DNA of 64,000 bases from Jatrophihabitans sp. (GTDB taxonomy: Bacteria > Actinomycetota > Actinomycetes > Mycobacteriales > Jatrophihabitantaceae). Both the position numbers and the translations under genes were made by a program. Numbering within the stretch: the first letter of the stretch is position 1; the number at the start of each line of letters is the position of its first letter. The stretch lies in the NCBI GenBank assembly GCA_036389035.1, contig DASVQQ010000011.1, positions 186,001 through 250,000 of the forward strand, in the 5' to 3' direction. The notes beneath the pieces were generated by a model. It was not told the DNA's origin and searched no databases. It saw only the letters and a list, made by a program, of their open reading frames with translations. Shown one piece after another: positions 1 to 64,000 of the stretch.

Positions 1-1631
1 GCCGTGACGGTCAGCTCAACCTGCAGCCGGCGTCCGGAACGGGTCAGGTAGGTCCACTGCCGGCTCTCGGGGTTCTCGGAGTTGGCGTCGGAGATGAACA
101 GCCGGAAGTCGGCCCCGACACCGAGTTCGGCGGCCCGCAGTGCCAGCTCGGCCGGATCGTGCAGCACGATCGTGCTGTTGCCCAGCATCTGCTCCTCGGT
201 GTAGCCGAGCATCTTCTGCGCGCCGGTGTTGAACACCGTGATCTGGCCCAGCGGATCGGTGCCGATGATGGACATCCCGCTGGCCGCGGTCAGCACTCCC
301 CGATAGAGATCCCGGGCGTTGGCCAGTTCGCGCGCCGAGCGCCGGGCGTCGGTGACGTCGTGCGCGGTGCCGCTCATCCGGACCGGGGCGCCGTTCTCAT
401 CGACCTGCACCCCGCCCCGGCCGTGCACGATGCGCACCGGCCGGCCCGGCGTCTCGATGGCGAATTCCAGCTCGTAGGGCTGATTCTCGGCCAGCGCGGT
501 CCGCATCGCGGTCATCAGCGCGGTCCGGTCAGCCGGCTGCACCAGCGACACCCAGTTCTGCAGGCTGGGCCGGAAGATCCCTTGGCGCACCCCGAAGATC
601 CGGTACATCTCGGCTGACCAGGTCATCTCCGGCGACTCCAGGTCCCACGTCCACGAGCCCAGCGTGGCCAGCCGCTGGGCCTCGGCCAGCGCTTCCTCGC
701 GCTCGGCCGCGGCCGCCAGCGCGCCGTCGCGGGCCTGGCCGCTCAGCACCAGGATCAGCGTCGCCAGGCAGATCACCGCCAGCAGGGCCTGCAGCACCCA
801 TTGCCGGTGCTGCGGATCGCTGATCGAGCTCAGCGCGCCGGCCCCGCCCAGGGTTCCGATGGTGGCCAGCACCGCGGCCGCCAGCGCCGAGATCATCGCC
901 CGCAACGCGCCCAGCCGGGCCGCACCCCACAGCAGCGGCGGCAGCACCAGGAACGCCTGGCCGGCGGTGTGCGCCGGGACGAAGATCCAGCACGCCGCGC
1001 CGATGACCAGTGCGAACTGCAGGATCCATTCGGCATTGCGCCGGCCGTGCCCGAACTCCGCCCACACCGCCCGGCGGCTGGGCGCCAGCAGCAGCGGGGT
1101 GAGCATGACCAGCCCGAGCCCATGGCTCAGCACGTAGCCGATTGTTCCGGCGACCCATGGCTGGCCGACCAGCAGGAAGCGCAGGGCGATCACCGACGCC
1201 GCGGCGCTGACGCCGAGCACCGCCCCGGTGATCAACCGGATTCCGTCGGCGACGCTGGACAGCGGCCTGGACCGGTGTGCGACGCCCGCGGTCAGGAACC
1301 GGGCGGCGATCACGCATTCGACCACGCCTGCCACCGTGTAACACGCGCTGGCCAGCACCGGGGTGCCGACCAGCAACCTGCCGAGGCCGCTGCTGAACGC
1401 CACGCCTGCCAGCAGGTGCGGCCACCAGCGCCTGGGGGTACGCGCCATCACAGCCAGCGTCAGCCCCGCGGCGGGCCACCAGGCCGCGCTGACCAGTGTC
1501 GGGTGGCGCAGCAGCCGGGTGGTGAACACGCTCAGCGTCAGCCCGGCCAGCGCCATCGCCAGCCCGGCCAGCCACGGGGTCCACCGAGCCTTGCCAGCCG
1601 GTTGGCGCGGTGGACCTGATCGCACAGCCAT
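1..1631 (-). CDS. MASE1-PAS membrane sensor protein, C-terminus cut by window edge
   Basis: An open frame runs from ATG at 1631 to the left edge without a stop, about 543 residues seen. Residues 1 to about 310 hold several hydrophobic helices and read as a MASE1-type membrane sensory domain. Two PAS domains follow: one near residues 325-430 (begins LGSWTWDLESPEMTW, ends with a PAC-like segment) and a second near 445-540 (SGMSIIGTDPLGQITVFN). The output domain lies outside the window; GGDEF/EAL or histidine kinase would be usual after this arrangement, so it is probably a membrane signalling sensor with unknown ligand. Other long frames across this stretch lack such domains and are shadows. 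Confidence 0.85.
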   Translation of the reverse strand, partial: MAVRSGPPRQPAGKARWTPWLAGLAMALAGLTLSVFTTRLLRHPTLVSAAWWPAAGLTLAVMARTPRRWWPHLLAGVAFSSGLGRLLVGTPVLASACYTVAGVVECVIAARFLTAGVAHRSRPLSSVADGIRLITGAVLGVSAAASVIALRFLLVGQPWVAGTIGYVLSHGLGLVMLTPLLLAPSRRAVWAEFGHGRRNAEWILQFALVIGAACWIFVPAHTAGQAFLVLPPLLWGAARLGALRAMISALAAAVLATIGTLGGAGALSSISDPQHRQWVLQALLAVICLATLILVLSGQARDGALAAAAEREEALAEAQRLATLGSWTWDLESPEMTWSAEMYRIFGVRQGIFRPSLQNWVSLVQPADRTALMTAMRTALAENQPYELEFAIETPGRPVRIVHGRGGVQVDENGAPVRMSGTAHDVTDARRSARELANARDLYRGVLTAASGMSIIGTDPLGQITVFNTGAQKMLGYTEEQMLGNSTIVLHDPAELALRAAELGVGADFRLFISDANSENPESRQWTYLTRSGRRLQVELTVT

Positions 1632-1985
1632 ACCTTCCGTCGCTTATAGGCAGTTAATCGCCTCTTGAGCTGTCAAGATCACATCGACCAAACATCTCGA
1701 CACTTGACACCCCGTCCTCGGTGACGCCTTCGGCGTGTGCCAGGCCAGTCCCAGCAGGCCGGCGGCGATAGCAGGCAACGGCTGATCCCACAGCCGACCC
1801 GGCTGGCTGTTGCGCCAGGCCAGAGATGCTTTAAGTTGGAATCACGGCTCAAGTACGAGCCACCTCTCGCGGCCGACGGCCGCCATCGGCTGCCGGCCTC
1901 TCACGCCACCCAGGGCACCACCAGACATCAGCTGGCCCTCGTGGTCTTCGCCCGTCGGCGGCCGAGCACGAAAGGACCCACCGTT
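1632..1985. other. Intergenic stretch, divergent promoter region
   Basis: About 350 bases between the divergent sensor gene and the next small gene. It contains AT-richer patches near 1650-1700, as expected for promoters of both genes. No RNA gene, repeat or convincing ORF was seen; a plus frame opens at 1737 but lacks its own ribosome binding site. Confidence 0.5.
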
Positions 1986-2357
1986 ATGACCGACAAGCAG
2001 GACGGCCACGCATCGCAGGCAGCGCAGGAGGCCGACGCGGTGGACGAGGTCACCCGCAACACCAAGAGCCAGACCACCGCGGCCAGCTACACCACCACCG
2101 ACCACGACGTGATCCGCGCCTGGGCGCAGGCCCGCGGCGGCCGGCCTGCGACGGTGTCGGGAACCGAGGACTCCGCTCAAGGCGGCGGGGTGCTGCGCAT
2201 CGAGTTCGACGCCTCCGAGGAACGGCTCGATGACGCCGACTGGGACGAGTTCTTCAAGGTCTTCGACGACCGGGGACTAGCCTTCGTATACCAGGAGAAG
2301 ACCTCGGACGGCCAGACCAGCCGGTTCAACAAGCTGGTCAACCGCGACGCCTCCTGA
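1986..2357 (+). CDS. Small acidic hypothetical protein
   Basis: 123 residues from ATG 1986, preceded by a purine-rich GAAAGGA about 10 bases upstream, which is why this start is preferred to one at 1737. The first 40 residues are polar and low-complexity; the rest is compact and acidic, with segments GGVLRIEFDASEERLDDADW and FFKVFDDRGLAFVYQEKTSD. The C-terminal half resembles small actinobacterial proteins sometimes encoded beside stress genes, but I cannot name a family with confidence. No signal peptide or membrane helix. The following gene lies 47 bases downstream on the same strand and could be co-transcribed. Confidence 0.7.
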   Translation: MTDKQDGHASQAAQEADAVDEVTRNTKSQTTAASYTTTDHDVIRAWAQARGGRPATVSGTEDSAQGGGVLRIEFDASEERLDDADWDEFFKVFDDRGLAFVYQEKTSDGQTSRFNKLVNRDAS

Positions 2358-2404
2358 GAAGCCCGGAGTTTCCGACCCGCCCGCACCAGCTACCGGAGTT
2401 CACC

Positions 2405-2923
2405 ATGACCAACGCCAGCGTCATCAAGGATTGGGCCCAGCGCGAGGCCGAGATCTATCGAAACGGCGAGGACCGCCCGCTCGGCGGCTACCTCGCCGCC
2501 ATGAGCGTCTACGCCGGCGCGGTGACCGGCCTGACGCTGCTCGGGCGCCGGCTCGGCGTGCGCGCGCCGCAGCAGATCACGCCGTGGGACGTCGCGCTGT
2601 TCGGGATCGCCACCCACCGGGTGACCCGGACCCTCACCAAGGACGCGGTGACGAGCCCGGTCCGGGCGCCGTTCACGACCTACGGCGGCGTGCAGGGACC
2701 GGCCGAGCTGCACGAGGAGGTCCGCACCGACTCGCACCTGCGCCACGCGGTGGGGGAGTTGCTGACCTGCCCGTTCTGCCTGGCCCAGTGGGTGTCCACC
2801 ATGTTCGGCGCCGGCCTGGTCTTCGCGCCCCGGGCCGCCCGGCTGGTGGCGGCCACCTTCGCCACCGTCGCTGTCTCGGACTTCCTTCAATTCGGCTACA
2901 GCGCCGCCCAGGGCAAGGAGTGA
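2405..2923 (+). CDS. DUF1360 family protein
   Basis: 172 residues with a CPFC motif (Cys122, Cys125) in the context LLTCPFCLAQWVST, the hallmark of DUF1360, plus two or three moderately hydrophobic helices (residues 30-50, 60-75 and 130-165). DUF1360 members are small membrane-associated proteins of unknown function; in Bacillus relatives they are linked to sporulation, which need not apply here. The CxxC pair could bind metal or be redox active. It follows the acidic protein gene by 47 bases. Confidence 0.8.
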   Translation: MTNASVIKDWAQREAEIYRNGEDRPLGGYLAAMSVYAGAVTGLTLLGRRLGVRAPQQITPWDVALFGIATHRVTRTLTKDAVTSPVRAPFTTYGGVQGPAELHEEVRTDSHLRHAVGELLTCPFCLAQWVSTMFGAGLVFAPRAARLVAATFATVAVSDFLQFGYSAAQGKE

Positions 2924-2959
2924 GCCCGCTGAGCCCAGCGGCTCACCCGCTCCAGTCGC

Positions 2960-3757
2960 TCAGCCGTGCCGCCAATCGTCGCTGCTGAGGTGTGACCCGG
3001 CCTGCGGGCCCATCTGCAGCATCCCGCCGTCGACCACCCAGGACGCCCCGGTCACATAGCTGGCATCGGGCGAGGCCAGAAAGGCGATCACGGCGGCGAC
3101 CTCGCGGGCGTCACCCGGACGGCCCAGCGGCACCCCGGGCCGGTGCTCGGAATGCGGATCCTGGTCCTCCTGCCCCGTCATCGGGGTGGCGATCTCACCC
3201 GGCGCCACCGAGTTCGCGGTGATGCCGTAAGCGCCCAGTTCCAGCGCGATGGTCTTCATCAGGCCGCCCAGGCCGTGCTTGGCCGCGTCGTAGGCGCTGG
3301 AGCCGACCCTGGGCTGGTGCTCGTGCACGCTGGTGACCGCGATCAGCCGACCACCCTGGCCGGCGCCAACCATCCGGCGGGCCGCCCGCTGCAGGCAGAC
3401 GAAGGCGCCGTCGAGGTCGGTGGCCACGGTGTGACGCCATTGCTGGTACTCCATCTCCAGCAGCGGAGCGTTGTCACCGGTGCCGGCGTTGTTGACGAAG
3501 ACGTCCAGCCCGCCCAACTCATCAGCCAGGCTGTCGATGACATCTCCGCAGCCCGGCAGTTCGGTGGTGTCCAGCCGGGCCACCACGGCCCGCCGGCCGT
3601 GCGAGCGCACCTCGTCGGCGGTCTGCTCGGCGCCGGCCTTGTCGGAATGCCAGGTGATCCCGACGTCCATGCCGGCCCGGGCAAGCGCCACCGCGGTCGC
3701 CTTGCCGATGCCTGAGTCGGAGGCGGTCACGATTGCCGTCCGCGGGGTGAATGCCAT
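2960..3757 (-). CDS. SDR family oxidoreductase
   Basis: 265 residues, a classical short-chain dehydrogenase. Visible: nucleotide-binding TASDSGIG (10-17), NNAG (89-92), catalytic Ser143 and the YxxxK pair Tyr156/Lys160, and a C-terminal SYVTGASWVVDGG segment typical of 3-ketoacyl reductase-like SDRs. The start at 3757 is chosen because AAAGGATCATCGAG precedes it; a start at 3784 has no such site. The substrate cannot be inferred. It reads toward the DUF1360 gene (convergent) and away from the small gene at 3854. Confidence 0.88.
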   Translation of the reverse strand: MAFTPRTAIVTASDSGIGKATAVALARAGMDVGITWHSDKAGAEQTADEVRSHGRRAVVARLDTTELPGCGDVIDSLADELGGLDVFVNNAGTGDNAPLLEMEYQQWRHTVATDLDGAFVCLQRAARRMVGAGQGGRLIAVTSVHEHQPRVGSSAYDAAKHGLGGLMKTIALELGAYGITANSVAPGEIATPMTGQEDQDPHSEHRPGVPLGRPGDAREVAAVIAFLASPDASYVTGASWVVDGGMLQMGPQAGSHLSSDDWRHG

Positions 3758-3853
3758 CTCGATGATCCTTTTCTCAAGGTGCACAGCTCGGGTGGTAGGA
3801 AAGAAGTCCTACGGCGATGGGAAGAGACTCGCCGCAACGTCAGGAGCGAGCGG

Positions 3854-4057
3854 ATGTCGGAATTTCTGCAGAACATGAGCGAGGGTGTCCTGGGCCAGGA
3901 CGGCGAGGCCCCCGACCGTGGCCGGCCGGGGACCAACCCGCCCGAGGAGCCTCAGCCCGGCCTGCATCCCGGAGCGGGTGAGCCTGCCGAGCAGTCCGAT
4001 GACCAGGCCGAACAGGACCAGCCCGAGCAGGGGTTGGGCGAGCCGGACTCGCACTAG
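3854..4057 (+). CDS. Small acidic, proline-rich hypothetical protein
   Basis: 67 residues from ATG 3854, with AGGAGCG just upstream. The sequence is highly polar (MSEFLQNMSEG at the start, then many Glu, Gln, Gly and Pro) and lacks hydrophobic core segments, so it is probably disordered. No family recognised. It lies in a 320-base gap between two minus-strand genes. An upstream in-frame start at 3779 exists but would overlap the SDR promoter region. Confidence 0.45.
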   Translation: MSEFLQNMSEGVLGQDGEAPDRGRPGTNPPEEPQPGLHPGAGEPAEQSDDQAEQDQPEQGLGEPDSH

Positions 4058-4078
4058 CTCGGCTGCTGCCGCTTGGGC

Positions 4079-4648
4079 TCAGCTGACGCCGCGGTGGGTC
4101 ACGGCGTCGCGTAACCGGTCGAACAGCCCGGCGACCGGCCCGATCATCAGGTGGCCCGGCGGCTGGTCGGGCGCGCTGGGATGTGGCCTGGTCGGAGCGA
4201 TCTTCTTCACCGCCTCGACCTGCTGACCCATTTTCACCAGCTCCTGCTGGCTGAAGACCGAGCGCATGCGGGGGAACATCTCGTTCTCCTCCTCGGCCAC
4301 ATGCTCGCGGATCTCGGCCATCAAGGTGTGCAGCTCGGCCTCGAACGCCGGGTCCTGCGGGCTGAGCTTCTCCAACCGCTTCATGCTCGCCTCCGCCTCG
4401 GCGTGCTCGTGCTTGGCATGTTCGGCCTCGGCCTCGCTGAGCTTCTCCTTCACCTTGGGATAGACCGCGGCCTCCTCGGCCACCGCGTGCCTGACAAGCT
4501 CGATGACCACCTGCTCGGCGACGTCCTTGCGCCTGGAGCTGGACTGCTCGTCGGCGGCGTCGCGCAGGCTCTCGAGCTCGGCGAACATCTGCTCGACCTC
4601 TCGATGGTCATGGCTCAGGATCTCGATCACATCGCGTTGCTCGTCCAC
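4079..4648 (-). CDS. Hemerythrin-like HHE domain protein
   Basis: 189 residues. Near the start the pair His13/His15 (SHDHREVEQMF) opens a four-helix hemerythrin HHE domain, with further iron-ligand candidates RHAVAEEAAVYP, HAKHEHAEAE and REHVAEEENEMFP. Such cytosolic domains bind a di-iron centre and are linked to oxygen, NO or redox handling. GTG 4648 is chosen because AAAGGAG sits six bases upstream of it; the longer ATG form (4678) would place that Shine-Dalgarno inside the gene. The C-terminal 40 residues are Pro-rich and hydrophobic. Confidence 0.88.
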   Translation of the reverse strand: MDEQRDVIEILSHDHREVEQMFAELESLRDAADEQSSSRRKDVAEQVVIELVRHAVAEEAAVYPKVKEKLSEAEAEHAKHEHAEAEASMKRLEKLSPQDPAFEAELHTLMAEIREHVAEEENEMFPRMRSVFSQQELVKMGQQVEAVKKIAPTRPHPSAPDQPPGHLMIGPVAGLFDRLRDAVTHRGVS

Positions 4649-4867
4649 CTGGAACTCCTTTCGATGCCCCATGGGCATCGACGGTTCGTCACTGTGCCGG
4701 AAGGCGAGCGAGACGCCGCGCTGAGCGCGGCCGCATTGGTGCTCAGGCGCTCAGATCGTTGCCCAGGGTGCTCGGTCGCTGTCCGGACCGGCTGGGCGTT
4801 CAGCCATAAAAAACCTATCACCATCGCCGCGGCCGGCGCCCGTCCCGCCGAGGGCTGTTCCGGCTGC

Positions 4868-5884
4868 TCAGCGGGCGAGCTGTCCCACCACTGCCTCGAA
4901 GGCCTTCGGCACGGCGGCGGCGGTCCGGACGATGCCACGGCGCAGCACCGGCCGGCCGGCCGTCCAGAGCAGGCCGGCGGTGAGCGCGCGGTACCGGCGG
5001 GAGCTGCGTGACCACAGCCGCTCGTAATCGGCCGGCCGGTCGGCCGCCAGGCAGTCGACGAGCAGCCGGGCAGCCGTCAGGCCTACCGTGATCCCCTCGC
5101 CGGTCAGCGCGTCGACGTAACCGGCGGCGTCACCCACCAGCAGGACCCGGCCGGCCACCCGGGCCCGGGTTCGCTGCCGCAGCGGGCCGGCGCCCAGCAC
5201 TTTGGATCCCGGTGCGGCCGAGAGCCGTTTCGCCAGCTCGGGAAACCGGATCAGCTGGTCGTCGAAGCCGGCCCGGTCGCCACTCAAAATAGCGACCCCG
5301 ATTTGATCGTGTGCGACTGGAGTCAGGTAGGCCTCCGCCGACGGGCACCAGTGCACCTCGACCAGGTCTGCCCACGGCTGGATCCGGTAATGGCGGCGCA
5401 GCCCCCAGCGAGCCGTCGACCGGCTCGGCAGGTGCAGGGCAGCCAGCCTGCGCACCGTGGAGTGCAGGCCGTCGGCGCCGACCAGGTACCGGGCAGTCAG
5501 CCCGGCGGCCCGCACGCACCCCTCGTCCTGGCGCAGCTCGGTCAGCGACGCCTCGCGCACCGCGATCCCGCGCGCGAGGACCGCCTCGCGCAGGCAGGAC
5601 TGCAGGACGGTCCGGCGCACGCCGCGACCGGCCGGCCCGGGAAACAGCGCCTGCGCCGAGTGCGAGCCGTCGACATAGCGCACCCCTCGCAACGGCCGGC
5701 CGGGCGGCTCGAGCCCCAATTCCGCGAGCGCCTGCAGCGCCGCGGGCATCAGGCCCTCGCCGCAGGCCTTGTCAATCGGCGCCGACCGGGGCTCCAGCAC
5801 CGTGACCTCCAGGCCGGCGCGGTGGGCGAAGAGCGCGGTGGCCAGGCCCACCGGGCCGCCACCGGCGACCAGGACGTCGATCAC
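4868..5884 (-). CDS. FAD-dependent hydroxylase/reductase of the phenolic-lipid locus (SrsC-like)
   Basis: 338 residues from GTG 5884, whose GTGA overlaps the stop of the methylase gene. Rossmann motif VAGGGPVG near residues 6-13 binds FAD; the second FAD motif is LLVGDAAGYVDALTGEGI near residue 265. The fold is the geranylgeranyl reductase / PHBH-type flavoprotein group. In Streptomyces griseus srsABC, a flavoprotein hydroxylase follows a type III PKS and a methylase and oxidises alkylresorcinols to quinones; the same gene order here suggests that role (inference). A longer frame to 6217 exists, but its extra N-terminus is the antisense of the methylase gene. Confidence 0.85.
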   Translation of the reverse strand: MIDVLVAGGGPVGLATALFAHRAGLEVTVLEPRSAPIDKACGEGLMPAALQALAELGLEPPGRPLRGVRYVDGSHSAQALFPGPAGRGVRRTVLQSCLREAVLARGIAVREASLTELRQDEGCVRAAGLTARYLVGADGLHSTVRRLAALHLPSRSTARWGLRRHYRIQPWADLVEVHWCPSAEAYLTPVAHDQIGVAILSGDRAGFDDQLIRFPELAKRLSAAPGSKVLGAGPLRQRTRARVAGRVLLVGDAAGYVDALTGEGITVGLTAARLLVDCLAADRPADYERLWSRSSRRYRALTAGLLWTAGRPVLRRGIVRTAAAVPKAFEAVVGQLAR

Positions 5885-6408
5885 GCCCGACCGAGCATCG
5901 CCAGCGCCCCGGACTCGCTGCGGATCCGGACGCTCAGCAACACCGCGTTCAGCACGGAGAAGGTCACCGCGGTGAGCCAGGCGGTGTGCACCAGCGGCAG
6001 CGCGATTCCCTCGATCACCACCGCGACATAGTTGGGGTGCCGCAGGTAGCGATAGGGGCCCGACGTGACCCGCCCGGCGCCCGGGACCACCACGATCCGG
6101 GTGTTCCACTGCCGTCCCAGGGTGCTGATACACCACCAGCGAAGGGCCTGGGCGGCGATCACCAGGGCCAGCATCGACCAGCCCAGCAACGGCAGGAACG
6201 GCCGGTCCAGCAGCCACACCTCAGCCAGGCAGCCGACCAGCAGCGCGCTGTGCAGCAGCACCATCGCCGGGTAGTGCCCGGCCCCGGTCTCGATGCCGCC
6301 GTGCTGCCTGCTCCAGCGCAGGTTGCGGTTGGAGACCACCAGTTCGGCCAGCCGCTCCAGTCCCACCAGCAGGATCAGGGCGGTGTACGCGATGCCCGAG
6401 CTCACCAT
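5881..6408 (-). CDS. Isoprenylcysteine carboxyl methyltransferase-family methylase (SrsB-like)
   Basis: 175 residues, with four or five membrane helices and the ICMT signature GPYRYLRHPNYVAVVIEG followed by hydrophobic helices. Bacterial members next to type III PKS genes methylate phenolic hydroxyls of alkylresorcinols (SrsB type). The gene overlaps the PKS stop: ATG at 6408, or GTG at 6405 which would give a GTGA coupling. Its stop overlaps the start of the flavoprotein gene, so the three genes are translationally coupled. Confidence 0.88.
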   Translation of the reverse strand: MVSSGIAYTALILLVGLERLAELVVSNRNLRWSRQHGGIETGAGHYPAMVLLHSALLVGCLAEVWLLDRPFLPLLGWSMLALVIAAQALRWWCISTLGRQWNTRIVVVPGAGRVTSGPYRYLRHPNYVAVVIEGIALPLVHTAWLTAVTFSVLNAVLLSVRIRSESGALAMLGRA

Positions 6409-7475
6409 CGAAGCAGCACCAGCTCAGAGCAGAAGCCCGGGCCCATCGCCATCAGCAGGCCGGGACTGCCCGGTTCGAAGCTGCGGTCGCGGACCGTGTC
6501 GGCCAGCACGTGCAGCACCGAGGACGAGGACAGGTTGCCGATCGCGGCCAGCGAGCGCCAGGTCAGCTCCAGCTCACCCTGCTCCAGGCCCAGGGTTCGC
6601 TGGATGGCCTCGATCACCTTGGGCCCGCCCGGGTGGCAGACCCAGCCGGCTATCTCGGTGCTGTCCAGCTGGTGGGCGTCCAGCAGCAACGCCACGTCAC
6701 CGGCCAGGTACTTCTCCACCAGCACCGGGACCTCGGCGTCCAGCACGATCTTGAACCCGGCGGCGCCGACGTCCCAGCCCATGATGCGTTCGGTGTGGGG
6801 GTAGAGGTGCGAGCGCGAATCCAGCACCGTGGGCTTGATCTGGGCGATGCCCAGCTGCTCGGCCCGGTGGGAGCCGACCAGCACCACGGCAGCGGCGCCG
6901 TCACCGAACAGGCCGGTGGCCACCATGTTGGCAGCCGAGCGGTCCTGCGGTTGCATGGTGAGCGAGCACAGCTCCACCGACAGCAGCACGGCCACCTCGT
7001 CGGGGTGGGACTTCAGGTAGTCGTGCACCCGGGCGATGCCCGCGGCGCCGGCGACACAGCCCAGGCCGAACACCGGGATCCGCTTGACGTCCGGACGCAG
7101 CCCCACCATCGGGGCGATCAGCGCGTCCAGCGACGGAGCGACCACCCCGGTGACGGTGGTGAACAGGATCAGGTCGACGTCCGAGGCCTCCAGGCCGGCG
7201 GCAGCCAGCGCCTCGGTCACCGCTCGCGCGCCCAGCAAGGTGCCCTGCTCGATGAAGACGTCGTTGGACGAGCCGAAGTCCGCCAGCTCCCGGTAGCGCT
7301 CCAGCGGCACCGCGGTATGCCGGGTGCGGACCTGGGCGTTCTGGTGGAACCGGCGCAGCAGCGCCCGCTCACGGGCCGAGGGCAGGCACCAGTCGGCGAT
7401 GGCGTCGGTGATGTCCTGCTGGCTGTAGCGGTGCTCGGGCAGCACGCCCCGGACGCCGGCGATGGTGGTCATCAC
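6402..7475 (-). CDS. Type III polyketide synthase (alkylresorcinol/alkylpyrone synthase type)
   Basis: 357 residues, full length for a chalcone synthase-like enzyme. The catalytic triad is visible: Cys140 in FGLGCVAGAAG, His281 in CHPGGPK, Asn314 in IGNLSSSS, and the C-terminal GPGFCSELVLL loop is present. Such enzymes extend a fatty acyl starter with malonyl units to resorcinols or pyrones. It heads a coupled trio with an ICMT-like methylase and a flavoprotein, as in srsABC, so a methylated, oxidised phenolic lipid is the likely product (inference). A UbiA gene is divergent, sharing a 48-base promoter gap. Confidence 0.93.
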   Translation of the reverse strand: MMTTIAGVRGVLPEHRYSQQDITDAIADWCLPSARERALLRRFHQNAQVRTRHTAVPLERYRELADFGSSNDVFIEQGTLLGARAVTEALAAAGLEASDVDLILFTTVTGVVAPSLDALIAPMVGLRPDVKRIPVFGLGCVAGAAGIARVHDYLKSHPDEVAVLLSVELCSLTMQPQDRSAANMVATGLFGDGAAAVVLVGSHRAEQLGIAQIKPTVLDSRSHLYPHTERIMGWDVGAAGFKIVLDAEVPVLVEKYLAGDVALLLDAHQLDSTEIAGWVCHPGGPKVIEAIQRTLGLEQGELELTWRSLAAIGNLSSSSVLHVLADTVRDRSFEPGSPGLLMAMGPGFCSELVLLRW

Positions 7476-7523
7476 CCCAGCTTAGGTCTGTCCGCCGGGG
7501 GCGCCGCTCCACGCACAGCCCCT

Positions 7524-8363
7524 ATGCTCAGGCCCGTGCTGGTGCGCCCCTCGGTTCTCATCCGCACCAGTCATCCGATCCCGTGCGTGGCGGTCACGGC
7601 CCTGGCGACCGCGCTGTTCGCCGTGGCCGGCAAGCCGTTGACGGTGTGCCTGCTGGGAGCGGCGGCGGTGCTGGCCGGCCAGCTGAGCATCGGCTGGTCC
7701 AACGACCTGATCGACGCCCGGCGTGACAGGGCGGCCGGCCGCCGGGACAAGCCGCTGGCGGTGGCGCCTGAGCTGGCCCGCCAGGTCAGGGCCGCCCTCG
7801 GCGTCACCCTGGTGCTGGCAGTGCTGCTGTCGTTGACGCTGGGCTGGCGGGCGGCCGCCCTGCACGGTGTCACGGTGGCCGGCGGCTGGGCCTACAACCT
7901 GGGGCTGAAGGCGACGCCCTGGTCGGCGCTGGCCTACTTCGTGGCGTTCGCCGCGCTGCCGGCGATCGCGACCTCGGCGACACCCGGGTCGGAGATGGCG
8001 CCGGCCTGGACGATGCTGGCTGCCGGCCTGGTCGGGGTGGCCGCGCACTTCGGCAACGTGCTGCCGGATCTGCCCGATGACCTGGCAGCCGGGGTGCTGG
8101 GGCTGCCGCAGCGGCTTGGCACCAAGGGCTCGGTGCTCGCCGCGATCGCGGCACTGCTGATCGCCGCCGGCATCATCGACTTCCAGACCGGCTTCCGCAA
8201 TCCGGTGCTGACGGCGCTCGGGACGGCCGCGGTGCTGGTGCTGGCGCTGATCGCGCTCGGCTGCGCCCTGAGACGCCCCCGCGGTCAGGGCGCGTTCCTG
8301 GCCACGATGGCCGCCGCTGCCGTCGATGTGGCCATCCTGGCCGTCAACCGCGGTCTGGGCTAG
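7524..8363 (+). CDS. UbiA family prenyltransferase
   Basis: 279 residues with about eight membrane helices. First Asp-rich motif NDLIDARRD (Asn60, Asp61, Asp64, Asp68) and a second DLPDD near residue 185 are the prenyl-diphosphate/Mg sites of the UbiA superfamily. It would attach an isoprenoid chain to an aromatic or other acceptor in the membrane. Being divergent from the type III PKS operon, it might prenylate its product, but SCO4491-type UbiA proteins next to such PKS genes also occur with unknown role. Start ATG 7524 is weakly supported; GTG 7536 is an alternative. Confidence 0.88.
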   Translation: MLRPVLVRPSVLIRTSHPIPCVAVTALATALFAVAGKPLTVCLLGAAAVLAGQLSIGWSNDLIDARRDRAAGRRDKPLAVAPELARQVRAALGVTLVLAVLLSLTLGWRAAALHGVTVAGGWAYNLGLKATPWSALAYFVAFAALPAIATSATPGSEMAPAWTMLAAGLVGVAAHFGNVLPDLPDDLAAGVLGLPQRLGTKGSVLAAIAALLIAAGIIDFQTGFRNPVLTALGTAAVLVLALIALGCALRRPRGQGAFLATMAAAAVDVAILAVNRGLG

Positions 8364-8752
8364 CTGTCGGGTGGATTCCGGCGCACCGGAGGCAGCCCGG
8401 TCCCGCCGATCAGCGGGGTCAGCTCCGACGCGGGCGGCGGCGCTGCCTCCAGCGGCCCGCAGTGCCGCCAGCGACGGCCCGCGCCGGCTGCCGGCCGGGG
8501 CCAGGCCGAGCGGTCCTCGGGCAGGTCGAAACGCTGCACCGTCCGGTATTCCCGGATCGCGTCGGGGTCACCGGAGGGGTCCAGCAGCCGGGCCGGCACC
8601 CAGGCCGAGGTGTGCAGGTAGCCGTTGACCCCGTCGGCGAAGCTGCCGTAGGTCCGCCAGGAGACCAGGCCCCACCAGCTGCCCCCGCTGCGACCCCAGG
8701 CATGCAGGTCGGCCAGTTGGCGCACCAGCCGTACCACGACCCGGGGAGTCAT
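8360..8752 (-). CDS. Hypothetical protein downstream of a LexA box
   Basis: 130 residues if started at ATG 8752 (GCGGG upstream); starts at 8815 or 9043 would run through the LexA box and into the divergent gene. The N-terminal 70 residues look folded (VRLVRQLADLHAWGRSGG, WWGLVSWRTYGSFADGVNGY), and the C-terminal half is Pro/Ala-rich. No family assigned. A SOS-box-like palindrome ends 10 bases upstream of the start, suggesting DNA-damage control. Its stop overlaps the UbiA stop (convergent). Confidence 0.6.
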   Translation of the reverse strand: MTPRVVVRLVRQLADLHAWGRSGGSWWGLVSWRTYGSFADGVNGYLHTSAWVPARLLDPSGDPDAIREYRTVQRFDLPEDRSAWPRPAAGAGRRWRHCGPLEAAPPPASELTPLIGGTGLPPVRRNPPDS

Positions 8753-8762
8753 CCCGCAAGTA

Positions 8763-8778
8763 TCGAACAGATATTCGA
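8763..8778. promoter_or_regulatory. Putative LexA (SOS) box
   Basis: TCGAAC-AGAT-ATTCGA matches 11 of 12 defined positions of the actinobacterial LexA box TCGAAC-N4-GTTCGA. It lies 11 bases before ATG 8752 (minus strand) and about 68 bases before ATG 8846 (plus strand), so the minus-strand gene is the more likely target. Confidence 0.65.
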
Positions 8779-8845
8779 ATAGGCCAAGCCGGCGCACCGC
8801 CGTGCCGCTGACCATCGCGGATCCGACGCACTGGACACTGAGGTC

Positions 8846-9574
8846 ATGGCGGAATGGGAATTCACTCGGGGCGCGCCACCATTGCGGCCTCCGATCGTCT
8901 TCGATCAGCAGTGGCGCAATGTCAGCTTTCTGCACTGGCCGGTCGAGCCGTCCACGATTACCCACCTGTTTCCACCCGGTTGCCGCCCTGATGTGGTCGA
9001 GGGCCGCAGTTACGTCGGCCTGGTGCCTTTTCACTTGCGCCACGCCGGCCTCGGCCGCGCCGGTCGAATTCCCTACTTCGGCTCATTCGCCGAAACCAAC
9101 ATCCGGCTGTACTCGGTGGACGATGCCGGCCGGCACGGCGTCGTCTTCTGCTCGCTGGACACCGAGCGGCTGGCGATCGTCCCGCTCGCCCGACTGCTGT
9201 TCGGGGTGCCCTACACCTGGTCGCGCATGCGGGTGCACGAGCAGGCCGGGGGCATCTGGCGTTACGAGGCACGGCGCCGATGGCCCCGCCGCGGGCTGGC
9301 GAGCACGGTGTCGATCCGGGTGACGGGACCGGTCGAACCCACCCCGTTGGAGCAGTGGCTCACCGCGCGGTGGGGCCTGCACGCCGTGATCCGCGGCCGC
9401 ACCCGCTGGGTACCGAATGCCCACGACCCGTGGCCGCTGCATCAGGCCGAGGTGCTGGAACTGCGGGACGACCTGCTGGCGGCCTCCGGAGTGGCGCCAA
9501 CCGGTGACCAGCTGCGCGCCCTGTGGTCACCGGGGGTGCGGGCCCGGTTCGGCAGGCCGGTCGCGCTGGACTGA
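8846..9574 (+). CDS. DUF2071 (YqjF-like) protein
   Basis: 242 residues. It begins with the pattern RPPIVFDQQWRNVSFLHWPV and continues with GLVPFHLRHAGLG, PYFGSFAETNIRLYSVDDAG and GVPYTW, characteristic of the DUF2071/YqjF family, which has an acetoacetate decarboxylase-like beta-cone fold. Biochemical role is not established for the family. Cytosolic, no signal peptide. It is divergent from the gene at 8752 and convergent with the APH gene. Confidence 0.85.
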   Translation: MAEWEFTRGAPPLRPPIVFDQQWRNVSFLHWPVEPSTITHLFPPGCRPDVVEGRSYVGLVPFHLRHAGLGRAGRIPYFGSFAETNIRLYSVDDAGRHGVVFCSLDTERLAIVPLARLLFGVPYTWSRMRVHEQAGGIWRYEARRRWPRRGLASTVSIRVTGPVEPTPLEQWLTARWGLHAVIRGRTRWVPNAHDPWPLHQAEVLELRDDLLAASGVAPTGDQLRALWSPGVRARFGRPVALD

Positions 9575-9621
9575 GCGCTGAGGTGGCCGTACTCGCACCG
9601 CGCCGATCACCCGAAACCCCG

Positions 9622-9674
9622 GGTCTCAGGGACCCAGGTCCCACAGCCGGTCTCAGGGACCCAGGTCCCACAGC
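9622..9674. repeat. 27-bp tandem duplication at a gene 3' end
   Basis: Two near-identical 27-base units begin at 9622 and 9649 (each starts GGTCTCAGGGACCCAGG). The unit includes the last codons and stop of the APH gene, so the region beyond its stop is a copy of its tail. Confidence 0.9.
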
Positions 9675-10444
9675 AGCCGGTAGAACCGCATCCGGACCGG
9701 ATCAGCCTCGATGCCGTAGGCCGCCAGCAACTCCTGCGACCAGCCCGGGCCGTAGTTCCACTCGGTGCTCCAGGTCGCGATCGCCAGATCGGCCCACCGG
9801 TCAGCGACCCCGAGCGAGCCGAGGTCGACGTGGCCGGTCCAGCTCCCCTCGACGCTCACCAGCGTGTTCGGCGCGCACGAGTCACCATGACAGACCACCA
9901 ACTGGTCGATGCCCGGCGGCTGTGACAGCGCGTCCAGGGCCGCCTCGACACTCAACCCCCGATGCTCGGGATGCCAGCCGGCCGGATCCAGCTGACCGGC
10001 CCGGCGCCGGGCGTCGGCGATCCGGTCCTGAACCGACCAGGAGAACGGGCAGTCGGGCACCGGCAACGCGGTGTGCAGCGCCCGCAGCCCGGCGCCGATG
10101 GCTCGCACCGCACGGACCGGGTCAGCCAGCCACCGGTCCGCGACAGCGTTGTCACCGGGCAGCGCGGTGGTGATGATCCACGATCCGGCCGCGTCCCGGC
10201 CCTGGTCCAGCACCGCCGGCACCGGAGTGAACCGGGCGGCCCAACGAAGCCGGGCCACCTCGCGGTCGAGGTCGATGCCACTGCTCACCGGCGTCCACTT
10301 GAGAAAGTGCCGCCCGGGCCCGTCGCCGACCTCGAAGGTCCGGCCGCCGACCTCGTTGACCCACGCCAGCCGCACCGGCTTGCCTGCCGCTATCGCCGTC
10401 CGGACCGGCGACGGCAATCGCAGCTCCCCGTCGCGGTTCAACAC
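9653..10444 (-). CDS. Aminoglycoside phosphotransferase (APH) family kinase
   Basis: 263 residues starting with GTG 10444. Brenner motif VCHGDSCAPNTL (catalytic Asp and Asn) and GHVDLGSLGVADRWADLA (metal-binding Asp) are those of APH(3')-type kinases; the C-terminal YGPGWSQELLAAYGIEAD segment fits too. Such enzymes phosphorylate aminoglycosides, but in actinomycetes many are housekeeping small-molecule kinases, so a resistance role is not shown. A 27-bp tandem duplication copies its final codons. Confidence 0.85.
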   Translation of the reverse strand: MLNRDGELRLPSPVRTAIAAGKPVRLAWVNEVGGRTFEVGDGPGRHFLKWTPVSSGIDLDREVARLRWAARFTPVPAVLDQGRDAAGSWIITTALPGDNAVADRWLADPVRAVRAIGAGLRALHTALPVPDCPFSWSVQDRIADARRRAGQLDPAGWHPEHRGLSVEAALDALSQPPGIDQLVVCHGDSCAPNTLVSVEGSWTGHVDLGSLGVADRWADLAIATWSTEWNYGPGWSQELLAAYGIEADPVRMRFYRLLWDLGP

Positions 10445-10514
10445 TCACCGTCTGCGATTAGATCGTGCTCGATTTTAAAGCGGCGTGCCGAGCCGGGCTT
10501 CGCCGGCTCGCCGG

Positions 10515-11261
10515 TCAAGCCAGCCGCAGGACGGCCCGCTCGGGGCGCTGCGGAAGCTCACCGCTGTACACCGTCTCGGCCGCGATCTCGCGAAGCTTGC
10601 GGTGCTCGTGTTGAGAGGTGACCCGGAGCAGGTCGAAGGCGGCCTGATCGGTGAGCCCGTAGCGGACCATCAGGATGCCGACCGCCATGCCGATCTCGCG
10701 GTTGCTCTGCAGCGCGGTCTCGAGGTTCTCAGCCCGCTCGTGATCGGTCACCCTGGCCAGCGCGATCGCGGCGTGATCGGCATACACATCGCCGAAACGG
10801 CAGATGGCACTGGTGAAGAAGCCCGGCTCGGCGGAGAAGAGGACCATCGCCCCGAGCACCAGGTTGTCCAGGATCAAGCTGTATCCCAAAGCAGATCGGA
10901 ACGGGGTCTCGGCGCGCAGTCGAGCGGTGTACTGCGGCCAGCGGGACTCCGAGTGCAGATCCTCGACCAGCACCGTGCGGCGCTCGCGCAACGCCTGCCA
11001 GGCGACACCCTCGCCGGTAGCGGTGGAAATGGCGGCGACCTTGCCGAGCAACGCCCGGTCGGTGGAGTGGTGGTGAATGAGAACGCCTTGCGGCGAGAGA
11101 CGGGCTATCGCGGCAAAGGAGCAACCGGTGGCGCCGGTGATGAGTTCGAGTATCCGGGAGGCAGTGGCGTCCCGGTCAGGTTGTTCGGCTAAATCGCGAG
11201 CAAGCGCAGCAAACCAGCGCGCGCTGTCCATATCGGGGAGATCGCTCAAGGCTGTTCGCAC
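10515..11261 (-). CDS. GAF-ANTAR domain regulator
   Basis: 248 residues. A GAF domain spans about 30-165 (GCSFAAIARLSPQGVLIHHH, GYSLILDNLVLGAMVLFS), followed by an ANTAR domain about 172-235 (NREIGMAVGILMVRYGLTDQ, AFDLLRVTSQHEHRKLREIA). ANTAR domains bind paired hairpins in nascent RNA and prevent termination; the GAF part senses an unknown ligand. Start at 11261. Adjacent genes do not reveal the target transcript. Confidence 0.9.
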   Translation of the reverse strand: MRTALSDLPDMDSARWFAALARDLAEQPDRDATASRILELITGATGCSFAAIARLSPQGVLIHHHSTDRALLGKVAAISTATGEGVAWQALRERRTVLVEDLHSESRWPQYTARLRAETPFRSALGYSLILDNLVLGAMVLFSAEPGFFTSAICRFGDVYADHAAIALARVTDHERAENLETALQSNREIGMAVGILMVRYGLTDQAAFDLLRVTSQHEHRKLREIAAETVYSGELPQRPERAVLRLA

Positions 11262-11441
11262 CTATTCGACTCTGACCGCTGTGCCAGCACGTTTTCTCGG
11301 CTGCACGGCTTGGCGACAATGTAATAGAGATTCGCCGGGCCGCCTAGCTGGCAGGCCGTTGCACAAGAATTGCGGCATCAACTGTCACATCAGCTAAGAA
11401 CTGTCGGCCCGAGTCAACCGGTCACGCGCACTCAACGCTCG

Positions 11442-12131
11442 CTATTCAGCGGGTTCTGCCAACCCGCGGGCCGGTTCGGTGAAAACTTCGGCTGGTTTTA
11501 CCAACACGTCATCCACTGTGACATTTACCGTCACGCTCTGTAATCCAATGTTTTCTTTCAGCTCCGCTATCACCCGGCGGCGCACCTCCTGAGCCACCTC
11601 ATGAACCGGTTCGCCGTAGCTCACGGCAAGGGCGAGATCGATCACCGCGGTGCGACCGAGCACGCCGACCGCCGCGTGCGGGTGCAGGTGGCCGGCGGTG
11701 GCCTTGGCGACCAGCTGAGCGATTCGGGACTCGGTGCTCCGGCCCAGCGCCACCCGGACACCGGGCACCCGGCTGGCGGTGTCACGGGCCGCTGCCGCCA
11801 CCACCCGGGCCGCCACTCGGATCGCCCCGAGCTCGGTCAGTTGCAGGGTGTACCACACGTCGTGCACCAACCGGTCGACTTGCTTGATCACCGAGGCCCG
11901 CAGCCGCGACGGAAGGCTGACCGGCTGCCGCGCGTACTCCTGAACCGGCGCCCACAGCAGCCCGAACTCGGCGATCGCGACCTGGCAGTGCGAGCAGTCG
12001 CGCTGGTGGGAGTCCAGGCGTCCGGCGTCACCGTCGGCCACCTGCTCCAGCAACGCGTCGACGTCGGCGCCGCAGGCCAGCTGGGTGTTGGTGGACTCGA
12101 GCAGGCGGCGGGCCCGCGACGGTTCGGTCAT
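11442..12131 (-). CDS. Anti-sigma zinc motif fused to Asp23/Gls24 domain
   Basis: 229 residues. Residues His42, Cys46 and Cys49 (SHQRDCSHCQ) form the HxxxCxxC zinc anti-sigma motif. Residues about 75-215 form an Asp23/Gls24-like domain (AVIDLALAVSYGEPVHEVAQ and LQSVTVNVTVDDV). It starts seven bases after the stop of the ECF sigma gene, as expected for a cognate anti-sigma factor. The fusion suggests that the Asp23 part, normally peripheral to the membrane via AmaP, acts as sensor or anchor for sigma control (inference). No membrane helix is seen. Confidence 0.82.
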   Translation of the reverse strand: MTEPSRARRLLESTNTQLACGADVDALLEQVADGDAGRLDSHQRDCSHCQVAIAEFGLLWAPVQEYARQPVSLPSRLRASVIKQVDRLVHDVWYTLQLTELGAIRVAARVVAAAARDTASRVPGVRVALGRSTESRIAQLVAKATAGHLHPHAAVGVLGRTAVIDLALAVSYGEPVHEVAQEVRRRVIAELKENIGLQSVTVNVTVDDVLVKPAEVFTEPARGLAEPAE

Positions 12132-12138
12132 GCCCGGC

Positions 12139-12696
12139 TCACCTCCACTGCGCCAACGTTAGGCCGAGCGTGCGGCGCGCCCGGTACAGATGACTTCGCA
12201 CCGCCGGGACACTGGATGCGGTGACAGTGGCGACATCGGCGTAGGACAGCCCTTCCAGGTGGTGCAGAACCACAACGATCCGCTGCGCCGGCGGTAACGC
12301 CTGGATCGCGTCGGTGACCGCGCCGGCTGTCTGGGTGCGCTCGAACGCCGTCTCGGTCTGGCTGCTGTCATCGGCCCACTCCGCGAGCACGTCGGTCGAG
12401 CTGTGCCGGCGGTCCCGGTTGATCCGGTTCACGGCCCGGCGGGTCACGATCCGGTACAGCCAGGTGGAGAAGCCGGACTCGCCGCGGAACTGGGGCAGCT
12501 GCTGCCAGGCCGTGACGAGCGCCTCCTGGGCGACGTCCTCGGCGTCCTGGTGGTGGCCCAGGATGCGCAACGCCACCCGGTAGGCCAGCAGGCTGTGCCG
12601 GTTCACCAGCTCGGCGTAGGCGTCGAGATAGCCCTCCTGCGCCCGGCGCACGAGGTAGCCGTCGTCGAAGCCGTCAGCCTCGCCGTCCTGGCTCAT
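12139..12696 (-). CDS. ECF sigma factor
   Basis: 185 residues. Region 2 (ELVNRHSLLAYRVALRILGH, DAEDVAQEALVTAWQQLPQF, GFSTWLYRIVTRRAVNRINR) and region 4 (ALPPAQRIVVVLHHLEGLSY, VPAVRSHLYRARRTL) are intact; no C-terminal extension. GGGGA lies upstream of ATG 12696. The next gene encodes its probable anti-sigma factor. The divergent Asp23/AmaP operon begins 265 bases away and is the natural candidate regulon (inference). Confidence 0.93.
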   Translation of the reverse strand: MSQDGEADGFDDGYLVRRAQEGYLDAYAELVNRHSLLAYRVALRILGHHQDAEDVAQEALVTAWQQLPQFRGESGFSTWLYRIVTRRAVNRINRDRRHSSTDVLAEWADDSSQTETAFERTQTAGAVTDAIQALPPAQRIVVVLHHLEGLSYADVATVTASSVPAVRSHLYRARRTLGLTLAQWR

Positions 12697-12961
12697 GCGC
12701 GTCCCCTGCCTGATAACCGGATGCCCACCAGCCGGTCAGCGCCCACTTAGACCGTAACTTCCCGCTTCCTCCTTGGTCACGCGGCGGCGTTGGCAGCGCG
12801 GCCGGGCCGCAGAACTTTTTCCACCAACGGGTGCGATCTTTTTCCCGGTCTGGTGTCCTATGTGGGAGGACCCTGCATAGCCCCCGCATTCCTCGTCGCC
12901 AGCCCGAGGCGCAGTGACCAGCGCTCCCAGGGGTAGGCATGACCAGCACGGGAGTCCCCCT

Positions 12962-13426
12962 ATGACCAAACCCACCAGCACTACCGCCGTGAGTCCGGCC
13001 GGCGCCGACGCCCCCGCCAGCCCGCCGCGGCTGCAGACCGACCAGGGCAGGATCAGCGTCGCTGAGAATGTCGTTCAGAAGATTGCCGGAATGGCCTGCC
13101 GCGAGGTGAGCGGGGTGCACCGGATGGGCACCAGCAGCGGGCGCGCCTTCGGGGCGCTGCGCGAGCGGATCCCGGGCAGCAGCGGTCCCAACGTCGCCCA
13201 GGGCGTCGGCGTCGAGGTCGGCGAGACCCAGGCGGCGATCGACCTGGACATCGTCGTCGAGTACGGCGTGTCGATCGCTGATCTCGGCAAGAGCATCCAG
13301 CGCAACGTCAAGCAGTCGGTGGAACGGATGACCGGCCTGGAGGTCGTCGAGGTGAACGTCAACGTCGATGACGTCTACCTGCCCAGCGATGACCAGCAGC
13401 AGGACGCGCCAGCCCGGGTGTCATGA
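12962..13426 (+). CDS. Asp23/Gls24 family envelope stress protein
   Basis: 154 residues. After a 28-residue polar leader, the Gls24 domain reads GRISVAENVVQKIAGMACRE, IDLDIVVEYGVSIADLGKSI and TGLEVVEVNVNVDDVYLP. Asp23 proteins sit at the inner face of the membrane through AmaP and respond to alkaline or cell-wall stress. ATG 12962 has GGGAG eight bases upstream; an ATG at 12938/12914 is possible but not supported. First gene of an operon reaching at least 15861. Confidence 0.92.
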   Translation: MTKPTSTTAVSPAGADAPASPPRLQTDQGRISVAENVVQKIAGMACREVSGVHRMGTSSGRAFGALRERIPGSSGPNVAQGVGVEVGETQAAIDLDIVVEYGVSIADLGKSIQRNVKQSVERMTGLEVVEVNVNVDDVYLPSDDQQQDAPARVS

Positions 13427-13875
13427 CCAGCCCTGCCGAGTCCGCCCTGGTGGACGGGATCGACGTCGATGCCGTGGCGACAGCCGTGCGCGGTTGCCCA
13501 GCGGTGGATGACCTCGACGGCGGACGGCTCGGTGGCGTCGCGACCTACCTTCCCGGGCGCCGGGTTCCGGGGATCCGCATCGAGACGGACCGGATCGAGG
13601 TGCATGTCCGGGCGGTCTGGAACCAGCCGGCCAGCCTCATCGCCCAGCAGATACGTGCTGCCCTGGCAACGCTGAGCGCGGGCAAGGTCATCGACGTGGT
13701 GTTGACCGACATCGCTACACCCGCAACCGCTACCCCCCCAACCGCTACACCCTCAGTGCCCGTGGATGGCACTGTGGAGCCGTGGACGAGTGCGAGCGCA
13801 TCCGGCGCGCCCAGCGGCGCGAGTTCATCCGGAGCCACCATCCCGACCGAGGCGGAGATCCGGCCGAATTCCTAG
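13423..13875 (+). CDS. Hypothetical protein of the Asp23 operon
   Basis: 150 residues, start coupled to the Asp23 stop by ATGA. Residues 1-95 form a folded alpha/beta unit (YLPGRRVPGIRIETDRIEVH, VWNQPASLIAQQIRAALATL, GKVIDVVLTDI) that looks like a reduced Asp23-like fold. Residues 100-150 are Thr/Ser/Pro-rich and probably disordered. Comparable genes occur second in actinobacterial Asp23 clusters. Its last 94 bases overlap, in another frame, a J-motif ORF. Confidence 0.75.
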   Translation: MTSPAESALVDGIDVDAVATAVRGCPAVDDLDGGRLGGVATYLPGRRVPGIRIETDRIEVHVRAVWNQPASLIAQQIRAALATLSAGKVIDVVLTDIATPATATPPTATPSVPVDGTVEPWTSASASGAPSGASSSGATIPTEAEIRPNS

Positions 13876-14027
13876 CCGGCCTGCGCCACTTCGATCAACC
13901 GCCGTCTGAACCGACAGACGAATCCGCACCACCGATCGTGATCATCGCCCACCAGCGGTGGCCGGTCAGCGCGGTCACCTCGACGCTGCGACGCATCCGG
14001 CGTCGGCGCCGGCTACGCGTCCGGTGA
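13782..14027 (+). CDS. Small J-domain-like (HPD motif) protein
   Basis: 81 residues from GTG 13782. The start, MDECERIRRAQRREFIRSHH, runs straight into PDRGGDPAEF, giving the J-protein signature HPD (residues 20-22) followed by RGGDP. Helix I of a J-domain is missing, so it is a minimal J-like element; the C-terminus is very basic (RRIRRRRRLRVR). It overlaps the preceding gene by 94 bases out of frame, so either the overlap is real or the preceding gene's tail is noise. Small HPD proteins occur at this position in other actinobacterial Asp23 clusters as far as I recall. Confidence 0.6.
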   Translation: MDECERIRRAQRREFIRSHHPDRGGDPAEFLAGLRHFDQPPSEPTDESAPPIVIIAHQRWPVSAVTSTLRRIRRRRRLRVR

Positions 14028-14090
14028 GCCTGGCCTGAGCGGCCGGTTCGCCCCGCCGGGCCGGCGACTCTTGAAAGATTGTGAGAAGAC

Positions 14091-14273
14091 ATGAACCGCA
14101 GCACACTCGGCACCCTCGTCGGGCTGGCACTGGGATTCGCCCTGGCGTTCGGCGACTTCGGCCAGATGCTGATCGTCGCCCTGTTCGCGGTGGTCGGCTT
14201 CGTGGTGGCCAAGATCCTCGACGGGGACCTGGACCTGAGCCAGTACGTCTCGGGCCGGCGCTCCAGCCAATGA
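14091..14273 (+). CDS. DUF2273 small membrane protein
   Basis: 60 residues: two membrane segments, GTLVGLALGFALAFGDFG (7-24) and MLIVALFAVVGFVVAKILD (26-44), then a short polar tail. This is the DUF2273 family, encoded with Asp23 and AmaP across Gram-positives and presumed part of the membrane-anchored Asp23 assembly. Its stop overlaps the next start (ATGA at 14270). Confidence 0.88.
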   Translation: MNRSTLGTLVGLALGFALAFGDFGQMLIVALFAVVGFVVAKILDGDLDLSQYVSGRRSSQ

Positions 14274-14725
14274 CCGCGACCGCCATCACCGAACATTCGG
14301 CCGGACCGCCGGGCCCGCCGGACGGCGCTCCCAAGGTGGGGCGCGGTGAGCTGGGCACCATCAGCATCAGCGAGTCGGTGGTCGCCAAGCTGGCCGCGCA
14401 GGCCGCGATGGAGATTCCGGACGCCGGCGCGGCAGCCCCCCGGCTGCTCGGCCGGTCGCTGCCGGGAGCCGGCAGCCTAGGCGTCCGGCCCACCAGCCTC
14501 ACCGCGCTGCCCAAGGCATCGGCCCACGTCGACGGCTCGATGGCGCTGATCCGGCTGGAGATCAGCGTCCGGTGGCCGGTCTCGGTGCCCGCGGTGACCG
14601 CGGCCGTGCGCGAGCATGTCCGGACCCGGGTGGCGGAACTGACCGGCCTGATCGTGGCCGAGGTGACCATCCGGGTGAGCGACCTGGTGACCGAGCTCGC
14701 CCAACCACCCCGACGCGTGCGCTGA
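14270..14725 (+). CDS. Second Asp23/Gls24 family protein
   Basis: 151 residues from ATG 14270, overlapping DUF2273 by four bases. The domain reads GTISISESVVAKLAAQAAME, ALIRLEISVRWPVSVPAVTA and ELTGLIVAEVTIRVSDLV, parallel to the Asp23 protein at 12962. A longer frame from 14081 is only the shadow of DUF2273. Likely a partner in a mixed Asp23 layer at the membrane. Confidence 0.88.
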   Translation: MTATAITEHSAGPPGPPDGAPKVGRGELGTISISESVVAKLAAQAAMEIPDAGAAAPRLLGRSLPGAGSLGVRPTSLTALPKASAHVDGSMALIRLEISVRWPVSVPAVTAAVREHVRTRVAELTGLIVAEVTIRVSDLVTELAQPPRRVR

Positions 14726-14746
14726 CCGGAGAAGGAACTTGCCCCG

Positions 14747-15286
14747 ATGAGACTTCTCAACCGACTGCTTGCCGCCCTGCTCAGCCTCGCCCTGATCGTG
14801 GCCGGTGTCCTGGTGGTGATCGAGGTGATCGCCCAGCGGCTGGGCCGGCGACCGGTGGTCGTGGACTGGCCACGCCTGTACGAGTGGGCCAACCGCACCC
14901 CCTGGCAGCAGGGCAGCGTCCGGGTGACCTGCATCCTGCTGATCGTCCTCGGCCTGCTGCTGCTGGTTGCCGAGCTCAAGCGCAGCAAGCCGAGCCGGCT
15001 CGCCGTCCGATCGGAGGCCACCGACGCCGCGTACACCCGGCGCGGGGTCGCAGCGACCATCCGCTCAGCCGTCAACGACGTCGACGGCATCAACTCGGCG
15101 GCGGTGTCGGTGAGCCGGCGCAAGGTCAAGGTCGAGGCCACCACCGCCGGCCTGCAACCGTTCACCGCCGAAAGCCTGCAGGAGCCGGCCACCACGGCCG
15201 CCCGGCAGCGCCTGGACGCCCTGGAACTTCAGGAACCGCCGGCGTTGGCGGTCACCGTCAGCACCCCTGGCGCGAGGAGCCGCTGA
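14747..15286 (+). CDS. DUF6286 membrane protein of the Asp23 operon
   Basis: 179 residues, with two membrane helices (about 8-28 and 62-80) separated by an outside loop that contains WPRLYEWANRTPWQ, then a cytosolic domain 95-175 with the pattern YTRRGVAATIRSAVNDVDGI and VSVSRRKVKVEATTAGLQ. This matches DUF6286, found in actinobacterial Asp23/AmaP operons. GAGAAGGAA lies before the start. The stop overlaps the start of the next gene by one base. Confidence 0.83.
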   Translation: MRLLNRLLAALLSLALIVAGVLVVIEVIAQRLGRRPVVVDWPRLYEWANRTPWQQGSVRVTCILLIVLGLLLLVAELKRSKPSRLAVRSEATDAAYTRRGVAATIRSAVNDVDGINSAAVSVSRRKVKVEATTAGLQPFTAESLQEPATTAARQRLDALELQEPPALAVTVSTPGARSR

Positions 15287-15861
15287 TGCACGCCGACCGC
15301 ACCAACCGGGCGATGCTCATACTGTTCGCGATCGCGCTGATCGCCGCCGGCGCCGTCGGCGCGCTCGCCGGTTTCGGCGCCCTGGGCCCGGTCACCAAGC
15401 ACGGTGAGTTGCCGGCCAACCGGGTCGGCGCGTACTTCGGCCGGCACGGTGACTGGCTCTGGCCGGTGATCGCCGCCGTCGCCCTGATCGTCGCGCTGCT
15501 GGCGCTGCGCTGGTTGCTCGCCCTGCTGTTCTCGACCGACCGCGCCGGTGACCTGCCGATCACCGGTGACCGCTCGGCCGGCCGCACCACCCTGGCGGCG
15601 CCCGCCCTGACCGACGCGGTCGCCACCGAGATCGACAGCTACCCCGGCGTCCACTCGGCCCGGGCCCGGCTGATCGGTGACCCGCTCGCCCCGACCCTGG
15701 TGGTCACCGCTACTTTGGAGGAGAGCGCCGATCTGCCCGGCCTGCGCCGGCGGATCGAAGCCAACGCCGTCGAGCATGCCCGGCAGGCATTGGCTGATCC
15801 GGAGCTGCCGGTGCGACTGGACCTGACGGTCACCACCCGGCAAGCCAACCGGGTCGCCTGA
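15286..15861 (+). CDS. AmaP-type Asp23 membrane anchor
   Basis: 191 residues with two membrane helices (about 9-33 and 58-82) and a cytosolic Gls24-like C-terminal half (GVHSARARLIGDPLAPTLVV, LRRRIEANAVEHARQALADP). This is the layout of AmaP, which tethers Asp23 to the membrane. Start ATG 15286 overlaps the upstream stop (TGATG). Last gene of the operon that starts at 12962. Confidence 0.83.
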   Translation: MHADRTNRAMLILFAIALIAAGAVGALAGFGALGPVTKHGELPANRVGAYFGRHGDWLWPVIAAVALIVALLALRWLLALLFSTDRAGDLPITGDRSAGRTTLAAPALTDAVATEIDSYPGVHSARARLIGDPLAPTLVVTATLEESADLPGLRRRIEANAVEHARQALADPELPVRLDLTVTTRQANRVA

Positions 15862-16054
15862 AGCCGGCCAGCCGGCCGCGCCAGGGCGCGAAGACTTCGG
15901 GTCACCACCCCCTCGGGTGGCGATCCGTCTCACGGTGAAACACCACCGGATTAACCACACTGGGTTTGGCCAGTATTTGCAAACCCAAACGCGAACGCAG
16001 CCTGCGGATCGCGTGTTCGGCCCCATCAGGGCAGACCAATGAGGGAGCACGTTC

Positions 16055-16900
16055 ATGATGTCACCAGAGCAGTTGCAGACCATGATCGGCCAGAACGCCG
16101 TCGACTCCAGCGGCGACAAGATCGGCCGGATCGGGCAGATCTACCTCGACGACAGCACCGGTGATCCCCAGTGGGTCACTGTCAGCACCGGCATGTTCGG
16201 CACCAAGGAGTCCTTCGCGCCGCTGTACGGCTCGCGCACCGAGGGTGACAACCTGATGCTCGCCGTATCCAAGGCGATGGTCAAGGACGCGCCGAACGTC
16301 GAGAACGACGGTCACCTGGACGAGTCCGAGGTGCAGGCGCTCTACCAGTACTACCAGGGTTACCTGGGCGATCAGAGCATGATGGGCGACACCGGCGGCA
16401 TGGTGGGCGACACCGGCGGCCGGGCTGACCTCGATCAGGACTACGTCGAGCAAGGCGGTCGTCAGGACCTCAGTGACCAGTCCGGCGTGGTGGGGCACGA
16501 CACCTCCGGCCCGACCACCGACGACGCGATGACGCGGTCCGAGGAGCGGGTCCGGGTCGGCACCCAGAACGTCGAGACCGGCCGGGCCCGGCTGCGCAAG
16601 TACATCGTGACCGAGAACGTCACCCAGACGGTGCCGGTCAGCCACGAGGAGGTCCGGATCGAGCGCGAGCCGATCACCGACGCAAACGTGGGCAAGGCGA
16701 TGTCAGGCGGGGACCTCACCGAAGAGGAGCACGAGGTGACCCTGCACGCCGAGCGCCCGGTGGTGGAGAAGGAGACCGTTCCGGTGGAGCGGGTCCGGTT
16801 GGCCACCGAGACGGTCACCAACGAAGAGACGGTGTCCGAGCAGGTGCGCAAGGAGCAGATCGAGGAGCCGCAGACCGACATCCGCGGCGACCAGCGTTAG
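16055..16900 (+). CDS. PRC-barrel and DUF2382 (YsnF/AvaK) stress protein
   Basis: 281 residues. Residues 5-80 form a PRC-barrel (MIGQNAVDSSGDKIGRIGQI, DPQWVTVSTGMFGTKESFAP). A flexible Gly/Asp-rich linker with repeated MGDTGG follows, then a DUF2382/YsnF domain about 165-275 (RLRKYIVTENVTQTVPVSHE, RPVVEKETVPVERVRLATET). Such proteins are induced by general stress. A 193-base gap from the Asp23 operon carries its promoter. Confidence 0.9.
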   Translation: MMSPEQLQTMIGQNAVDSSGDKIGRIGQIYLDDSTGDPQWVTVSTGMFGTKESFAPLYGSRTEGDNLMLAVSKAMVKDAPNVENDGHLDESEVQALYQYYQGYLGDQSMMGDTGGMVGDTGGRADLDQDYVEQGGRQDLSDQSGVVGHDTSGPTTDDAMTRSEERVRVGTQNVETGRARLRKYIVTENVTQTVPVSHEEVRIEREPITDANVGKAMSGGDLTEEEHEVTLHAERPVVEKETVPVERVRLATETVTNEETVSEQVRKEQIEEPQTDIRGDQR

Positions 16901-16908
16901 AGCCGGCT

Positions 16909-16955
16909 GATCCGGGCGAGGGCCGGCTTATCCAAGCCGGCCCTCGCGCCGGATC
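16909..16955. terminator. Strong hairpin after the PRC/DUF2382 gene
   Basis: A 14-base perfect stem (16916-16929 with 16934-16947, loop ATCC) extends outward with GATCCGG/CCGGATC. It begins nine bases after the stop. No T-tract, as is common for actinobacterial terminators. Confidence 0.7.
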
Positions 16956-16966
16956 ACCGACTCGAG

Positions 16967-17266
16967 GTGCACGCCGTGCTAGGAGCATTCATAGTCGCCA
17001 TCGAGTATCGCGGCGCCGACCTCGACCGGGGCAGCGGCACCCGGACCGGGTTGCTCGAACACGCCTTCGACCTGGAGACGGCCATGCTGGCAGCCCATGG
17101 CGGCCGGCCGCCCCGGGTCGGCTTTCCCGAACCAACCCGGGGCTGGGGCTCGGCGTCGCTGTGCCCGCGCTGCGCCGAGTGCCAGGCCGCGGTCGATGAG
17201 GTGGTAGCCGGTTATGTCAGAACCGCGCTGCGCCGGCATCGCCGGATCCGCATCAACCACCGCTAA
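16967..17266 (+). CDS. Small hypothetical protein with CPRCAEC motif
   Basis: 99 residues if started at GTG 16967; GTG 16976 is also possible. It contains a zinc-ribbon-like CPRCAEC near residues 66-72, in the context ASLCPRCAECQAAVDEVVAG, and a basic tail. No family assigned. It starts just after a hairpin, so it would need its own promoter; codon use looks normal for the region. Confidence 0.45.
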   Translation: MHAVLGAFIVAIEYRGADLDRGSGTRTGLLEHAFDLETAMLAAHGGRPPRVGFPEPTRGWGSASLCPRCAECQAAVDEVVAGYVRTALRRHRRIRINHR

Positions 17267-17481
17267 ACCTGGGCACTGCCGTGTGCGAAGTGGCAGGAGT
17301 GAACCAACTCGGATAGACATGGGGGGCACGCTCCGGGCCTTGAACACGCAAGGGAACACGCTAAACAGCCAGCGCCTCGGGGTGTCGTTCACCCGGCCCC
17401 GGGGTAGCCGGCCGGCGGTCACGGCCGCGTCAAGCCTTGTGGCCGCACCCCTGGCGTCAGTCCCCCAGTCCCATCTCAGCC

Positions 17482-17844
17482 TCAATCCCAGCACAGGCAG
17501 AACGGATGCCCGGCGGGGTCGGCATAGACCTGGAAGCCCTCGGCCGCCTTGATGTCCTCGGCCGGTTTCAGCAGCCGGGCGCCCAGCGACATGACCTCGT
17601 CATGGGCCGCATCGATGTCCTCGACGAACACATCGAGGTGCATCTGCTGAGGCGTGCCGTCAGGCCAGTCGGGCGGAAGGTGATCGGGCACGAGTTGGAC
17701 AGCCAGCCGCGGCTCGCCGTCGGCGTAGATCGTGTGCCAATCGTCGTCCGCGTCCACCGTGCCGCCCAGCAGCCGGGCCCAGAACGTGCTCTCGGCGCTC
17801 AGGTCGGCGGCGTCGAATACCAGGATTTGTCGAGCGATCCTCAT
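17482..17844 (-). CDS. VOC/glyoxalase family protein
   Basis: 120 residues, one vicinal-oxygen-chelate module pair: IARQILVFDAADLSAESTFW at the N-terminus, QMHLDVFVEDIDAAHDEVMS in the middle, and the ending YADPAGHPFCLCWD. This is typical of small actinobacterial VOC proteins of unknown substrate. ATG 17844 is preferred over 17883, since the extra residues do not belong to the domain. Confidence 0.85.
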   Translation of the reverse strand: MRIARQILVFDAADLSAESTFWARLLGGTVDADDDWHTIYADGEPRLAVQLVPDHLPPDWPDGTPQQMHLDVFVEDIDAAHDEVMSLGARLLKPAEDIKAAEGFQVYADPAGHPFCLCWD

Positions 17845-17901
17845 CCGGCCATACTGCCACCGACCAGGGCCGCGCGATCCCAACGGCCGTGGCGCAGGCG
17901 C

Positions 17902-18924
17902 TCAGCGTGTCGAGCGGCGCCGTCGCAGCAAAGGCACCGCCGCCGCCAGGCTCGCCGCGCCGGCGGCCAGCACGCCGTGATGCTGTGAGGCCCACAGCTG
18001 CGGATCGCGTTCATGCGAGGTGTCGTCGAAGACGCCGTGCGCGCCGAAATCATGGCCGTCCCGGCCGTCGGCGGGCTCCCACAGGTTGACCGGCGCATCC
18101 GCGTCCTGAGGGCGCTCGTTCTGCTGGGACTTGAAACCGGTTCGAGCCAGGTAGCGGTCCAGCAGTCCGGGGGCCAGCGCGTTGGCCGCCAGCGTGCCCA
18201 CGGTGGATGAGCCCACCCAGTACTCGCGCCGCCCGGGGTGATCGGCGGCGAACAGGATCGCCCGGGCAGCGAACTCGGGTTGGTAGATGGGCGGCACCGG
18301 CTGGGCATGGCGCGGCAGCCGGGACAGCACCCAGCTGAACTGCGGGGTGTTGACCGCGGGCATCTGCACCATGGTGACCCGGATGCCGCTCTTGTCGTGC
18401 AGCAACTCGCAGCGCAACGCCTCGTGAAATCCCTGGATCGCGTGCTTGGCGCCGCAGTAGGCCGACTGCAACGGAATCCCCCGGTAGGCCAAGGCAGAAC
18501 CGACCTGAACGATGACGCCCCGGTCCCGTGGCTTCATGTGGCGCAGGGCGGCCATGGTGGCATAGACGTAGCCCAGGTAGCTGACCTCGGTGACCCGGCG
18601 GAACTCCGCCGGGGTGATCTTGTCCAACGGCGCGAAGACCGAGGTGAACGCCGAGTTGACCCAGACGTCGATCGGGCCGGCTTCGGACTCGACCCGGGCC
18701 GCGGCCGCGGACACCTGCTCGTCGTCGGCGACATCGGTGGGCACGACCAGCGCCCGACCCCCGGCTCGCTCGACTTCGGCGGCCGCCCCGGCAAGCCCTC
18801 TCTCGCCCCGGGCCAGCAACGCCACGGTGCCTCCCCGAGCCGCGAACGCCACCGCACTCGCTCGGCCGATCCCGCCGCTGGCTCCGGTGATGACGACGAC
18901 CTGGGCTTTTCTGGGTTGGCTCAT
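17902..18924 (-). CDS. SDR family oxidoreductase with C-terminal extension
   Basis: 340 residues. Motifs: TGASGGIG near residues 12-19, NSAF in place of NNAG, catalytic Tyr/Lys in YCGAKHAIQGF, and substrate-loop MVQMPAVNTPQF. A C-terminal extension of about 90 residues ends in an Ala-rich segment and RRRRS tail, seen in large SDRs of actinomycetes. ATG 18924 is chosen because the Rossmann strand begins within 10 residues. Substrate unknown. Confidence 0.87.
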   Translation of the reverse strand: MSQPRKAQVVVITGASGGIGRASAVAFAARGGTVALLARGERGLAGAAAEVERAGGRALVVPTDVADDEQVSAAAARVESEAGPIDVWVNSAFTSVFAPLDKITPAEFRRVTEVSYLGYVYATMAALRHMKPRDRGVIVQVGSALAYRGIPLQSAYCGAKHAIQGFHEALRCELLHDKSGIRVTMVQMPAVNTPQFSWVLSRLPRHAQPVPPIYQPEFAARAILFAADHPGRREYWVGSSTVGTLAANALAPGLLDRYLARTGFKSQQNERPQDADAPVNLWEPADGRDGHDFGAHGVFDDTSHERDPQLWASQHHGVLAAGAASLAAAVPLLRRRRSTR

Positions 18925-19395
18925 CTGAGCGAGTTTGCCCCGACCCTGAGCTCCGGCGCAATGGCGGCGCCGCGCCCTCAGCTCAGAGAACCGGCTGGCT
19001 TGTCGATCAAGGTGGGACCACCTCAACAGTCACGCCCGGTAGAGACTCGGCTGACGCGCCAGCGGATCGGGCGTCCGGGCGACAATACAGCGAAACCCCT
19101 CATAGCTGCCGACCGCCACCGATGCTCCGGAAATGCCCAAGCCACCGCTGGACGGAGAGCGGCACCGTGGAAGATGCCGCGGACCGCTGCGGCGCCAAGG
19201 ATGGGCAAAAGACAGCGTCTGAGAGGCCACCGTTCCGGGCCTCCTCCTGATCGATCACTGCCGCCGCTGCCGCGAAGGGAAACCACTCATGACCGCACGA
19301 GGACAAGCACCGGCGCGTGCTGCGGCAGTCGGTCACCGCGCCCAACGAGCAGCTACCACCTCTGGGCGCAGTCGCGCCTGAATTGGAGTGCCCAC
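18925..19395. other. Intergenic stretch of about 470 bases
   Basis: Between the divergent SDR and aminotransferase genes. Contains only short frames without recognisable domains. It probably holds both promoters; TTGGAGTG directly before 19396 is the ribosome binding site of the aminotransferase. No repeat or RNA gene seen. Confidence 0.5.
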
Positions 19396-20778
19396 ATGAC
19401 AATCACCCATAACGAACCGCGGATCGCGTACTCGGCCACCCAGCTGGAAGATCTGGACCGGCAAGTGCTGGTGCACCCGCACCAGAGCGGCGCGCATCAC
19501 GAACGGTGCGTCATCGTCCGAGGGGCTGACTGCACGGTATGGGACGCTCACGGCAACGAAATGCTGGACGCGATGGGCGGCGGCAACTGGGTGGCGCAGG
19601 TCGGTCACGCCCGGCCTGAGCTGGTGCAGGCGGCCACCCGGCAGTTGAGCGAGCTCGAATACTTCACCGGTTTCGACATCTACTCCAACGAGACCGCCAT
19701 CCGCTTGGCGCAGCGACTCGTCGCCCTCGCCCCGGCAGGGTTGGACCGGGTGTTCTTCATCTCCGGCGGTTCCGAAGGGGTGGAGACCGCGATGAAGCTG
19801 GCCCGGCTGTTCCACCATCACCGCAAGCAGCCCGATCGGACCTGGATCATCGCCCGCCAGTTCGCCTATCACGGGACCACCTTCGGCAGCGGAGCAGCCA
19901 CCGGTTTCCCTGGATTCAACGAGGGAATCGGGCTTCCCTTGCCGCATGTGGCGAAGGTGTCGCTGCCGCACCCGTACCGGGCCGCGGATCTGTACGACGA
20001 CCAGGACCCCACCGACTTCTTGATAGCGGAGCTGTCCGACACCATCGCCCGGATCGGCGCGGGCAACATCGCCGCGATGATCGGCGAACCCGTCATGGGA
20101 GGCGCCGGAGTACTCGTTCCTCCGGCGGATTACTGGCCCCGAGTGCGGGAGCTGCTGTCCAGCCACGGCATCCTGCTGATTGCCGACGAGGTGGTGACCG
20201 GCTTCGGACGTACCGGCGCCTGGTTCGACTCGGTCGAGCGCGGCATGGCAGCTGACATCCTGGTCACCGCCAAGGGCCTCACCAGCGGGTACGCGCCGCT
20301 GGGCGCGGTGCTGATGTCCGACGCCATCGCCGAGACGGTGGCCGGCGCGGGCGCGCACCTGTTCCACGGCCACACCTACTCCGGTCATCCGCTGCCGTGC
20401 GCGATCGCGCTTGCCAACCTCGACGTGCTGCAGCAGGAGGGCCTGATTGCCCGCGCTCACACCATCGGCGAGTGGTTCAAGACCGAGCTGGCTCCGCTGG
20501 CCGACCTGCCAGTGGTCGGCGACATCCGGATCGCCGGCGCCACTGTCGGCATCGAACTGGTGGCTGATCGCGGCACCCGCCAACCGCTGATGGCCGGTGA
20601 CGTGGCCATCGAGATGCGCCGACGGCATGGTGTCCTGGTTCGCGACTACGGCAACAACCTGGTGCTGGCCCCACCGTTGGTGATAGCGCCGGAGCAGGTG
20701 GCGCAGGCCTCGACCGCGCTGCACGAAGTGCTGTCGCGGCTGGGCGCCGACGGGCAGCTGGCCGGGGCTCGTGAGTGA
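19396..20778 (+). CDS. Class III aminotransferase
   Basis: 460 residues. PLP-binding Lys293 in TAKGLTSGYAPLG, upstream Asp in LIADEVVTGFGRTG, and ISGGSEGVETAMKLAR binding the phosphate are intact. Class III enzymes transfer amino groups from omega-amino acids or amines to pyruvate or 2-oxoglutarate. A GMC oxidoreductase follows after 128 bases, so the two may act in sequence on an amino-alcohol or amine-type substrate (inference). A longer open frame from 18238 is the antisense of the SDR. Confidence 0.9.
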   Translation: MTITHNEPRIAYSATQLEDLDRQVLVHPHQSGAHHERCVIVRGADCTVWDAHGNEMLDAMGGGNWVAQVGHARPELVQAATRQLSELEYFTGFDIYSNETAIRLAQRLVALAPAGLDRVFFISGGSEGVETAMKLARLFHHHRKQPDRTWIIARQFAYHGTTFGSGAATGFPGFNEGIGLPLPHVAKVSLPHPYRAADLYDDQDPTDFLIAELSDTIARIGAGNIAAMIGEPVMGGAGVLVPPADYWPRVRELLSSHGILLIADEVVTGFGRTGAWFDSVERGMAADILVTAKGLTSGYAPLGAVLMSDAIAETVAGAGAHLFHGHTYSGHPLPCAIALANLDVLQQEGLIARAHTIGEWFKTELAPLADLPVVGDIRIAGATVGIELVADRGTRQPLMAGDVAIEMRRRHGVLVRDYGNNLVLAPPLVIAPEQVAQASTALHEVLSRLGADGQLAGARE

Positions 20779-20906
20779 GCCTGCCCGGTACTTCTTCAGC
20801 GCCGTGGTGACCGACGCCCGCGCGCCCGAACGTCTTCCGCAATGACGAATCGAGATGGTAGGCGGCCGACTGCCCTGCGGCGGCTAGCCAGGGAAAGGCG
20901 ACTTTG

Positions 20907-22538
20907 ATGGCCACCAACGGTGCGCGAAACCTGTCCGGCGGGCCGGTGCTGAACGGATCGACCTATGACTACGTGATCGTCGGCGCCGGTTCGGCCGGGT
21001 GCGTGCTGGCCGCGCGCCTGAGCGAGGACCCCGATGTCAGCGTGTGCCTGCTCGAAGCCGGCGGCTCCGACGCCGTCGCCACCATCACGACCCCGGCCGC
21101 CGGCGGGAGCCTGATCCGCAGCCAGTACGACTGGGACTACGACACCCATGACGAGCCGCACTGCAACGGCCGCCGCCTCTACCTGCCCCGGGGGCGGGTG
21201 CTCGGCGGAACGAGCTCGATAAACGGCATGGTGCACATCCGGGGCAACCGGCTGGACTTTGACGACTGGCAGCTGCCGGGCTGGAGCTACGACGAGCTGC
21301 TGCCCTACTTCAAGCGCAGTGAGGACAACGAGCGCGGAGCCTCGCCGTACAACGGCGTCGGCGGCCCGCTGCCGGTGGCGGAGAACCGGTCGAAGAACCC
21401 GATGTCGACGGCGTTCGTCCAGGCCGCGGTCGAATCCGGCCAGCCTGCCAACATCGACTTCAACGGCCCGTCCCAGGACGGCTTCGGCTACTACCAGGTG
21501 AACCAGCGCAATGGCAGGCGATTCAGTGGGGCGGCCGGTTACCTGCGCCCGGTCATGGACCGGCCGAACCTGACCGTGCACACCCACGTGCAGACTCACC
21601 GGGTCGTGATCGAGGGCGGCCAGGCCCGCGGGGTGGACTGCCAGCGGCTGGACGAGACCTACCGGATCAACGCCCGGCGCGAGGTCATCCTGTCCGCGGG
21701 CGCGTACAACTCACCCCAGCTGTTGATGCTGTCCGGCATCGGCCCGGCAGACCTGCTGACCGGGCTGGGCATCACGGTGTGGGTGGACCAGCCGGAGGTG
21801 GGGCGCAACCTTCAGGACCACCCGGCCAGCTACCTGGTGTTCAGCCACTCGCACCCGATCAGCCTGCTGAGCGCGGGCCAAGCTGAGTACGTGCGGCTGT
21901 TCGAGGAGGAGGGCCGCGGGCCGCTGACCTCCAACGTCCCCGAGGCCGGCGGGTTCGTGCGCACCCGCGAAGAGCTGGCGGCGCCGGACGTCCAATTCCA
22001 CGTCCTGCCGGTGATGTTCATGGAGTGCGCCCTGGGCGTTCCGCCCGCGCACGGCATCTCGTTCGGGCCGTGCGTGCTCAAGCCGGACAGCCGCGGCGAG
22101 GTCACGCTGGCCTCCAGCGACCCGACCGTCAAGCCGCGGATCCGGCACAACTACTACTCGGCCGAGTCAGACCTGGAGACCATGGTCGCCGGGCTGCGGG
22201 TAGCGATGAACATCGCGCGGCAGGACGCGCTGATCCCGTACACCGAGCAGCGCCACAGCTATCCGGCCTCGGATTCTGACGCCGACCTTCGTGCCTACGC
22301 GCGAGCCGGCACGCACTCGATCTTCCATCCGGTCGGCACCTGCGCGATGGGCACGGTGCTCGACGCCGAGCTGAGGGTCAACGGCGTGAGCGGGCTTCGA
22401 GTGGTGGACGCCTCGATCATGCCGAGCATTCCGCGCGGCAACACCAACGCTCCGACGGTGGCGCTGGCGGAGCGGGCGGCAGACCTGATCCGGGGCCGCA
22501 CCTCAGCGCCCGCGGAGCTGGCACCCGCGAACCGGTGA
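20907..22538 (+). CDS. GMC family oxidoreductase (choline dehydrogenase-like)
   Basis: 543 residues. FAD motif GAGSAG (26-31) within YVIVGAGSAGCVLAARLSED, GMC signature 1 GRVLGGTSSINGMVHIRGN, signature 2 around SAGAYNSPQLLMLSGIGP, and C-terminal active-site HPVGTCAMG and RGNTNAPTVALAERAAD. FAD-dependent alcohol oxidation. GGGAAAGG precedes ATG 20907. The nearest named relatives by pattern are choline/alcohol dehydrogenases; the substrate is not fixed. Confidence 0.9.
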   Translation: MATNGARNLSGGPVLNGSTYDYVIVGAGSAGCVLAARLSEDPDVSVCLLEAGGSDAVATITTPAAGGSLIRSQYDWDYDTHDEPHCNGRRLYLPRGRVLGGTSSINGMVHIRGNRLDFDDWQLPGWSYDELLPYFKRSEDNERGASPYNGVGGPLPVAENRSKNPMSTAFVQAAVESGQPANIDFNGPSQDGFGYYQVNQRNGRRFSGAAGYLRPVMDRPNLTVHTHVQTHRVVIEGGQARGVDCQRLDETYRINARREVILSAGAYNSPQLLMLSGIGPADLLTGLGITVWVDQPEVGRNLQDHPASYLVFSHSHPISLLSAGQAEYVRLFEEEGRGPLTSNVPEAGGFVRTREELAAPDVQFHVLPVMFMECALGVPPAHGISFGPCVLKPDSRGEVTLASSDPTVKPRIRHNYYSAESDLETMVAGLRVAMNIARQDALIPYTEQRHSYPASDSDADLRAYARAGTHSIFHPVGTCAMGTVLDAELRVNGVSGLRVVDASIMPSIPRGNTNAPTVALAERAADLIRGRTSAPAELAPANR

Positions 22539-22557
22539 CCTGCCGCTGCGGCTGGCG

Positions 22558-22695
22558 CTAGCCTGTGAAGTCCGGCACAGCGCTCCGCGTCCTGGCAACC
22601 CGGCCCTTGGGCTCCGCCCACTCCTCCTGGCGACCCAGCGCAGTCAGGTCGAGGAACGCGTAGGCGCCGACGGCGGCCACTTCGGCACGGCTCAC
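22558..22695 (-). CDS. Possible coupled small ORF after DUF72 gene
   Basis: 45 residues from GTG 22695, whose GTGA overlaps the DUF72 stop. The sequence (starts VSRAEVAAVGAYAFLDLTAL, ends VARTRSAVPDFTG) has balanced composition and no membrane helix. Coupling to the upstream stop is the main support; no family recognised. Confidence 0.35.
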   Translation of the reverse strand: MSRAEVAAVGAYAFLDLTALGRQEEWAEPKGRVARTRSAVPDFTG

Positions 22696-23420
22696 TGTCC
22701 GAGCAGGCGGCGCAGGGAGGTGGCATTGCGGACCGCGTGACCAGCCCCGTCGTTGTTGAAGTACACGTAAACGTCCCGGCCGCCGGCCTCCCACTCCCGG
22801 ATGCGCTGGCTCCACCAGCCCAGGTCCGCGTCGGAGTAGGAACCACCGTAGAGATGCTGGTGATCCGGGCCGTGCATCCGGACGTAGACGAAATCCGCTG
22901 TGGCGCGCAGCACGCAGGGCAGGTTCGCGCCGCTCATCACGCAATAGGCCGCGCCGCGCCGTTCCAGCAAGGCGAAGACCGCCTCGTCCTGCCAGCTCGG
23001 ATGCCGGAACTCCACCGCGACGCGCATCCAGCCCGGCAGCTGGGCGAGGAAGTACTCCAGCCGGGCGTCGTCACGCGCGTGACCGGGTGCCAGCTGCACC
23101 AGCAGCACGCCACGCCGCGCGCCGAGCTGATGCCAGCAGGAGGCCATCCGGCCTATCCAGGCCTCCGGCGCGTACAGCCGCTTGCCGTGGGTCAGGCCGC
23201 GCGCTGCCTTCACCGACAGCTGAAACCCGGGCGGCAGCCGCGCCTGCCAACTCGCGAACGTCCGGTCGGCCGGCCAGCGGTAGAAGCTGGCGTTGAGCTC
23301 GACGGTCGCGAACTGGCGGGTGTAGAGGGCCAGCCTGGATGCGGCCGGGGTGCCGGGCGGGTACAGCACGCCGTCCCAGTGGGGATAACTCCACCCCGAC
23401 GTGCCGACCTGCACGCTCAT
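22692..23420 (-). CDS. DUF72 family protein
   Basis: 242 residues, a TIM-barrel-like DUF72 protein: opening VQVGTSGWSYPHWDGVLYPP, then LALYTRQFATVELNASFYRW, VAVEFRHPSWQDEAVFALLE, and ending DVYVYFNNDGAGHAVRNATS. The family is widespread, cytosolic and without an agreed function. Start at 23420. It is divergent from murL. Confidence 0.9.
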   Translation of the reverse strand: MSVQVGTSGWSYPHWDGVLYPPGTPAASRLALYTRQFATVELNASFYRWPADRTFASWQARLPPGFQLSVKAARGLTHGKRLYAPEAWIGRMASCWHQLGARRGVLLVQLAPGHARDDARLEYFLAQLPGWMRVAVEFRHPSWQDEAVFALLERRGAAYCVMSGANLPCVLRATADFVYVRMHGPDHQHLYGGSYSDADLGWWSQRIREWEAGGRDVYVYFNNDGAGHAVRNATSLRRLLGQ

Positions 23421-23578
23421 TACCCACTCCTCCGAACTCCCCGCGACACACTCGGGTCAGTCGTGCTCACCGGTCAGCCCGGCCTACTGCCAGAAGTGGA
23501 TTCTTCCGTGGCATCGAGGCCGCCAGCGACGCGGGTCACGCCGACTGCGCCGCGACCTCCCACTGTAAAGTGAACCCA

Positions 23579-25027
23579 ATGAGCAACCAGCCGCAGTCGC
23601 CGCCAGCCGCGGTGACTGTCGCGCCGGACCACCCGGTTCCGGATCCCGCCGTTCCGCTGGATCACACGGTGTTCCACTTCGCGGACCTGCGGATCGACGC
23701 CTCATCGGGCGAGGTGGCTCTGGACTACCAGCTCCGCGGTGGCAGCGGCGCCCCGATCACCTTCACCGAGCGGCTGCGGTTCCCCGCGCCGCCGCACGAG
23801 CTGAGTCAGGAGCGGCGCGAGGCGTTTTCTGCGGTGCTGCGGCTGCTGCACGCCGTCGCCGGGGTCAGCTACTACAAGACCGCGGCCCCGCCGGTGATCG
23901 ACCTCGGAGCAGCTGCCTTCACAGCTGCCGAGCTGGACTACGTCCGGGCGGTGTACCTGCACGGCCTGCGCGAGTTCGCGTACCAGAACGACCTGCCAGC
24001 CGTGCTGAGCACCCGGTTCACCGCCGGCGGGGTCGAGCCGGTCCTGGCTCCGGTCGAACGCGGCGATGCCTCATGGTTCTCAGCCGATTCGCCGCCTCTG
24101 GTGCCCTGCGGCGGCGGCAAGGACTCCATTGTCAGCACCGAGGCGATGATGCGGTCGGGACGCGCTCCGGTCGCCTTTGCGGTGAACCCCAACCACATCA
24201 TCGACGCGGTCGTCCGCGCCTCCGGCCTGAAGCTGCTCAAGGTGACTCGCACGCTGGACCAACGGCTGTTCCAGCTGAACCGCCAGGGCGTCTACAACGG
24301 CCATGTCCCGGTGACTGCGGTCAATTCACTGATCGCGGTGGCCTGCAGCGTGCTGCACGGTCTCGGCCCGGTGGTGATGTCCAACGAGTCCTCGGCGTCC
24401 TCGCCCAACCTGCACTGGCTTGGTGAGCCCGTCAATCACCAGTGGTCGAAGTCCGCCGAGGCCGAGCTTGCGCTGCAGGCGGCCCTGCGCAGCCGGCTCG
24501 GAGTGAGCGGGCTGTACTTCTCCCTGCTGCGCCACCTCAATGAGATGCAGATCGCGCGGCTGTTCTGCGCGAGCACCGCCTATGACGACGTGCTGACCAG
24601 TTGCAACAACGCGTACACGATCGACCGCCAGGCGACGCGGCGCTGGTGCCGGGACTGCCCCAAGTGCCGGTTCGTCTTCCTGGCGCTGGCCCCGTTCGCC
24701 GGCGTCGAGCGGATGGTCGCCATCTTCGGCGCCAATCTCCTCCAGGACGAGGCCCAGCTGCCCGGATACCGAGCCCTGCTGGGCATCGGAAGCCACAAGC
24801 CGTTCGAGTGCGTCGGCGAGATCGAGGAGTCCCGGGCCGCGGTGCTCCGGCTCGGCGAGCTGCCGTCGTGGCGCGACGCGGTGGTGGTTCAGCGACTGCT
24901 CACCGAGATCGACGGGCCGCTGCCACCGTGGTCAGAGGTGCTGGAGCGGCAGGGCCCGAGCTACGCGCCTGAGAGCTTTCTCCAGTCGCTGAAAGGCTTG
25001 ACGGGCGCGGCGCCCACGAGCTCCTAG
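23579..25027 (+). CDS. murL: UDP-MurNAc-L-Ala-L-Glu epimerase (MurL)
   Basis: 482 residues. It matches the MurL family: PCGGGKDSIVSTEAM (178-183 being GGGKDS), HVPVTAVNSLIAVACSVLHG, MSNESSASSPN and a late CRDCPKCRFVFLALAPF cysteine cluster. MurL epimerises the terminal L-Glu of UDP-MurNAc-L-Ala-L-Glu to D-Glu in an ATP-dependent reaction first described in Xanthomonas. This bypasses glutamate racemase when MurD2 adds L-Glu. The partner murD2 lies convergently 30 bases away, which supports the call. ATG 23579. Confidence 0.88.
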   Translation: MSNQPQSPPAAVTVAPDHPVPDPAVPLDHTVFHFADLRIDASSGEVALDYQLRGGSGAPITFTERLRFPAPPHELSQERREAFSAVLRLLHAVAGVSYYKTAAPPVIDLGAAAFTAAELDYVRAVYLHGLREFAYQNDLPAVLSTRFTAGGVEPVLAPVERGDASWFSADSPPLVPCGGGKDSIVSTEAMMRSGRAPVAFAVNPNHIIDAVVRASGLKLLKVTRTLDQRLFQLNRQGVYNGHVPVTAVNSLIAVACSVLHGLGPVVMSNESSASSPNLHWLGEPVNHQWSKSAEAELALQAALRSRLGVSGLYFSLLRHLNEMQIARLFCASTAYDDVLTSCNNAYTIDRQATRRWCRDCPKCRFVFLALAPFAGVERMVAIFGANLLQDEAQLPGYRALLGIGSHKPFECVGEIEESRAAVLRLGELPSWRDAVVVQRLLTEIDGPLPPWSEVLERQGPSYAPESFLQSLKGLTGAAPTSS

Positions 25028-25057
25028 GTTGCTCGATCCGGCCGGCGCCGGTGGCTG

Positions 25058-26446
25058 TCAGCCGGGATCGGCGGCAGCCGGCGGCGCGGTCTGGGCGATA
25101 GCCTCGGCGAACACCCGTGACCGGTGCTCGTAGTTGTCGAACCGGCCGTAGCTCGGCGCCGCCGGCGACAGCAGCACCACCCCGCCCGCCGGGGTGTGCC
25201 GGCGGGCCAGCCGGACCGCGGCGGCCAGGTCCTCAGCACTCAGCGTCAGCAGGGTCGGCACGTCGGCGATCTCCTGCAGGATCCGCTCACCGCTGTCCGG
25301 GATCGCGATGACGGTGGCGACGATCTGCTGGGAATGCAGGAAATCGCGCAGCGGACTGTAATCCACACCGCGGTCCTGGCCGCCGACTATCACCGTCAGC
25401 GGCCGGTCCGCGAAGGCCTCGATCGCGTGGATCGCCGATTCTGGGATGGTCGAGATCGAGTCGTCGACGAAGGTTATCCCGGACGGGTCCTCGATCGGCA
25501 TCAGCCGGTGCGCGAGCGGGGCGAAGCCGCTCAGGCCGGCGACCAGCGCGTCCCGCTGCGCCAGGCAGTCGACTCCTACCGCCTGCAACGCTCCGAGGGC
25601 GACGCACAGGTTGCTCTCGTTGTGCCGCCCGACCAGGGGCAGCGCGGCCCGGGGCAGCAGCGGCTCGGCGCCGAGGTGGATCCAGGGCTCCCCGCCCGCC
25701 CCCGGGGCCACGCGAAAGCTGTCCGGGCCGCCGACCGGGCTGGTCGGCAGATCGGGACCGAACGCGCGCAACTCCGTCGTCAGGCGCTGGTCGTGGGAGT
25801 TGAACACCACGCGCTCGGGACCGTGCGCGATGAGGTTGAGCTTGTCCCGGTAGTACTCCCGCTCTCCGCCGCTCCAGTCCAGGTGCTCTGGGTAGAGCGA
25901 GGTGAGCACCGCGGTTCGTGGTGAGTCCTCCAGGTCGGCGCACTGGTACATCGACAGCTCCAGGACGTAGAGCTCGCTCTCGGGCAGCGCCAGCGCCGCC
26001 GTGCCGATGTTGCCGCCGAGCACGTTGGGCCGTCCCGTCGCCGTCAACAGGTGGGAGATGAGCGTCGCGGTGGTGCTCTTGCCCTTGCTGCCCGTCACGC
26101 CGATGGCTCCCGCCGCGTTATCGGCCATCCACAGCGCCGTTCCGCCGGTGACCCGCACCCCGCGCGAGCGGGCCTCCATCAGCCAGGGATGCGTCTGCGC
26201 CACACCGGGCGAGCGCACCAGCACCTGCGCCTCCAGGATCGCGGCATGGGCCTCGGCGCCGGTGCGCAGCGGCACCGAACCGGCCAGCTCCGCCCAGCCG
26301 GCGCCGCCGGCCAGGAACGTCTCCTGGTCCTGCACCGCGATCAGTTCGGCCGGTCGCATCGGGGCAATCGCCTTCACGGCCGCAATCGCCTCGCGACCGG
26401 TGCCCCACACCACCACCCGGCGCCCGCGCAGCTCGGTCAGCTTCAC
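25058..26446 (-). CDS. murD2: UDP-MurNAc-L-Ala--L-Glu ligase (MurD2)
   Basis: 462 residues, a Mur ligase. ATP loop TGSKGKSTT (118-126), central [40 protein letters not shown], and C-terminal [20 protein letters not shown] and [19 protein letters not shown]. MurD2 adds L-Glu rather than D-Glu, for later epimerisation by MurL; the adjacency to murL makes this more likely than ordinary MurD. Start GTG 26446 overlaps the copA stop (GTGA), so it is the last gene of a copper operon, an unusual setting. Confidence 0.85.
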
Positions 26447-28761
26447 GCGGCCGCCGTCCGGGCGCGCGGTTCGAAACGCCGCAACCGCAGGCTGTTGGAG
26501 ACGACGAACACCGAGCTCGCCGCCATCGCCGCGCCGGCGATGAGCGGGTTGAGCAGCCCGAAGGCGGCCAGCGGCAGCGCCGCGATGTTGTAGGCGAACG
26601 CCCAGAACAGGTTGGTCTTGATGGTCTTCAGCGTCGCGCGGGACAGCCTGATGGCATCGGCCGCGGTCCGCAGGTCGCCACGCACCAAAGTCAGGTCAGC
26701 GGCCTGGATGGCGACGTCAGCGCCGGTTCCGATGGCCAGGCCGAGGTCGGCCGCCGCCAGCGCCGCGGCGTCGTTGACGCCATCGCCGACCATGGCCACC
26801 CGCTGCCCCCGCTCCCGCAGCTCGCGCACGACCGCGACCTTGCCGGCTGGCAGCACCTCGGCGATCACCTCGGAGATCCCGACCTGGGCCGCAACCGCCT
26901 CGGCGGCCCGGCGGTTGTCACCGGTCAGCAGCACCGGCTTCAGCCCCAGCTCGAGGAACTCGCGCACGGCGGCGGCCGAACTCGCCTTGACGGTGTCCGC
27001 GACGGCGATGGCGGCTCGCACCCGGGAGTCCCAACCAACCCAGACCACGGTCTGCCCGAGACTGTGCGCGTGCTCGGCGGCCGCGGTCAGCTCGGCCGGC
27101 ATGGTCATCGCGTGCTGTTCCTGCAGCCAGCGCTGCCGGCCGGCGACGACCGCATGACCGGCTACCACGCCGGACACCCCGAGTCCCTCGTGGTTGCGGA
27201 ATTCCGACACCGCGCCCAGCGGCGCGCCGACCTTGTCGAGGGCGTGCGCGGCGACCGCGCGCGCGATCGGGTGCTCCGAGGCAGCCTCCAGCGCGCCGGC
27301 CAGTCGCAGCAGCTGATCGGCGTCGGCGCCCGGGGCCAGGAACACGCCCGTCACGCTCATCCGCCCGGTGGTGACGGTGCCGGTCTTGTCCAGCACGATC
27401 GTGTCGATGCGCCGGGTCGACTCCAGAACCTGAGGGCCCCTGAGCAGGATGCCGAGCTGCGCGCCGCGGCCGGTGCCGACCAGCAGCGCGGTGGGAGTGG
27501 CCAGGCCCAGCGCGCACGGGCAGGCGATGATCAGCACCGCGACAGCCGCGGCGAACGCGGTGGCCGAGCTGGCGCCGGAGAGAAGCCAGGCCAGCAGGGT
27601 GAGCAGTGACAGGCCGATGACGATCGGCACGAAGACCGCCGACACCCGGTCGGCCAGCCGCTGCACCTCGGCCTTTCCGTTCTGGGCCTCGGTGACCAGG
27701 CGCGCGATCTGGGCCAGCTGGGTGTCAGAGCCGACACGGTTGGCGCGGACCACCAGCCGGCCACCGGAGTTCAGGGTCGCGCCGACCACGCTGTCACCGG
27801 CGCCGACCTCGACCGGCACGGATTCACCCGTCAGCAGCGAGGCATCCACCGCCGAGCTTCCCTCTAGAACGATGCCGTCGGTGGCGATCTTCTCACCGGG
27901 CCGCACCACGAACACGTCCCCGGCGGCGAGCTGGCCGATCGGGATCCGCTGTTCGGCGCCGGTGTCGGCGCGCAGTACCGTGACGTCCTTGGCCCCGAGG
28001 TCGAGCAGCGCGCGCAGCGCCGCGCCGGACTGCTTCTTGGCGCGCGCCTCGAAGTACCGTCCGGCGAGCAGGAACACCGTGACCACCGAGGCGACCTCGA
28101 GATAGATCTCATCGGCGCCGCCGCGAGCCGGTAGCAGGGTGAAGTCCATACGCATGCCGGGCATGCCGGCATCGCCGAGGAACAGCGCCCACAACGACCA
28201 CAGGAACGCCGCGCTCACCCCGAGTGAGATGAGGGTGTCCATGGTGGCGGCCCGATGCCGGGCGTTGGCCAGCGCGGCCCGGTGAAACGGCCAGCCGCCC
28301 CACACGACGACCGGCGCGGCCAGAGTCAGCGAGGCCCATTGCCAATAGTCGAACTGCAGAAACGGGATCATGGCCAGCACCAGCACCGGCGCGGCCAGCG
28401 CGGCCGAGACCAGCAGCCGCTGCCTGAGCTGAGCGGTGTCGGAGTCGGGCTGGGCGTTGGGCTCGGCGTCCGGGGCTCGGGACGGGCGCGGCAGCGTCGC
28501 GGTGTAGCCAGTGGCTTCGACGGTGGCGATCAGCTCGGCCTCGGTGACGCTGTCGGGAAAGCGGACCTTGGCGGTCTCGGTGGCGTAGTTGACGCTGGCG
28601 GTGACGCCGGCCAGCTTGTTCAGCTTCTTCTCCACCCGCGCCGCGCAGGACGCGCAGGTCATCCCGCCGATGTTCAGTTCGACGGCGTGACCGGGCGCGG
28701 CCGTTGGGGCGTCCGCGCCGGGCAGTTCCCCGACCGGGCCGGGGCGGTGTCCGAGAGTCAC
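26443..28761 (-). CDS. copA: Copper-transporting P1B-type ATPase
   Basis: 772 residues. N-terminal HMA domain with GMTCASC (Cys36, Cys39); membrane CPC motif in [16 protein letters not shown] near residue 415; phosphorylation DKTGTVTTG near 457; SEHPIARAV; hinge [16 protein letters not shown]; last helix [18 protein letters not shown] with the N and MxxS residues of Cu+-ATPases. It exports cuprous ion. GTG start, seven bases after the chaperone stop. Downstream murD2 is translationally coupled. Confidence 0.94.
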
Positions 28762-28768
28762 GAAAGGG

Positions 28769-28990
28769 TCAGCCTTCGACCAGGCGGTAATCGCCGGCCT
28801 CGTCCAGCGCGGCGTTCACCTGCTCCGGGCGCAACGGCTGCGCGCTGGTCACGGTGACGGCGGAGACGCCTGCCGGGTCGAGATCGACCGCCACGTCGGA
28901 CACCCCGTCGATGCTTTTGAGTTCGCTGCTGACCGCATTGACGCAGTGGCCGCAGGTCATGCCGGCCACCTGGTAGGTGGAGCTGGTCAC
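28769..28990 (-). CDS. copZ: Copper chaperone, HMA domain (CopZ-like)
   Basis: 73 residues forming one heavy-metal-associated domain with MTCGHC at residues 11-16 ([20 protein letters not shown]) and the usual beta-alpha-beta pattern to the end. Delivers Cu+ to CopA. Positioned between csoR and copA in one transcription unit; AGGAGGA lies before its ATG. Confidence 0.9.
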
Positions 28991-29043
28991 ACTGTCCTCC
29001 TAAGTAATTGCCTTGATCGATATGCCCGGCGCTGGCTGGCCGG

Positions 29044-29346
29044 TCAGGAGCGCACCAGCCGGGCGATGGCGGCCGAGGCTTCCTTGACCTTGTCCTCGGC
29101 ATCCTGACCGCCAGCCTGGATGGCGCCCGCCACGCAGTGCCCGAGGTGCTCCTCCAGCAGTGACAGGGCCACCGCCTCCAGCGCCTTGGTGGCGGCCGCG
29201 ACCTGGGTGAGCACATCTATGCAGTAGGTGTCGGCCTCGACCATCCGCTGCAGGCCTCGCACCTGCCCCTCGATCCGGCGCAGCCGTTTGAGGTGGGCGT
29301 CCTTGGTGGTCGAATATCCCGGCGGGTGCTGGTCCTGCTCTGGCAC
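29044..29346 (-). CDS. csoR: CsoR family copper-sensing repressor
   Basis: 100 residues, all helical. The Cu+ ligands are in CsoR spacing: Cys42, His67 and Cys71 (25 and 4 residues apart), in TYCIDVLTQVAAA and EEHLGHCVAGAI. The basic N-terminal helix LKRLRRIEGQVRGLQRM binds DNA. Start GTG 29346 with GGGAG upstream. A 20-bp palindrome 45 bases upstream is the likely operator, and copZ-copA-murD2 follow downstream. Confidence 0.93.
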   Translation of the reverse strand: MPEQDQHPPGYSTTKDAHLKRLRRIEGQVRGLQRMVEADTYCIDVLTQVAAATKALEAVALSLLEEHLGHCVAGAIQAGGQDAEDKVKEASAAIARLVRS

Positions 29347-29390
29347 GTGAAGACTCCCTCAGCTGCTGACGCTTCCCCACCCTCCAGGGT

Positions 29391-29410
29391 ACCCCATACC
29401 GGTATCGGGT
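29391..29410. promoter_or_regulatory. CsoR operator palindrome
   Basis: ACCCCATACC|GGTATCGGGT: 9 of 10 positions pair. This is the pattern of CsoR sites (G-tract/ATACC symmetric elements) and it sits 45 bases before the csoR GTG start. Confidence 0.75.
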
Positions 29411-29627
29411 TCAAAACGCTGACTGCCGCGGCAACTTCCACGCTAGACGAATTCGCTGCCTAAAGAGCAAGCCCAAGGAAGACAGCGAGGGGATATGTCC
29501 CCAACAATTCTCTTAGATCTCAGCGGTATCTAGTGGTCCAGCCAGCCAGCGTCCAGTGCCAGAGATCCAGCAAACCAGGGGCTTGCCCTCTCAGGGAGAG
29601 CCTCAGCCGGAGTCTAGGAGGACTGCG

Positions 29628-30395
29628 ATGGGCAACATGCATCATTCGGTGTCGGCATGGGACACCATCGGAGCGGTACTGCTGCTCGGGTGGGCGGTGG
29701 CCATGTGGGGCGCGGTCGCCATGCTGGCCGTAGCCAACCGCAGGGGGGTGCGGCCCGGGGTGTTCTGGGGCGCCGCCGGCGTGATCGGGATCGGCCTGGT
29801 AGGCCAGGTCGGCCACGTGCAGGAGCACGTCGCGCAATCCGCCTACTGGATCGCCAATCCCGAGTCCAAGCCCTGGATGACGCCGTGGGGCGACAGCCTG
29901 GCCAGGGGCTACGGTCAGATCGACCACTCGAAGCCCTCGCTGGGCATGGAGATCCTGCATCTGGTCGGCAACTTCATCTTCCTGGCCGGCCTGGCCGGCG
30001 TGGTGCTGATCACGGCGCGGGTCCACAGGTCCCAGGCCCGCCGCTGGGGCAAGATGGGCGTCTGGATGCAGGGTATCCACGGCGTGGAGCACGTGGTGTT
30101 GACGCTCTCGATCGTCTTCGGCGCGAGCCGGGCGTGGGGCCTGTCGACCTGGTTCGGCGCGCTGCCGGCCGGACCGGGGCTGTGGACCTACCGGATCTGG
30201 TGGCACGGCCTGGCCAACCTGGTCGGCTCGATCGTGTTCGCCATCGCGGTCTACCACCTGTGGAAGGAGCGCGACACGGTCCGAGCGTCCTTCAACGCCG
30301 GTACCAGGGTCGACGCTGGCGCCGATGCCTCGGCGGTCAAGGAGCCGGTGGGAACTCCTGAGCCGGTGCGGACTCCGGAGCCGGCCGGCGCCTGA
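29628..30395 (+). CDS. Predicted polytopic membrane protein, histidine-rich
   Basis: 255 residues from ATG 29628 with a strong TAGGAGGA site. About five membrane helices (near 12-36, 44-62, 108-128, 148-165, 188-212). Histidines cluster at predicted helix ends (MHHSVSAWD, GQVGHVQEHV, ILHLVGNF, QGIHGVEHVV, WWHGLANL), which suggests a metal or haem site. A Pro/Glu tail follows. It is divergent from csoR, sharing the region with the CsoR operator, so a copper link is plausible but unproven. It resembles actinobacterial DUF6008-type proteins, though I am not sure of that family name. Confidence 0.78.
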   Translation: MGNMHHSVSAWDTIGAVLLLGWAVAMWGAVAMLAVANRRGVRPGVFWGAAGVIGIGLVGQVGHVQEHVAQSAYWIANPESKPWMTPWGDSLARGYGQIDHSKPSLGMEILHLVGNFIFLAGLAGVVLITARVHRSQARRWGKMGVWMQGIHGVEHVVLTLSIVFGASRAWGLSTWFGALPAGPGLWTYRIWWHGLANLVGSIVFAIAVYHLWKERDTVRASFNAGTRVDAGADASAVKEPVGTPEPVRTPEPAGA

Positions 30396-30432
30396 CCCAG
30401 GCAGGCGTGATGTAGCACGACAGCAAGAACCG

Positions 30433-30474
30433 GTCCGGCGTGGCCGCATCCTCCAAGATGCGACCACGCCGGAC
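30433..30474. terminator. Strong hairpin between convergent genes
   Basis: 18-base arms 30433-30450 and 30457-30474 pair at 17 of 18 positions around loop CTCCAA. It lies between the stop of the histidine-rich membrane protein and the convergent 46-codon gene, consistent with a bidirectional terminator. Confidence 0.75.
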
Positions 30475-30491
30475 TGCGTTGGAGCCCAACC

Positions 30492-30632
30492 TCACCGGCC
30501 GGCGCGGCCCAACCGGCTCAGCAGCCGGCGGAACATCCCGAACCGGGACGGGCGCATCGCTTTCAGCTGCGCCCGATTCTCAGCGGCGTAGGACTGGCCG
30601 GCTGCTCGGGCTGCGCGTTCTGCCTCCGCCAT
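30492..30632 (-). CDS. Small basic protein
   Basis: 46 residues from ATG 30632 with AAGGGAG seven bases upstream. It starts MAEAERAARAAGQSYAAENR and ends FGMFRRLLSRLGRAGR: a helical, Arg-rich peptide without membrane helix. A frame extends to 30905 but the start with a ribosome site is the short one. No family known. Confidence 0.5.
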   Translation of the reverse strand: MAEAERAARAAGQSYAAENRAQLKAMRPSRFGMFRRLLSRLGRAGR

Positions 30633-30810
30633 CTCGAGCTCCCTTCGATCGGCGGCAACGGCCACCGTCGACTGGACGCACGGTGATGCCGGGCCTATCC
30701 GAAATCGAAGCGGTATTTTAACCTTTTGTACCAGCGTTAGCCATTGGCGAGAGGCCCGGGGCGCGTGATCGGCACGTGCGAAGTGCTCTCCGTGACGCGC
30801 TGACGAGACG

Positions 30811-32010
30811 ATGGCGGGCATGACCGAGAATCTGCTCACCGCCCACTTCTTGCTGGAAGGCGCTGCCGAACGGCACGCCGCGTACGCGCGGCTGCAGGGC
30901 GACAACGCGGTGCATCAAGTCACCTTGCCCTCTGGTAGCACCGGCTGGCTGGTGACCGGATATCAAGCGGTTCGCAAGGCACTGGTCGACCCCCGGCTGC
31001 AGGGGCGGACCGGCGCCATCGGCGCGGGCAGGCGGTTGCCCGAGGAGCTGGAGCTGGGCATGAACAGCCAGATGCTCAACCGTGACCCTCCGGACCACAC
31101 CCGGTTGCGCCGCCTCATCTCCTCGGCGTTCACCCGCCGCCGGATGGAGGCGATGCGCCCGCGGGTGGAGCAGATCACCGGCGAGCTGCTCGAGGCGATG
31201 TCTGAGCTGGACCAGGTCGACCTGGTCCAGGCGCTGGCAATCCCGCTGCCGATCCGGGTCCTCACCGAGCTGCTCGGGGTGCCCGACGAGCAGGTCAACG
31301 CCTTCCATGGCTGGACGACCGCGCTGACGACCAGCGCGCTGCCGACGCGGGAGCTAGTGGCAGCCGGCACCGAGATGCTGCACTACACCCGGTCGCTGCT
31401 GGAGCTCAAACGCCGCGAGCCCAAGGATGATCTGCTCTCGGCGCTGGTCGCGGTGCGCGACGGCGAGGACCGGCTGACCGAGAACGAGCTGACATCGATG
31501 GTGTTCCTGCTGCTGATCGCCGGCCAGGAGACCACGGTCAACCTGATCGCCAATGGCAGCCTGGCATTGCTCACCCATTCCAATCAACTGGAGCGGCTGC
31601 GCGCCGACCCGGCCCTGATCCCCAGCGCGGTCGAGGAGCTCCTGCGGTACGAGAGCCCGGTGCAGGCGGCGATGCGCTACGCCACCGAAGACGTCCGGAT
31701 CGCCGGAGTGACCATCCCGGCCGGCTCATCGGTCATCGTGTCGCTGCTGGGGGCGAACCGGGACCCGCAGCGTTTTGCCCAGGCAGACCAACTGGACCTG
31801 TCCCGCCGGAACAACCCCCAGGTGGCCTTCGGCTACGGGATCCACCACTGCCTCGGCGCCCCGCTCGCCCGGCTGGAGGGCGGCATCGCCATCAGGTCGC
31901 TGCTGGCCCGCTATCCGGACGTGCGGTTGGACGTGCCGCCGGAGAAATTGGACTGGCGGGTCAGCCTGATCATGCACGGACTGACGGAGTTGCCGGTGCG
32001 GCTGCGGTGA
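30811..32010 (+). CDS. Cytochrome P450
   Basis: 399 residues, typical bacterial soluble P450. I-helix AGQETT (237-242), ExxR at Glu276-Arg279, and haem loop FGYGIHHCLGAPLARLE with Cys347. LNRDPPDHTRLRRLISSAFT is the standard C-helix segment. No ferredoxin partner nearby. It ends before a strong terminator and is convergent with an O-methyltransferase gene; a functional link to that gene is possible but not shown. Confidence 0.93.
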   Translation: MAGMTENLLTAHFLLEGAAERHAAYARLQGDNAVHQVTLPSGSTGWLVTGYQAVRKALVDPRLQGRTGAIGAGRRLPEELELGMNSQMLNRDPPDHTRLRRLISSAFTRRRMEAMRPRVEQITGELLEAMSELDQVDLVQALAIPLPIRVLTELLGVPDEQVNAFHGWTTALTTSALPTRELVAAGTEMLHYTRSLLELKRREPKDDLLSALVAVRDGEDRLTENELTSMVFLLLIAGQETTVNLIANGSLALLTHSNQLERLRADPALIPSAVEELLRYESPVQAAMRYATEDVRIAGVTIPAGSSVIVSLLGANRDPQRFAQADQLDLSRRNNPQVAFGYGIHHCLGAPLARLEGGIAIRSLLARYPDVRLDVPPEKLDWRVSLIMHGLTELPVRLR

Positions 32011-32070
32011 GGCCGCCATCGGGCTTGCCTGGGTCCTGGAGGGTGACCGGGCAGACCGATCGGAGGCAGA

Positions 32071-32113
32071 GAGGGTGGCCGTGGGTTTCGATTCCACGGC
32101 CACCCTCTTTTTT
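32071..32113. terminator. Rho-independent terminator
   Basis: 14-base arms 32071-32084 and 32094-32107 (GAGGGTGGCCGTGG and its complement) around a 9-base loop, followed by TTTTTT. Serves the P450 gene on the plus strand. Confidence 0.92.
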
Positions 32114-32155
32114 CTATGCCGGCCTTCTCATGCCGGCTCGCTCAGGCCGGCTCGC

Positions 32156-33199
32156 TCAGGCCGGCTCAGGCGGGTCGCGCCGCTCCGCCCGAACCTGATC
32201 GGCAGCGCGCAGCTCCACGATGGAGAAGGCCCCGGCCGGGTGCGTGGCGGCCACCGTCAGCCCGGCGTCCAGGGCCAGTGCGCTGAGTTGGGCGAGCCGG
32301 CGTTCCTTGCCGCCGTAGAGAGCCAGCATCCGCAGGTCCATGCCGGTGTGCGGCCGGTCGTTGTCCGCGCCGACCTCCTCCACCACGAACACCCGGCCGG
32401 AACTCCCGGCCGCCTCGGCGCAGCGCCGCAGGATCTGGCCAGCGAGCTTGTCGTTCCAGTCGTGCAGGATCAGCGACAGCAGGTATCCGTCAGCGCCGGC
32501 CGGCAGCGGGTCGAAGAAACTGCCGGGCACCACCTCGCTGCGGTCGGCGAGCCCCGCCGCGACCAGCGCCTTCCGAGCGTCGTCGGTGTTCTCGGCCAGA
32601 TCGACCAGCGTGCCGCGCAGCTGCGGGTAGCGGGTGAGCAGGGCGACCAGCATCGCGCCGTTGCCGCCGCCGACGTCTACCAGCCGGCTGAGCGAGCCCC
32701 AATCGTAGCCGGAGAGGATCTGCGAGGTCCGCGACCGCACCATCGAGTGCATCAAGCCGGTGAAGGCCTCGCGGCGGGCCGGATCGGCTGCCAGGTCCTG
32801 CCAGAAGTCATGGCCGAACAGCTGGGCGAAGGCCGCCTCGCCAGTGCGGATGCTGTGCAGCAGGTGGACGAACGCCAGTTCCGAACGCCCGACGCCCTCG
32901 ATGTCCAGGCCCGATCGCACGCTGGCCGGATGATCGCTGCGCAGCGGCTCACCCAGCGGGGTCAGCGTGTAGCTGCCGGCCTCGTCCAGGCTGAACACGC
33001 CCCGGACGGCAAGGTAGCGCAGCAGCCGCTCGACGGCGTCGGGGTCGGCGCCGGTCGCGGCGGCCAGTTCCGCCGCGCTGCGCAGGCCGGCGGCGATGTG
33101 GTCGGCGATGCGCAGCGTCGCCGCCACGCGGACGGCCATCGGAGTGCCGAGATGGGCCATCGCCCAGAGCGGGGCCGCTGCCTCGTCGAGGTGTGTCAA
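32156..33199 (-). CDS. SAM-dependent O-methyltransferase (family 2 type)
   Basis: 347 residues from a TTG start at 33199 preceded by AGGAGAACC. N-terminal winged-helix dimerisation part (RIADHIAAGLRSAAELAAAT, ERLLRYLAVRGVFS), then SAM motif I LVDVGGGNGAMLVALL and catalytic-type His in LILHDWNDKLAGQILRRC. This is the plant-OMT/hydroxyneurosporene methyltransferase-like group that methylates hydroxyls of aromatic natural products. It faces the P450 across a terminator; the substrate is unknown. Confidence 0.9.
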   Translation of the reverse strand: MTHLDEAAAPLWAMAHLGTPMAVRVAATLRIADHIAAGLRSAAELAAATGADPDAVERLLRYLAVRGVFSLDEAGSYTLTPLGEPLRSDHPASVRSGLDIEGVGRSELAFVHLLHSIRTGEAAFAQLFGHDFWQDLAADPARREAFTGLMHSMVRSRTSQILSGYDWGSLSRLVDVGGGNGAMLVALLTRYPQLRGTLVDLAENTDDARKALVAAGLADRSEVVPGSFFDPLPAGADGYLLSLILHDWNDKLAGQILRRCAEAAGSSGRVFVVEEVGADNDRPHTGMDLRMLALYGGKERRLAQLSALALDAGLTVAATHPAGAFSIVELRAADQVRAERRDPPEPA

Positions 33200-33374
33200 C
33201 AGGTTCTCCTATGCTTAGGGCTCACACTCGCAGGCGCGCACGCCGCGGCAAGCCCGCCGGCGAGGCAGCTCGGCCCGACCGCGCCGCCCCCAGAGGCGAG
33301 CAGTGCTGCCCGCCCTAGCGGACAGGATGCCCGCTCCGGGCGACGGCCACGTCTCCGGATTTGCCGGAGTCCGG

Positions 33375-34526
33375 CTACGAACCGGACGCCGGGGAGCGGG
33401 TGGAGTCGCGGCCTTCGGTGCTGAGCAGCACCGCGACGCTGTCCGCGCCGAGACCGAGATCCGCCCGGCGTCGGTCCGCGCCGGCGCCGGTCAGTGCGGC
33501 CCGGGCGCCGGCGAGGGTGGATGCCCCGCTGGGACCGGACGACACCCCGTAGGCGCCGAGGTCGGTGACGGCCTGCTCAGCGGCGGCGTCGGTGACCGCC
33601 ACCGCGGCGTCCAGGCCGGCCTGCAGCACCGGCCAGGCCAGCTGTGACGGGGTGCCGCAGTTCAGCCCGGCCATCACCGTCGCTGAGGTCGCGATGCTGC
33701 TGAAAGCGCCGCTGAGCAGGCTGTGCAGCACGCACGCGGCGGTCTCGGGCTCGACGCCCAGCACCGACGGCGCGGGCGATGCCGCGCTGCGGTGATGGGT
33801 GACCACCGCCTGGGCCAGCGACCCCACCCCGACCGGAACCGCGATCAGCCCGAGCGGGCCGGCGCCGGCCTCGGCGAGCTGGGCGTCGGTCTCGGCGAGC
33901 AGCGTCGCGTACCCCTCGACTACCCAACCCGGGATCTGCTCATAACCCGCCCAGGCGGTGTCCTGCACCAGCACCGCTTTGGCGTGATCAGCCGCCGCGG
34001 CCGCGGCGTGCTTGACGGCGACGTCATAGCTGTCCGGCACCTCGGTGACCTCCGCGCCTTCGGCAGCGATCGCCGCCACGGCTCCGCCAGGAACCTCCCG
34101 CGGCACGAACACCCACGCCGGCAGCCCGAGCAGCGCCGCGATCCGGGCGACCGCCCGGCCGTGGTTGCCGTCCGTCGCGGTGATCAGGGTGACCGGATCG
34201 ACGGCCGCCGCCGAGCGCAGCACGTCCAGGGTCAACGGCCCGCTCAGGCCCGCGCGAGTGGCCAGGATCTGGGCGATCGCCCAGGAGGCGCCGAGAGCTT
34301 TGAAAGCCGGCAGTCCCAGACGCGAGGACTCGTCCTTGACGAACACCCGGCCGACGCCGAGCTCATCGGCCAGCGCCGGCAGCTCCGCCAGCGGGGTCGC
34401 GGCGGAGCCGGGCAGCCCGGAGTGAAACGCCCAGGTGAGCGCGGCCCGGGCCGGCGTGGTGCGCCAGGACCGGGCGGCCGGGCGGGAGTACCAGTGCGGG
34501 TGCGGCACGTCAGCGGCAGAACTCAC
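33375..34526 (-). CDS. PLP lyase, diaminopropionate ammonia-lyase family
   Basis: 383 residues from GTG 34526, two bases after the stop of the peptidase gene. PLP Lys76 in VFVKDESSRLGLPAFKALG, then LITATDGNHGRAVARIAALL and the Gly-rich VPVGVGSLAQAVVTHH. This is the fold-type II ammonia-lyase group of E. coli YgeX (2,3-diaminopropionate ammonia-lyase). Pairing with an M20 peptidase repeats the ygeX-ygeY association. An 18-bp tandem repeat sits at the junction. Confidence 0.85.
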   Translation of the reverse strand: MSSAADVPHPHWYSRPAARSWRTTPARAALTWAFHSGLPGSAATPLAELPALADELGVGRVFVKDESSRLGLPAFKALGASWAIAQILATRAGLSGPLTLDVLRSAAAVDPVTLITATDGNHGRAVARIAALLGLPAWVFVPREVPGGAVAAIAAEGAEVTEVPDSYDVAVKHAAAAAADHAKAVLVQDTAWAGYEQIPGWVVEGYATLLAETDAQLAEAGAGPLGLIAVPVGVGSLAQAVVTHHRSAASPAPSVLGVEPETAACVLHSLLSGAFSSIATSATVMAGLNCGTPSQLAWPVLQAGLDAAVAVTDAAAEQAVTDLGAYGVSSGPSGASTLAGARAALTGAGADRRRADLGLGADSVAVLLSTEGRDSTRSPASGS

Positions 34527-34541
34527 GTCAGCGGCAGAACT
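34506..34541. repeat. 18-bp perfect tandem repeat at a gene junction
   Basis: CACGTCAGCGGCAGAACT occurs twice head to tail (34506-34523 and 34524-34541). It spans the stop of the M20 peptidase gene and the start codon region of the lyase gene, so the new start could have been created by the duplication. Confidence 0.92.
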
Positions 34542-35676
34542 GGATCGCGGTGGCGGTGAGCGCGCGAGCGCAGGCCACGGTGCTGGGCAGGTCGGTCCAC
34601 TCGACGGCGGCGTGCGCGCCGTCGCCGCTGGGGCCGAACAGCACGGTGGGGATGCCCGCCGCGGCGAGAAACGCCGCGTCGGCCCAGTAGCTGACACCGC
34701 CGATCGGCACCGGCCGGCCCAGGGTCCGCTCGGCCGCCGCGACCACCGTCCGCTCGATGTCGCTGCCGGCGGTGACCTCGAACGGCTCGCGCGCCAGAGT
34801 GGTGCGAGCGCTGACCTCGAGGCCGGCATCGGCGGCACGGCAGCCGGCGAGCAGGCTCTCGATGTCGGCTTCGACGTCGGCCAGCGTCTCGCCGGGCAAC
34901 GTGCGGCGCTCGATGGTCAGCAGGCAGGACGGCGGGATGGTGGACTCCCCCACCCCGCCGCTGATCAGTGAGCCGTGCAGGGTGCCCGGGCCCAGGCTCG
35001 GATGGGCAGTCCCCCGCAGCCGCTGGTTGAGCTCCTCCAGCGCCACCAGGATCGGGCCGGTCTTGAGGATGGCGTCGACACCCAGATGCGGGCGCGAACC
35101 GTGAGCAGCCTTGCCGACCACCTCGATCTCGGTCCACACGAACCCGCGGTGGGCGGTGGCGACCACCAGTTCGGTGGGTTCGGTCACGATGGCGCCATCG
35201 GCCCGGATCCCGGCCGCCAGGATCTCCTGGACACCGAGGCTGGCATGCTCCTCATCGGCCACCGCGGCGACGATGACCTCACCGGCGACCCCGGCGGCGG
35301 CGGCGTCCCGGCAGGCGATCAGCGCGGCGACCAGGCCGGCCTTCATGTCATAGACGCCGCGGCCATAGATCCGGTCGCCGTCGATCCGCGCCTCCCAGGG
35401 ATCAGCCATGTCACCCGGCGGGACGGTGTCCAGGTGCCCGCACAGCATCAATGACCGGCCCTTGCCCTCGCCGGCCGGCCGGCTGCGCACCAACACACTC
35501 GGACGTCCCGGCGTGCCTTCGAGCACCTCGACACCGAGGCCGGCGTTCGTCGCCCAGTCAGCGACGCGCTGGGCGACCTTGCCCTCGCCCGCTGCGCCCG
35601 GCAGCAGCGACGGGTTGGCCGAGTCGATCGCTGACAGCTCAGCCAGCAGGTCCACCACCTCGCGATCAGGATTCAC
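34528..35676 (-). CDS. M20 family metallopeptidase (ArgE/DapE/YgeY-like)
   Basis: 382 residues from GTG 35676. Metal-site motifs: MLCGHLDTVPPGD (first His and Asp), GRGVYDMKAGLVAALIA (bridging Asp), ADEEHASLGVQEILAAG (catalytic Glu pair) and GPSGDGAHAAVEWTDLPS (C-terminal His). A dimerisation lid domain lies between. It likely deacylates or cleaves an amide to free an amino acid; with the adjacent YgeX-like lyase, a diaminopropionate-type catabolic pair is suggested. A frame reaching 35910 has a non-coding-like N-terminus. Confidence 0.88.
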   Translation of the reverse strand: MNPDREVVDLLAELSAIDSANPSLLPGAAGEGKVAQRVADWATNAGLGVEVLEGTPGRPSVLVRSRPAGEGKGRSLMLCGHLDTVPPGDMADPWEARIDGDRIYGRGVYDMKAGLVAALIACRDAAAAGVAGEVIVAAVADEEHASLGVQEILAAGIRADGAIVTEPTELVVATAHRGFVWTEIEVVGKAAHGSRPHLGVDAILKTGPILVALEELNQRLRGTAHPSLGPGTLHGSLISGGVGESTIPPSCLLTIERRTLPGETLADVEADIESLLAGCRAADAGLEVSARTTLAREPFEVTAGSDIERTVVAAAERTLGRPVPIGGVSYWADAAFLAAAGIPTVLFGPSGDGAHAAVEWTDLPSTVACARALTATAIQFCR

Positions 35677-35888
35677 GCCGCACCACCGCAAGCGCTGGCG
35701 GGCGAGCTGGCCAAGTGCGCGGGTCGAGCAGGCTGCGCGGGTCGAGGCATCGACGTCATGGGCACACTGTGCCTCGCGTCGCCCCCGCGGTCCAGCGACT
35801 TGACCGCTCCGAAAAGGCAGACACCGCCGCCGAAGGTGGCGGCCGGGCCGGCTTACCTGACCGGCGACCGATCGGCCACAATGGCGTG

Positions 35889-36683
35889 ATGGCGGCGCAA
35901 TACGGTCCACACCGGTGGTCGGCCGGTGATCGCGACATCTCCCACACCGACGCGTTCCGGGGCGCGGAGTTCACGGTCTGTGACCTCACCGGCACGCGGT
36001 TCCGCGACTGCGACATGAGCCAGGTCAAGATCGTCGACTCGTGGCTGGTCGGCGTCAGCGTGTCCGGCTACCTGGAGAACGTCGTCGTCAACGACGTCGA
36101 CGTGACCGATTTCGTCGAGGCCGAGCTGTGCCGGCGGCACCCCGAACGCGCGCAGTTGCAGCAGCTGCGCTCGGCCCAGGATTTCCGCGCGATGTGGGAC
36201 ACCCTCGAAAGGCTCTGGTCCGAGGCGGTCGCCCGCGCCGAGCGGCTGCCCGAGCAGGCCCGCCACGAACGGGTCGATGACGAGTGGTCCTTCGTCGAGA
36301 CGCTGCGCCACCTGGTCTTCGCCACCGACGCCTGGGCCAGCCGTACCGTCCTGGACGAGCCGATGCCCTACCACCGGCTGGGACTGACCCATACCGCCTA
36401 CTCCGACGCGGCGGAGCTCGGCATCGACCCCGATGCCCGGCCCTCGTACGCGGAGGTGCTGGAGGTGCGCGCCGACCGGATGGCGCTGGTGCGAGGCATC
36501 GTCGACGGCCTCACCGACGACGAACTCCAGCGGCCCTGCACGCGCGAGCCCGCGCCCGGTTATCCGGAGGAACCCCGCACGGTGGGCAGCTGCCTGGGCG
36601 TGGTGATGCAGGAGGAAGTCGAGCATCACCGCTACGCCACGCGCGACCTGGCGGTCCTGGAGGCCCGCTCGACAGCGAGCTAG
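35889..36683 (+). CDS. DinB-like protein with N-terminal pentapeptide-like segment
   Basis: 264 residues from ATG 35889. Residues 18-75 contain pentapeptide-type strands (GAEFTVCDLTGTRFRDCDMS, VKIVDSWLVGVSVSGYLENV). From about 100 a DinB/DUF664 four-helix domain follows, with metal-type histidines in SFVETLRHLVFATDAWASR and EEVEHHRYATRDL. Members of this superfamily act in thiol-dependent (mycothiol) chemistry; here the role is unknown. An upstream frame (35451 on) is the antisense of the peptidase gene. Confidence 0.82.
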   Translation: MAAQYGPHRWSAGDRDISHTDAFRGAEFTVCDLTGTRFRDCDMSQVKIVDSWLVGVSVSGYLENVVVNDVDVTDFVEAELCRRHPERAQLQQLRSAQDFRAMWDTLERLWSEAVARAERLPEQARHERVDDEWSFVETLRHLVFATDAWASRTVLDEPMPYHRLGLTHTAYSDAAELGIDPDARPSYAEVLEVRADRMALVRGIVDGLTDDELQRPCTREPAPGYPEEPRTVGSCLGVVMQEEVEHHRYATRDLAVLEARSTAS

Positions 36684-36751
36684 CCGGCCAAGCCGCCCGG
36701 ATGCCCCACCGGCCCGGCAGCACGGATGAGCCTTGATGAGAAGGTGATCAC

Positions 36752-37861
36752 ATGGCTCGCCTCACCGCTTCGGTTCCGCCGTGGACGACTATCGTGCCCG
36801 TCCTCGCCGTGCTGGCGTTGCCGCTGGTGTGGGGACGGGACTCCGATCCGGTGCTGGTCGTCCTGGTCACCGCGCTGCTGGCGGGCGCGGTGCTGGCCGC
36901 GGTGCACCACGCCGAAGTGGTGGCACACCGGGTCGGCGAGCCGTTCGGCTCCCTGGTGCTGGCCGTGGCGGTCACCATCATCGAGGTGGGGCTGATCGTC
37001 ACGTTGATGGTCGCCGGCGGCCCCGAGACCGCGACCCTGGCGCGTGACACCGTCTTCGCCGCGGTCATGATCACCTGCAACGGGATCGTCGGGCTGTCCC
37101 TGCTCGCGGGCGCGGTGCGCTACGGGTTGGTCTCCTTCAACGCCGAGGGATCCGGGGCGGCCCTGGCCACGGTCGTCACCCTGGCCACCTTCACCCTGGT
37201 GTTCCCGACCTTCACCACCAGCCGGCCGGGCCCGGAATTCTCCTCCGCGCAGCTGGCCTTCGCCGCGCTGGCCTCGCTGGTCCTGTACGGGATGTTCGTC
37301 ATCACCCAGACGGTTCGGCACCGCGACTTCTTCCTACCCGAACCGGTCACCGTCCGCCCTGGGACCGCGCCTGAGGACGAGGACGGGCACGTCGCCCCGC
37401 CCTCGACCCGCACCGCGCTGTTCAGCCTCGCGCTGCTGCTGGTCTCGCTGGTGGCGGTGGTGGGGCTGGCGAAGGTGGAGTCGCCGGCCATCGAGGACGC
37501 CGTCGCCGCGGCCGGCTTTCCGCAGTCCTTCGTCGGCGTGGTGATCGCGCTGCTGGTGCTCCTGCCCGAGACGCTGTCGGCAGCCCGGGCCGCGCTGCAG
37601 AACCGGCTGCAGGTCAGCCTCAACCTGGCCTTCGGCTCCGCGATGGCCAGCATCGGGCTGACCATCCCGACCATCGCGGTCGCCTCGCTGTGGATCGACA
37701 CCCGCCTGATCCTCGGACTCGGCCCGACCCAGATGATCCTGCTCGCGCTCACCGTGGTGGTCGGGGTGCTCACCGTGGTGCCAGGCCGCTCCACCCGCCT
37801 GCAGGGCGGGGTGCACCTGGTGATCCTGGCGGCCTTCCTCTTTCTCGCCGTCGCCCCCTGA
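36752..37861 (+). CDS. Ca2+/H+ antiporter (ChaA/CaCA family)
   Basis: 369 residues, about eleven membrane helices. The two alpha repeats are visible: GEPFGSLVLAVAVTIIEVGL with the acidic Glu, and LVLLPETLSAARAALQNRLQ continuing to NLAFGSAMASIGLTIP. An acidic loop (TAPEDEDGHV) lies between halves. Exchanges Ca2+ (or Na+) for protons at the cytoplasmic membrane. Purine-rich GAGAAGG precedes ATG 36752. Confidence 0.9.
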   Translation: MARLTASVPPWTTIVPVLAVLALPLVWGRDSDPVLVVLVTALLAGAVLAAVHHAEVVAHRVGEPFGSLVLAVAVTIIEVGLIVTLMVAGGPETATLARDTVFAAVMITCNGIVGLSLLAGAVRYGLVSFNAEGSGAALATVVTLATFTLVFPTFTTSRPGPEFSSAQLAFAALASLVLYGMFVITQTVRHRDFFLPEPVTVRPGTAPEDEDGHVAPPSTRTALFSLALLLVSLVAVVGLAKVESPAIEDAVAAAGFPQSFVGVVIALLVLLPETLSAARAALQNRLQVSLNLAFGSAMASIGLTIPTIAVASLWIDTRLILGLGPTQMILLALTVVVGVLTVVPGRSTRLQGGVHLVILAAFLFLAVAP

Positions 37862-37991
37862 GCGCGTCCTGCCCGTTGACGCCGTTGACGCCGCTGACCT
37901 CGCTGACCCCCGGCCCAGGGACTCGCACAACTTGATCCCCATCACACTGGTGGCGTTGTGACACAGTGACCGCACGCCTCTACCGTGAAGG

Positions 37992-38015
37992 GTGCCCCGG
38001 GTCGACCCGGGGCAC
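37992..38015. promoter_or_regulatory. 24-bp perfect palindrome upstream of terC
   Basis: GTGCCCCGGGTC followed by its exact complement GACCCGGGGCAC, lying 50 bases before the terC start, with flanking CCG/CGG pairs. Either a terminator of the antiporter transcript or an RNA/protein regulatory element for terC; no T-tract. Confidence 0.55.
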
Positions 38016-38064
38016 GGTCAACCTTGCGCCGCACCCCGGCCGGAGCTAGGCAGGAGCAGCACCT

Positions 38065-39285
38065 GTGGAGGCATCACCCCTCGTCTGGGCCCTGACGATC
38101 GCCGCGATCGGCGGGCTGCTGGCGTTCGACTTCTTCTTCCACGTCCGCAAGGCCCACGTCCCCACCCTGCGCGAGGCGGCGAACTGGTCGGCCCTCTACG
38201 TCGGACTGGCCCTGCTCTTCGGCGTGGGCGTCCTGGTCTTCGGAGGCGGCGCGGCGGGTTCGGAGTACTTCGCCGGCTACGTCACCGAGAAGGCGCTCTC
38301 GGTCGACAACCTCTTCGTCTTCCTGATCATCATGACCAGCTTCCGGGTGCCGCGTGAGGACCAGCAGAAGGTGTTGCTGTTCGGCATCGTCTTCTCGCTG
38401 ATCGCGCGCACCGGCTTCATCTTCATCGGCGCGGCGCTGATCAAGTCCTTCGCCTGGGTGTTCTACCTCTTCGGCCTGGTCCTGCTGCTCACCGCCGGCA
38501 ACCTGCTCAAGCCCGAGGGCGAGGAGTCACACACGGCCGACAACTTCATCATCCGGCTGGCCCGCAAAGTGTTCCACACCACCGACTACTACGACGGCGA
38601 CAAGCTGTTCACCGTGCATGAGGGCAAGCGCGCGATGACCCCCATGTTGCTGGTCATGGTGGCCATCGGCGGCACCGACATCCTCTTCGCCCTGGACTCC
38701 GTCCCGGCCATCTTCGGGCTGACCCAGAACACCTTCATCGTCTTCACCGCCACCGCGTTCTCACTGCTCGGGCTGCGGCAACTGTTCTTCCTCATCGACG
38801 GGCTGCTGGACCGGCTCATCTACCTCTCCTACGGGCTCGCGGCGATCCTGGGCTTCATCGGCGTGAAGCTGATCCTGCACGCGCTGCACGAGAACAACGT
38901 GGCGTTCATCAACGACGGCGAGCCCGTGCCGGTGACCGAGATCAGCACCGCGCTCTCGTTGACGGTGATCATCGGCGTGCTGCTCGTCACGGTCCTGGCC
39001 TCCCTGCTCAGCCCCGCGGGCAAGGCCCAGAACGCCATCACCAACGCTCGCCGCCACGCCGGCGCCTACCTCGACAGCGAGTACACCGCCGACCCGGCCG
39101 AGCGCGAGCGCATCTACCGCGCGCTGCTGGTCGAGCGCGACCAGATCATCGCCCTGGGCCCGAAGTACCGCCAGAAGGTCCGCGACGAACCCGCCCTGAT
39201 GGAACTGCTCGAACGTGCCCGCGCCAGCCACGACGCCGCGGTGGCCAGAGGAGAAGCCGTGTCCAGCCCCGCACCGCCTAGCTGA
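38065..39285 (+). CDS. TerC family membrane protein (Alx-like)
   Basis: 406 residues from GTG 38065 (GGAGC upstream). Nine or so membrane helices with the TerC signatures YVTEKALSVDNLFVFLIIM and GGTDILFALDSVPAIFGLTQ, carrying the conserved acidic residues thought to bind metal. A cytosolic C-terminal tail of about 95 residues follows. Alx/TerC proteins export or balance manganese and are often linked to tellurite or pH phenotypes; some partner calcium genes, as here after the Ca2+/H+ antiporter. Confidence 0.92.
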   Translation: MEASPLVWALTIAAIGGLLAFDFFFHVRKAHVPTLREAANWSALYVGLALLFGVGVLVFGGGAAGSEYFAGYVTEKALSVDNLFVFLIIMTSFRVPREDQQKVLLFGIVFSLIARTGFIFIGAALIKSFAWVFYLFGLVLLLTAGNLLKPEGEESHTADNFIIRLARKVFHTTDYYDGDKLFTVHEGKRAMTPMLLVMVAIGGTDILFALDSVPAIFGLTQNTFIVFTATAFSLLGLRQLFFLIDGLLDRLIYLSYGLAAILGFIGVKLILHALHENNVAFINDGEPVPVTEISTALSLTVIIGVLLVTVLASLLSPAGKAQNAITNARRHAGAYLDSEYTADPAERERIYRALLVERDQIIALGPKYRQKVRDEPALMELLERARASHDAAVARGEAVSSPAPPS

Positions 39286-39298
39286 GGAGTGCCCCCCT

Positions 39299-40558
39299 AT
39301 GTTCACCCGTCGATCTCGTTCAGACACAGCGCCTTCGGTAGCCGAACCGGCGCCGGTCGCGGCGGAAACGACGGCCGACCACCGCCGTCCTGCCACCACC
39401 GGATCGACCGCGGTCATCGAACGGGTCGGCGCGAGCGTGGCCACCTGGAGCCTGCGGTTGCTGCTCACCGCGGCAGCCCTGGTCGTAGTGGCATGGGTGC
39501 TCGGCAAGCTGTGGGACGCGGTGCTGCCGATCGTGCTCGGGCTGCTGCTCGCCTCGGTGCTCTGGCCCGTGACCCGCCTGCTGCGAAGGTTCGTCCCGCC
39601 GGCAGTGGCCGCACTGCTGACGCTGGTCGGCGCGCTGGGAATCCTGGCCGGCCTGGGAGCGATCCTGGTGCCCCAGGTCAGCGACGAGTGGCCCGAGCTC
39701 ACCGACGCGGTGGCCGCCGGGATCGAAGACCTCGAGGAGTACGTCGCCGGCCCTCCGTTCAACCTCGACGCCGCGGCGCTGAGCGAGTACGTCGACCAGG
39801 CCGTCGAGCGGCTGCAGTCGAACTCCGGCTCGATCGTCGGCAGCGTGCTCAGCGGGGTCACCACCGTCGGCCACCTGCTGGTCCACGGGGTGCTCGCGCT
39901 GGTGCTGTGCTTCTTCTTCCTCAAGGACGGGCCGAAGTTCGTCCCCTGGCTCACCCGCTGGGTCGGCCCGAGGGCCGGTCGCCACCTGGGCGAGCTCTCG
40001 GTGCGCAGCTGGGGCAACCTGAGCGGGTTCATCCGGGCCCAGGCCGCCGTCGGGCTGGTCGACGCCGTCGCGATCGGCATCGGCCTGGCGATCCTGGGAG
40101 TGCCGTTCGCGCTGCCGCTGGCGGTGCTGGTGTTCTTCGGCGCCTTCATCCCGATCATCGGCGCCTTCGTCACCGGCGCGTTGGCCGCCCTGGTCGCGCT
40201 GGTCACCAATGGGCTGACCAGCGCCCTGATCGTGGTGGTCCTGGTACTGGTCGTGCAGCAGGTGGAGGGGCACATCCTGCAGCCGATCCTGGTCGGGCGG
40301 GCCCTTGACCTGCACGCGGCGCTGGTCATCCTGGCGGTCACCACCGGCGGCGCGCTGGCCGGCATCACCGGCGCCTTTCTCGCCGTTCCGCTGGTCGCCG
40401 TCGTGGTCACGATGGTGCGCTATGCCCGCGAGCAGTTTCTCGACCGCACCGAACCGTCCGCCGCCGCCCCGGTGCCGCCGCCCGCGTCTGACTCCACGCT
40501 CGACGCGGTGTCCACCGCGACGACCAGCGCGACGCACACCCAGCTACCGCCCGGCTAG
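39299..40558 (+). CDS. AI-2E family transporter
   Basis: 419 residues. After a 45-residue polar N-terminus come seven or eight membrane helices arranged as in the AI-2E/PerM family: LGKLWDAVLPIVLGLLLASV, a periplasmic loop (DEWPELTDAVAAGIEDLEEY), LALVLCFFFLKDGP, FFGAFIPIIGAFVTGALAAL and QQVEGHILQPILVGRALDLH. Substrate unknown in actinomycetes. ATG 39299 with GAGGAGT, 13 bases after terC stop, so probably co-transcribed. Confidence 0.9.
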   Translation: MFTRRSRSDTAPSVAEPAPVAAETTADHRRPATTGSTAVIERVGASVATWSLRLLLTAAALVVVAWVLGKLWDAVLPIVLGLLLASVLWPVTRLLRRFVPPAVAALLTLVGALGILAGLGAILVPQVSDEWPELTDAVAAGIEDLEEYVAGPPFNLDAAALSEYVDQAVERLQSNSGSIVGSVLSGVTTVGHLLVHGVLALVLCFFFLKDGPKFVPWLTRWVGPRAGRHLGELSVRSWGNLSGFIRAQAAVGLVDAVAIGIGLAILGVPFALPLAVLVFFGAFIPIIGAFVTGALAALVALVTNGLTSALIVVVLVLVVQQVEGHILQPILVGRALDLHAALVILAVTTGGALAGITGAFLAVPLVAVVVTMVRYAREQFLDRTEPSAAAPVPPPASDSTLDAVSTATTSATHTQLPPG

Positions 40559-40587
40559 CCAGACGGCCAGCGCCCGCTACGTGCCAG

Positions 40588-41625
40588 CTAGGGGCCGGTG
40601 TGTGAGGCGTCGGAGATCTCGCCGACGAACTCCTCCACGACGTCCTCCAGCGCCAGCACTCCCAGGCTGGTGGCGCCGTCGGTGACGTGTCCGAGATGGC
40701 TGCGGGCGCGGCGCAGAGCGGTGATGACGTCCGGCAACGGGCTGTCGGCGGGAATCGGCGGCATGCGGTGCAACTTGTGGACCGGCCACGGTCGGCTGGG
40801 GTCATGCGCTCCGGTGAGGACGTCCTTGATGTGGACGAAGCCGAGCAGCGCGCCGTGGTCGCTGTGGTCGCGAACCGGAAAGCGGGAATAACCGGTGGCG
40901 GCGGTGAGTGCTTCCAGCTCGCCCGTGGTGGTGGCAGTCGTGATGGTGACCAGCTCAGCGTGCGGGATGGTGGCGTCGGCCGCCGTCCGCTCGGCCAGGT
41001 GCAGGGCGCTGGAAAGGCGTTGGTGCTCGGCGGCGTCGATGTAGCCCTCGTCGCGGGATTCGGCGAGGATGTCGGCGAGTTCCTCGTGGGTGTAGGCGCT
41101 TTTCAGCTCGTCCTGGGGTTCGATCCCACAGAGTCGCAGGCACCTGTTCGCGAAGGCGTTGAGGCCGCGGAGAACGGGCCCGGTCGCGGCGACGAAGCTG
41201 TCCAGGGCCGGGACCAGCAGCAGCGCGGCGCGTTCGGACGCCGCCAGCGCGATGTTCTTGGGCACCATCTCTCCGATGACCATGTGCGACAGGACCACGA
41301 TGACCAGCGCGATCGCGAACGCCAGCGGATGGGTGAGGCCGTCCGGGACACCCAGGGTGTGGAAGAGGTCTTCGAAGAGCGCGGCGACCGCCGGCTCGGC
41401 GACAGCCCCCAGGCCGAGCGAGCACAGCGTGATGCCCAGTTGCGCGCCGGCAAGCAGCAGTGACAGGCGCTGCTGGGCGGCCAGCACCCGTCTGGCGCGC
41501 CGACTGGTGGCGGCCAGCGGCTCGATCTGGGCGCGCCGGACGCTGACAGCGGCGAACTCGGCGGCGACGAAGAACGCGTTACCCAGCAGCAGGCCGAGCG
41601 CCGCCAGCAGCAGCAGGGCGGTCAT
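40588..41625 (-). CDS. CNNM/CorC family (hemolysin-like) CBS protein
   Basis: 345 residues. N-terminal CNNM domain with four hydrophobic segments (LGLLLGNAFFVAAEFAAVSV, LAFAIALVIVVLSHMVIGEM, VPKNIALAASERAALLL), then a CBS pair about 215-330. It lacks the C-terminal CorC/HlyC domain present in its neighbour. Implicated in Mg2+/Co2+ export or homeostasis. Start overlaps the neighbour's stop (ATGA), so the two may form a heteromer. Confidence 0.9.
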   Translation of the reverse strand: MTALLLLAALGLLLGNAFFVAAEFAAVSVRRAQIEPLAATSRRARRVLAAQQRLSLLLAGAQLGITLCSLGLGAVAEPAVAALFEDLFHTLGVPDGLTHPLAFAIALVIVVLSHMVIGEMVPKNIALAASERAALLLVPALDSFVAATGPVLRGLNAFANRCLRLCGIEPQDELKSAYTHEELADILAESRDEGYIDAAEHQRLSSALHLAERTAADATIPHAELVTITTATTTGELEALTAATGYSRFPVRDHSDHGALLGFVHIKDVLTGAHDPSRPWPVHKLHRMPPIPADSPLPDVITALRRARSHLGHVTDGATSLGVLALEDVVEEFVGEISDASHTGP

Positions 41626-43001
41626 GGGGAGTTCTCCCCGTCGGCGGCGGCGTTCGAGGTCGGGCGGGTGAGGGTGACGGTGTCGATGCGGTGCCCGTCC
41701 ACGGTGGCCGCCATCACCGTCCAGCCCTCGACCTCGACCTGATCACCGGGTTGGGCCAGCCGGCCGAGCCGGTGCAGCAGCAAGCCGGCCAGGGTGTCGA
41801 AGGGTCCGCTGACCAGTGGAAAGCCGGGCGCGACATGGGTGGCCTCATCGATCCGCAGCCTCGCCGAGACGGTGATCGTGGCGCCGGTGCGGGGGTGCCT
41901 CATCGTCACGGCGTCGTGCTCGTCCTCGACGTCGCCGACGAGTTCTTCGACGACGTCCTCGAGAGTCACGATGCCGGCGGTGCCGCCGTATTCGTCGATG
42001 ACCACCGCCATCTGGGGGCCGCGCTGGCGCAGCAGGGCAAGCAGCGGTTCCAGGTTCAGGCTTTGCGGAACCTGCGGCACAAGGGAAGCGATCACCGACA
42101 CCGAGGTGGTAGGGCGATCCTCGACCGGAACGGTGAAGACCTTCTTGACATGGACGATGTGGGTGATGTCATCGACGTCCTGCCGGCCTCCAGCTGTGGA
42201 GGCGATCGGAAAGCGGGAATGGCCTGAGGCCTGGCTGGCGGCGAGCAGGTCTGCCAGGGAGGTGGTTTCGGCCACGCTGATGATCTGGGTCCGGGGAGTC
42301 ATGACATGCCCGGCGACGCGGTCGCCGAAGTTGAGCGAACGGGCGATGAGCCGCGCGGTCTCCCCGGGCAGCGTGCCCTGGTTCGCTGAACTCTGCACGA
42401 GACTGCCGAGCTCAGCGGCCGAACGCGCCGAGCGCAACTCCTCCTGCGGTTCGATTCCCAGGCCGCGGACGATGATGTTCGCCAGCCCGTTGCACGCCGC
42501 GATCAGAGGCCGGAACGTCGTGGTGAACACTGCCATCGGGGCGGCGACGGTGCGCGCGACCGGCGTGGGCCGCGCGATGGCCCAATTCTTGGGAACGAGT
42601 TCACCCAGTACCATCTGCAGCAGCGTGGCTAGGGTCAGCGCCACGACGACGCCCAGCAAGTCAGCAGCCGCCTCGGGCAGGCCCGCCGCGCTCAGCGCCG
42701 GCCGCAGCAGCGTGGTGATGGAAGGCTCGGCGAGGAAGCCGACCAGCAACGTGGTGATCGTGATGCCGAGTTGGGCTCCCGACAGCTGGAAGGACAGCGT
42801 GCGCACCGCGGCCAGCGCTCGCTGCGCGGCCCGGTCATCCGCCTTCGCGGCGAGGTCCAGTTCCGCGCGGTCGGCCGCCACCAGGCTGAACTCGGCCGCC
42901 ACGAACAACGCGGTGCCGAGCGTGAGCAGGATGACACAGGCCACACCGCTGAGGGCCAGGGCCACTACGGCGTCCCGAGGCGGTAGCAGAGTGCGGGACA
43001 C
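41622..43001 (-). CDS. CNNM/CorC family transporter with CBS and CorC_HlyC domains
   Basis: 459 residues. CNNM membrane domain (VACVILLTLGTALFVAAEFS, VALTLATLLQMVLGELVPKN), CBS pair about 220-340 including IDEYGGTAGIVTLEDVVEEL, and a CorC/HlyC domain 350-440 (TVSARLRIDEATHVAPGFPL, LLHRLGRLAQPGDQVEVEGW). Ion-transport-associated domain as in MpfA-like Mg2+ exporters. First gene of a coupled pair. Confidence 0.92.
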   Translation of the reverse strand: MSRTLLPPRDAVVALALSGVACVILLTLGTALFVAAEFSLVAADRAELDLAAKADDRAAQRALAAVRTLSFQLSGAQLGITITTLLVGFLAEPSITTLLRPALSAAGLPEAAADLLGVVVALTLATLLQMVLGELVPKNWAIARPTPVARTVAAPMAVFTTTFRPLIAACNGLANIIVRGLGIEPQEELRSARSAAELGSLVQSSANQGTLPGETARLIARSLNFGDRVAGHVMTPRTQIISVAETTSLADLLAASQASGHSRFPIASTAGGRQDVDDITHIVHVKKVFTVPVEDRPTTSVSVIASLVPQVPQSLNLEPLLALLRQRGPQMAVVIDEYGGTAGIVTLEDVVEELVGDVEDEHDAVTMRHPRTGATITVSARLRIDEATHVAPGFPLVSGPFDTLAGLLLHRLGRLAQPGDQVEVEGWTVMAATVDGHRIDTVTLTRPTSNAAADGENSP

Positions 43002-43111
43002 CGGCAGCTGTTCACAGCCGGCTCAACGGTTGAGGTCGTCGCGATGTCCCCATCCACCCCTCATCTTGCCTGTGACGTGCCGGCTGCGGCGCCGGCGACT
43101 TCGGGCCGCGG

Positions 43112-43462
43112 TCATCCCGCGGTCGCGTCCAAGTGTTGCAGCAGGTCGTGCGCGGCGAGTTCGACCTTCTTGTGCCGCCACTCCGACGCGCGGTAGACGC
43201 AGGCGATCAGTCCGGACCGGTGGACCCGGCGGAAGTCGCCGTAGCCGAAGGCGTACCGGGCTTTGGTCTCATCGTTGGCGCCGTCGGTGAGCCCCAGGTG
43301 CCAGGCGGCGTACTCCGTCCAGTCGTGCTTGGCGAGGTAGTCGTTTTGGGCCGCGGCGTTCGGTTGGACCTCGCCCCAGTCGCTGTCGAGGACGTACTGC
43401 CGCCGATCGATCAGCTGCCGGGCGTGCTCCACGGCGGCTTGGTTGAGCGAGTAGGAGGCCAT
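43112..43462 (-). CDS. Conserved actinobacterial hypothetical protein
   Basis: 116 residues from ATG 43462. The sequence is compact and aromatic-rich (AARQLIDRRQY-like start, DSDWGEVQPNAAAQNDYLAK, EYAAWHLGLTDGANDETKAR, YGDFRRVHRSGLIACVYRAS) and looks like a widely conserved soluble actinobacterial protein of unknown function. Frames extending to 44665 run antisense through the App1 gene and are not credible. Confidence 0.8.
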   Translation of the reverse strand: MASYSLNQAAVEHARQLIDRRQYVLDSDWGEVQPNAAAQNDYLAKHDWTEYAAWHLGLTDGANDETKARYAFGYGDFRRVHRSGLIACVYRASEWRHKKVELAAHDLLQHLDATAG

Positions 43463-43543
43463 GGCTCCACCCTGGCACATCGACGGAGGCGACGAGTCGA
43501 TGCCACAGGTTCCCCCGTCGGTGCGCGTGGATAGGCTCGTCGG

Positions 43544-44686
43544 GTGTCCACCGACCCCAGTCCGGTACCTGTGACGCCGCCGCGGTCGACGCCGGTTCGA
43601 ATGCCGTTCCGGCCGCGGCAGGTAGTGGGCGGGCTGCGGGCCGGGCTGCATTCGCTGCTGCTCGCCTTCGAGGCCGCCGAGCGGAAGCTCGCCTGGCTGC
43701 TGCTGCGCCTGGGGCGGCCGGTGCGCATCCATCCCTTCTCGGGCTACGGGACCGGCGACTGGGCCCAGTTGGGCGGGCGGGTGCTCGTCGAGGCGCCGGC
43801 TCGCACCGGCGCCGCCCGGGCGAGCAGGTGGGCGGTGCTGCGCGCCAACCTGCTGCCGTTCCTCAGCGTCGAGGTGCCCGGAGCGCGGGTGCGGGTCACC
43901 TTCGAGGAGCACGAGTTGGTGGTGCGCGCCGACCACGAGGGCTACGTCCAGGTGCGGTTCGAGGGTGTTCGGCTGACGCCGGGACGGCACCGGGTGACCC
44001 TCACCCCGGTGCAGCCGACCGGCGCGCCCGCCTACGGGACGGTGCACGTGCCCGACCCGGCGGCCGACCTGGCTGTGGTCAGCGATGTCGATGACACCAT
44101 CGTCGACTCGGGCATCGCCCATGGCTTGGCCGCCACCCTGAGAACGATGCTGCTGCTGGAGCAGTCGACCCGCGTCCCGCTGACCGGCGCTCCGGAGCTG
44201 TACCGCGCGCTGGCGCAGGGCCCGCCGGGAACGGTCGAGCGGCCGTTCTTCTATCTCTCGACCAGCCCGTGGAACCTGGTCGGCTTCCTGCAGGGGTTCC
44301 TGGTGCGGCACCGGTTCCCGGACGGGCCGCTGGTGCTGACCGACTGGGGCCCCGGCGCGGACGGCCTGCTGCGGGTCAGCACCCGCACGCACAAGCTGTC
44401 CAGCCTGCGACAGCTGGCGCAGGCGCTGCCGCACAGCCGCTTCGTGCTCATCGGCGACAGCGGCCAGCAGGACCCGGCCATCTACGCCGACTTCTGCGCC
44501 GAGCACCCCGGTCGGGTCGCCGCGGTCTACATCCGCCGCGCGGGCGCGGCGGGCACGGTCAGCGACGAGCGGGCCGAGCAGGCCGGACGGCTGCTCGCCG
44601 AGGCCGGCGTGCCCTACGTCCTGGCCGACGACACCGACGCGATGCTGCGCCATGCCGTGGAGCACGGGCTCGTCGCCCGGCCGTGA
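43544..44686 (+). CDS. App1-family phosphatase
   Basis: 380 residues from GTG 43544. A beta-rich N-terminal half precedes the App1/DUF2183 catalytic domain, with DxDxT in VVSDVDDTIVDSGIAHG near residue 183, FYLSTSPWNLVGFLQGFLVR and FVLIGDSGQQDPAIYADFCA. This HAD-like domain is that of yeast phosphatidate phosphatase App1; the bacterial substrate is probably a lipid or other phosphate ester. Confidence 0.9.
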   Translation: MSTDPSPVPVTPPRSTPVRMPFRPRQVVGGLRAGLHSLLLAFEAAERKLAWLLLRLGRPVRIHPFSGYGTGDWAQLGGRVLVEAPARTGAARASRWAVLRANLLPFLSVEVPGARVRVTFEEHELVVRADHEGYVQVRFEGVRLTPGRHRVTLTPVQPTGAPAYGTVHVPDPAADLAVVSDVDDTIVDSGIAHGLAATLRTMLLLEQSTRVPLTGAPELYRALAQGPPGTVERPFFYLSTSPWNLVGFLQGFLVRHRFPDGPLVLTDWGPGADGLLRVSTRTHKLSSLRQLAQALPHSRFVLIGDSGQQDPAIYADFCAEHPGRVAAVYIRRAGAAGTVSDERAEQAGRLLAEAGVPYVLADDTDAMLRHAVEHGLVARP

Positions 44687-44797
44687 GAGTGCTCATGGTG
44701 ATCTACCCGCCGTCGCTCATGGCGTCGACGCGCCCCGATCACGCGCCCACCACGTCGAGACCCACGACCGGCAGACGCTGCCGAATGATGAGACCGC

Positions 44798-46051
44798 TCA
44801 GACCAGCTCGCCGCGCTTCCTGCTCAGGTAGGCACGTTCGGCGGAGTTCTGGGTGACGGCGATGGCGGCGTCGTAAGCGTCCTTCGCTTCGGCGGTCCGG
44901 CCGAGCCTGCGGAGGAAGTCCGCGCGGGCGACGCGCCATGCGTGGTAGCCCGTGAGAGGCAGGCGGTCGACCAGGGTGAGGGCGACCTGCGGGCCGTCCA
45001 GCTCCGCGACCGCGACCGCGCGGTTGAGCGCGACGATCGGCGACGGGTCCAGCCGGGTCAGCTGGTCATACAGCGCGACCACCTGCGACCAGTCCGTGTC
45101 CGCGGCGGTGGGGGCGTCGGTGTGGACGGCGTTGATCGCGGCCAGGATTTGGTAGCGGCCCGGCCGGTTGATCGCGAGGCACTCGCGGACCAGGCCGTGC
45201 CCCTCGGCGATCAGCCCGCGGTCCCAGCCGGCGCGATCCTGCTCGCCCAGCGGGACCAGCTGACCGTCGCGGACGCGGGCCTCCCGCCGGGCCTCGGTGA
45301 GCAGCAGCAGCCCGAGCAGACCGGTCACCTCCGGCTCCCCGGGGAGCAGTTGTCGCAAGATCCGGGTCAGCCGGATGGCCTCGCCCGTGAGCTCGGCGCG
45401 CACCGGTTCGCCGTCGCCGGTGGCGAGGTAGCCCTCGTTGAACACCAGGAACAGCACCGCCAGCACGCCGCCGAGCCGCTCGGGAAGGTCGGTGGCCTCG
45501 GGCACCCGGTAGGGCACCTTCGCCGCCGCGATCTTCTTCTTTGCCCGGGTGATCCGCTGCGCCATCGTGGTCTCGGGCACCAGGAACGCCTGGGCGATCT
45601 CGGCCACGGTCAACCCGCCGAGGAGGCGGAGCGTCAGCGCGATCCGCGCCTCCGGTGGCAGCGCCGGGTGGCAGCAGGTGAACAGCAGCCGCAATCGGTC
45701 GTCCTCGACGGGCCCGGTGGGCTCGTGGGGGGTGTCGTCGTGGTACATCAATGCCGCCTGGTGCTTGGCGTCGCGCTGCTTCTCGCGGCGGATCCGGTCG
45801 ATCGCGCGGTTGCTCGCGGTGGTGGTGAGCCAGCCGCCGGCGTTGGGAGGCACACCGGACTCCGGCCATTTCACCAGCGCGGTCACCAGCGCCTCGCCCG
45901 CCGCTTCCTCCGCGATGTCGATGTCACCGAAGCGGCGGACGAGCGAGGCGATCAGGCGGCCGTACTCCTCGCGGAAGACCCGCTCTACGGCCGCCGTTTC
46001 GCTCCGCATCGACGCGTATGTGTTGTGATCGCCGGGGCGGTCGATACCCAT
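44798..46051 (-). CDS. ECF sigma factor of the YciI-associated (ECF42-like) group
   Basis: 417 residues. Sigma region 2 (REEYGRLIASLVRRFGDIDI, EEAAGEALVTALVKWPESGV, GWLTTTASNRAIDRIRREKQ) and region 4 (LPPEARIALTLRLLGGLTVA, LVPETTMAQRITRAKKKI) are followed by a long C-terminal domain (about 190-415, TPR-like/DUF6596). That layout and an adjacent DGPF/YciI gene define this ECF class, which works without a classical anti-sigma factor. A start at 46009 (MRSETAAVERVF) is also plausible. Confidence 0.9.
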   Translation of the reverse strand: MGIDRPGDHNTYASMRSETAAVERVFREEYGRLIASLVRRFGDIDIAEEAAGEALVTALVKWPESGVPPNAGGWLTTTASNRAIDRIRREKQRDAKHQAALMYHDDTPHEPTGPVEDDRLRLLFTCCHPALPPEARIALTLRLLGGLTVAEIAQAFLVPETTMAQRITRAKKKIAAAKVPYRVPEATDLPERLGGVLAVLFLVFNEGYLATGDGEPVRAELTGEAIRLTRILRQLLPGEPEVTGLLGLLLLTEARREARVRDGQLVPLGEQDRAGWDRGLIAEGHGLVRECLAINRPGRYQILAAINAVHTDAPTAADTDWSQVVALYDQLTRLDPSPIVALNRAVAVAELDGPQVALTLVDRLPLTGYHAWRVARADFLRRLGRTAEAKDAYDAAIAVTQNSAERAYLSRKRGELV

Positions 46052-46082
46052 ACCCGTCCGCCGATCAGTCGTTCGGGCCGGC

Positions 46083-46445
46083 TCAGGCGAGGCCGTCGAA
46101 CGGACGGACCTCGACCTTGCCCTGGCAGGCCTTGGACCCCTCGGCCGCGAGCTTGAGCGCCACGTCGAGGTCGGGCGCGTCGATGATCCAGAAACCCCCG
46201 ATGACCTCTTTGGTCTCGAGGTAGGGACCGTCGGTCATCACCGGCGTCTCACCCTGGCCGTCGACGACGGTCGCGGTGGACGCCGACTTGAGCCCGCCGG
46301 CGAAGACCCAGTAGCCCTCGGCGCGAAGCTTGTCATTGAAGGCTTCGGTCGCGGCGAACGCCGCCTCCATCGCCTCCTTGGAGCCGTAGTTGCCGTACTC
46401 CTCCCTCTCGACGGGGCCGTGCACGGATAACAGGTACTGCGTCAT
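46083..46445 (-). CDS. YciI/DGPF family protein
   Basis: 120 residues from ATG 46445 with GGAGAA upstream. MTQYLLSVHG start, VVDGQGETPVMTDGPYLETK and IGGFWIIDAPDLDVALKLAA, ending KVEVRPFDGLA. This is the DGPF-type YciI-like family always seen beside this ECF class; it may sense or act upstream of the sigma factor. The sigma gene follows 31 bases downstream. Confidence 0.9.
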   Translation of the reverse strand: MTQYLLSVHGPVEREEYGNYGSKEAMEAAFAATEAFNDKLRAEGYWVFAGGLKSASTATVVDGQGETPVMTDGPYLETKEVIGGFWIIDAPDLDVALKLAAEGSKACQGKVEVRPFDGLA

Positions 46446-46644
46446 CCCACTTCTCCTCAGTTCCGGGCGGTCCCCATGACCGCCTTCCACTTCACCACGA
46501 ACGGCATCGCGCCGATACGACAACCTGCCACCGGATGTCTTGCCGAAAATTTTTCTCGCGACCTGTCGAATCCGTACCCGCTCGTTCGTGAACGTGGTGT
46601 GAGCGGGTCACACCGGGTGATCCGCCGAGGAAACGGAGCCCGAC

Positions 46645-47133
46645 ATGTCCACCACCACGCAGGCCATCACCGCCCAGGTCCCCACCACCCAGGTTCCCAC
46701 CGCGCAGGTCCGCACCCGCCCGATCTCCGGCGCACCGGCTGCGGCGGCCGAGCGGCAGCCGGTCTGGAAGCACGGCGTCGCCGCGGCCGTCGCGGCCTCG
46801 GTCGCCACCACCGCCCTCGCGGCGGTCGCGTCGGCCGCCGGGGTCTCGTTCGCCGACAGCACCGGCGCGAGCATCCCGCTCGCCGGGTTCGCGCAGTTGA
46901 CGCTGTTCTTCTCCCTCATCGGCGTCGGCATCGCCGCCGTCCTGGCGCGCCGGGCGCGTCGGCCGCGGGCCACGTTCGTGCGGACGGCCCTCGCCCTGAC
47001 CGTGCTGTCCTTCGTCCCGGACGTGACGTTCGGCTTCGACACCGCCACCGCCGCCACCCTGATCGCGCTGCACATCGTCGCCGCGGCGATCGTGGTGCCG
47101 ACCCTAGCGGGACGGCTTGCGCACACCCGCTGA
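46645..47133 (+). CDS. DUF6069 family membrane protein
   Basis: 162 residues. A 45-residue Thr/Gln/Pro-rich N-terminus, then four membrane helices (about 48-68, 78-100, 112-128, 136-156) with the pattern IPLAGFAQLTLFFSLIGVGI and SFVPDVTFGFDTATAATLIA. Matches DUF6069, small actinobacterial membrane proteins of unknown function, often near sigma genes. AAACGGAG lies before ATG 46645. Confidence 0.82.
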   Translation: MSTTTQAITAQVPTTQVPTAQVRTRPISGAPAAAAERQPVWKHGVAAAVAASVATTALAAVASAAGVSFADSTGASIPLAGFAQLTLFFSLIGVGIAAVLARRARRPRATFVRTALALTVLSFVPDVTFGFDTATAATLIALHIVAAAIVVPTLAGRLAHTR

Positions 47134-47257
47134 CCAGGCTCGAACCGTGCCGTCCAGGGTCCCTCACCAGGTCCAGCGAGCTGCGACCCAACACAGGCGC
47201 AAATGCATCTAACATGCAATCTCGACATACTGCCCCCATGCGGCCTACGCTGCCGCC

Positions 47258-47647
47258 ATGAGAAATCTCGTCCGTGTTGCGGCAGCCGGTATCGCCCTAG
47301 CAACCGTGCTGCTGAGCAGCCCCGTCACCGCAGCTGCGGCTGGCACCATGCAACGCGTCGGCGGAGCGGGTTGTTGGAGTTCTGGCAGTAACACATTTCA
47401 GTGCTTCGACGAGTTCACCGGAGGCACTGCTCCCTTTACCGCTACCGGCTCAACCAGTAATAGCTGGGCCTCCATCAATCAGATAACCATCGGACATGAC
47501 TTCGCCGGCGACCGCTTCGAAGTTCGGGTTCAAGGTCATTGCACATACGGCAAAGCCTTCAGGGTCACTCTGAACGTCAGTGACTCCAGCGGCCAGACTG
47601 TGACGTTGACGAGGCACATGTCCTGCGGTCCGACCTCAGAGATCTGA
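47258..47647 (+). CDS. Small secreted protein
   Basis: 129 residues. Cleavable signal peptide at residues 1-27 (basic MRNLVR, then hydrophobic stretch, ending AAAAG). The mature part is Ser/Thr/Gly-rich, predicted beta, with four cysteines (GCWSSGS, FQCFDEF, GHCTYGK, MSCGP) that could form two disulfides. No family recognised. Convergent with the RiPP operon, 73 bases between stops. Confidence 0.75.
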   Translation: MRNLVRVAAAGIALATVLLSSPVTAAAAGTMQRVGGAGCWSSGSNTFQCFDEFTGGTAPFTATGSTSNSWASINQITIGHDFAGDRFEVRVQGHCTYGKAFRVTLNVSDSSGQTVTLTRHMSCGPTSEI

Positions 47648-47720
47648 AGTCCCGCCTGAACTCAGACCGCGTGCACCCAGGCCCGCGTGGCCGGCAGGCT
47701 AGGCCATCCGCTCGTGCGGG

Positions 47721-49688
47721 CTACCCCGGCGGCAGAACGGCCTCCGGGCGGCCGTTCCGATCGCCCGCGGCCGCTGTTGCGATCGCAGGACGCCGGACGG
47801 CGCGCCGGCTCAACCTGGCGGCTCCGCCGGGGGTGGCTACGGCGTAGACGTCGCCGTCCAGATCGAGGACCGTCAAGCCGAGTGACCCGGCGAGGATCCT
47901 GAGCGCTGCCAGGTCCAAGCCCCACGCCGGATCGCCACCGTCAGCGGAGACCACCCAGCCCAGGCCGACCCGGTCGGTGAGCAGGAATCCCGTAGGGGCC
48001 AGCGAGGTCGAGTACCAGTCGAGCATGGTGAGGACGTGCGTGAGGCAGCACGCGAAGGTCGTGAGGTTGTTGTCGATGACGACGTCCAGCGGGCGCGGCG
48101 CGTCGGCCCAGGGCTGGTACTTGTTCCGCAGGAGCAGGCGGTAGTTGTCCAGCCCCAGCGCGTTCCCCCGGCGCACCTCGCCGGGCGAGATCGTGATGCC
48201 GACGATCTCCCGCGTCCGGGACGCGAAGGCCTGCGCGAGCTGGGAGCCGCCGACTCCGACGTGCAACAGCCTGTCCTCGGACCCGACGAGCTTTGCCAGC
48301 CACGCCTCGATCCTGCGCTGGTCAGGCGTCGGCTCGAAGGACGACCAGTCCCGCCAGCCCTCGACCTCGTCGACCCCCGGATGGTCGTCCTGCCCGCAGT
48401 CCTTCGGCAGGGACCGGAACCGGTGCGAGGACTGCAGCGCGCCGACCGCCCCCACCACTGCCTGCGATGTCCCGGTCATGGCTCCTCCTGTCAGACAGTG
48501 GTGGATGGAAGGCTGCCGTCTCTCGGCTGCGCCGCCGCTGCCCGTGGCCGCCGCGACGATCACCTCGCAGGCGCGTCGCGTCCCGCCGGACTGCCTGCAG
48601 TGCTCGGCGAAGTCCTGCAGTCCTCGCGCGACGGCGGGGGCCTGGGCCGCTCGAGCCGCGCGCCGCAGGGCTTCACCGTCAAGTCGGTCGAGTGCGACGG
48701 CCAGGCCCAGGCCCAGGGTCTCCACCCGCGCCGCGGTCCGCTGGTTCTCGGGGGTCCTCGGCACGACGACGAGCGGCACCCCGAGGAACGCGGCTTCCTG
48801 GACCGAGTTCATGCCTCCGTGGGTGACGAACACGCTCGCGCGCGCGAGGACGTCCAGCTGGTCCACCTGCGCCTGGACGGTCCAGTTAGCGGGCGCCAGC
48901 CGGCTGAGTTCGGGGGCTGCCGCGCCGACGGCCAGGACGACCTCCCAGTCCTCCGGCGGAAAGGCGCTCAGGCAGGCCTGCATCAGTCCGGCGTCGCCGG
49001 GCAGCACGGATCCGGTGGAGACGAAGGCTGTCCGCGTCGCTGCTGCTCGCCGGGGAAGCGTCCTGGGAAGGCAGGGGCCGACGAAGGTGTATGAGTCGTC
49101 GAAGTCGTCGGCGTCGGCTTGCAGCGCCCTGGCGACGGTGACGATGTTGTGCCGGTCGCCGGCCACGAAGACGTCCTGCGGACGCAGGCTCGTCAGGCCA
49201 TGACCCGCGTTCGCCTCGACGGACCGGGCGTAGCCGCGCAGCGCCCTTCGCAGCTCCCGGCCGGGCCTGTCGAAGCCCGCGGCGCCGATCCTGGTGGGTG
49301 CTGACTCGGCTCGCAGGGCGTAGGTCGTCAGGACCTGGATCGACGGGATGCTCAGGCGCTGCGCCACCCAACGGCCCCAGGGCGCGGAGCGGTCATAGAC
49401 CAGGGCGTCCGCCCGGACCGCGGCGACGGCGTCCACCAGCTCGGGAAGGCACTGCTGCGCCGCGGTCAGAGCCTGCACCAGGATCTCGGCCCGGTCGGAC
49501 GCGCCGCCGGTGGCCACCGTGACCGGATCGAGGATGGGCCGGAAGTCGATGCCCGGAGCGCTGCGGTGCTGGGCGCCCGGGGGCACGAAGTAGGCAACGC
49601 GCGCGCCGTCGGCCTGCAGCTGCGCGGCGATGGGGAGTGTCGGGTTGATGTGACCGGCCGCGGCGACGTTGAGAAAAGCGATCCTCAT
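47721..49688 (-). CDS. Fused glycosyltransferase-methyltransferase open frame of the cittilin-like cluster
   Basis: 655 codons from ATG 49688 (ATGA overlap with the PIG-L stop). Residues 1-403: family-1 (MGT/GT-B) glycosyltransferase starting MRIAFLNVAAAGHINPTLPI, with acceptor-side VYDRSAPWGRWVAQ and the nucleotide-sugar motif THGGMNSVQEAAFLGVPLVV. Residues 404-655: class I SAM methyltransferase with motif I LLHVGVGGSQLAQAF. The methyltransferase part has its own ATG at 48479 preceded by AGGAGG, as expected for a separate gene (252 residues, 47721-48479). In another frame TGA lies just before that site, so a small indel may have removed the glycosyltransferase stop. Either one fused protein or two products. 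Confidence 0.82.
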   Translation of the reverse strand: MRIAFLNVAAAGHINPTLPIAAQLQADGARVAYFVPPGAQHRSAPGIDFRPILDPVTVATGGASDRAEILVQALTAAQQCLPELVDAVAAVRADALVYDRSAPWGRWVAQRLSIPSIQVLTTYALRAESAPTRIGAAGFDRPGRELRRALRGYARSVEANAGHGLTSLRPQDVFVAGDRHNIVTVARALQADADDFDDSYTFVGPCLPRTLPRRAAATRTAFVSTGSVLPGDAGLMQACLSAFPPEDWEVVLAVGAAAPELSRLAPANWTVQAQVDQLDVLARASVFVTHGGMNSVQEAAFLGVPLVVVPRTPENQRTAARVETLGLGLAVALDRLDGEALRRAARAAQAPAVARGLQDFAEHCRQSGGTRRACEVIVAAATGSGGAAERRQPSIHHCLTGGAMTGTSQAVVGAVGALQSSHRFRSLPKDCGQDDHPGVDEVEGWRDWSSFEPTPDQRRIEAWLAKLVGSEDRLLHVGVGGSQLAQAFASRTREIVGITISPGEVRRGNALGLDNYRLLLRNKYQPWADAPRPLDVVIDNNLTTFACCLTHVLTMLDWYSTSLAPTGFLLTDRVGLGWVVSADGGDPAWGLDLAALRILAGSLGLTVLDLDGDVYAVATPGGAARLSRRAVRRPAIATAAAGDRNGRPEAVLPPG

Positions 49689-50443
49689 CTGCCGACGTCC
49701 TCGCCGACGGTCCAGCGGGCTTCGAAGCGGTCGACGGCACGGCGGCGCAACTCTCCGGAGGGGCCGTCCAGCAGCGGGAACTGGCTGCGGTACCTCGCCA
49801 GGCACCGCAGCTTGGCCGAGGCGGTCTCGGCCGTCAGGGCTTCGTGCTCGCAGCCTGTCACGCGCGGACGGGAGGCGATGCCGGGGAGGGTCTCGGGCAG
49901 GTCGCGTCCGCAGGAGCCGTCCCGACACTCCAGCGGCCAGCCCTGGTCGGCTGCGTACGGCAGGTCCGCGTAGAGGCGCAGGCTCGCCATGCCGGTGAAG
50001 GCGCGCAGTGCGGCGTCGCGAACGAGGACGTGGTCCGGGTGCTGTCCGAAGCCGGCCGGGGCATGGACGTCCGCCCCTTCGACGTGCTGCTCGAGGCGCC
50101 GGGCGAGTGACCGGGTGGTCAGCCGGCTCGTGCGGTACTGCTCGTCGAGCAGCGGAAGGTGCACCGCCCGGACCCCGAGACCGGCCATCACGTCGAGGTC
50201 GTCGGCGGCGCGTTCGGCCAGGTACTCGTCGGAGCGCGAGACACCCTGCGAAGCGTCCCATCTGCCCACTGTCCCGGGCCCGGGGACGCCGGCGAACACG
50301 GTCACGACGGTCGTGGCCGTGCCCTGGCGGGACAGCACGGCGAAGCAGCTCAGGACCGCGTCGTCGAGGTGGGGTGACAGCACGACAACCGGGGGCTGCG
50401 GTTCGACAACCGGGGGCGGCAGCTCGCTCGGGCGCCGGTTCAC
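49685..50443 (-). CDS. PIG-L family deacetylase of the cittilin-like cluster
   Basis: 252 residues from GTG 50443 (GTGA overlap with the P450 stop). Zinc motif SPHLDDAVLSCFAVL (His25, Asp27, Asp28) replaces the usual AHPDDE; a second motif GFGQHPDHVLVRDAA supplies the third ligand and catalytic His. LmbE/PIG-L enzymes deacetylate N-acetylglucosaminyl groups (MshB, glycopeptide tailoring). With the adjacent glycosyltransferase this suggests a sugar that is added as GlcNAc and then deacetylated (inference). Confidence 0.88.
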   Translation of the reverse strand: MNRRPSELPPPVVEPQPPVVVLSPHLDDAVLSCFAVLSRQGTATTVVTVFAGVPGPGTVGRWDASQGVSRSDEYLAERAADDLDVMAGLGVRAVHLPLLDEQYRTSRLTTRSLARRLEQHVEGADVHAPAGFGQHPDHVLVRDAALRAFTGMASLRLYADLPYAADQGWPLECRDGSCGRDLPETLPGIASRPRVTGCEHEALTAETASAKLRCLARYRSQFPLLDGPSGELRRRAVDRFEARWTVGEDVGR

Positions 50444-51810
50444 AGCGCCTGCGGTCCGGGTCGGCCACCACGGGTGTCGTCGACGCGCGCGCGGACGCCC
50501 AGGGGCTGCAGGGCGAGGGCGGGGCGCGGTCGCACCGCGTCGGCCCCGACCAGGCTCAGGCGGGTTTTCCGCAGGAGGCAGCGGAGGATTCCGGCCAGCT
50601 CCTGGGTCGCGAGGGCGGCGCCGATGCACGCGCGCGGCCCGGAGCCGTACGGGATGAACGCGTGGCGCGGCGGCGGCTCGCCGAACCAGCGCTCGGGGAG
50701 GAATCGCTCCGGGTCGGGGTACCAGCGCCCGTCCCGGTGGGTGACCCACTGGCTGACCGCCACGGTCGTCCCGGCCGGGACGTCGAAGTCCCCGAGCCGG
50801 CTCTCCTTGACCGCGACCCGGCTGGTGACCCAAGCCGGCGGGTAGAGGCGCATGGACTCCTTGAGAACGGCGTCGAGCAACGACGGCTCGTCCTCGTCGG
50901 CGAGGCTCTGCCTGAGCCGTGCTTCGAGCTGAGGGTGCGTTCCCAGCAGATACAGCGTCCAGGTGAGCGCGTCGGCGGTGGTCTCGTAGCCGGACATGAT
51001 CAGCGTCGCCAGCTCGTCGCGCACCGCGGCAGCGCTGAGGGCGGGATCCTCGTCGAGGAGTAGGGCCAGGGCATTGCGCTCCTGGCGACCCGCGTCCGCG
51101 TTCTCGACGAGACTTCCGAGCAACCCGTCCAGCCTGCCGAGGGAACGTGCCAGCTGCCGGTTCGTCGGCGTCGGGACCCAGGCCGGGAAGCGGAACGGGG
51201 TGGCGGTCAGCCGCATGATCGCATCGACTGCCGCCTTGACGGCCGCGGCGCCGTCGCCGAGCGGCGCGCCCAGCAGGGCCCGGGTGCCGATCCGGAGCGT
51301 GAGGTCAGACATGGCCTGGTGGACGTCGATGACCTGGCCCTGCTGCCATGACGCCACTGCCCGCGAGGTCTCCTCCTCGACGGCGCCGGCATGGCGCAGC
51401 ACCTGCTCGCGGGCGAAGGCCGGCGACAGCCGCTGGCGCTTGACGCGCCAGTCATCGCCCTCGCTGTTCATCATGGCCCGCGGGAAACCGGCGTGGGAGC
51501 GGCGGCGTACGCCCGGCCGGATCTTCACGAACGCGCCCTGCCGGTCCACCAGAACGGTCGCGATGTCGCGCGGGTGGACGACCAGGTAATTGCTCGGCGC
51601 GATCCGGACCACGTCGCCGTACTCGGCCGCGCAGCGGACCAGGAAGCTGAGGGGGTCAGCGGCGTACTCGGGCCGGGTGCCGGAGAAGCGCCCGCCGCGC
51701 GGTCCGGGAGGCAGGGTGGACGCTCCGGGAGGCAGGGTGGACGGTCCGGGAAGCAGGGTTGACGGTCCGGGAGGGAGCGTCGGCGCAGGAGTGAGGCGTC
51801 CTTCCCGCAT
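50440..51810 (-). CDS. Cytochrome P450, candidate peptide crosslinking enzyme (CitB-like)
   Basis: 456 residues from ATG 51810 with GAAGGAG upstream. I-helix SGYETT (273-278), ExxR Glu318-Arg321, haem loop FIPYGSGPRACIGAALA with Cys395. Unusual: residues 11-38 are four heptads TLPPGPS-like, encoded by a 21-bp tandem repeat. Located 109 bases downstream of a peptide gene ending YIYY, it is the likely enzyme for Tyr-Tyr biaryl and ether crosslinks, as CitB does in cittilin biosynthesis. Coupled to the deacetylase gene by GTGA. Confidence 0.9.
   Translation of the reverse strand: MREGRLTPAPTLPPGPSTLLPGPSTLPPGASTLPPGPRGGRFSGTRPEYAADPLSFLVRCAAEYGDVVRIAPSNYLVVHPRDIATVLVDRQGAFVKIRPGVRRRSHAGFPRAMMNSEGDDWRVKRQRLSPAFAREQVLRHAGAVEEETSRAVASWQQGQVIDVHQAMSDLTLRIGTRALLGAPLGDGAAAVKAAVDAIMRLTATPFRFPAWVPTPTNRQLARSLGRLDGLLGSLVENADAGRQERNALALLLDEDPALSAAAVRDELATLIMSGYETTADALTWTLYLLGTHPQLEARLRQSLADEDEPSLLDAVLKESMRLYPPAWVTSRVAVKESRLGDFDVPAGTTVAVSQWVTHRDGRWYPDPERFLPERWFGEPPPRHAFIPYGSGPRACIGAALATQELAGILRCLLRKTRLSLVGADAVRPRPALALQPLGVRARVDDTRGGRPGPQAL
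51701..51784. repeat. Four 21-bp tandem units in the P450 5' end
   Basis: Units begin at 51701, 51722, 51743 and 51764 (GGTCCGGGAGGCAGGGTGGA type; the first three differ at 1-3 positions, the last is more diverged). They encode four Pro-rich heptads at the N-terminus of the P450. Confidence 0.9.
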
Positions 51811-51867
51811 GGGTGCTCCTTCGGGCCGCCGGTGAGGCCGGAGCCAAGGGTGAAGTGCGGACGCCGA

Positions 51868-51895
51868 AGCCCCGGCCTGTGCACAGGCCGGGGCT
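51868..51895. terminator. 28-bp perfect hairpin between precursor and P450 genes
   Basis: AGCCCCGGCCTGTG followed directly by its complement, 24 bases after the precursor stop. A partial terminator or 3' stabiliser here would give more precursor mRNA than enzyme mRNA, common in RiPP operons. Confidence 0.8.
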
Positions 51896-51919
51896 GCGGT
51901 AGGCCCTGACGGACTGGGT

Positions 51920-52003
51920 CTAGTAATAGATGTACGGCGTGGTGAGCGGGTCGCCACTGCCCAAGCCGAGGGCGGCCGCAAGCCGGTAGGCAAGCTTCTT
52001 CAT
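51920..52003 (-). CDS. Cittilin-type RiPP precursor peptide, core YIYY
   Basis: 27 residues, start ATG 52003, stop TAG 51920-51922. It opens MKKLAYRLAAALGLG, a short basic-hydrophobic leader, and ends TPYIYY. A perfect AGGAGGTGA lies eight bases before the start, the strongest ribosome site in the window. The tetrapeptide YIYY is the core of cittilin A, whose Myxococcus precursor CitA is, as I recall, also 27 residues with YIYY at the C-terminus, with a P450 (CitB) and a methyltransferase (CitC). Here P450, PIG-L deacetylase, glycosyltransferase and methyltransferase follow. No dedicated protease is nearby. Confidence 0.88.
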   Translation of the reverse strand: MKKLAYRLAAALGLGSGDPLTTPYIYY

Positions 52004-52257
52004 CACGAATCACCTCCTGCCAGGTGCTGGTTCCGCCTGAGCTGTTCCCAAACGGACATATCGACCATACCAATATGATTGGCTCAGGTCTAGAGCCCAC
52101 TGCGGCAGGGCTGTGGGACGACCGCTACTACCCCGCAGGACAGCTGCCAGGTTGGGAGCTGCCCGGATGTCGGACGGTCGATGATCTCTATCTCGTTCTC
52201 AATTCCGGCTTCGGGCTAAGGGGAGGCGGATAGCCAGCGGCCCGGCGCCGCCTGTCG
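52004..52257. promoter_or_regulatory. Upstream region of the RiPP operon
   Basis: About 250 bases; the AT-richest patch is 52055-52085. On the minus strand TATGGT (within GGTATGGTCG) is a possible -10, and CATATTGG...CGATATG forms a loose inverted repeat that may be an operator. The 69-codon plus frame at 52024 has no ribosome site and is not called. Confidence 0.35.
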
Positions 52258-52545
52258 TCATACGGGGTTGGCGACGAGTTCGACTTGATAGCCATCGGTA
52301 TTAGTGAGGTAGGCGGCGTAGTGGTCGGGTCCACCTGCATGCGGATGCTGGTCCGCGAACAACAGAGTCCAACCGTTGTTCACGGCATGGTTGACGATGT
52401 CGTCGACGTGGCTGCGGTCGCCGGCGTGAAAGGCGAGGTGATTCAAGCCGGGACGGCGTCGGTCGTGTTCCCCGGCGCAGCCGTGTCAGGCGCGCCCCTC
52501 TCCAAGCCCTGTCGCGCAGGGGTCCAATTTCAATCAGCACCACGG
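52258..52545 (-). pseudogene. VOC/glyoxalase remnant
   Basis: Residues LNHLAFHAGDRSHVDDIV, WTLLFADQHPHAGGPDHYAA and TDGYQVELVANP are the C-terminal half of a VOC protein. The expected N-terminal half is absent: in this frame a TGA precedes, and an IEIGP segment lies in another frame upstream. No ATG; only a TTG at 52446. Most likely a truncated, frameshifted relic. Confidence 0.6.
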
Positions 52546-52637
52546 GGTCATTATTCGATCAGCACTGGTGCATCAGGTGGTCTCTGCAACGCCGGGTGCG
52601 CTAGTCCCTCGGCGGGGCACGGCGCAGCGCTTCGCGT

Positions 52638-53093
52638 TCACTGTCGCGGGGCGGGGTGCGCCAAGGGGCCACTCTTCGCGAGGGCGAGGCAGAGTCCGAA
52701 CATGATGAGGGTGAACGGCCCCCAGCCAAAGCGCTCCCAAGGGCTGGAAGAGGCGAAGTTCATCAACGCACCCAGCCCTAGGAGCCCAACGAGCACCCAG
52801 GTTCCGACCCGAGCGACCGCCGGCGGCACAGGAACGAGGGCACGACCACCCCTTGCCAGCACGACCAAGGCGGCCAAGAACCAGACGAGAGCGGCGAGAC
52901 CGGTCACGAGCCGTACCGCGCCAGGAAGGCTCCCCGGGTTCGTTCCACCCATGGCGGCCACGCCGAACGGCGCCCCGAGCGTCAGCGCGGCTTGAAATGC
53001 CACCACGATCAGCAGGCCGATCGCGAGGACGATGGCAACGCGGGGTCGATCGGGTCGGTCCTTGGTTCGTCGCGCTGTCGCCTCGGTGGTCAT
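52638..53093 (-). CDS. Small four-helix membrane protein
   Basis: 151 residues from ATG 53093. Helices about 22-42 (VAIVLAIGLLIVVAFQAALT), 65-85 (VTGLAALVWFLAALVVLARG), 98-118 and 126-142. No family recognised with certainty. Start at 53147 is possible but has a polar extension. Third gene after the membrane protein and NAD-binding protein genes on the same strand, 32 bases after the latter's stop. Confidence 0.72.
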   Translation of the reverse strand: MTTEATARRTKDRPDRPRVAIVLAIGLLIVVAFQAALTLGAPFGVAAMGGTNPGSLPGAVRLVTGLAALVWFLAALVVLARGGRALVPVPPAVARVGTWVLVGLLGLGALMNFASSSPWERFGWGPFTLIMFGLCLALAKSGPLAHPAPRQ

Positions 53094-53125
53094 TGGTTTC
53101 CTTCGGTCGTGAGAGCCACGTGCCG

Positions 53126-53863
53126 TCATGTGGATTCCTGGAGCCACTGGTCGAACGTCTGGGTTCCGCGTGGTCCAGTGTTAGTCGGCAGGAGGGCCCC
53201 GGTGCGCATGACCCGTCCGGTGGCTCCTGGCAGCGGCAGGGTGATCACGAGTGGCTGATGACCTCGGGCGGACGCGAGGCGGCGTGCCATGTCCGGGACT
53301 CGTTCCTCTCGGGGGCCGGCGAGTTCTGCCGCCATACCAACGGGCGGGGCGGTTGCGAGGCGGACCAGCTCGTTGGCGACGTCTTGGGCGGCCACGGGTT
53401 GGCTGAGCATCGAGGGGACTACTGCGACGGGGCCGCCGCCTAGCATTTGCGCGGCGAACTCGTGGAACTGGGTTGCGCGCAGGATGGTCCACGGGACGGG
53501 ACCCTGACGTACGAGGTCCTCCTGTGCGAGCTTGGCTTGGTAGTAGCCCAGACCGACACGGTCGATCCCGACGATCGAGAGCAGCACGTGATGTTTGACC
53601 CCGTGGCGCTTCTCGGCGTCGAGCAGGTGGCGGGTCGAGGTCTCGAAGAACGCGGTGGCGCGGCGGCGGTTCTGGGTGACGATGTTGGTGACGTCGATGA
53701 CGTCGTCCACGCCCTCGAGGGCCTGGTCGAGCCCAGTTCCGGTGGTCAGGTCGATCCCCTTCGATCGGGCGATGACGATCGGCTCGGCGCCGAGGCGACG
53801 CACGCTCTCGACAACTCGGCGACCGACCCAGCCGGTGCCGCCTGCAATTGCGATCGTCTTCAT
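53126..53863 (-). CDS. NAD(P)-binding (NmrA/SDR_a5-like) protein
   Basis: 245 residues. Atypical-SDR Rossmann start MKTIAIAGGTGWVGRRVVES, VDDVIDVTNIVTQNRRRATA, LLSIVGIDRVGLGYYQAKLA (YxxxK-like) and TILRATQFHEFAAQML. Members are NAD(P)H-dependent reductases or redox sensors of quinone/flavin type. Its ATG overlaps the stop of the upstream membrane protein gene (ATGA). A long frame upstream to 54652 is not coding. Confidence 0.87.
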   Translation of the reverse strand: MKTIAIAGGTGWVGRRVVESVRRLGAEPIVIARSKGIDLTTGTGLDQALEGVDDVIDVTNIVTQNRRRATAFFETSTRHLLDAEKRHGVKHHVLLSIVGIDRVGLGYYQAKLAQEDLVRQGPVPWTILRATQFHEFAAQMLGGGPVAVVPSMLSQPVAAQDVANELVRLATAPPVGMAAELAGPREERVPDMARRLASARGHQPLVITLPLPGATGRVMRTGALLPTNTGPRGTQTFDQWLQEST

Positions 53864-54309
53864 CGGATCTTCTCCTTCTTGGGGGTGGGGTGTCCTGCTG
53901 TGGCACTGCCATTGCTGCGTAGCAGCACGAGGATGGCGGCGCCGAGGGCGGTGAACGTGAGGGGGGCCAAGCTGGCTGACCACTCGACGATGGAGAACCC
54001 GTGCCGATGGGTGGCGTGGAACGCGAGGTGTGGCAGTCCGAAGGCGAGCCAGGCCCAGCCGAGGACGCGAAGGACGCCGGGGTCCCCTTTCACAGCGGCC
54101 CATCCGGAAAAGACCAGGAGCGCGACGTACAAGCCGCCCACGTCTCTGACGAGGTGCTCGTTGAACGGCCCCAGTGGCGCGACCCAGGATTGTCCGAACC
54201 CTGGGAAGCTGGTGAAGAAGGAGTGGGGCCAGGCCATGGCCCAGAGCCCGACATAGGCGGCGGTGGCAGCTAGCGCCCAAGCGATGCCACGAGCGATTGA
54301 GATGTTCAT
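53860..54309 (-). CDS. Four-helix membrane protein
   Basis: 149 residues with helices about 9-27, 57-75, 80-98 and 112-135. Includes FNEHLVRDVGGLYVALLVFS and WLAFGLPHLAFHATHRHGFS, which gives a His-rich pair of helix ends. Resembles small DoxX-like/DUF4345-type membrane proteins but not firmly assigned. First of three genes on the minus strand. Confidence 0.75.
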   Translation of the reverse strand: MNISIARGIAWALAATAAYVGLWAMAWPHSFFTSFPGFGQSWVAPLGPFNEHLVRDVGGLYVALLVFSGWAAVKGDPGVLRVLGWAWLAFGLPHLAFHATHRHGFSIVEWSASLAPLTFTALGAAILVLLRSNGSATAGHPTPKKEKIR

Positions 54310-54312
54310 CTT

Positions 54313-54746
54313 TCATCCTTTGCGATTCGGCAGCGCCTGCGCTGTCGGCGCGGGGCCGAAGGGGCCGAACGAGGGTGATGGGAAGCGGTGGCTGGTCACG
54401 CGCGGCACCCGCTGCCCAGATTGCTGTCGCTGCCGTGGAGTCGGTCCATGGGAAGCGGAGATAGTCGCCAGGGCGAGGTCTCTTCGCGCCCATCGCCAAC
54501 AGGCTCTTGACCCACCGAGACCCACCAGGTTGCCAGCGGTGGGTTCCAGAGCTGTCAGCTCGTAATGGATCGGTCCATGACGACCGCGGACGCCGACCAC
54601 CAAGGGCCCATCGAACCGCAAGGGGGTACCTCGGCGGGCCACAGCCGATCACCGGGACCTGACAGCGTCATCGAGAGGTCCTCCACCCGTTCGGGGTCAG
54701 CTGCGATCCGGCGCTCGTGGACGTTGCAGATCCTCGTGATGCTCAT
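54313..54746 (-). pseudogene. Frameshifted SRPBCC family gene
   Basis: From ATG 54746 the frame reads MSITRICNVHERRIAADPER and then DRLWPAEVPP. It then leaves the family pattern, which resumes in the next frame as LRFDGPLVVGVRGRHGPIHY and ELTALEP. The switch lies in the five-G run 54622-54626, where one extra base would restore the frame. After ELTALEP the family pattern stops, so the 3' part also looks lost. Overlaps the DUF4386 gene's last 50 bases. Confidence 0.7.
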
Positions 54747-55530
54747 TGCGCGCCTGAGTTCCGGACGCTTGTAGCAACGATGTCCGGGCCGGCCTCGGGA
54801 GGTGCGGTGGCCTGCCGGTGTTCTGAGTCGAGGGGGCGCTGTCCGGCATCACACCTCGGAACCCCTTGACCAGCAGGAAGGAGCCGGCCGCGACCTCGAA
54901 CAGTCCGCCGGGAATCGACATCGCGAGCCCGACCCCGTACCCAGAAAGTTCCAGGACACTTCCCAGGGCGAAGATCGCGTAACCCGCGATCCCGTACGTG
55001 GCCAGGAAACGCGGCAGCAAACCGGACTTCAGCAGCGTCCAGCAGAAGAAGATGCTCCCGATGCCCAGCGCTGTCATCGCGACCGAGTACGCGGACTCAC
55101 TGTTTTCGACGAAGGTCCGTGCCAGGCCGGATAGCTCAGAGTCATCAACGTTCGCCGTGTCCGCACTCCCCCAGTCGAACAGCACCAGGCTTAGCGTGCC
55201 CAGCGGCGCGAGGGCCAACAGCACCGCCTCCACGATACGGGTGGCGAGATAGGTGTTGGCGGTACGGCGGTGCTCACGCCGCAAGACCTGGAACGCCAGC
55301 GCACCGATCGTGACGACAGCGACCGAGTTGAGGAGCAGCAGTGTCGCGCCTGCACAGAGCTGTCCGAGCGAATCGGCGTTCTCGGGGACTGCCGGGGCGT
55401 CGCCGGTGGAGGAGAAGTCGAGGAAAATAGCGCCGCCATAGAGGAAGAAGGCGGAGATGAAGAGCCCACCCACAAGGCGGCCTGTGGCTCTACGGGTCAT
55501 GGACACTCGCGGTGCCGCAGATGTGGACAT
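54697..55530 (-). CDS. DUF4386 family membrane protein
   Basis: 277 residues from ATG 55530. Six membrane helices (about 16-38, 62-80, 96-118, 148-168, 178-198, 204-224) with the DUF4386 pattern ATGRLVGGLFISAFFLYGGA, LEALAPL-type helix 3 and FLATYGIAGYAIFALGSVLE. The polar C-terminal 45 residues overlap the SRPBCC relic in another frame. Start overlaps the thioesterase stop (TGATG). Confidence 0.87.
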   Translation of the reverse strand: MSTSAAPRVSMTRRATGRLVGGLFISAFFLYGGAIFLDFSSTGDAPAVPENADSLGQLCAGATLLLLNSVAVVTIGALAFQVLRREHRRTANTYLATRIVEAVLLALAPLGTLSLVLFDWGSADTANVDDSELSGLARTFVENSESAYSVAMTALGIGSIFFCWTLLKSGLLPRFLATYGIAGYAIFALGSVLELSGYGVGLAMSIPGGLFEVAAGSFLLVKGFRGVMPDSAPSTQNTGRPPHLPRPARTSLLQASGTQARNEHHEDLQRPRAPDRS

Positions 55531-56024
55531 CAGGGCCTGCGGAGATTGCAGGTGCAGCCAGCGATGGCAATGACTCGCTGGTCGGCGTCGACGACGCGGG
55601 CCGAGGCGATCATGGTGTTCTTGCCCGGATGGACGACCTCGCCGGTGCACAGGAGACGTCCGCTCGACAGCCGCGCCGGGCGCAGGAACCGGACGTTCAT
55701 CTCGGAGGTCACGTAGCCCACCGCGGCCGGCAGCAGCGAGTGCACTGCACACCCCATGGCGGTGTCCAGCATGGCGGCAAGTACGCCACCGTGGATCATT
55801 CCGAACGGGTTGAGGTGGAACTCTTCGGGGTCCAGTGTGAAGGTGACTTTGCCGTCCTCTGCCTCGACCGGCTCGATGGCCAAGGTGTTCAGAATCGGAG
55901 GAACCGGTAGCGTCCCTGCGCCGATAGCACGCAGGAGGGTGAGACCGTCCTGGGTGGCGCCGGCGACAAGAGTAGGCGTGGGATCCTGCCAGGCGTAGGT
56001 GCGCTCTCGGGTGTCGATCTTCAT
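55530..56024 (-). CDS. PaaI-type hotdog thioesterase
   Basis: 164 residues from ATG 56024 (AGGAGA upstream). Hotdog helix and active-site region HLNPFGMIHGGVLAAMLDTA, then YVTSEMNVRFLRPARLSSGR and GKNTMIASARVVDADQRVIA. Such proteins hydrolyse acyl-CoA thioesters. Second gene of an operon of DUF2867, thioesterase, DUF4386 and SRPBCC relic, joined by one- to three-base overlaps. Confidence 0.9.
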   Translation of the reverse strand: MKIDTRERTYAWQDPTPTLVAGATQDGLTLLRAIGAGTLPVPPILNTLAIEPVEAEDGKVTFTLDPEEFHLNPFGMIHGGVLAAMLDTAMGCAVHSLLPAAVGYVTSEMNVRFLRPARLSSGRLLCTGEVVHPGKNTMIASARVVDADQRVIAIAGCTCNLRRP

Positions 56025-56650
56025 CAGTTCTCCTGTGATTGTGCGCCGTGGCACGGGACGCTCGTTGCGGCAGGTCTGCAGAGGCGCAGGACCGCCGGGT
56101 TTGTGTTGGTGAGTGTTGGGACTGCCAACGCGCGTGCCGCTCGCGCCAGCATGCTGCGGACAACGAGCGGGTGGATCCTGCGGACCAGCGCGAAGTACGC
56201 GGCTCCGCGTCGGCTACGCAACTGGACGAGTGTGGTGACCACAACGCGGTTACGCTCGACAAGCACCGATGCGCGGAAGCTCAGGTGACTTTGATCGACC
56301 CCCAGCAGTACCTCGTCGGCCGTCCTCGACAGGGTGTCGAAGACGTGTCTGCCGCCGCGTTCGATGCCGACCACGCGAACCAGCAACTCGCGCACCCCGA
56401 ACAACACCCGGATCCAAGGCGGTGGCCCGTGGAAAACGGCGTCGGCCCACTCCTGGGGGCCGCGACGCGGCGCATCTCTCAGGACCTTGACGGCGAAAGC
56501 ATCCGACCAATCGACGTGCGGCAGCGCATGAGCGAGCAGCGGCGAACTCGGCAACGAAACCTGGTAGGGGCGAGGCGAGCGAGCCCGCCGAACGCAGCGG
56601 TGCTGCAGATACTCGGCACCCGACCGCCGAGACTGGATGTGAGTGATCAT
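56024..56650 (-). CDS. DUF2867 family protein
   Basis: 208 residues from ATG 56650 (GGAGGAG upstream). The DUF2867 domain spans about 45-175: HALPHVDWSDAFAVKVLRDA, PPWIRVLFGVRELLVRVVGI, ADEVLLGVDQSHLSFRASVL and LVRRIHPLVVRSMLARAARA. Function unknown; family members often sit with SDR or TetR genes. A TetR operator lies between it and the divergent regulator. Confidence 0.87.
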   Translation of the reverse strand: MITHIQSRRSGAEYLQHRCVRRARSPRPYQVSLPSSPLLAHALPHVDWSDAFAVKVLRDAPRRGPQEWADAVFHGPPPWIRVLFGVRELLVRVVGIERGGRHVFDTLSRTADEVLLGVDQSHLSFRASVLVERNRVVVTTLVQLRSRRGAAYFALVRRIHPLVVRSMLARAARALAVPTLTNTNPAVLRLCRPAATSVPCHGAQSQEN

Positions 56651-56660
56651 CTGCGGCTCC

Positions 56661-56707
56661 TCCATACGCCTCCGTATGGAGGCAGTGACCCGTACGGTAG
56701 CGTATGG
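56661..56707. promoter_or_regulatory. TetR-type operators
   Basis: Perfect inverted repeat TCCATACG-CCTC-CGTATGGA (56661-56680) between the divergent DUF2867 and TetR genes. A second, imperfect site CCGTACGGTAGCGTATGG covers 56690-56707 and reaches the TetR start, consistent with autorepression. Confidence 0.8.
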
Positions 56708-57303
56708 CCATGGCATCTGGGAAGCGCAGACTGTTGTCCTCCGAAGACTGGACCGAGGCGGCGCTCGACGCCCTCGCGCGTGGGGGCGTGGCGGCAGTGG
56801 CTGTCGAGCCGCTCGCCAAGTCCCTGGGCGCGACAAAAGGAAGTTTCTACTGGCACTTCGCCGATCGGAACGCACTGCTCCAAGCCGCACTCGAGCTATG
56901 GGAGCGCCGCAACACCGACCAGGTCTTGGCCGGGATCGACGAGACACAGGACGGGGCGACGAGACTGCGCAATCTGGTGCAAGTGGCTCTCTTGTCGGTT
57001 CAGCGGGACGCCGCTGAAGGTGCCGGCTCCATCGAGCTGGCACTCCAGGCAAGCGCCTCCCACCCGTTGGTTGCGCCAGCCCTTCAGCGGGTCACCAGCC
57101 GCCGCATCGCCGCACTCAGCGGGCTGTACTCCGCGCTCGGTCTCTCCCAGGCTCGCGCTCGCGACCATGCCCTCCTCGCCTACACGGCTTACCTCGGCCA
57201 CGTCCAGCTGGCTCACGCGACCCCGGACTTGCTGCCACAGGGGCGGGCGTTCCGCACGCACGTCGACCGAATAGTTGCCGCACTGGTCAAAGTCGATTCC
57301 TAG
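56704..57303 (+). CDS. TetR family regulator
   Basis: 199 residues (ATG 56704 or 56710). N-terminal HTH: DWTEAALDALARGGVAAVAV, EPLAKSLGATKGSFYWHFAD. The ligand domain is helical and ends DRIVAALVKVDS. It is divergent from the DUF2867-thioesterase-DUF4386 operon with inverted-repeat operators in between, so it probably represses both. Confidence 0.93.
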   Translation: MAMASGKRRLLSSEDWTEAALDALARGGVAAVAVEPLAKSLGATKGSFYWHFADRNALLQAALELWERRNTDQVLAGIDETQDGATRLRNLVQVALLSVQRDAAEGAGSIELALQASASHPLVAPALQRVTSRRIAALSGLYSALGLSQARARDHALLAYTAYLGHVQLAHATPDLLPQGRAFRTHVDRIVAALVKVDS

Positions 57304-57429
57304 ACCGCAGGCCTCAATTCCGGCTCGCGCCTCGGAGAGTCCATCCCGCACCTGCGACGCGCGTCCGCGGGACCACGTCTGCGGTCGCGCCCTCGCCAGG
57401 CGCAGGCCGATGCCGGTCCCGAGACCTTG

Positions 57430-57620
57430 GCCGTAGGCAAGCTGGATGACCCCGCCGAATTCCGGCGCGGCGAGGGTGGCTGCCATGACGGTGTTGAACG
57501 CCTTGACCACATGGTGCACCCGGGAGCCGGTCGGCGATCTGCTCGCCGCCGAACGTGATGCCCGACGGTGAGGGACATGAAGTCGCTGGCCAGCGGGTTC
57601 GTCGCGGCGATATGACGCAT
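57430..57620 (-). pseudogene. Remnant of F420-dependent NADP reductase-like gene
   Basis: Three pieces of an NADPH:F420 reductase-type Rossmann protein lie in successive frames: ATNPLASDFMSLTVG, then GGEQIADRLPGA, then VHHVVKAFNTVMAATLAAPE. Two frameshifts separate them, and the GxGxxG N-terminus is missing. Clear decay rather than a working gene. Confidence 0.65.
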
Positions 57621-57742
57621 CCGCGTCGCGGCTTAGCGCGCTTCTGACTCCTGACGTTGCAGCGTCGAGTGATCAGGCGCCGTCGTATACCGCTCTTGGA
57701 GTGCTCCGGCGTCGATCTTGCACCTCGTCGTTTCCCTGGCCC

Positions 57743-57872
57743 CGCTTAGGCGAGCCACGCAGTGTTCCCGCCTAGGCGAGCCACGCAATGTTCCCGCCTA
57801 GGCGAGCCACGCAATGTTCCCGCCTAGGCGAACCACGCAATGTTCCCGCCTAGGCGAGCCACGCAGTGTTGT
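57743..57872. repeat. Five-copy 26-bp tandem repeat
   Basis: Units start at 57743, 57769, 57795, 57821 and 57847, consensus beginning CGCCTAGGCGAGCCACGCAA and ending TGTTCC. The middle copies are near-identical; each carries the palindrome CCTAGG within GCCTAGGC. No spacers, so not CRISPR. It lies just beyond the 3' end of the MMPL gene (which ends at 57902). Confidence 0.95.
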
Positions 57873-57901
57873 CGTGAGGCGCAGCCTAGACACCACCGGC
57901 C

Positions 57902-60022
57902 CTAGGAAGCCAGCGGCGATAGGCCTACCGCTACCTCCACCGGCTTCTCCACCGGCGCAGAGTCCAACTCCGGCAGCAGCCGATCCAGCCACCCTGGCAG
58001 CCACCAGTTCGCGTCGCCCAGAAGCTTCATGGTGGCCGGGACGAGCACCAGGCGTACGACGGTCGCGTCGAGGAAGATCGCCGTGGCCAGTCCCACTCCC
58101 ATCATCTTCACCACCGGGTCACTGCCCAGGACGAAGCCCGAGAAGACCGCCACCATGATCAGCGCGGCTGCGGTGATGGTGCGCCCGGTGCCGGCGATCC
58201 CCGCGATGACCGCGCGGGTGTTGTCGCCGTGGCGGCGGTACTCCTCGCGCACCCGCGACAGCAGGAACACCTCGTAGTCCATGGAGAGACCGAACAGGAT
58301 CGCGAACATGAACAGCGGGATGAACGACACGATCGGCACCGTCGACTCCACGCCGATCAGGCCGGCCGCCCAGCCCCACTGGAAGACCATGACGAGCACG
58401 CCGTACGCCGCGCCGACGCTCAGCAGGTTCAGCACGACCGCCTTCAGCGGCACCAGTACCGACCGGAACAGCACCGTGAGCAAGAGGAACGACAGCAGCA
58501 GCACGGCCACCACGAAGCGCAGCATCCGCTCCTGCACCCGGTCACCGAGGTCGGCGAAGGTGGCAGTCTGACCGCCGACATGGGCGGTCGCCGCGGTGCC
58601 GTCGAGCACCGTCGGGAAGACCTCGCCGCGAAGCCTCGCGACGGTCTCCTGGGTGGCTTCGTCCTGGGGCGACGTGGTCGGCTGCGCCACCAGGGTCGCC
58701 ACGCCTGCGGTGAGATCGATGGTCGGGTCGCCGACCGAGGTGATGCCCGGGTCGGCTGCCATCGCCGCGGCCAGCGGTGCCACGACGGACCCGCCCTGGG
58801 AGATGTCGACCGCGATCACCAGCAGCCCGTTGGCCCCGGGGCCGAACCCGTCGGCGATCAGGTCGTAGGCAAGGCGTTCGGTCCTAGACTCGGGCTTGGT
58901 CCCGTCGTCGGGGAAGCCCAGGTTGAGCGCGAGAACGGGTGCGGCCAGGGCGATCATGAGGACCGCTCCGCCGACCAGGTACGCCGTCGCGTTGCGGGTC
59001 ACGTGAGCGCCCCACCGGTACCAGCCGGTGCTCGGCCGGTGCGGCGTGCGCCGGCGTCCGTTGATCCGGTGCCCCGCCAGGCCGAGAAGTGCCGGCAGCA
59101 AGGTGACCGAAGCGAGCACCATCACGAGCACCATCGCGGAGATGGCGACCCCACCACCGGTCACGAACGGGATCCCCGCGACGAGCAACCCGAGGATCGC
59201 CACGACGACCGTGCCGCCGGCGAAGATCACCGCCTGTCCTGCTGTTGCCAGGGCTCGGCCGGCCGCTTCGGCGACCGGCATCCCCAGGGCCAGGTGCTCG
59301 CGGTGCCGGGTGACCAGGAAGAGCGCGTAGTCGATACCGACGCCGAGCCCGACCATGGCCGCAAGCTGCGGCGCCCACATCGGGATGTCGATCAGGTACG
59401 TCACCAGCTTCATCGAGGTGACGCCGATGACCAGACCGAACAGCGCCATCCCGATAGGCAGCCCCATCGCGACGAAGGAGCCGAAGGCGATCAGCAGGAC
59501 GATCATCGCGACGACGATCCCCGCGACCTCGCCGAGCCCGGTGGGTGCTTCCTCGAACGCGAAGAACAGATCGCCTCCGGTCTCCAGCGTCAGCGACGAC
59601 TCGTCACGCAGGTCGGCGACGGCGTCCTTGAGGTTGTTCAGGTCGGAGGAATCGAGGTGCTCGATCGCGGGGTACTGCACGCGCACGAGTGCGATGGCGC
59701 CGTCCGGCGAGACGTTGCTGGTCGTCCTGAGCACGCGCGGGAGTGCCTCGAGAGCGGCCTCCACCGGCGCCAGCTGCGCCGCAGCGTCCTGGGCTTCGAG
59801 TACGACGTGGGCGGTGATCCCGCCCTCGTCAGCCTGGGCCTCGGCGAGCAGCGCCGCAGCGTGGTAGGAGTCGAGGCCGGGTGCCTCGAAGCTCTCCTCG
59901 AGAGCGCGCCCGAAGGCAGCGGAGGAGGCGATGACGACGAGCGCGAGGACGACCCAGGCGCCGATGGCGACCCAGGGCCGGGTGGCAGCAGACCGGCCGA
60001 GCCGGTAGAGGAGATTCGACAT
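57902..60022 (-). CDS. MMPL family (RND-type) transporter
   Basis: 706 residues, start ATG 60022. Two repeats of MMPL architecture: helix 1 then an extracytoplasmic loop (DSYHAAALLAEAQADEGGIT), helices 2-6 with MVGLGVGIDYALFLVTRHRE, then a second half with FAILFGLSMDYEVFLLSRVR. The GIDYA/SMDYE signatures carry the proton-relay acidic residues. MMPL proteins export lipids or drugs. It is divergent from a sensor kinase/regulator pair that may control it. The longer frame to 61138 is antisense of the kinase. Confidence 0.93.
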   Translation of the reverse strand: MSNLLYRLGRSAATRPWVAIGAWVVLALVVIASSAAFGRALEESFEAPGLDSYHAAALLAEAQADEGGITAHVVLEAQDAAAQLAPVEAALEALPRVLRTTSNVSPDGAIALVRVQYPAIEHLDSSDLNNLKDAVADLRDESSLTLETGGDLFFAFEEAPTGLGEVAGIVVAMIVLLIAFGSFVAMGLPIGMALFGLVIGVTSMKLVTYLIDIPMWAPQLAAMVGLGVGIDYALFLVTRHREHLALGMPVAEAAGRALATAGQAVIFAGGTVVVAILGLLVAGIPFVTGGGVAISAMVLVMVLASVTLLPALLGLAGHRINGRRRTPHRPSTGWYRWGAHVTRNATAYLVGGAVLMIALAAPVLALNLGFPDDGTKPESRTERLAYDLIADGFGPGANGLLVIAVDISQGGSVVAPLAAAMAADPGITSVGDPTIDLTAGVATLVAQPTTSPQDEATQETVARLRGEVFPTVLDGTAATAHVGGQTATFADLGDRVQERMLRFVVAVLLLSFLLLTVLFRSVLVPLKAVVLNLLSVGAAYGVLVMVFQWGWAAGLIGVESTVPIVSFIPLFMFAILFGLSMDYEVFLLSRVREEYRRHGDNTRAVIAGIAGTGRTITAAALIMVAVFSGFVLGSDPVVKMMGVGLATAIFLDATVVRLVLVPATMKLLGDANWWLPGWLDRLLPELDSAPVEKPVEVAVGLSPLAS

Positions 60023-60154
60023 GCCTACACGGTGACCCGGCGGCGAGCGAGGCACATCGGGCCTTGGAGTGGGGGACTCCTCGGCCGAAAGGACGAGAAG
60101 CGGCTCATGCTTGTGCCCCGTACGACGAGCGTCACCGCTCTCTAGGCTGGGGAG

Positions 60155-61285
60155 GTGTTCGCCTCCTTCATCCGCTCGATCCTTGCCGAGCCCCGTGCCC
60201 CGGACCCGCCAGCGCGGGTGTGGTGGGACTGGGCCCTGGTCGGCGCCTTGCTGGTCACGGCCGCGGGCGAGGCGATCTTCCGCCCCGACGTATCGGCGCG
60301 GCCCTTGGCCACCGTGGTCGCGCTCCTGGTGATCCCGGCCCTGCTCTGGCGGCGTACTCATCCACTCCTGGCGACCGCGGTCGGCTTCGGCGGCGCGATG
60401 GTGCTGCACATCCCGATGATCGTCGACGACGTCGCCGATGCGGGGCTCTACTCCATGATCGGCGTCCTGCTGTTGCCTTACGCCTTGTACCGCTGGGCTT
60501 CGGGCCCCGAGGCGCTGGTCGGTACGGCGATCGTCGCCGTACCGGCCGGCCTGGGTCTCGCGACCAGCGAGACCCTCGAGGACGTGATCGGTGGCACCAC
60601 CGTGCTGGTCGCGGCGTTCGCCCTCGGGGCCGCGATGCGCTACCGCGCGGTTGCGCGCCAGCGCGAGGTGCAGCAGGCCCGGACGCTCGAGCGCGGTGAG
60701 CTCGCCCGCGAGTTGCACGACACCGTCGCGCACCACGTGTCGGCCATCGCGATCCAGGCCCAGGCGGGGCGGGCGGTGGCAGCCACCGACCCGGCTTCGG
60801 CGGTCGGGGCGCTGGCAGTGATCGAGGCGGAAGCGTCGCGGACCTTGCACGAGATGCGCACGATGGTCCGGGTGCTCCGCGACGGCGAGGCGGTCGACTA
60901 CGCGCCGCCGCGGGGCATCAGCGAACTGGACGAGCTGACCCGGATGAGCCCCGTGGTGCAGGTGCACCGCGGCGGCGACCTCGCTGGCCTGCCGCAACCG
61001 GTGGAGGTGGCGGTCTACCGGATCTGTCAGGAGTCGGTCACCAACGCGATCCGGCATTCGCTGAACGCCACGGCGGTCACCGTGGGGGTCACCGGCGACG
61101 TCGGCGTCGTACGGTTGCGTGTGCACGACGACGGACAAGCAGCCCGCCCCGCGACCACCGTGGGCTACGGCCTGCTCGGTATGGCAGAACGAGCCAAGCT
61201 GCTCGGCGGCGCCTGTCAGGCCGGGCCGGACCCGGCCGGCGGTTGGACCGTCGAGGCGACTCTCCCGCGGGAGGTGCCGCGATGA
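60155..61285 (+). CDS. Sensor histidine kinase (NarL-type, HisKA_3)
   Basis: 376 residues from GTG 60155. Four or five N-terminal membrane helices (about 25-140), then HisKA_3 with phospho-acceptor His188 in RELHDTVAHHVSAIAIQAQ, and ATPase motif YRICQESVTNAIRHS with GYGLLGMAERAKLLGG. DesK-like membrane sensor. The response regulator start overlaps its stop (ATGA). Confidence 0.93.
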   Translation: MFASFIRSILAEPRAPDPPARVWWDWALVGALLVTAAGEAIFRPDVSARPLATVVALLVIPALLWRRTHPLLATAVGFGGAMVLHIPMIVDDVADAGLYSMIGVLLLPYALYRWASGPEALVGTAIVAVPAGLGLATSETLEDVIGGTTVLVAAFALGAAMRYRAVARQREVQQARTLERGELARELHDTVAHHVSAIAIQAQAGRAVAATDPASAVGALAVIEAEASRTLHEMRTMVRVLRDGEAVDYAPPRGISELDELTRMSPVVQVHRGGDLAGLPQPVEVAVYRICQESVTNAIRHSLNATAVTVGVTGDVGVVRLRVHDDGQAARPATTVGYGLLGMAERAKLLGGACQAGPDPAGGWTVEATLPREVPR

Positions 61286-61938
61286 CCATCCGGGTGGTGG
61301 TCGCCGACGACCAGCTCCTGGTCCGCACCGGGCTCACCATGATCCTCAACGCGCAGCCCGGGATCGAGGTCGTCGGCGAGGCAACGGACGGTCACGAGGC
61401 GGTGGCCGTGGCCCGCGAGCTGCGTCCCGACGTCTGCCTCTTCGACATCCGGATGCCCGGCATCGACGGCGTCGAGGCCACCCGCCAGCTCGCTGGCCCA
61501 GGCGTCGAGAACCCCCTGGCCATCGTGGTCATCACGACCTTCGATCTCGACGAGTACATCCATGGCGCCCTCAAGGCCGGCGCCCGAGGCTTCCTCCTCA
61601 AGGACGCCGGGCCCGAGCTACTGGTCCAGGCGATCCACGCAGCCGCGAACGGCGACGCGCTCATCTCACCCGACATCACCCGCCGCCTGCTCACCACGCT
61701 GGCTGGCCTGGAGCGAGCCTCCCCGCCGACCCAGCCGATCGAGCCGCTCACCGAACGCGAGGAAGAAGTGCTACTCACCGTCGCCCGCGGCCGCACCAAC
61801 GCCGAGATCGCCGACGAGCTGTACATCACCCTGAGCACGGTGAAGACCCATGTCGCCGCGCTGATGAACAAGCTCGGTGCCCGCAACCGCGTCGAGGTCG
61901 CGATGTGGGCGTACGAGACCAGGCGCGTCAAGGGATAG
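61282..61938 (+). CDS. NarL/FixJ-type response regulator
   Basis: 218 residues from ATG 61282. Receiver domain with phospho-acceptor Asp55 in CLFDIRMPGIDG, Thr/Lys switch residues in VITTFDLDEY and LLKDAG, and a LuxR-type HTH about 150-212 (PLTEREEEVLLTVARGRTNA, STVKTHVAALMNKLGARNR). Coupled to the kinase; the divergent MMPL gene is the probable target. Confidence 0.94.
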   Translation: MTIRVVVADDQLLVRTGLTMILNAQPGIEVVGEATDGHEAVAVARELRPDVCLFDIRMPGIDGVEATRQLAGPGVENPLAIVVITTFDLDEYIHGALKAGARGFLLKDAGPELLVQAIHAAANGDALISPDITRRLLTTLAGLERASPPTQPIEPLTEREEEVLLTVARGRTNAEIADELYITLSTVKTHVAALMNKLGARNRVEVAMWAYETRRVKG

Positions 61939-62232
61939 GGCCGGCTGACCTCCGATCGCGTTTACGCAGTTCGCACGATCATGCCGAGAACGTCGGTGAA
62001 CGTCGCCGGCGGGTTCTGGCGGAGGTGGCAATCCGGCTGGACGGCGTCGTAGACCGCTTCACGGCCGAGGCGAGCAGCCAAGCGGCGTAGCGCCGTCAGA
62101 CATGGAGACACCGACCAGCGAGCCGTCAGCGTCACGCGCTCAGCGAGCAATGGGAGGCCACCGCCTGCGGCGAACCTGCGCCAGTCCGGATAACTCGCCG
62201 TAAGTGGGCACTGGATCAAATCTCTAAATGCT
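61939..62232. other. Non-coding stretch before the tRNA fragment
   Basis: Only a weak minus-strand frame (61962-62219, 85 codons) without recognisable domain or ribosome site. It may be a gene relic; nothing else seen. Confidence 0.4.
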
Positions 62233-62266
62233 TTCAGGCTCGGAATCCGTAGATTCCGAGCCTGAA
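62233..62266 (-). terminator. Hairpin after the tRNA 3' end
   Basis: Perfect 15-base arms 62233-62247 and 62252-62266 (TTCAGGCTCGGAATC and complement) around CGTA. It directly follows the tRNA fragment on the minus strand, as a tRNA terminator would. Confidence 0.75.
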
Positions 62267-62268
62267 TT

Positions 62269-62316
62269 TGGTAGCGGGGACAGGATTTGAACCTCCGACC
62301 TCTGGGTTATGAGCCG
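62269..62316 (-). tRNA. 3' half of tRNA-Met(CAT), attachment-site remnant
   Basis: On the minus strand the sequence runs from the anticodon loop CTCATAA through the variable loop and T-arm (GGAGGTTCAAATCC) to CCCCGCTACCA with encoded CCA. The 5' acceptor strand and D-arm that should pair with it are absent upstream, and the 5' anticodon stem no longer matches. This is the typical displaced 3' end left by integration into a tRNA gene. Confidence 0.75.
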
Positions 62317-62461
62317 TTAACCGGTCCCCTGTTGCATCGTACTCGTAGCGGTAATAGCCTTATTTTATAGGGAATTCAGTGCCATTTAATGCCGCCTCAT
62401 GACGGCTCGTGGCGCGCCGTGCGGGGTCATCAGAGGGTCACGAGCACAGTTGAGGAAAACA

Positions 62462-63000
62462 ATGGGCCAGAGTCGCAAACGCATCATCGGCAACGGTGAC
62501 ATCCGCTACACCGCGTACTACGACGATCTCCGCGGCCGACGCCGCTCCGCCGGCACCTTCGCCAGCAAGAAAGCAGCCGACGCGGCCTGGCGCAACGCCG
62601 AGTCGCTCCAACAGTCCGGACATCCAGGTGACCTTCGAGCAGGACAGCGACCATTCGCGGATTACGTCGCCACCGCGTGGTTGCCGAACCACGTCATGGA
62701 GCCCACGACCCGGCAGTCGTACCACTACAACCTCGACCGGCACATCATCCCATGGTTCGGGCCGATGAAGATGGCCGACATCCTGCCCATCCACGTCCGT
62801 GAATGGGTCATCGACATGGTCACCCGTGGCGTAACCCCGGCCACCATTCGGCACCAGAAGATCATCCTGTCCGCAGTCTTCACAACTGCCCTCAACGACT
62901 TCGTCATCCGCCTGCACCCTTGCCGCGGAGTCAAGACGCCAACCGTCCCAATCAAGTCATTCCGCATCCTGGCCCCGGACGCTCTGGCAGACCAGCGTGG
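62462..63000 (+). pseudogene. Truncated tyrosine-type integrase
   Basis: From ATG 62462 the frame reads MGQSRKRIIGNGDIRYTAYY, an arm-binding N-terminus, and then ADYVATAWLPNHVMEPTTRQ, YNLDRHIIPWFGPMKMADIL, IHVREWVIDMVTRGVTPATI and LHPCRGVKTPTVP, a core-binding domain. After about residue 175 the frame runs antisense to the next gene and the catalytic domain (R-H-R-Y) is missing. Adjacent to a tRNA attachment remnant, so it is the broken integrase of an island. Confidence 0.82.
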
Positions 63001-63429
63001 TTACCCGGCCGCGTCTATCAGGGCGATCCAAGTGTTGAGTTCGCTGATCGCGTCCGCGAGGGGAACAGTGACGCCACCTGCTGTCGCGGCCATCGAGTAG
63101 TCCCGGGACCAGTGCTCGTGGGCAATCGCTATGGGTGGCCAGCTGCGTTCCGGGCGACCTAGCTCCCGGGCTTCCGCGGCTCGTGCCTGGAACAACGAGA
63201 GGCATGCTTGTCTTAGTTCGTCAGCAGTGGGCGACTGTTCTGCATTTACCAGGTCGCGCAGCAGTAGCAGGTCGATGATGTCGCGGGCTCGGTCGTTGCG
63301 CAGGTCGGGCGACAGGTAGAGCTGCCGAGCGATCAGGGGCACCCGGAGGCCGGACAGCAGTAGCCGTACCACTTGCGCCTCACGGTCAGACAGCGCGCAC
63401 GCCTCAGCGTGCGTTTGGCCGGGCTGCAC
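63001..63429 (-). CDS. Small protein with LuxR-like HTH
   Basis: 142 residues from GTG 63429, four bases after the upstream stop. Residues 10-60 (ALSDREAQVVRLLLSGLRVP, LIARQLYLSPDLRNDRARDI) resemble a LuxR-type helix-turn-helix; the rest is helical (ADELRQACLSLFQARAAEAR). Whole-length match to a known family was not evident. It follows a 168-codon gene and lies inside the presumed island. Confidence 0.6.
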   Translation of the reverse strand: MQPGQTHAEACALSDREAQVVRLLLSGLRVPLIARQLYLSPDLRNDRARDIIDLLLLRDLVNAEQSPTADELRQACLSLFQARAAEARELGRPERSWPPIAIAHEHWSRDYSMAATAGGVTVPLADAISELNTWIALIDAAG

Positions 63430-63433
63430 CGGG

Positions 63434-63940
63434 CTAGGAGTCAGCCAGTCCCTGGCTGATGTGCCGGGGTGGTCGCCAGCCCTCCTCCACGTCGGCCGTG
63501 TGGGCCAGGTACGCGGCGAGGTTACGGATGCTGTCCGGATGCACCGTGCATCGGAACCGCTCCCCGCCGGTGTCCTCGGCCGGTTCGAACTCGATAGCCA
63601 ATCGAGTCTGGTCCGGCGTGTGCCCGAGCTGGCCGAACCGGAACGGGCGCACCAGGTAGGCCGAGAAGTAACCCGGCCGTCCGCCGTCGTCCAGGGCGCC
63701 AAAGAAGCCGTCATAGCTACGGCACTCGGTGTGGTGGTGGTTCGGTGACGCGTACCCGTCGGGGAACTGCGGGTGGCTGGCCCGGTCAACGCACCAGTCC
63801 GCGCCGTAGTCGAATTGGTAGCTGTCTCCGTCCTCGCCGTCAGGGATGAGTCGCCAGGGCTGGTCGGGTGTGGGCACCCACTCCGGGCTTTCGCCGGGGT
63901 CAGACGAGCTGGAACGGTCGGAGCCGTTAGATTCGTTCAT
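63434..63940 (-). CDS. Hypothetical protein, possibly extending past the window
   Basis: 168 residues from ATG 63940. Acidic Ser/Asp-rich start, then a globular part with many aromatic and His residues (YQFDYGADWCVDRASHPQFP, YASPNHHHTECRSYDGFFGA, FRCTVHPDSIRNLAAYLAHT). No family known. The frame stays open to base 64000 (the last codons read YLREIGNDP before this ATG) and the ATG has no clear ribosome site, so the true gene may begin outside. Confidence 0.6.
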   Translation of the reverse strand: MNESNGSDRSSSSDPGESPEWVPTPDQPWRLIPDGEDGDSYQFDYGADWCVDRASHPQFPDGYASPNHHHTECRSYDGFFGALDDGGRPGYFSAYLVRPFRFGQLGHTPDQTRLAIEFEPAEDTGGERFRCTVHPDSIRNLAAYLAHTADVEEGWRPPRHISQGLADS

Positions 63941-64000
63941 TGGGTCGTTGCCTATCTCGCGTAGGTAGCGATCAAGGCCCTGGTCGGTGTTGCCGCACCG

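Follow-up and report, generated by a model that had tools for sequence, protein, structure and literature searches.

A cittilin-type RiPP gene cluster with predicted amino-sugar tailoring genes in Jatrophihabitans sp.

Within the 64,000-nucleotide stretch of Jatrophihabitans sp. DNA that was analyzed (the window), five genes are arranged on the minus strand in 4.3 kb (47721-52003). They encode a precursor peptide (51920-52003, stop codon included), a cytochrome P450 of 456 residues (50440-51810), a PIG-L deacetylase of 252 residues that starts with GTG (49685-50443), a family-1 glycosyltransferase (GT1; 48480-49688) and a predicted class I SAM methyltransferase of 252 residues (47721-48479). 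This gene order, which had been proposed from the DNA letters alone (the original prediction), was confirmed with Pfam and, for the methyltransferase, by predicted fold. The enzymes had also been described as lying in overlapping frames. This holds for the P450 stop and the PIG-L start, which overlap in GTGA, and for the PIG-L stop and the glycosyltransferase ATG, which overlap in ATGA, whereas glycosyltransferase and methyltransferase form a single open frame of 656 codons (stop included) with no intervening stop. A separate AGGAGG and an ATG at 48479 are present for the methyltransferase as well. Seven flanking frames (44798-56054) were compared with Pfam: a sigma factor, a YCII protein, an NAD-binding protein, a DUF4345 protein and a thioesterase were found, two frames gave no match, and none of the seven could be recognised as a transporter or protease.

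The precursor MKKLAYRLAAALGLGSGDPLTTPYIYY has 27 residues and ends in TPYIYY, with YIYY after the proline as the predicted core. AGGAGGTGA stands ahead of its start codon, in line with the proposed 27-codon gene with a ribosome site. The peptide matched the NCBIfam model NF038373 (cittilin family RiPP precursor) with an E-value of 1.7e-11 and 44.3 bits, above the cut-off of 34. The window locus was the sole match of this model in 150 relative genomes and in a sample of 396 genomes from the phylum, both of which sets contain the own genome; the score and the single locus rule out a chance match of the peptide. The proposed cittilin-type core was borne out, as YIYY is identical in the precursor of Myxococcus xanthus AM003 and NF038373 scores above its cut-off. 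The expectation that the cluster would be missed because its precursor is short need not hold, since a public model exists and annotation using it can catch the gene. With its 27 residues, the peptide falls outside the biarylitides, which are defined by a five-residue precursor.

The P450 matched Pfam p450 with an E-value of 1.5e-59. Relatives were scanned with one genome per species and two peptide patterns, and the best 80 of 145 confirmed loci were analyzed; P450 proteins of Pendulispora, Brenneria and Longimicrobium from the protein search are absent from these 80. In 31 of them the P450 gene is directly preceded by a 27-residue frame, such as MKKALYSLAVLMRFARADKLSAPYIYY in M. xanthus AM003. 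The precursor match reached at least 9.7 bits in 30 of these loci, and the remaining one (L040; 6.0 bits, at noise level) was counted by length, place and ending. In a second look for precursors in the other 49 loci, short frames at L055, L056, L058 and L086 were dismissed by eye as not cittilin-like and L036 was kept; a locus without precursor is thus one with no match in the profile search and nothing convincing among its short frames.

In a tree of 87 P450s, a branch with an SH-aLRT support of 100 separates the window P450, the 31 precursor-linked enzymes (Myxococcus included), the one from L036 and six metagenomic proteins from all 48 P450s of loci in which no precursor was found. The tree was built by a quick method, with long branches flagged (L036 and L040 among them) and biarylitide P450s not included. 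Window and metagenomic P450s form one set (support 100) inside a set of 24 (support 98) that also holds 16 Nocardiopsis-group rows and L036, and whose inner order the tree leaves open. Placement of the P450 away from the cittilin enzymes, which would have spoken against the original prediction, did not occur in this tree, from which biarylitide P450s were left out. A P450 of the precursor-linked group is therefore encoded just downstream of the precursor, which is the arrangement that marks a cittilin-type RiPP, and it is predicted to be the tyrosine-crosslinking enzyme. Together, the precursor model, the YIYY core and the P450 grouping support assignment of the cluster to the cittilin type. 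In plasmid records, no P450 exceeded 35.4% identity (E 1e-50; five haloarchaeal records).

Between the precursor and P450 genes lies a 12-bp perfect hairpin with a loop of 4 (51868-51895, minus strand; AGCCCCGGCCTG), which did not feature in the original prediction. Folding gave a z-score of -2.8 over 101 bases, and values of -2 or below were obtained in 22 of 32 folded loci, window included. The hairpin is a possible attenuator.

The PIG-L protein matched Pfam PIG-L with an E-value of 1.9e-11. By sequence and predicted fold, its nearest solved relatives are the teicoplanin and A40926 pseudoaglycone deacetylases Orf2* and Dbv21. All nine named active-site residues of Orf2* (metal ligands, general base and substrate residues) are kept in the window protein and in each of the ten closest aligned PIG-L rows, which include it. 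Fifteen other aligned PIG-L proteins keep most of the same residues, so that the substrate cannot be deduced from these residues by themselves. Moreover, the profile alignment has a gap in the window protein where Dbv21 has extra residues; the teicoplanin-type capping loop thus appears shortened or absent, and the substrate may differ from that of Orf2*/Dbv21. Since no NRPS domain was found in 12 reading frames (44798-56054, Pfam), the enzyme is said to work like Orf2*/Dbv21 and not to be one of them. A mycothiol gene was ruled out, as five other PIG-L genes of the genome have higher family scores and both lines of comparison, by fold and by sequence, lead to Orf2*/Dbv21. Among 24 genomes of the family, only the own copy was found and the 23 others had none at E 1e-30. 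At E 1e-10, 665 PIG-L proteins were retrieved; those listed outside the close group are 36-52% identical, and their role is given as family names only.

For the glycosyltransferase, Pfam EryCIII-like_C gave an E-value of 1.7e-10 and UDPGT was also above its cut-off. It scored 240.3 bits against TIGR01426 (MGT), under the cut-off of 260, and 125.9 bits (E 2.2e-36) against an OleI-type model with a cut-off of 700. The nearest solved relatives are of the OleD/YjiC/Kcn28 type, and none of the 60 matches listed (of 64) is a glycopeptide Gtf (GtfA/B/D).

Pfam gave no match for the methyltransferase, and its identity therefore rests on the predicted fold, which is that of a Rossmann-type class I SAM methyltransferase. 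The fold matches were tied and give no clue to the acceptor. Its five closest listed homologues are separate proteins of 229-250 residues; the protein searches covered proteins of 0.55-1.75 times the query length, and a fused glycosyltransferase-methyltransferase lies outside that range. Plasmid records gave no match. Equivalence of the gene with that of the cittilin pathway (CitC) was rejected, as the M. xanthus methyltransferase taken as CitC has no tblastn match in the window at E 1e-5. Because this match is missing, the cluster is not filed as a strict citA-citB-citC pathway.

Close homologues of three of the enzymes recur in metagenomes. Among the matches listed, the P450 has six homologues of 84-94% identity (next 55% or less), the PIG-L protein nine of 74-84% besides its own entry (next by score 43%, the rest 36-52%) and the methyltransferase five of 80-85% (next 50-54%). 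Homologues of all three have longest contigs of equal size in two cases (12970 and 10003), P450 and PIG-L homologues in two others (4193 and 5207), P450 and methyltransferase homologues in one (39873), and PIG-L and methyltransferase homologues in one from a Jatrophihabitantaceae bacterium (MAG; 71211). From these equally long contigs we infer that P450, PIG-L and methyltransferase genes co-occur in metagenomic relatives, and the set therefore looks inherited; the glycosyltransferase would be conserved there too, as its position between two genes that recur suggests. The proposed amino-sugar branch is thus strengthened by the relationship of the PIG-L protein to Orf2*/Dbv21 and by this recurrence, whereas the product, the identity of the sugar and its site stay at the level of prediction.

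The tailoring genes of other cittilin-type loci were compared by tblastn (E 1e-5) in 32 loci, namely the 31 precursor-linked ones and L036; their flanks are unequal and reach, for example, about 1.3 kb after the P450 in L014 and about 2.8 kb in L022. Neither the window PIG-L nor the window methyltransferase had a match in these loci, some of which have short flanks. The M. xanthus methyltransferase matched in all five Myxococcota loci at the same threshold. An adjacent sulfotransferase gene was found in 7 of the 16 Nocardiopsis-group loci, and a Pfam scan of eight mechanically defined frames behind the P450 in other members of this group matched nothing. Glycosyltransferase matches were obtained in two of the 32 loci, in line with the P450 in Amycolatopsis antarctica (L029) and divergent in L040. 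Seven Streptomyces loci have the core PYSYY, and an ABC transporter gene directly follows the P450 in three of them (L030, L032 and L034). In the flanks covered, 17 of the 31 precursor-linked loci had no CitC match, adjacent sulfotransferase or glycosyltransferase match. Core tailoring thus appears to vary by lineage, and the gene content suggests a methyl group in Myxococcota, a predicted sulfate in part of the Nocardiopsis group, a predicted sugar in Amycolatopsis and a predicted amino sugar in the window. Within this non-exhaustive sample, the PIG-L gene is special to the lineage of the window, and none of the 31 related clusters examined in named genomes showed the combination of precursor and P450 with amino-sugar enzymes. 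According to a 2021 paper (PMC8708641), cittilin and biarylitide clusters outside myxobacteria lack a methyltransferase in genome data; the window would be an exception to this statement, with another kind of methyltransferase.

Taken together, we consider it likely that the five genes make a tyrosine-crosslinked YIYY peptide carrying glucosamine, which would arise by GlcNAc transfer and subsequent deacetylation. In the proposed pathway, the P450 would act like CitB and link the three core tyrosines through one biaryl bond and one aryl-ether bond (-4 H), and a host peptidase would cleave after the proline to give the free four-residue core. A prolyl peptidase has a role in cittilin maturation, and two PF02897 genes were found that are candidates for the host peptidase. 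The glycosyltransferase would then add N-acetylglucosamine to a free hydroxyl group, for which a tyrosine phenol is the probable choice, the PIG-L enzyme would take off the acetyl group to leave a free amine, and the methyltransferase would methylate the new amine or, as happens in cittilin A, a phenol. The calculated [M+H]+ values are 617.2606 for crosslinked YIYY, 631.2762 with a methyl, 820.3400 with HexNAc (834.356 when methylated too), 778.3294 with HexN and 792.3451 with HexN and methyl. The order of the steps after crosslinking, the sugar and the attachment site are given here as we infer them.

Other explanations have to be weighed against this pathway. The peptide could be glycosylated while the PIG-L enzyme acts earlier or elsewhere, with a nucleotide sugar donor as its substrate, for instance, or in the role of an amidase, and the final sugar would then not be a deacetylated GlcNAc. 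The varied substrates of PIG-L/LmbE enzymes (PMC4101496), the seemingly shortened capping loop and the bare family names of the homologues outside the cluster are in keeping with this; however, the nearest solved relatives act on a glycosylated crosslinked peptide and all nine named residues are kept, and we regard such a role as unlikely. That precursor and P450 make plain cittilin next to three genes of an unrelated pathway would agree with the 17 loci in which none of the tailoring matches was found. The GTGA and ATGA overlaps and the equally long metagenomic contigs argue against it, and it is judged quite improbable. The MGT-like character of the glycosyltransferase, seen in its TIGR01426 and OleI-type scores below the cut-offs, would also fit self-protection by reversible masking, as by macrolide glycosyltransferases, in which case the sugar would not be part of the active compound. 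Yet the glycosyltransferase is coupled to a predicted deacetylase, not to a glycosidase, and the need for protection is not evident, since cittilins and biarylitides are reported to lack both antimicrobial activity and a known role (PMC8708641); this we hold to be very improbable.

The glucosamine-bearing peptide is thus the preferred product. A wider interpretation, which is put forward tentatively and seems doubtful, is that the cluster has converged on lipoglycopeptide tailoring: GlcNAc would be placed on a phenol and deacetylated in the manner of Orf2*/Dbv21, and the glucosamine amine would be N-methylated, which would amount to NodC/NodB/NodS-like steps on a RiPP; the methyltransferase would represent an undescribed family and share its reading frame with the glycosyltransferase. 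No glycosylated cittilin was described in the literature searched (subscription papers excepted), and within that literature the product, if real, would be the first of the cittilin type with a sugar. Its cationic amino-sugar form would help to test what cittilin-type peptides do, and the five genes, if confirmed, would offer a short way of making crosslinked peptides that are glycosylated.

Among known systems, cittilin A/B of M. xanthus (L026) shares with the window the 27-residue precursor, YIYY after a proline and the P450 group, with 51% identity between the two P450s. In M. xanthus, the methyltransferase taken as CitC (Methyltransf_25/TPMT) follows directly after the P450 and no PIG-L or glycosyltransferase match was obtained, whereas the window has both of these genes and a methyltransferase that does not match the one of M. 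xanthus. In A. antarctica (L029), a 27-residue precursor ending in PYVYY, a P450 and a glycosyltransferase likewise lie in one gene run. This glycosyltransferase is of another subtype (SsfS6/CalG1-like), no match to PIG-L, the window methyltransferase or CitC was found, and one gene looks transporter-like by eye.

Biarylitides and myxarylin are also P450-crosslinked short peptides, myxarylin with a methyltransferase as well (PMC8708641), but their precursors have five residues as opposed to the 27 residues ending in YIYY of the window. Atropopeptides are P450-crosslinked RiPPs too, set apart by the descriptions of their precursors and P450s. Glycosyltransferases are frequent among the tailoring genes of their clusters, and a deacetylase is not mentioned in the main text of the same source (PMC11450843). 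A glycosyltransferase beside P450 RiPP genes is thus already known, and with respect to that text the coupled deacetylase would be the new part. The GlcNAc branch of teicoplanin/A40926 resembles the window in its crosslinked aromatic peptide (predicted for the window), a GT1 glycosyltransferase and a PIG-L enzyme with the same nine residues. There, a non-ribosomal heptapeptide is modified by a Gtf-type glycosyltransferase, a deacetylase with a capping loop and then an acyltransferase (PMC8987122), whereas the window combines a ribosomal tetrapeptide core with an MGT-like glycosyltransferase and a methyltransferase.

The predicted methyltransferase of the window (47721-48479) gave no Pfam match, and a single protein search detected 17 homologues at E 1e-5, one of which is carried by Novosphingobium lentum. 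The alignment of this family contains 30 invariant columns across 15 rows.

Within the region that follows the precursor, a hairpin is located at 51868-51895 of the window. When the approximately 100 bases after the precursor were analyzed in 32 loci, using 100 shuffles per locus, folding z ranged from -4.5 to 0.6 and was ≤ -2 in 22 of them, including the window. Structure in this region may determine how much precursor is produced relative to the enzymes. The window also harbors a gene pair encoding a sigma factor (DUF6596) and a YCII protein (44798-46523). This pair lies at most ~7 kb from the cittilin P450 in the window and in the two Myxococcus loci L019 and L026, and was not found near the P450 in the remaining loci compared. 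Three DUF6596 copies are present in the window's own genome, and two and three in those of L019 and L026, respectively; the common neighbourhood may be due to chance.

In an uncultured Acidovorax MAG (L036), a 26-residue frame, MKTVYHSLAKLAHALRGNRIGHRYIY, was detected ~150 bases upstream of a P450 match that groups with the cittilin P450s in the tree, where it forms a long branch. This frame is a possible betaproteobacterial cittilin-like precursor, in which the Pro before the core is absent. Herpetosiphon geysericola (L040) carries a 27-residue frame ending in PVYRYY (9884-9967) ahead of a P450 (8548-9705) that the tree places in the same group, together with an upstream glycosyltransferase gene in divergent orientation. 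The precursor score of this frame was at noise level.

A sulfotransferase gene directly follows the P450 in 7 of the 16 cittilin loci of the Nocardiopsis group, as identified by a PF17784 match (L010, L021, L027) or by tblastn (L024, L025, L031, L052). The products of these loci are predicted to be sulfated cittilin-type compounds. In Amycolatopsis antarctica (L029, 9848-13640), a PYVYY precursor is accompanied by a P450, a transporter-like gene, read by eye from the sequence, and a glycosyltransferase; among the latter three genes, the stop of one overlaps the start of the next. A tblastn search with the window PIG-L (E 1e-5) gave no match in this locus, which is a second candidate for a glycosylated cittilin-type cluster.
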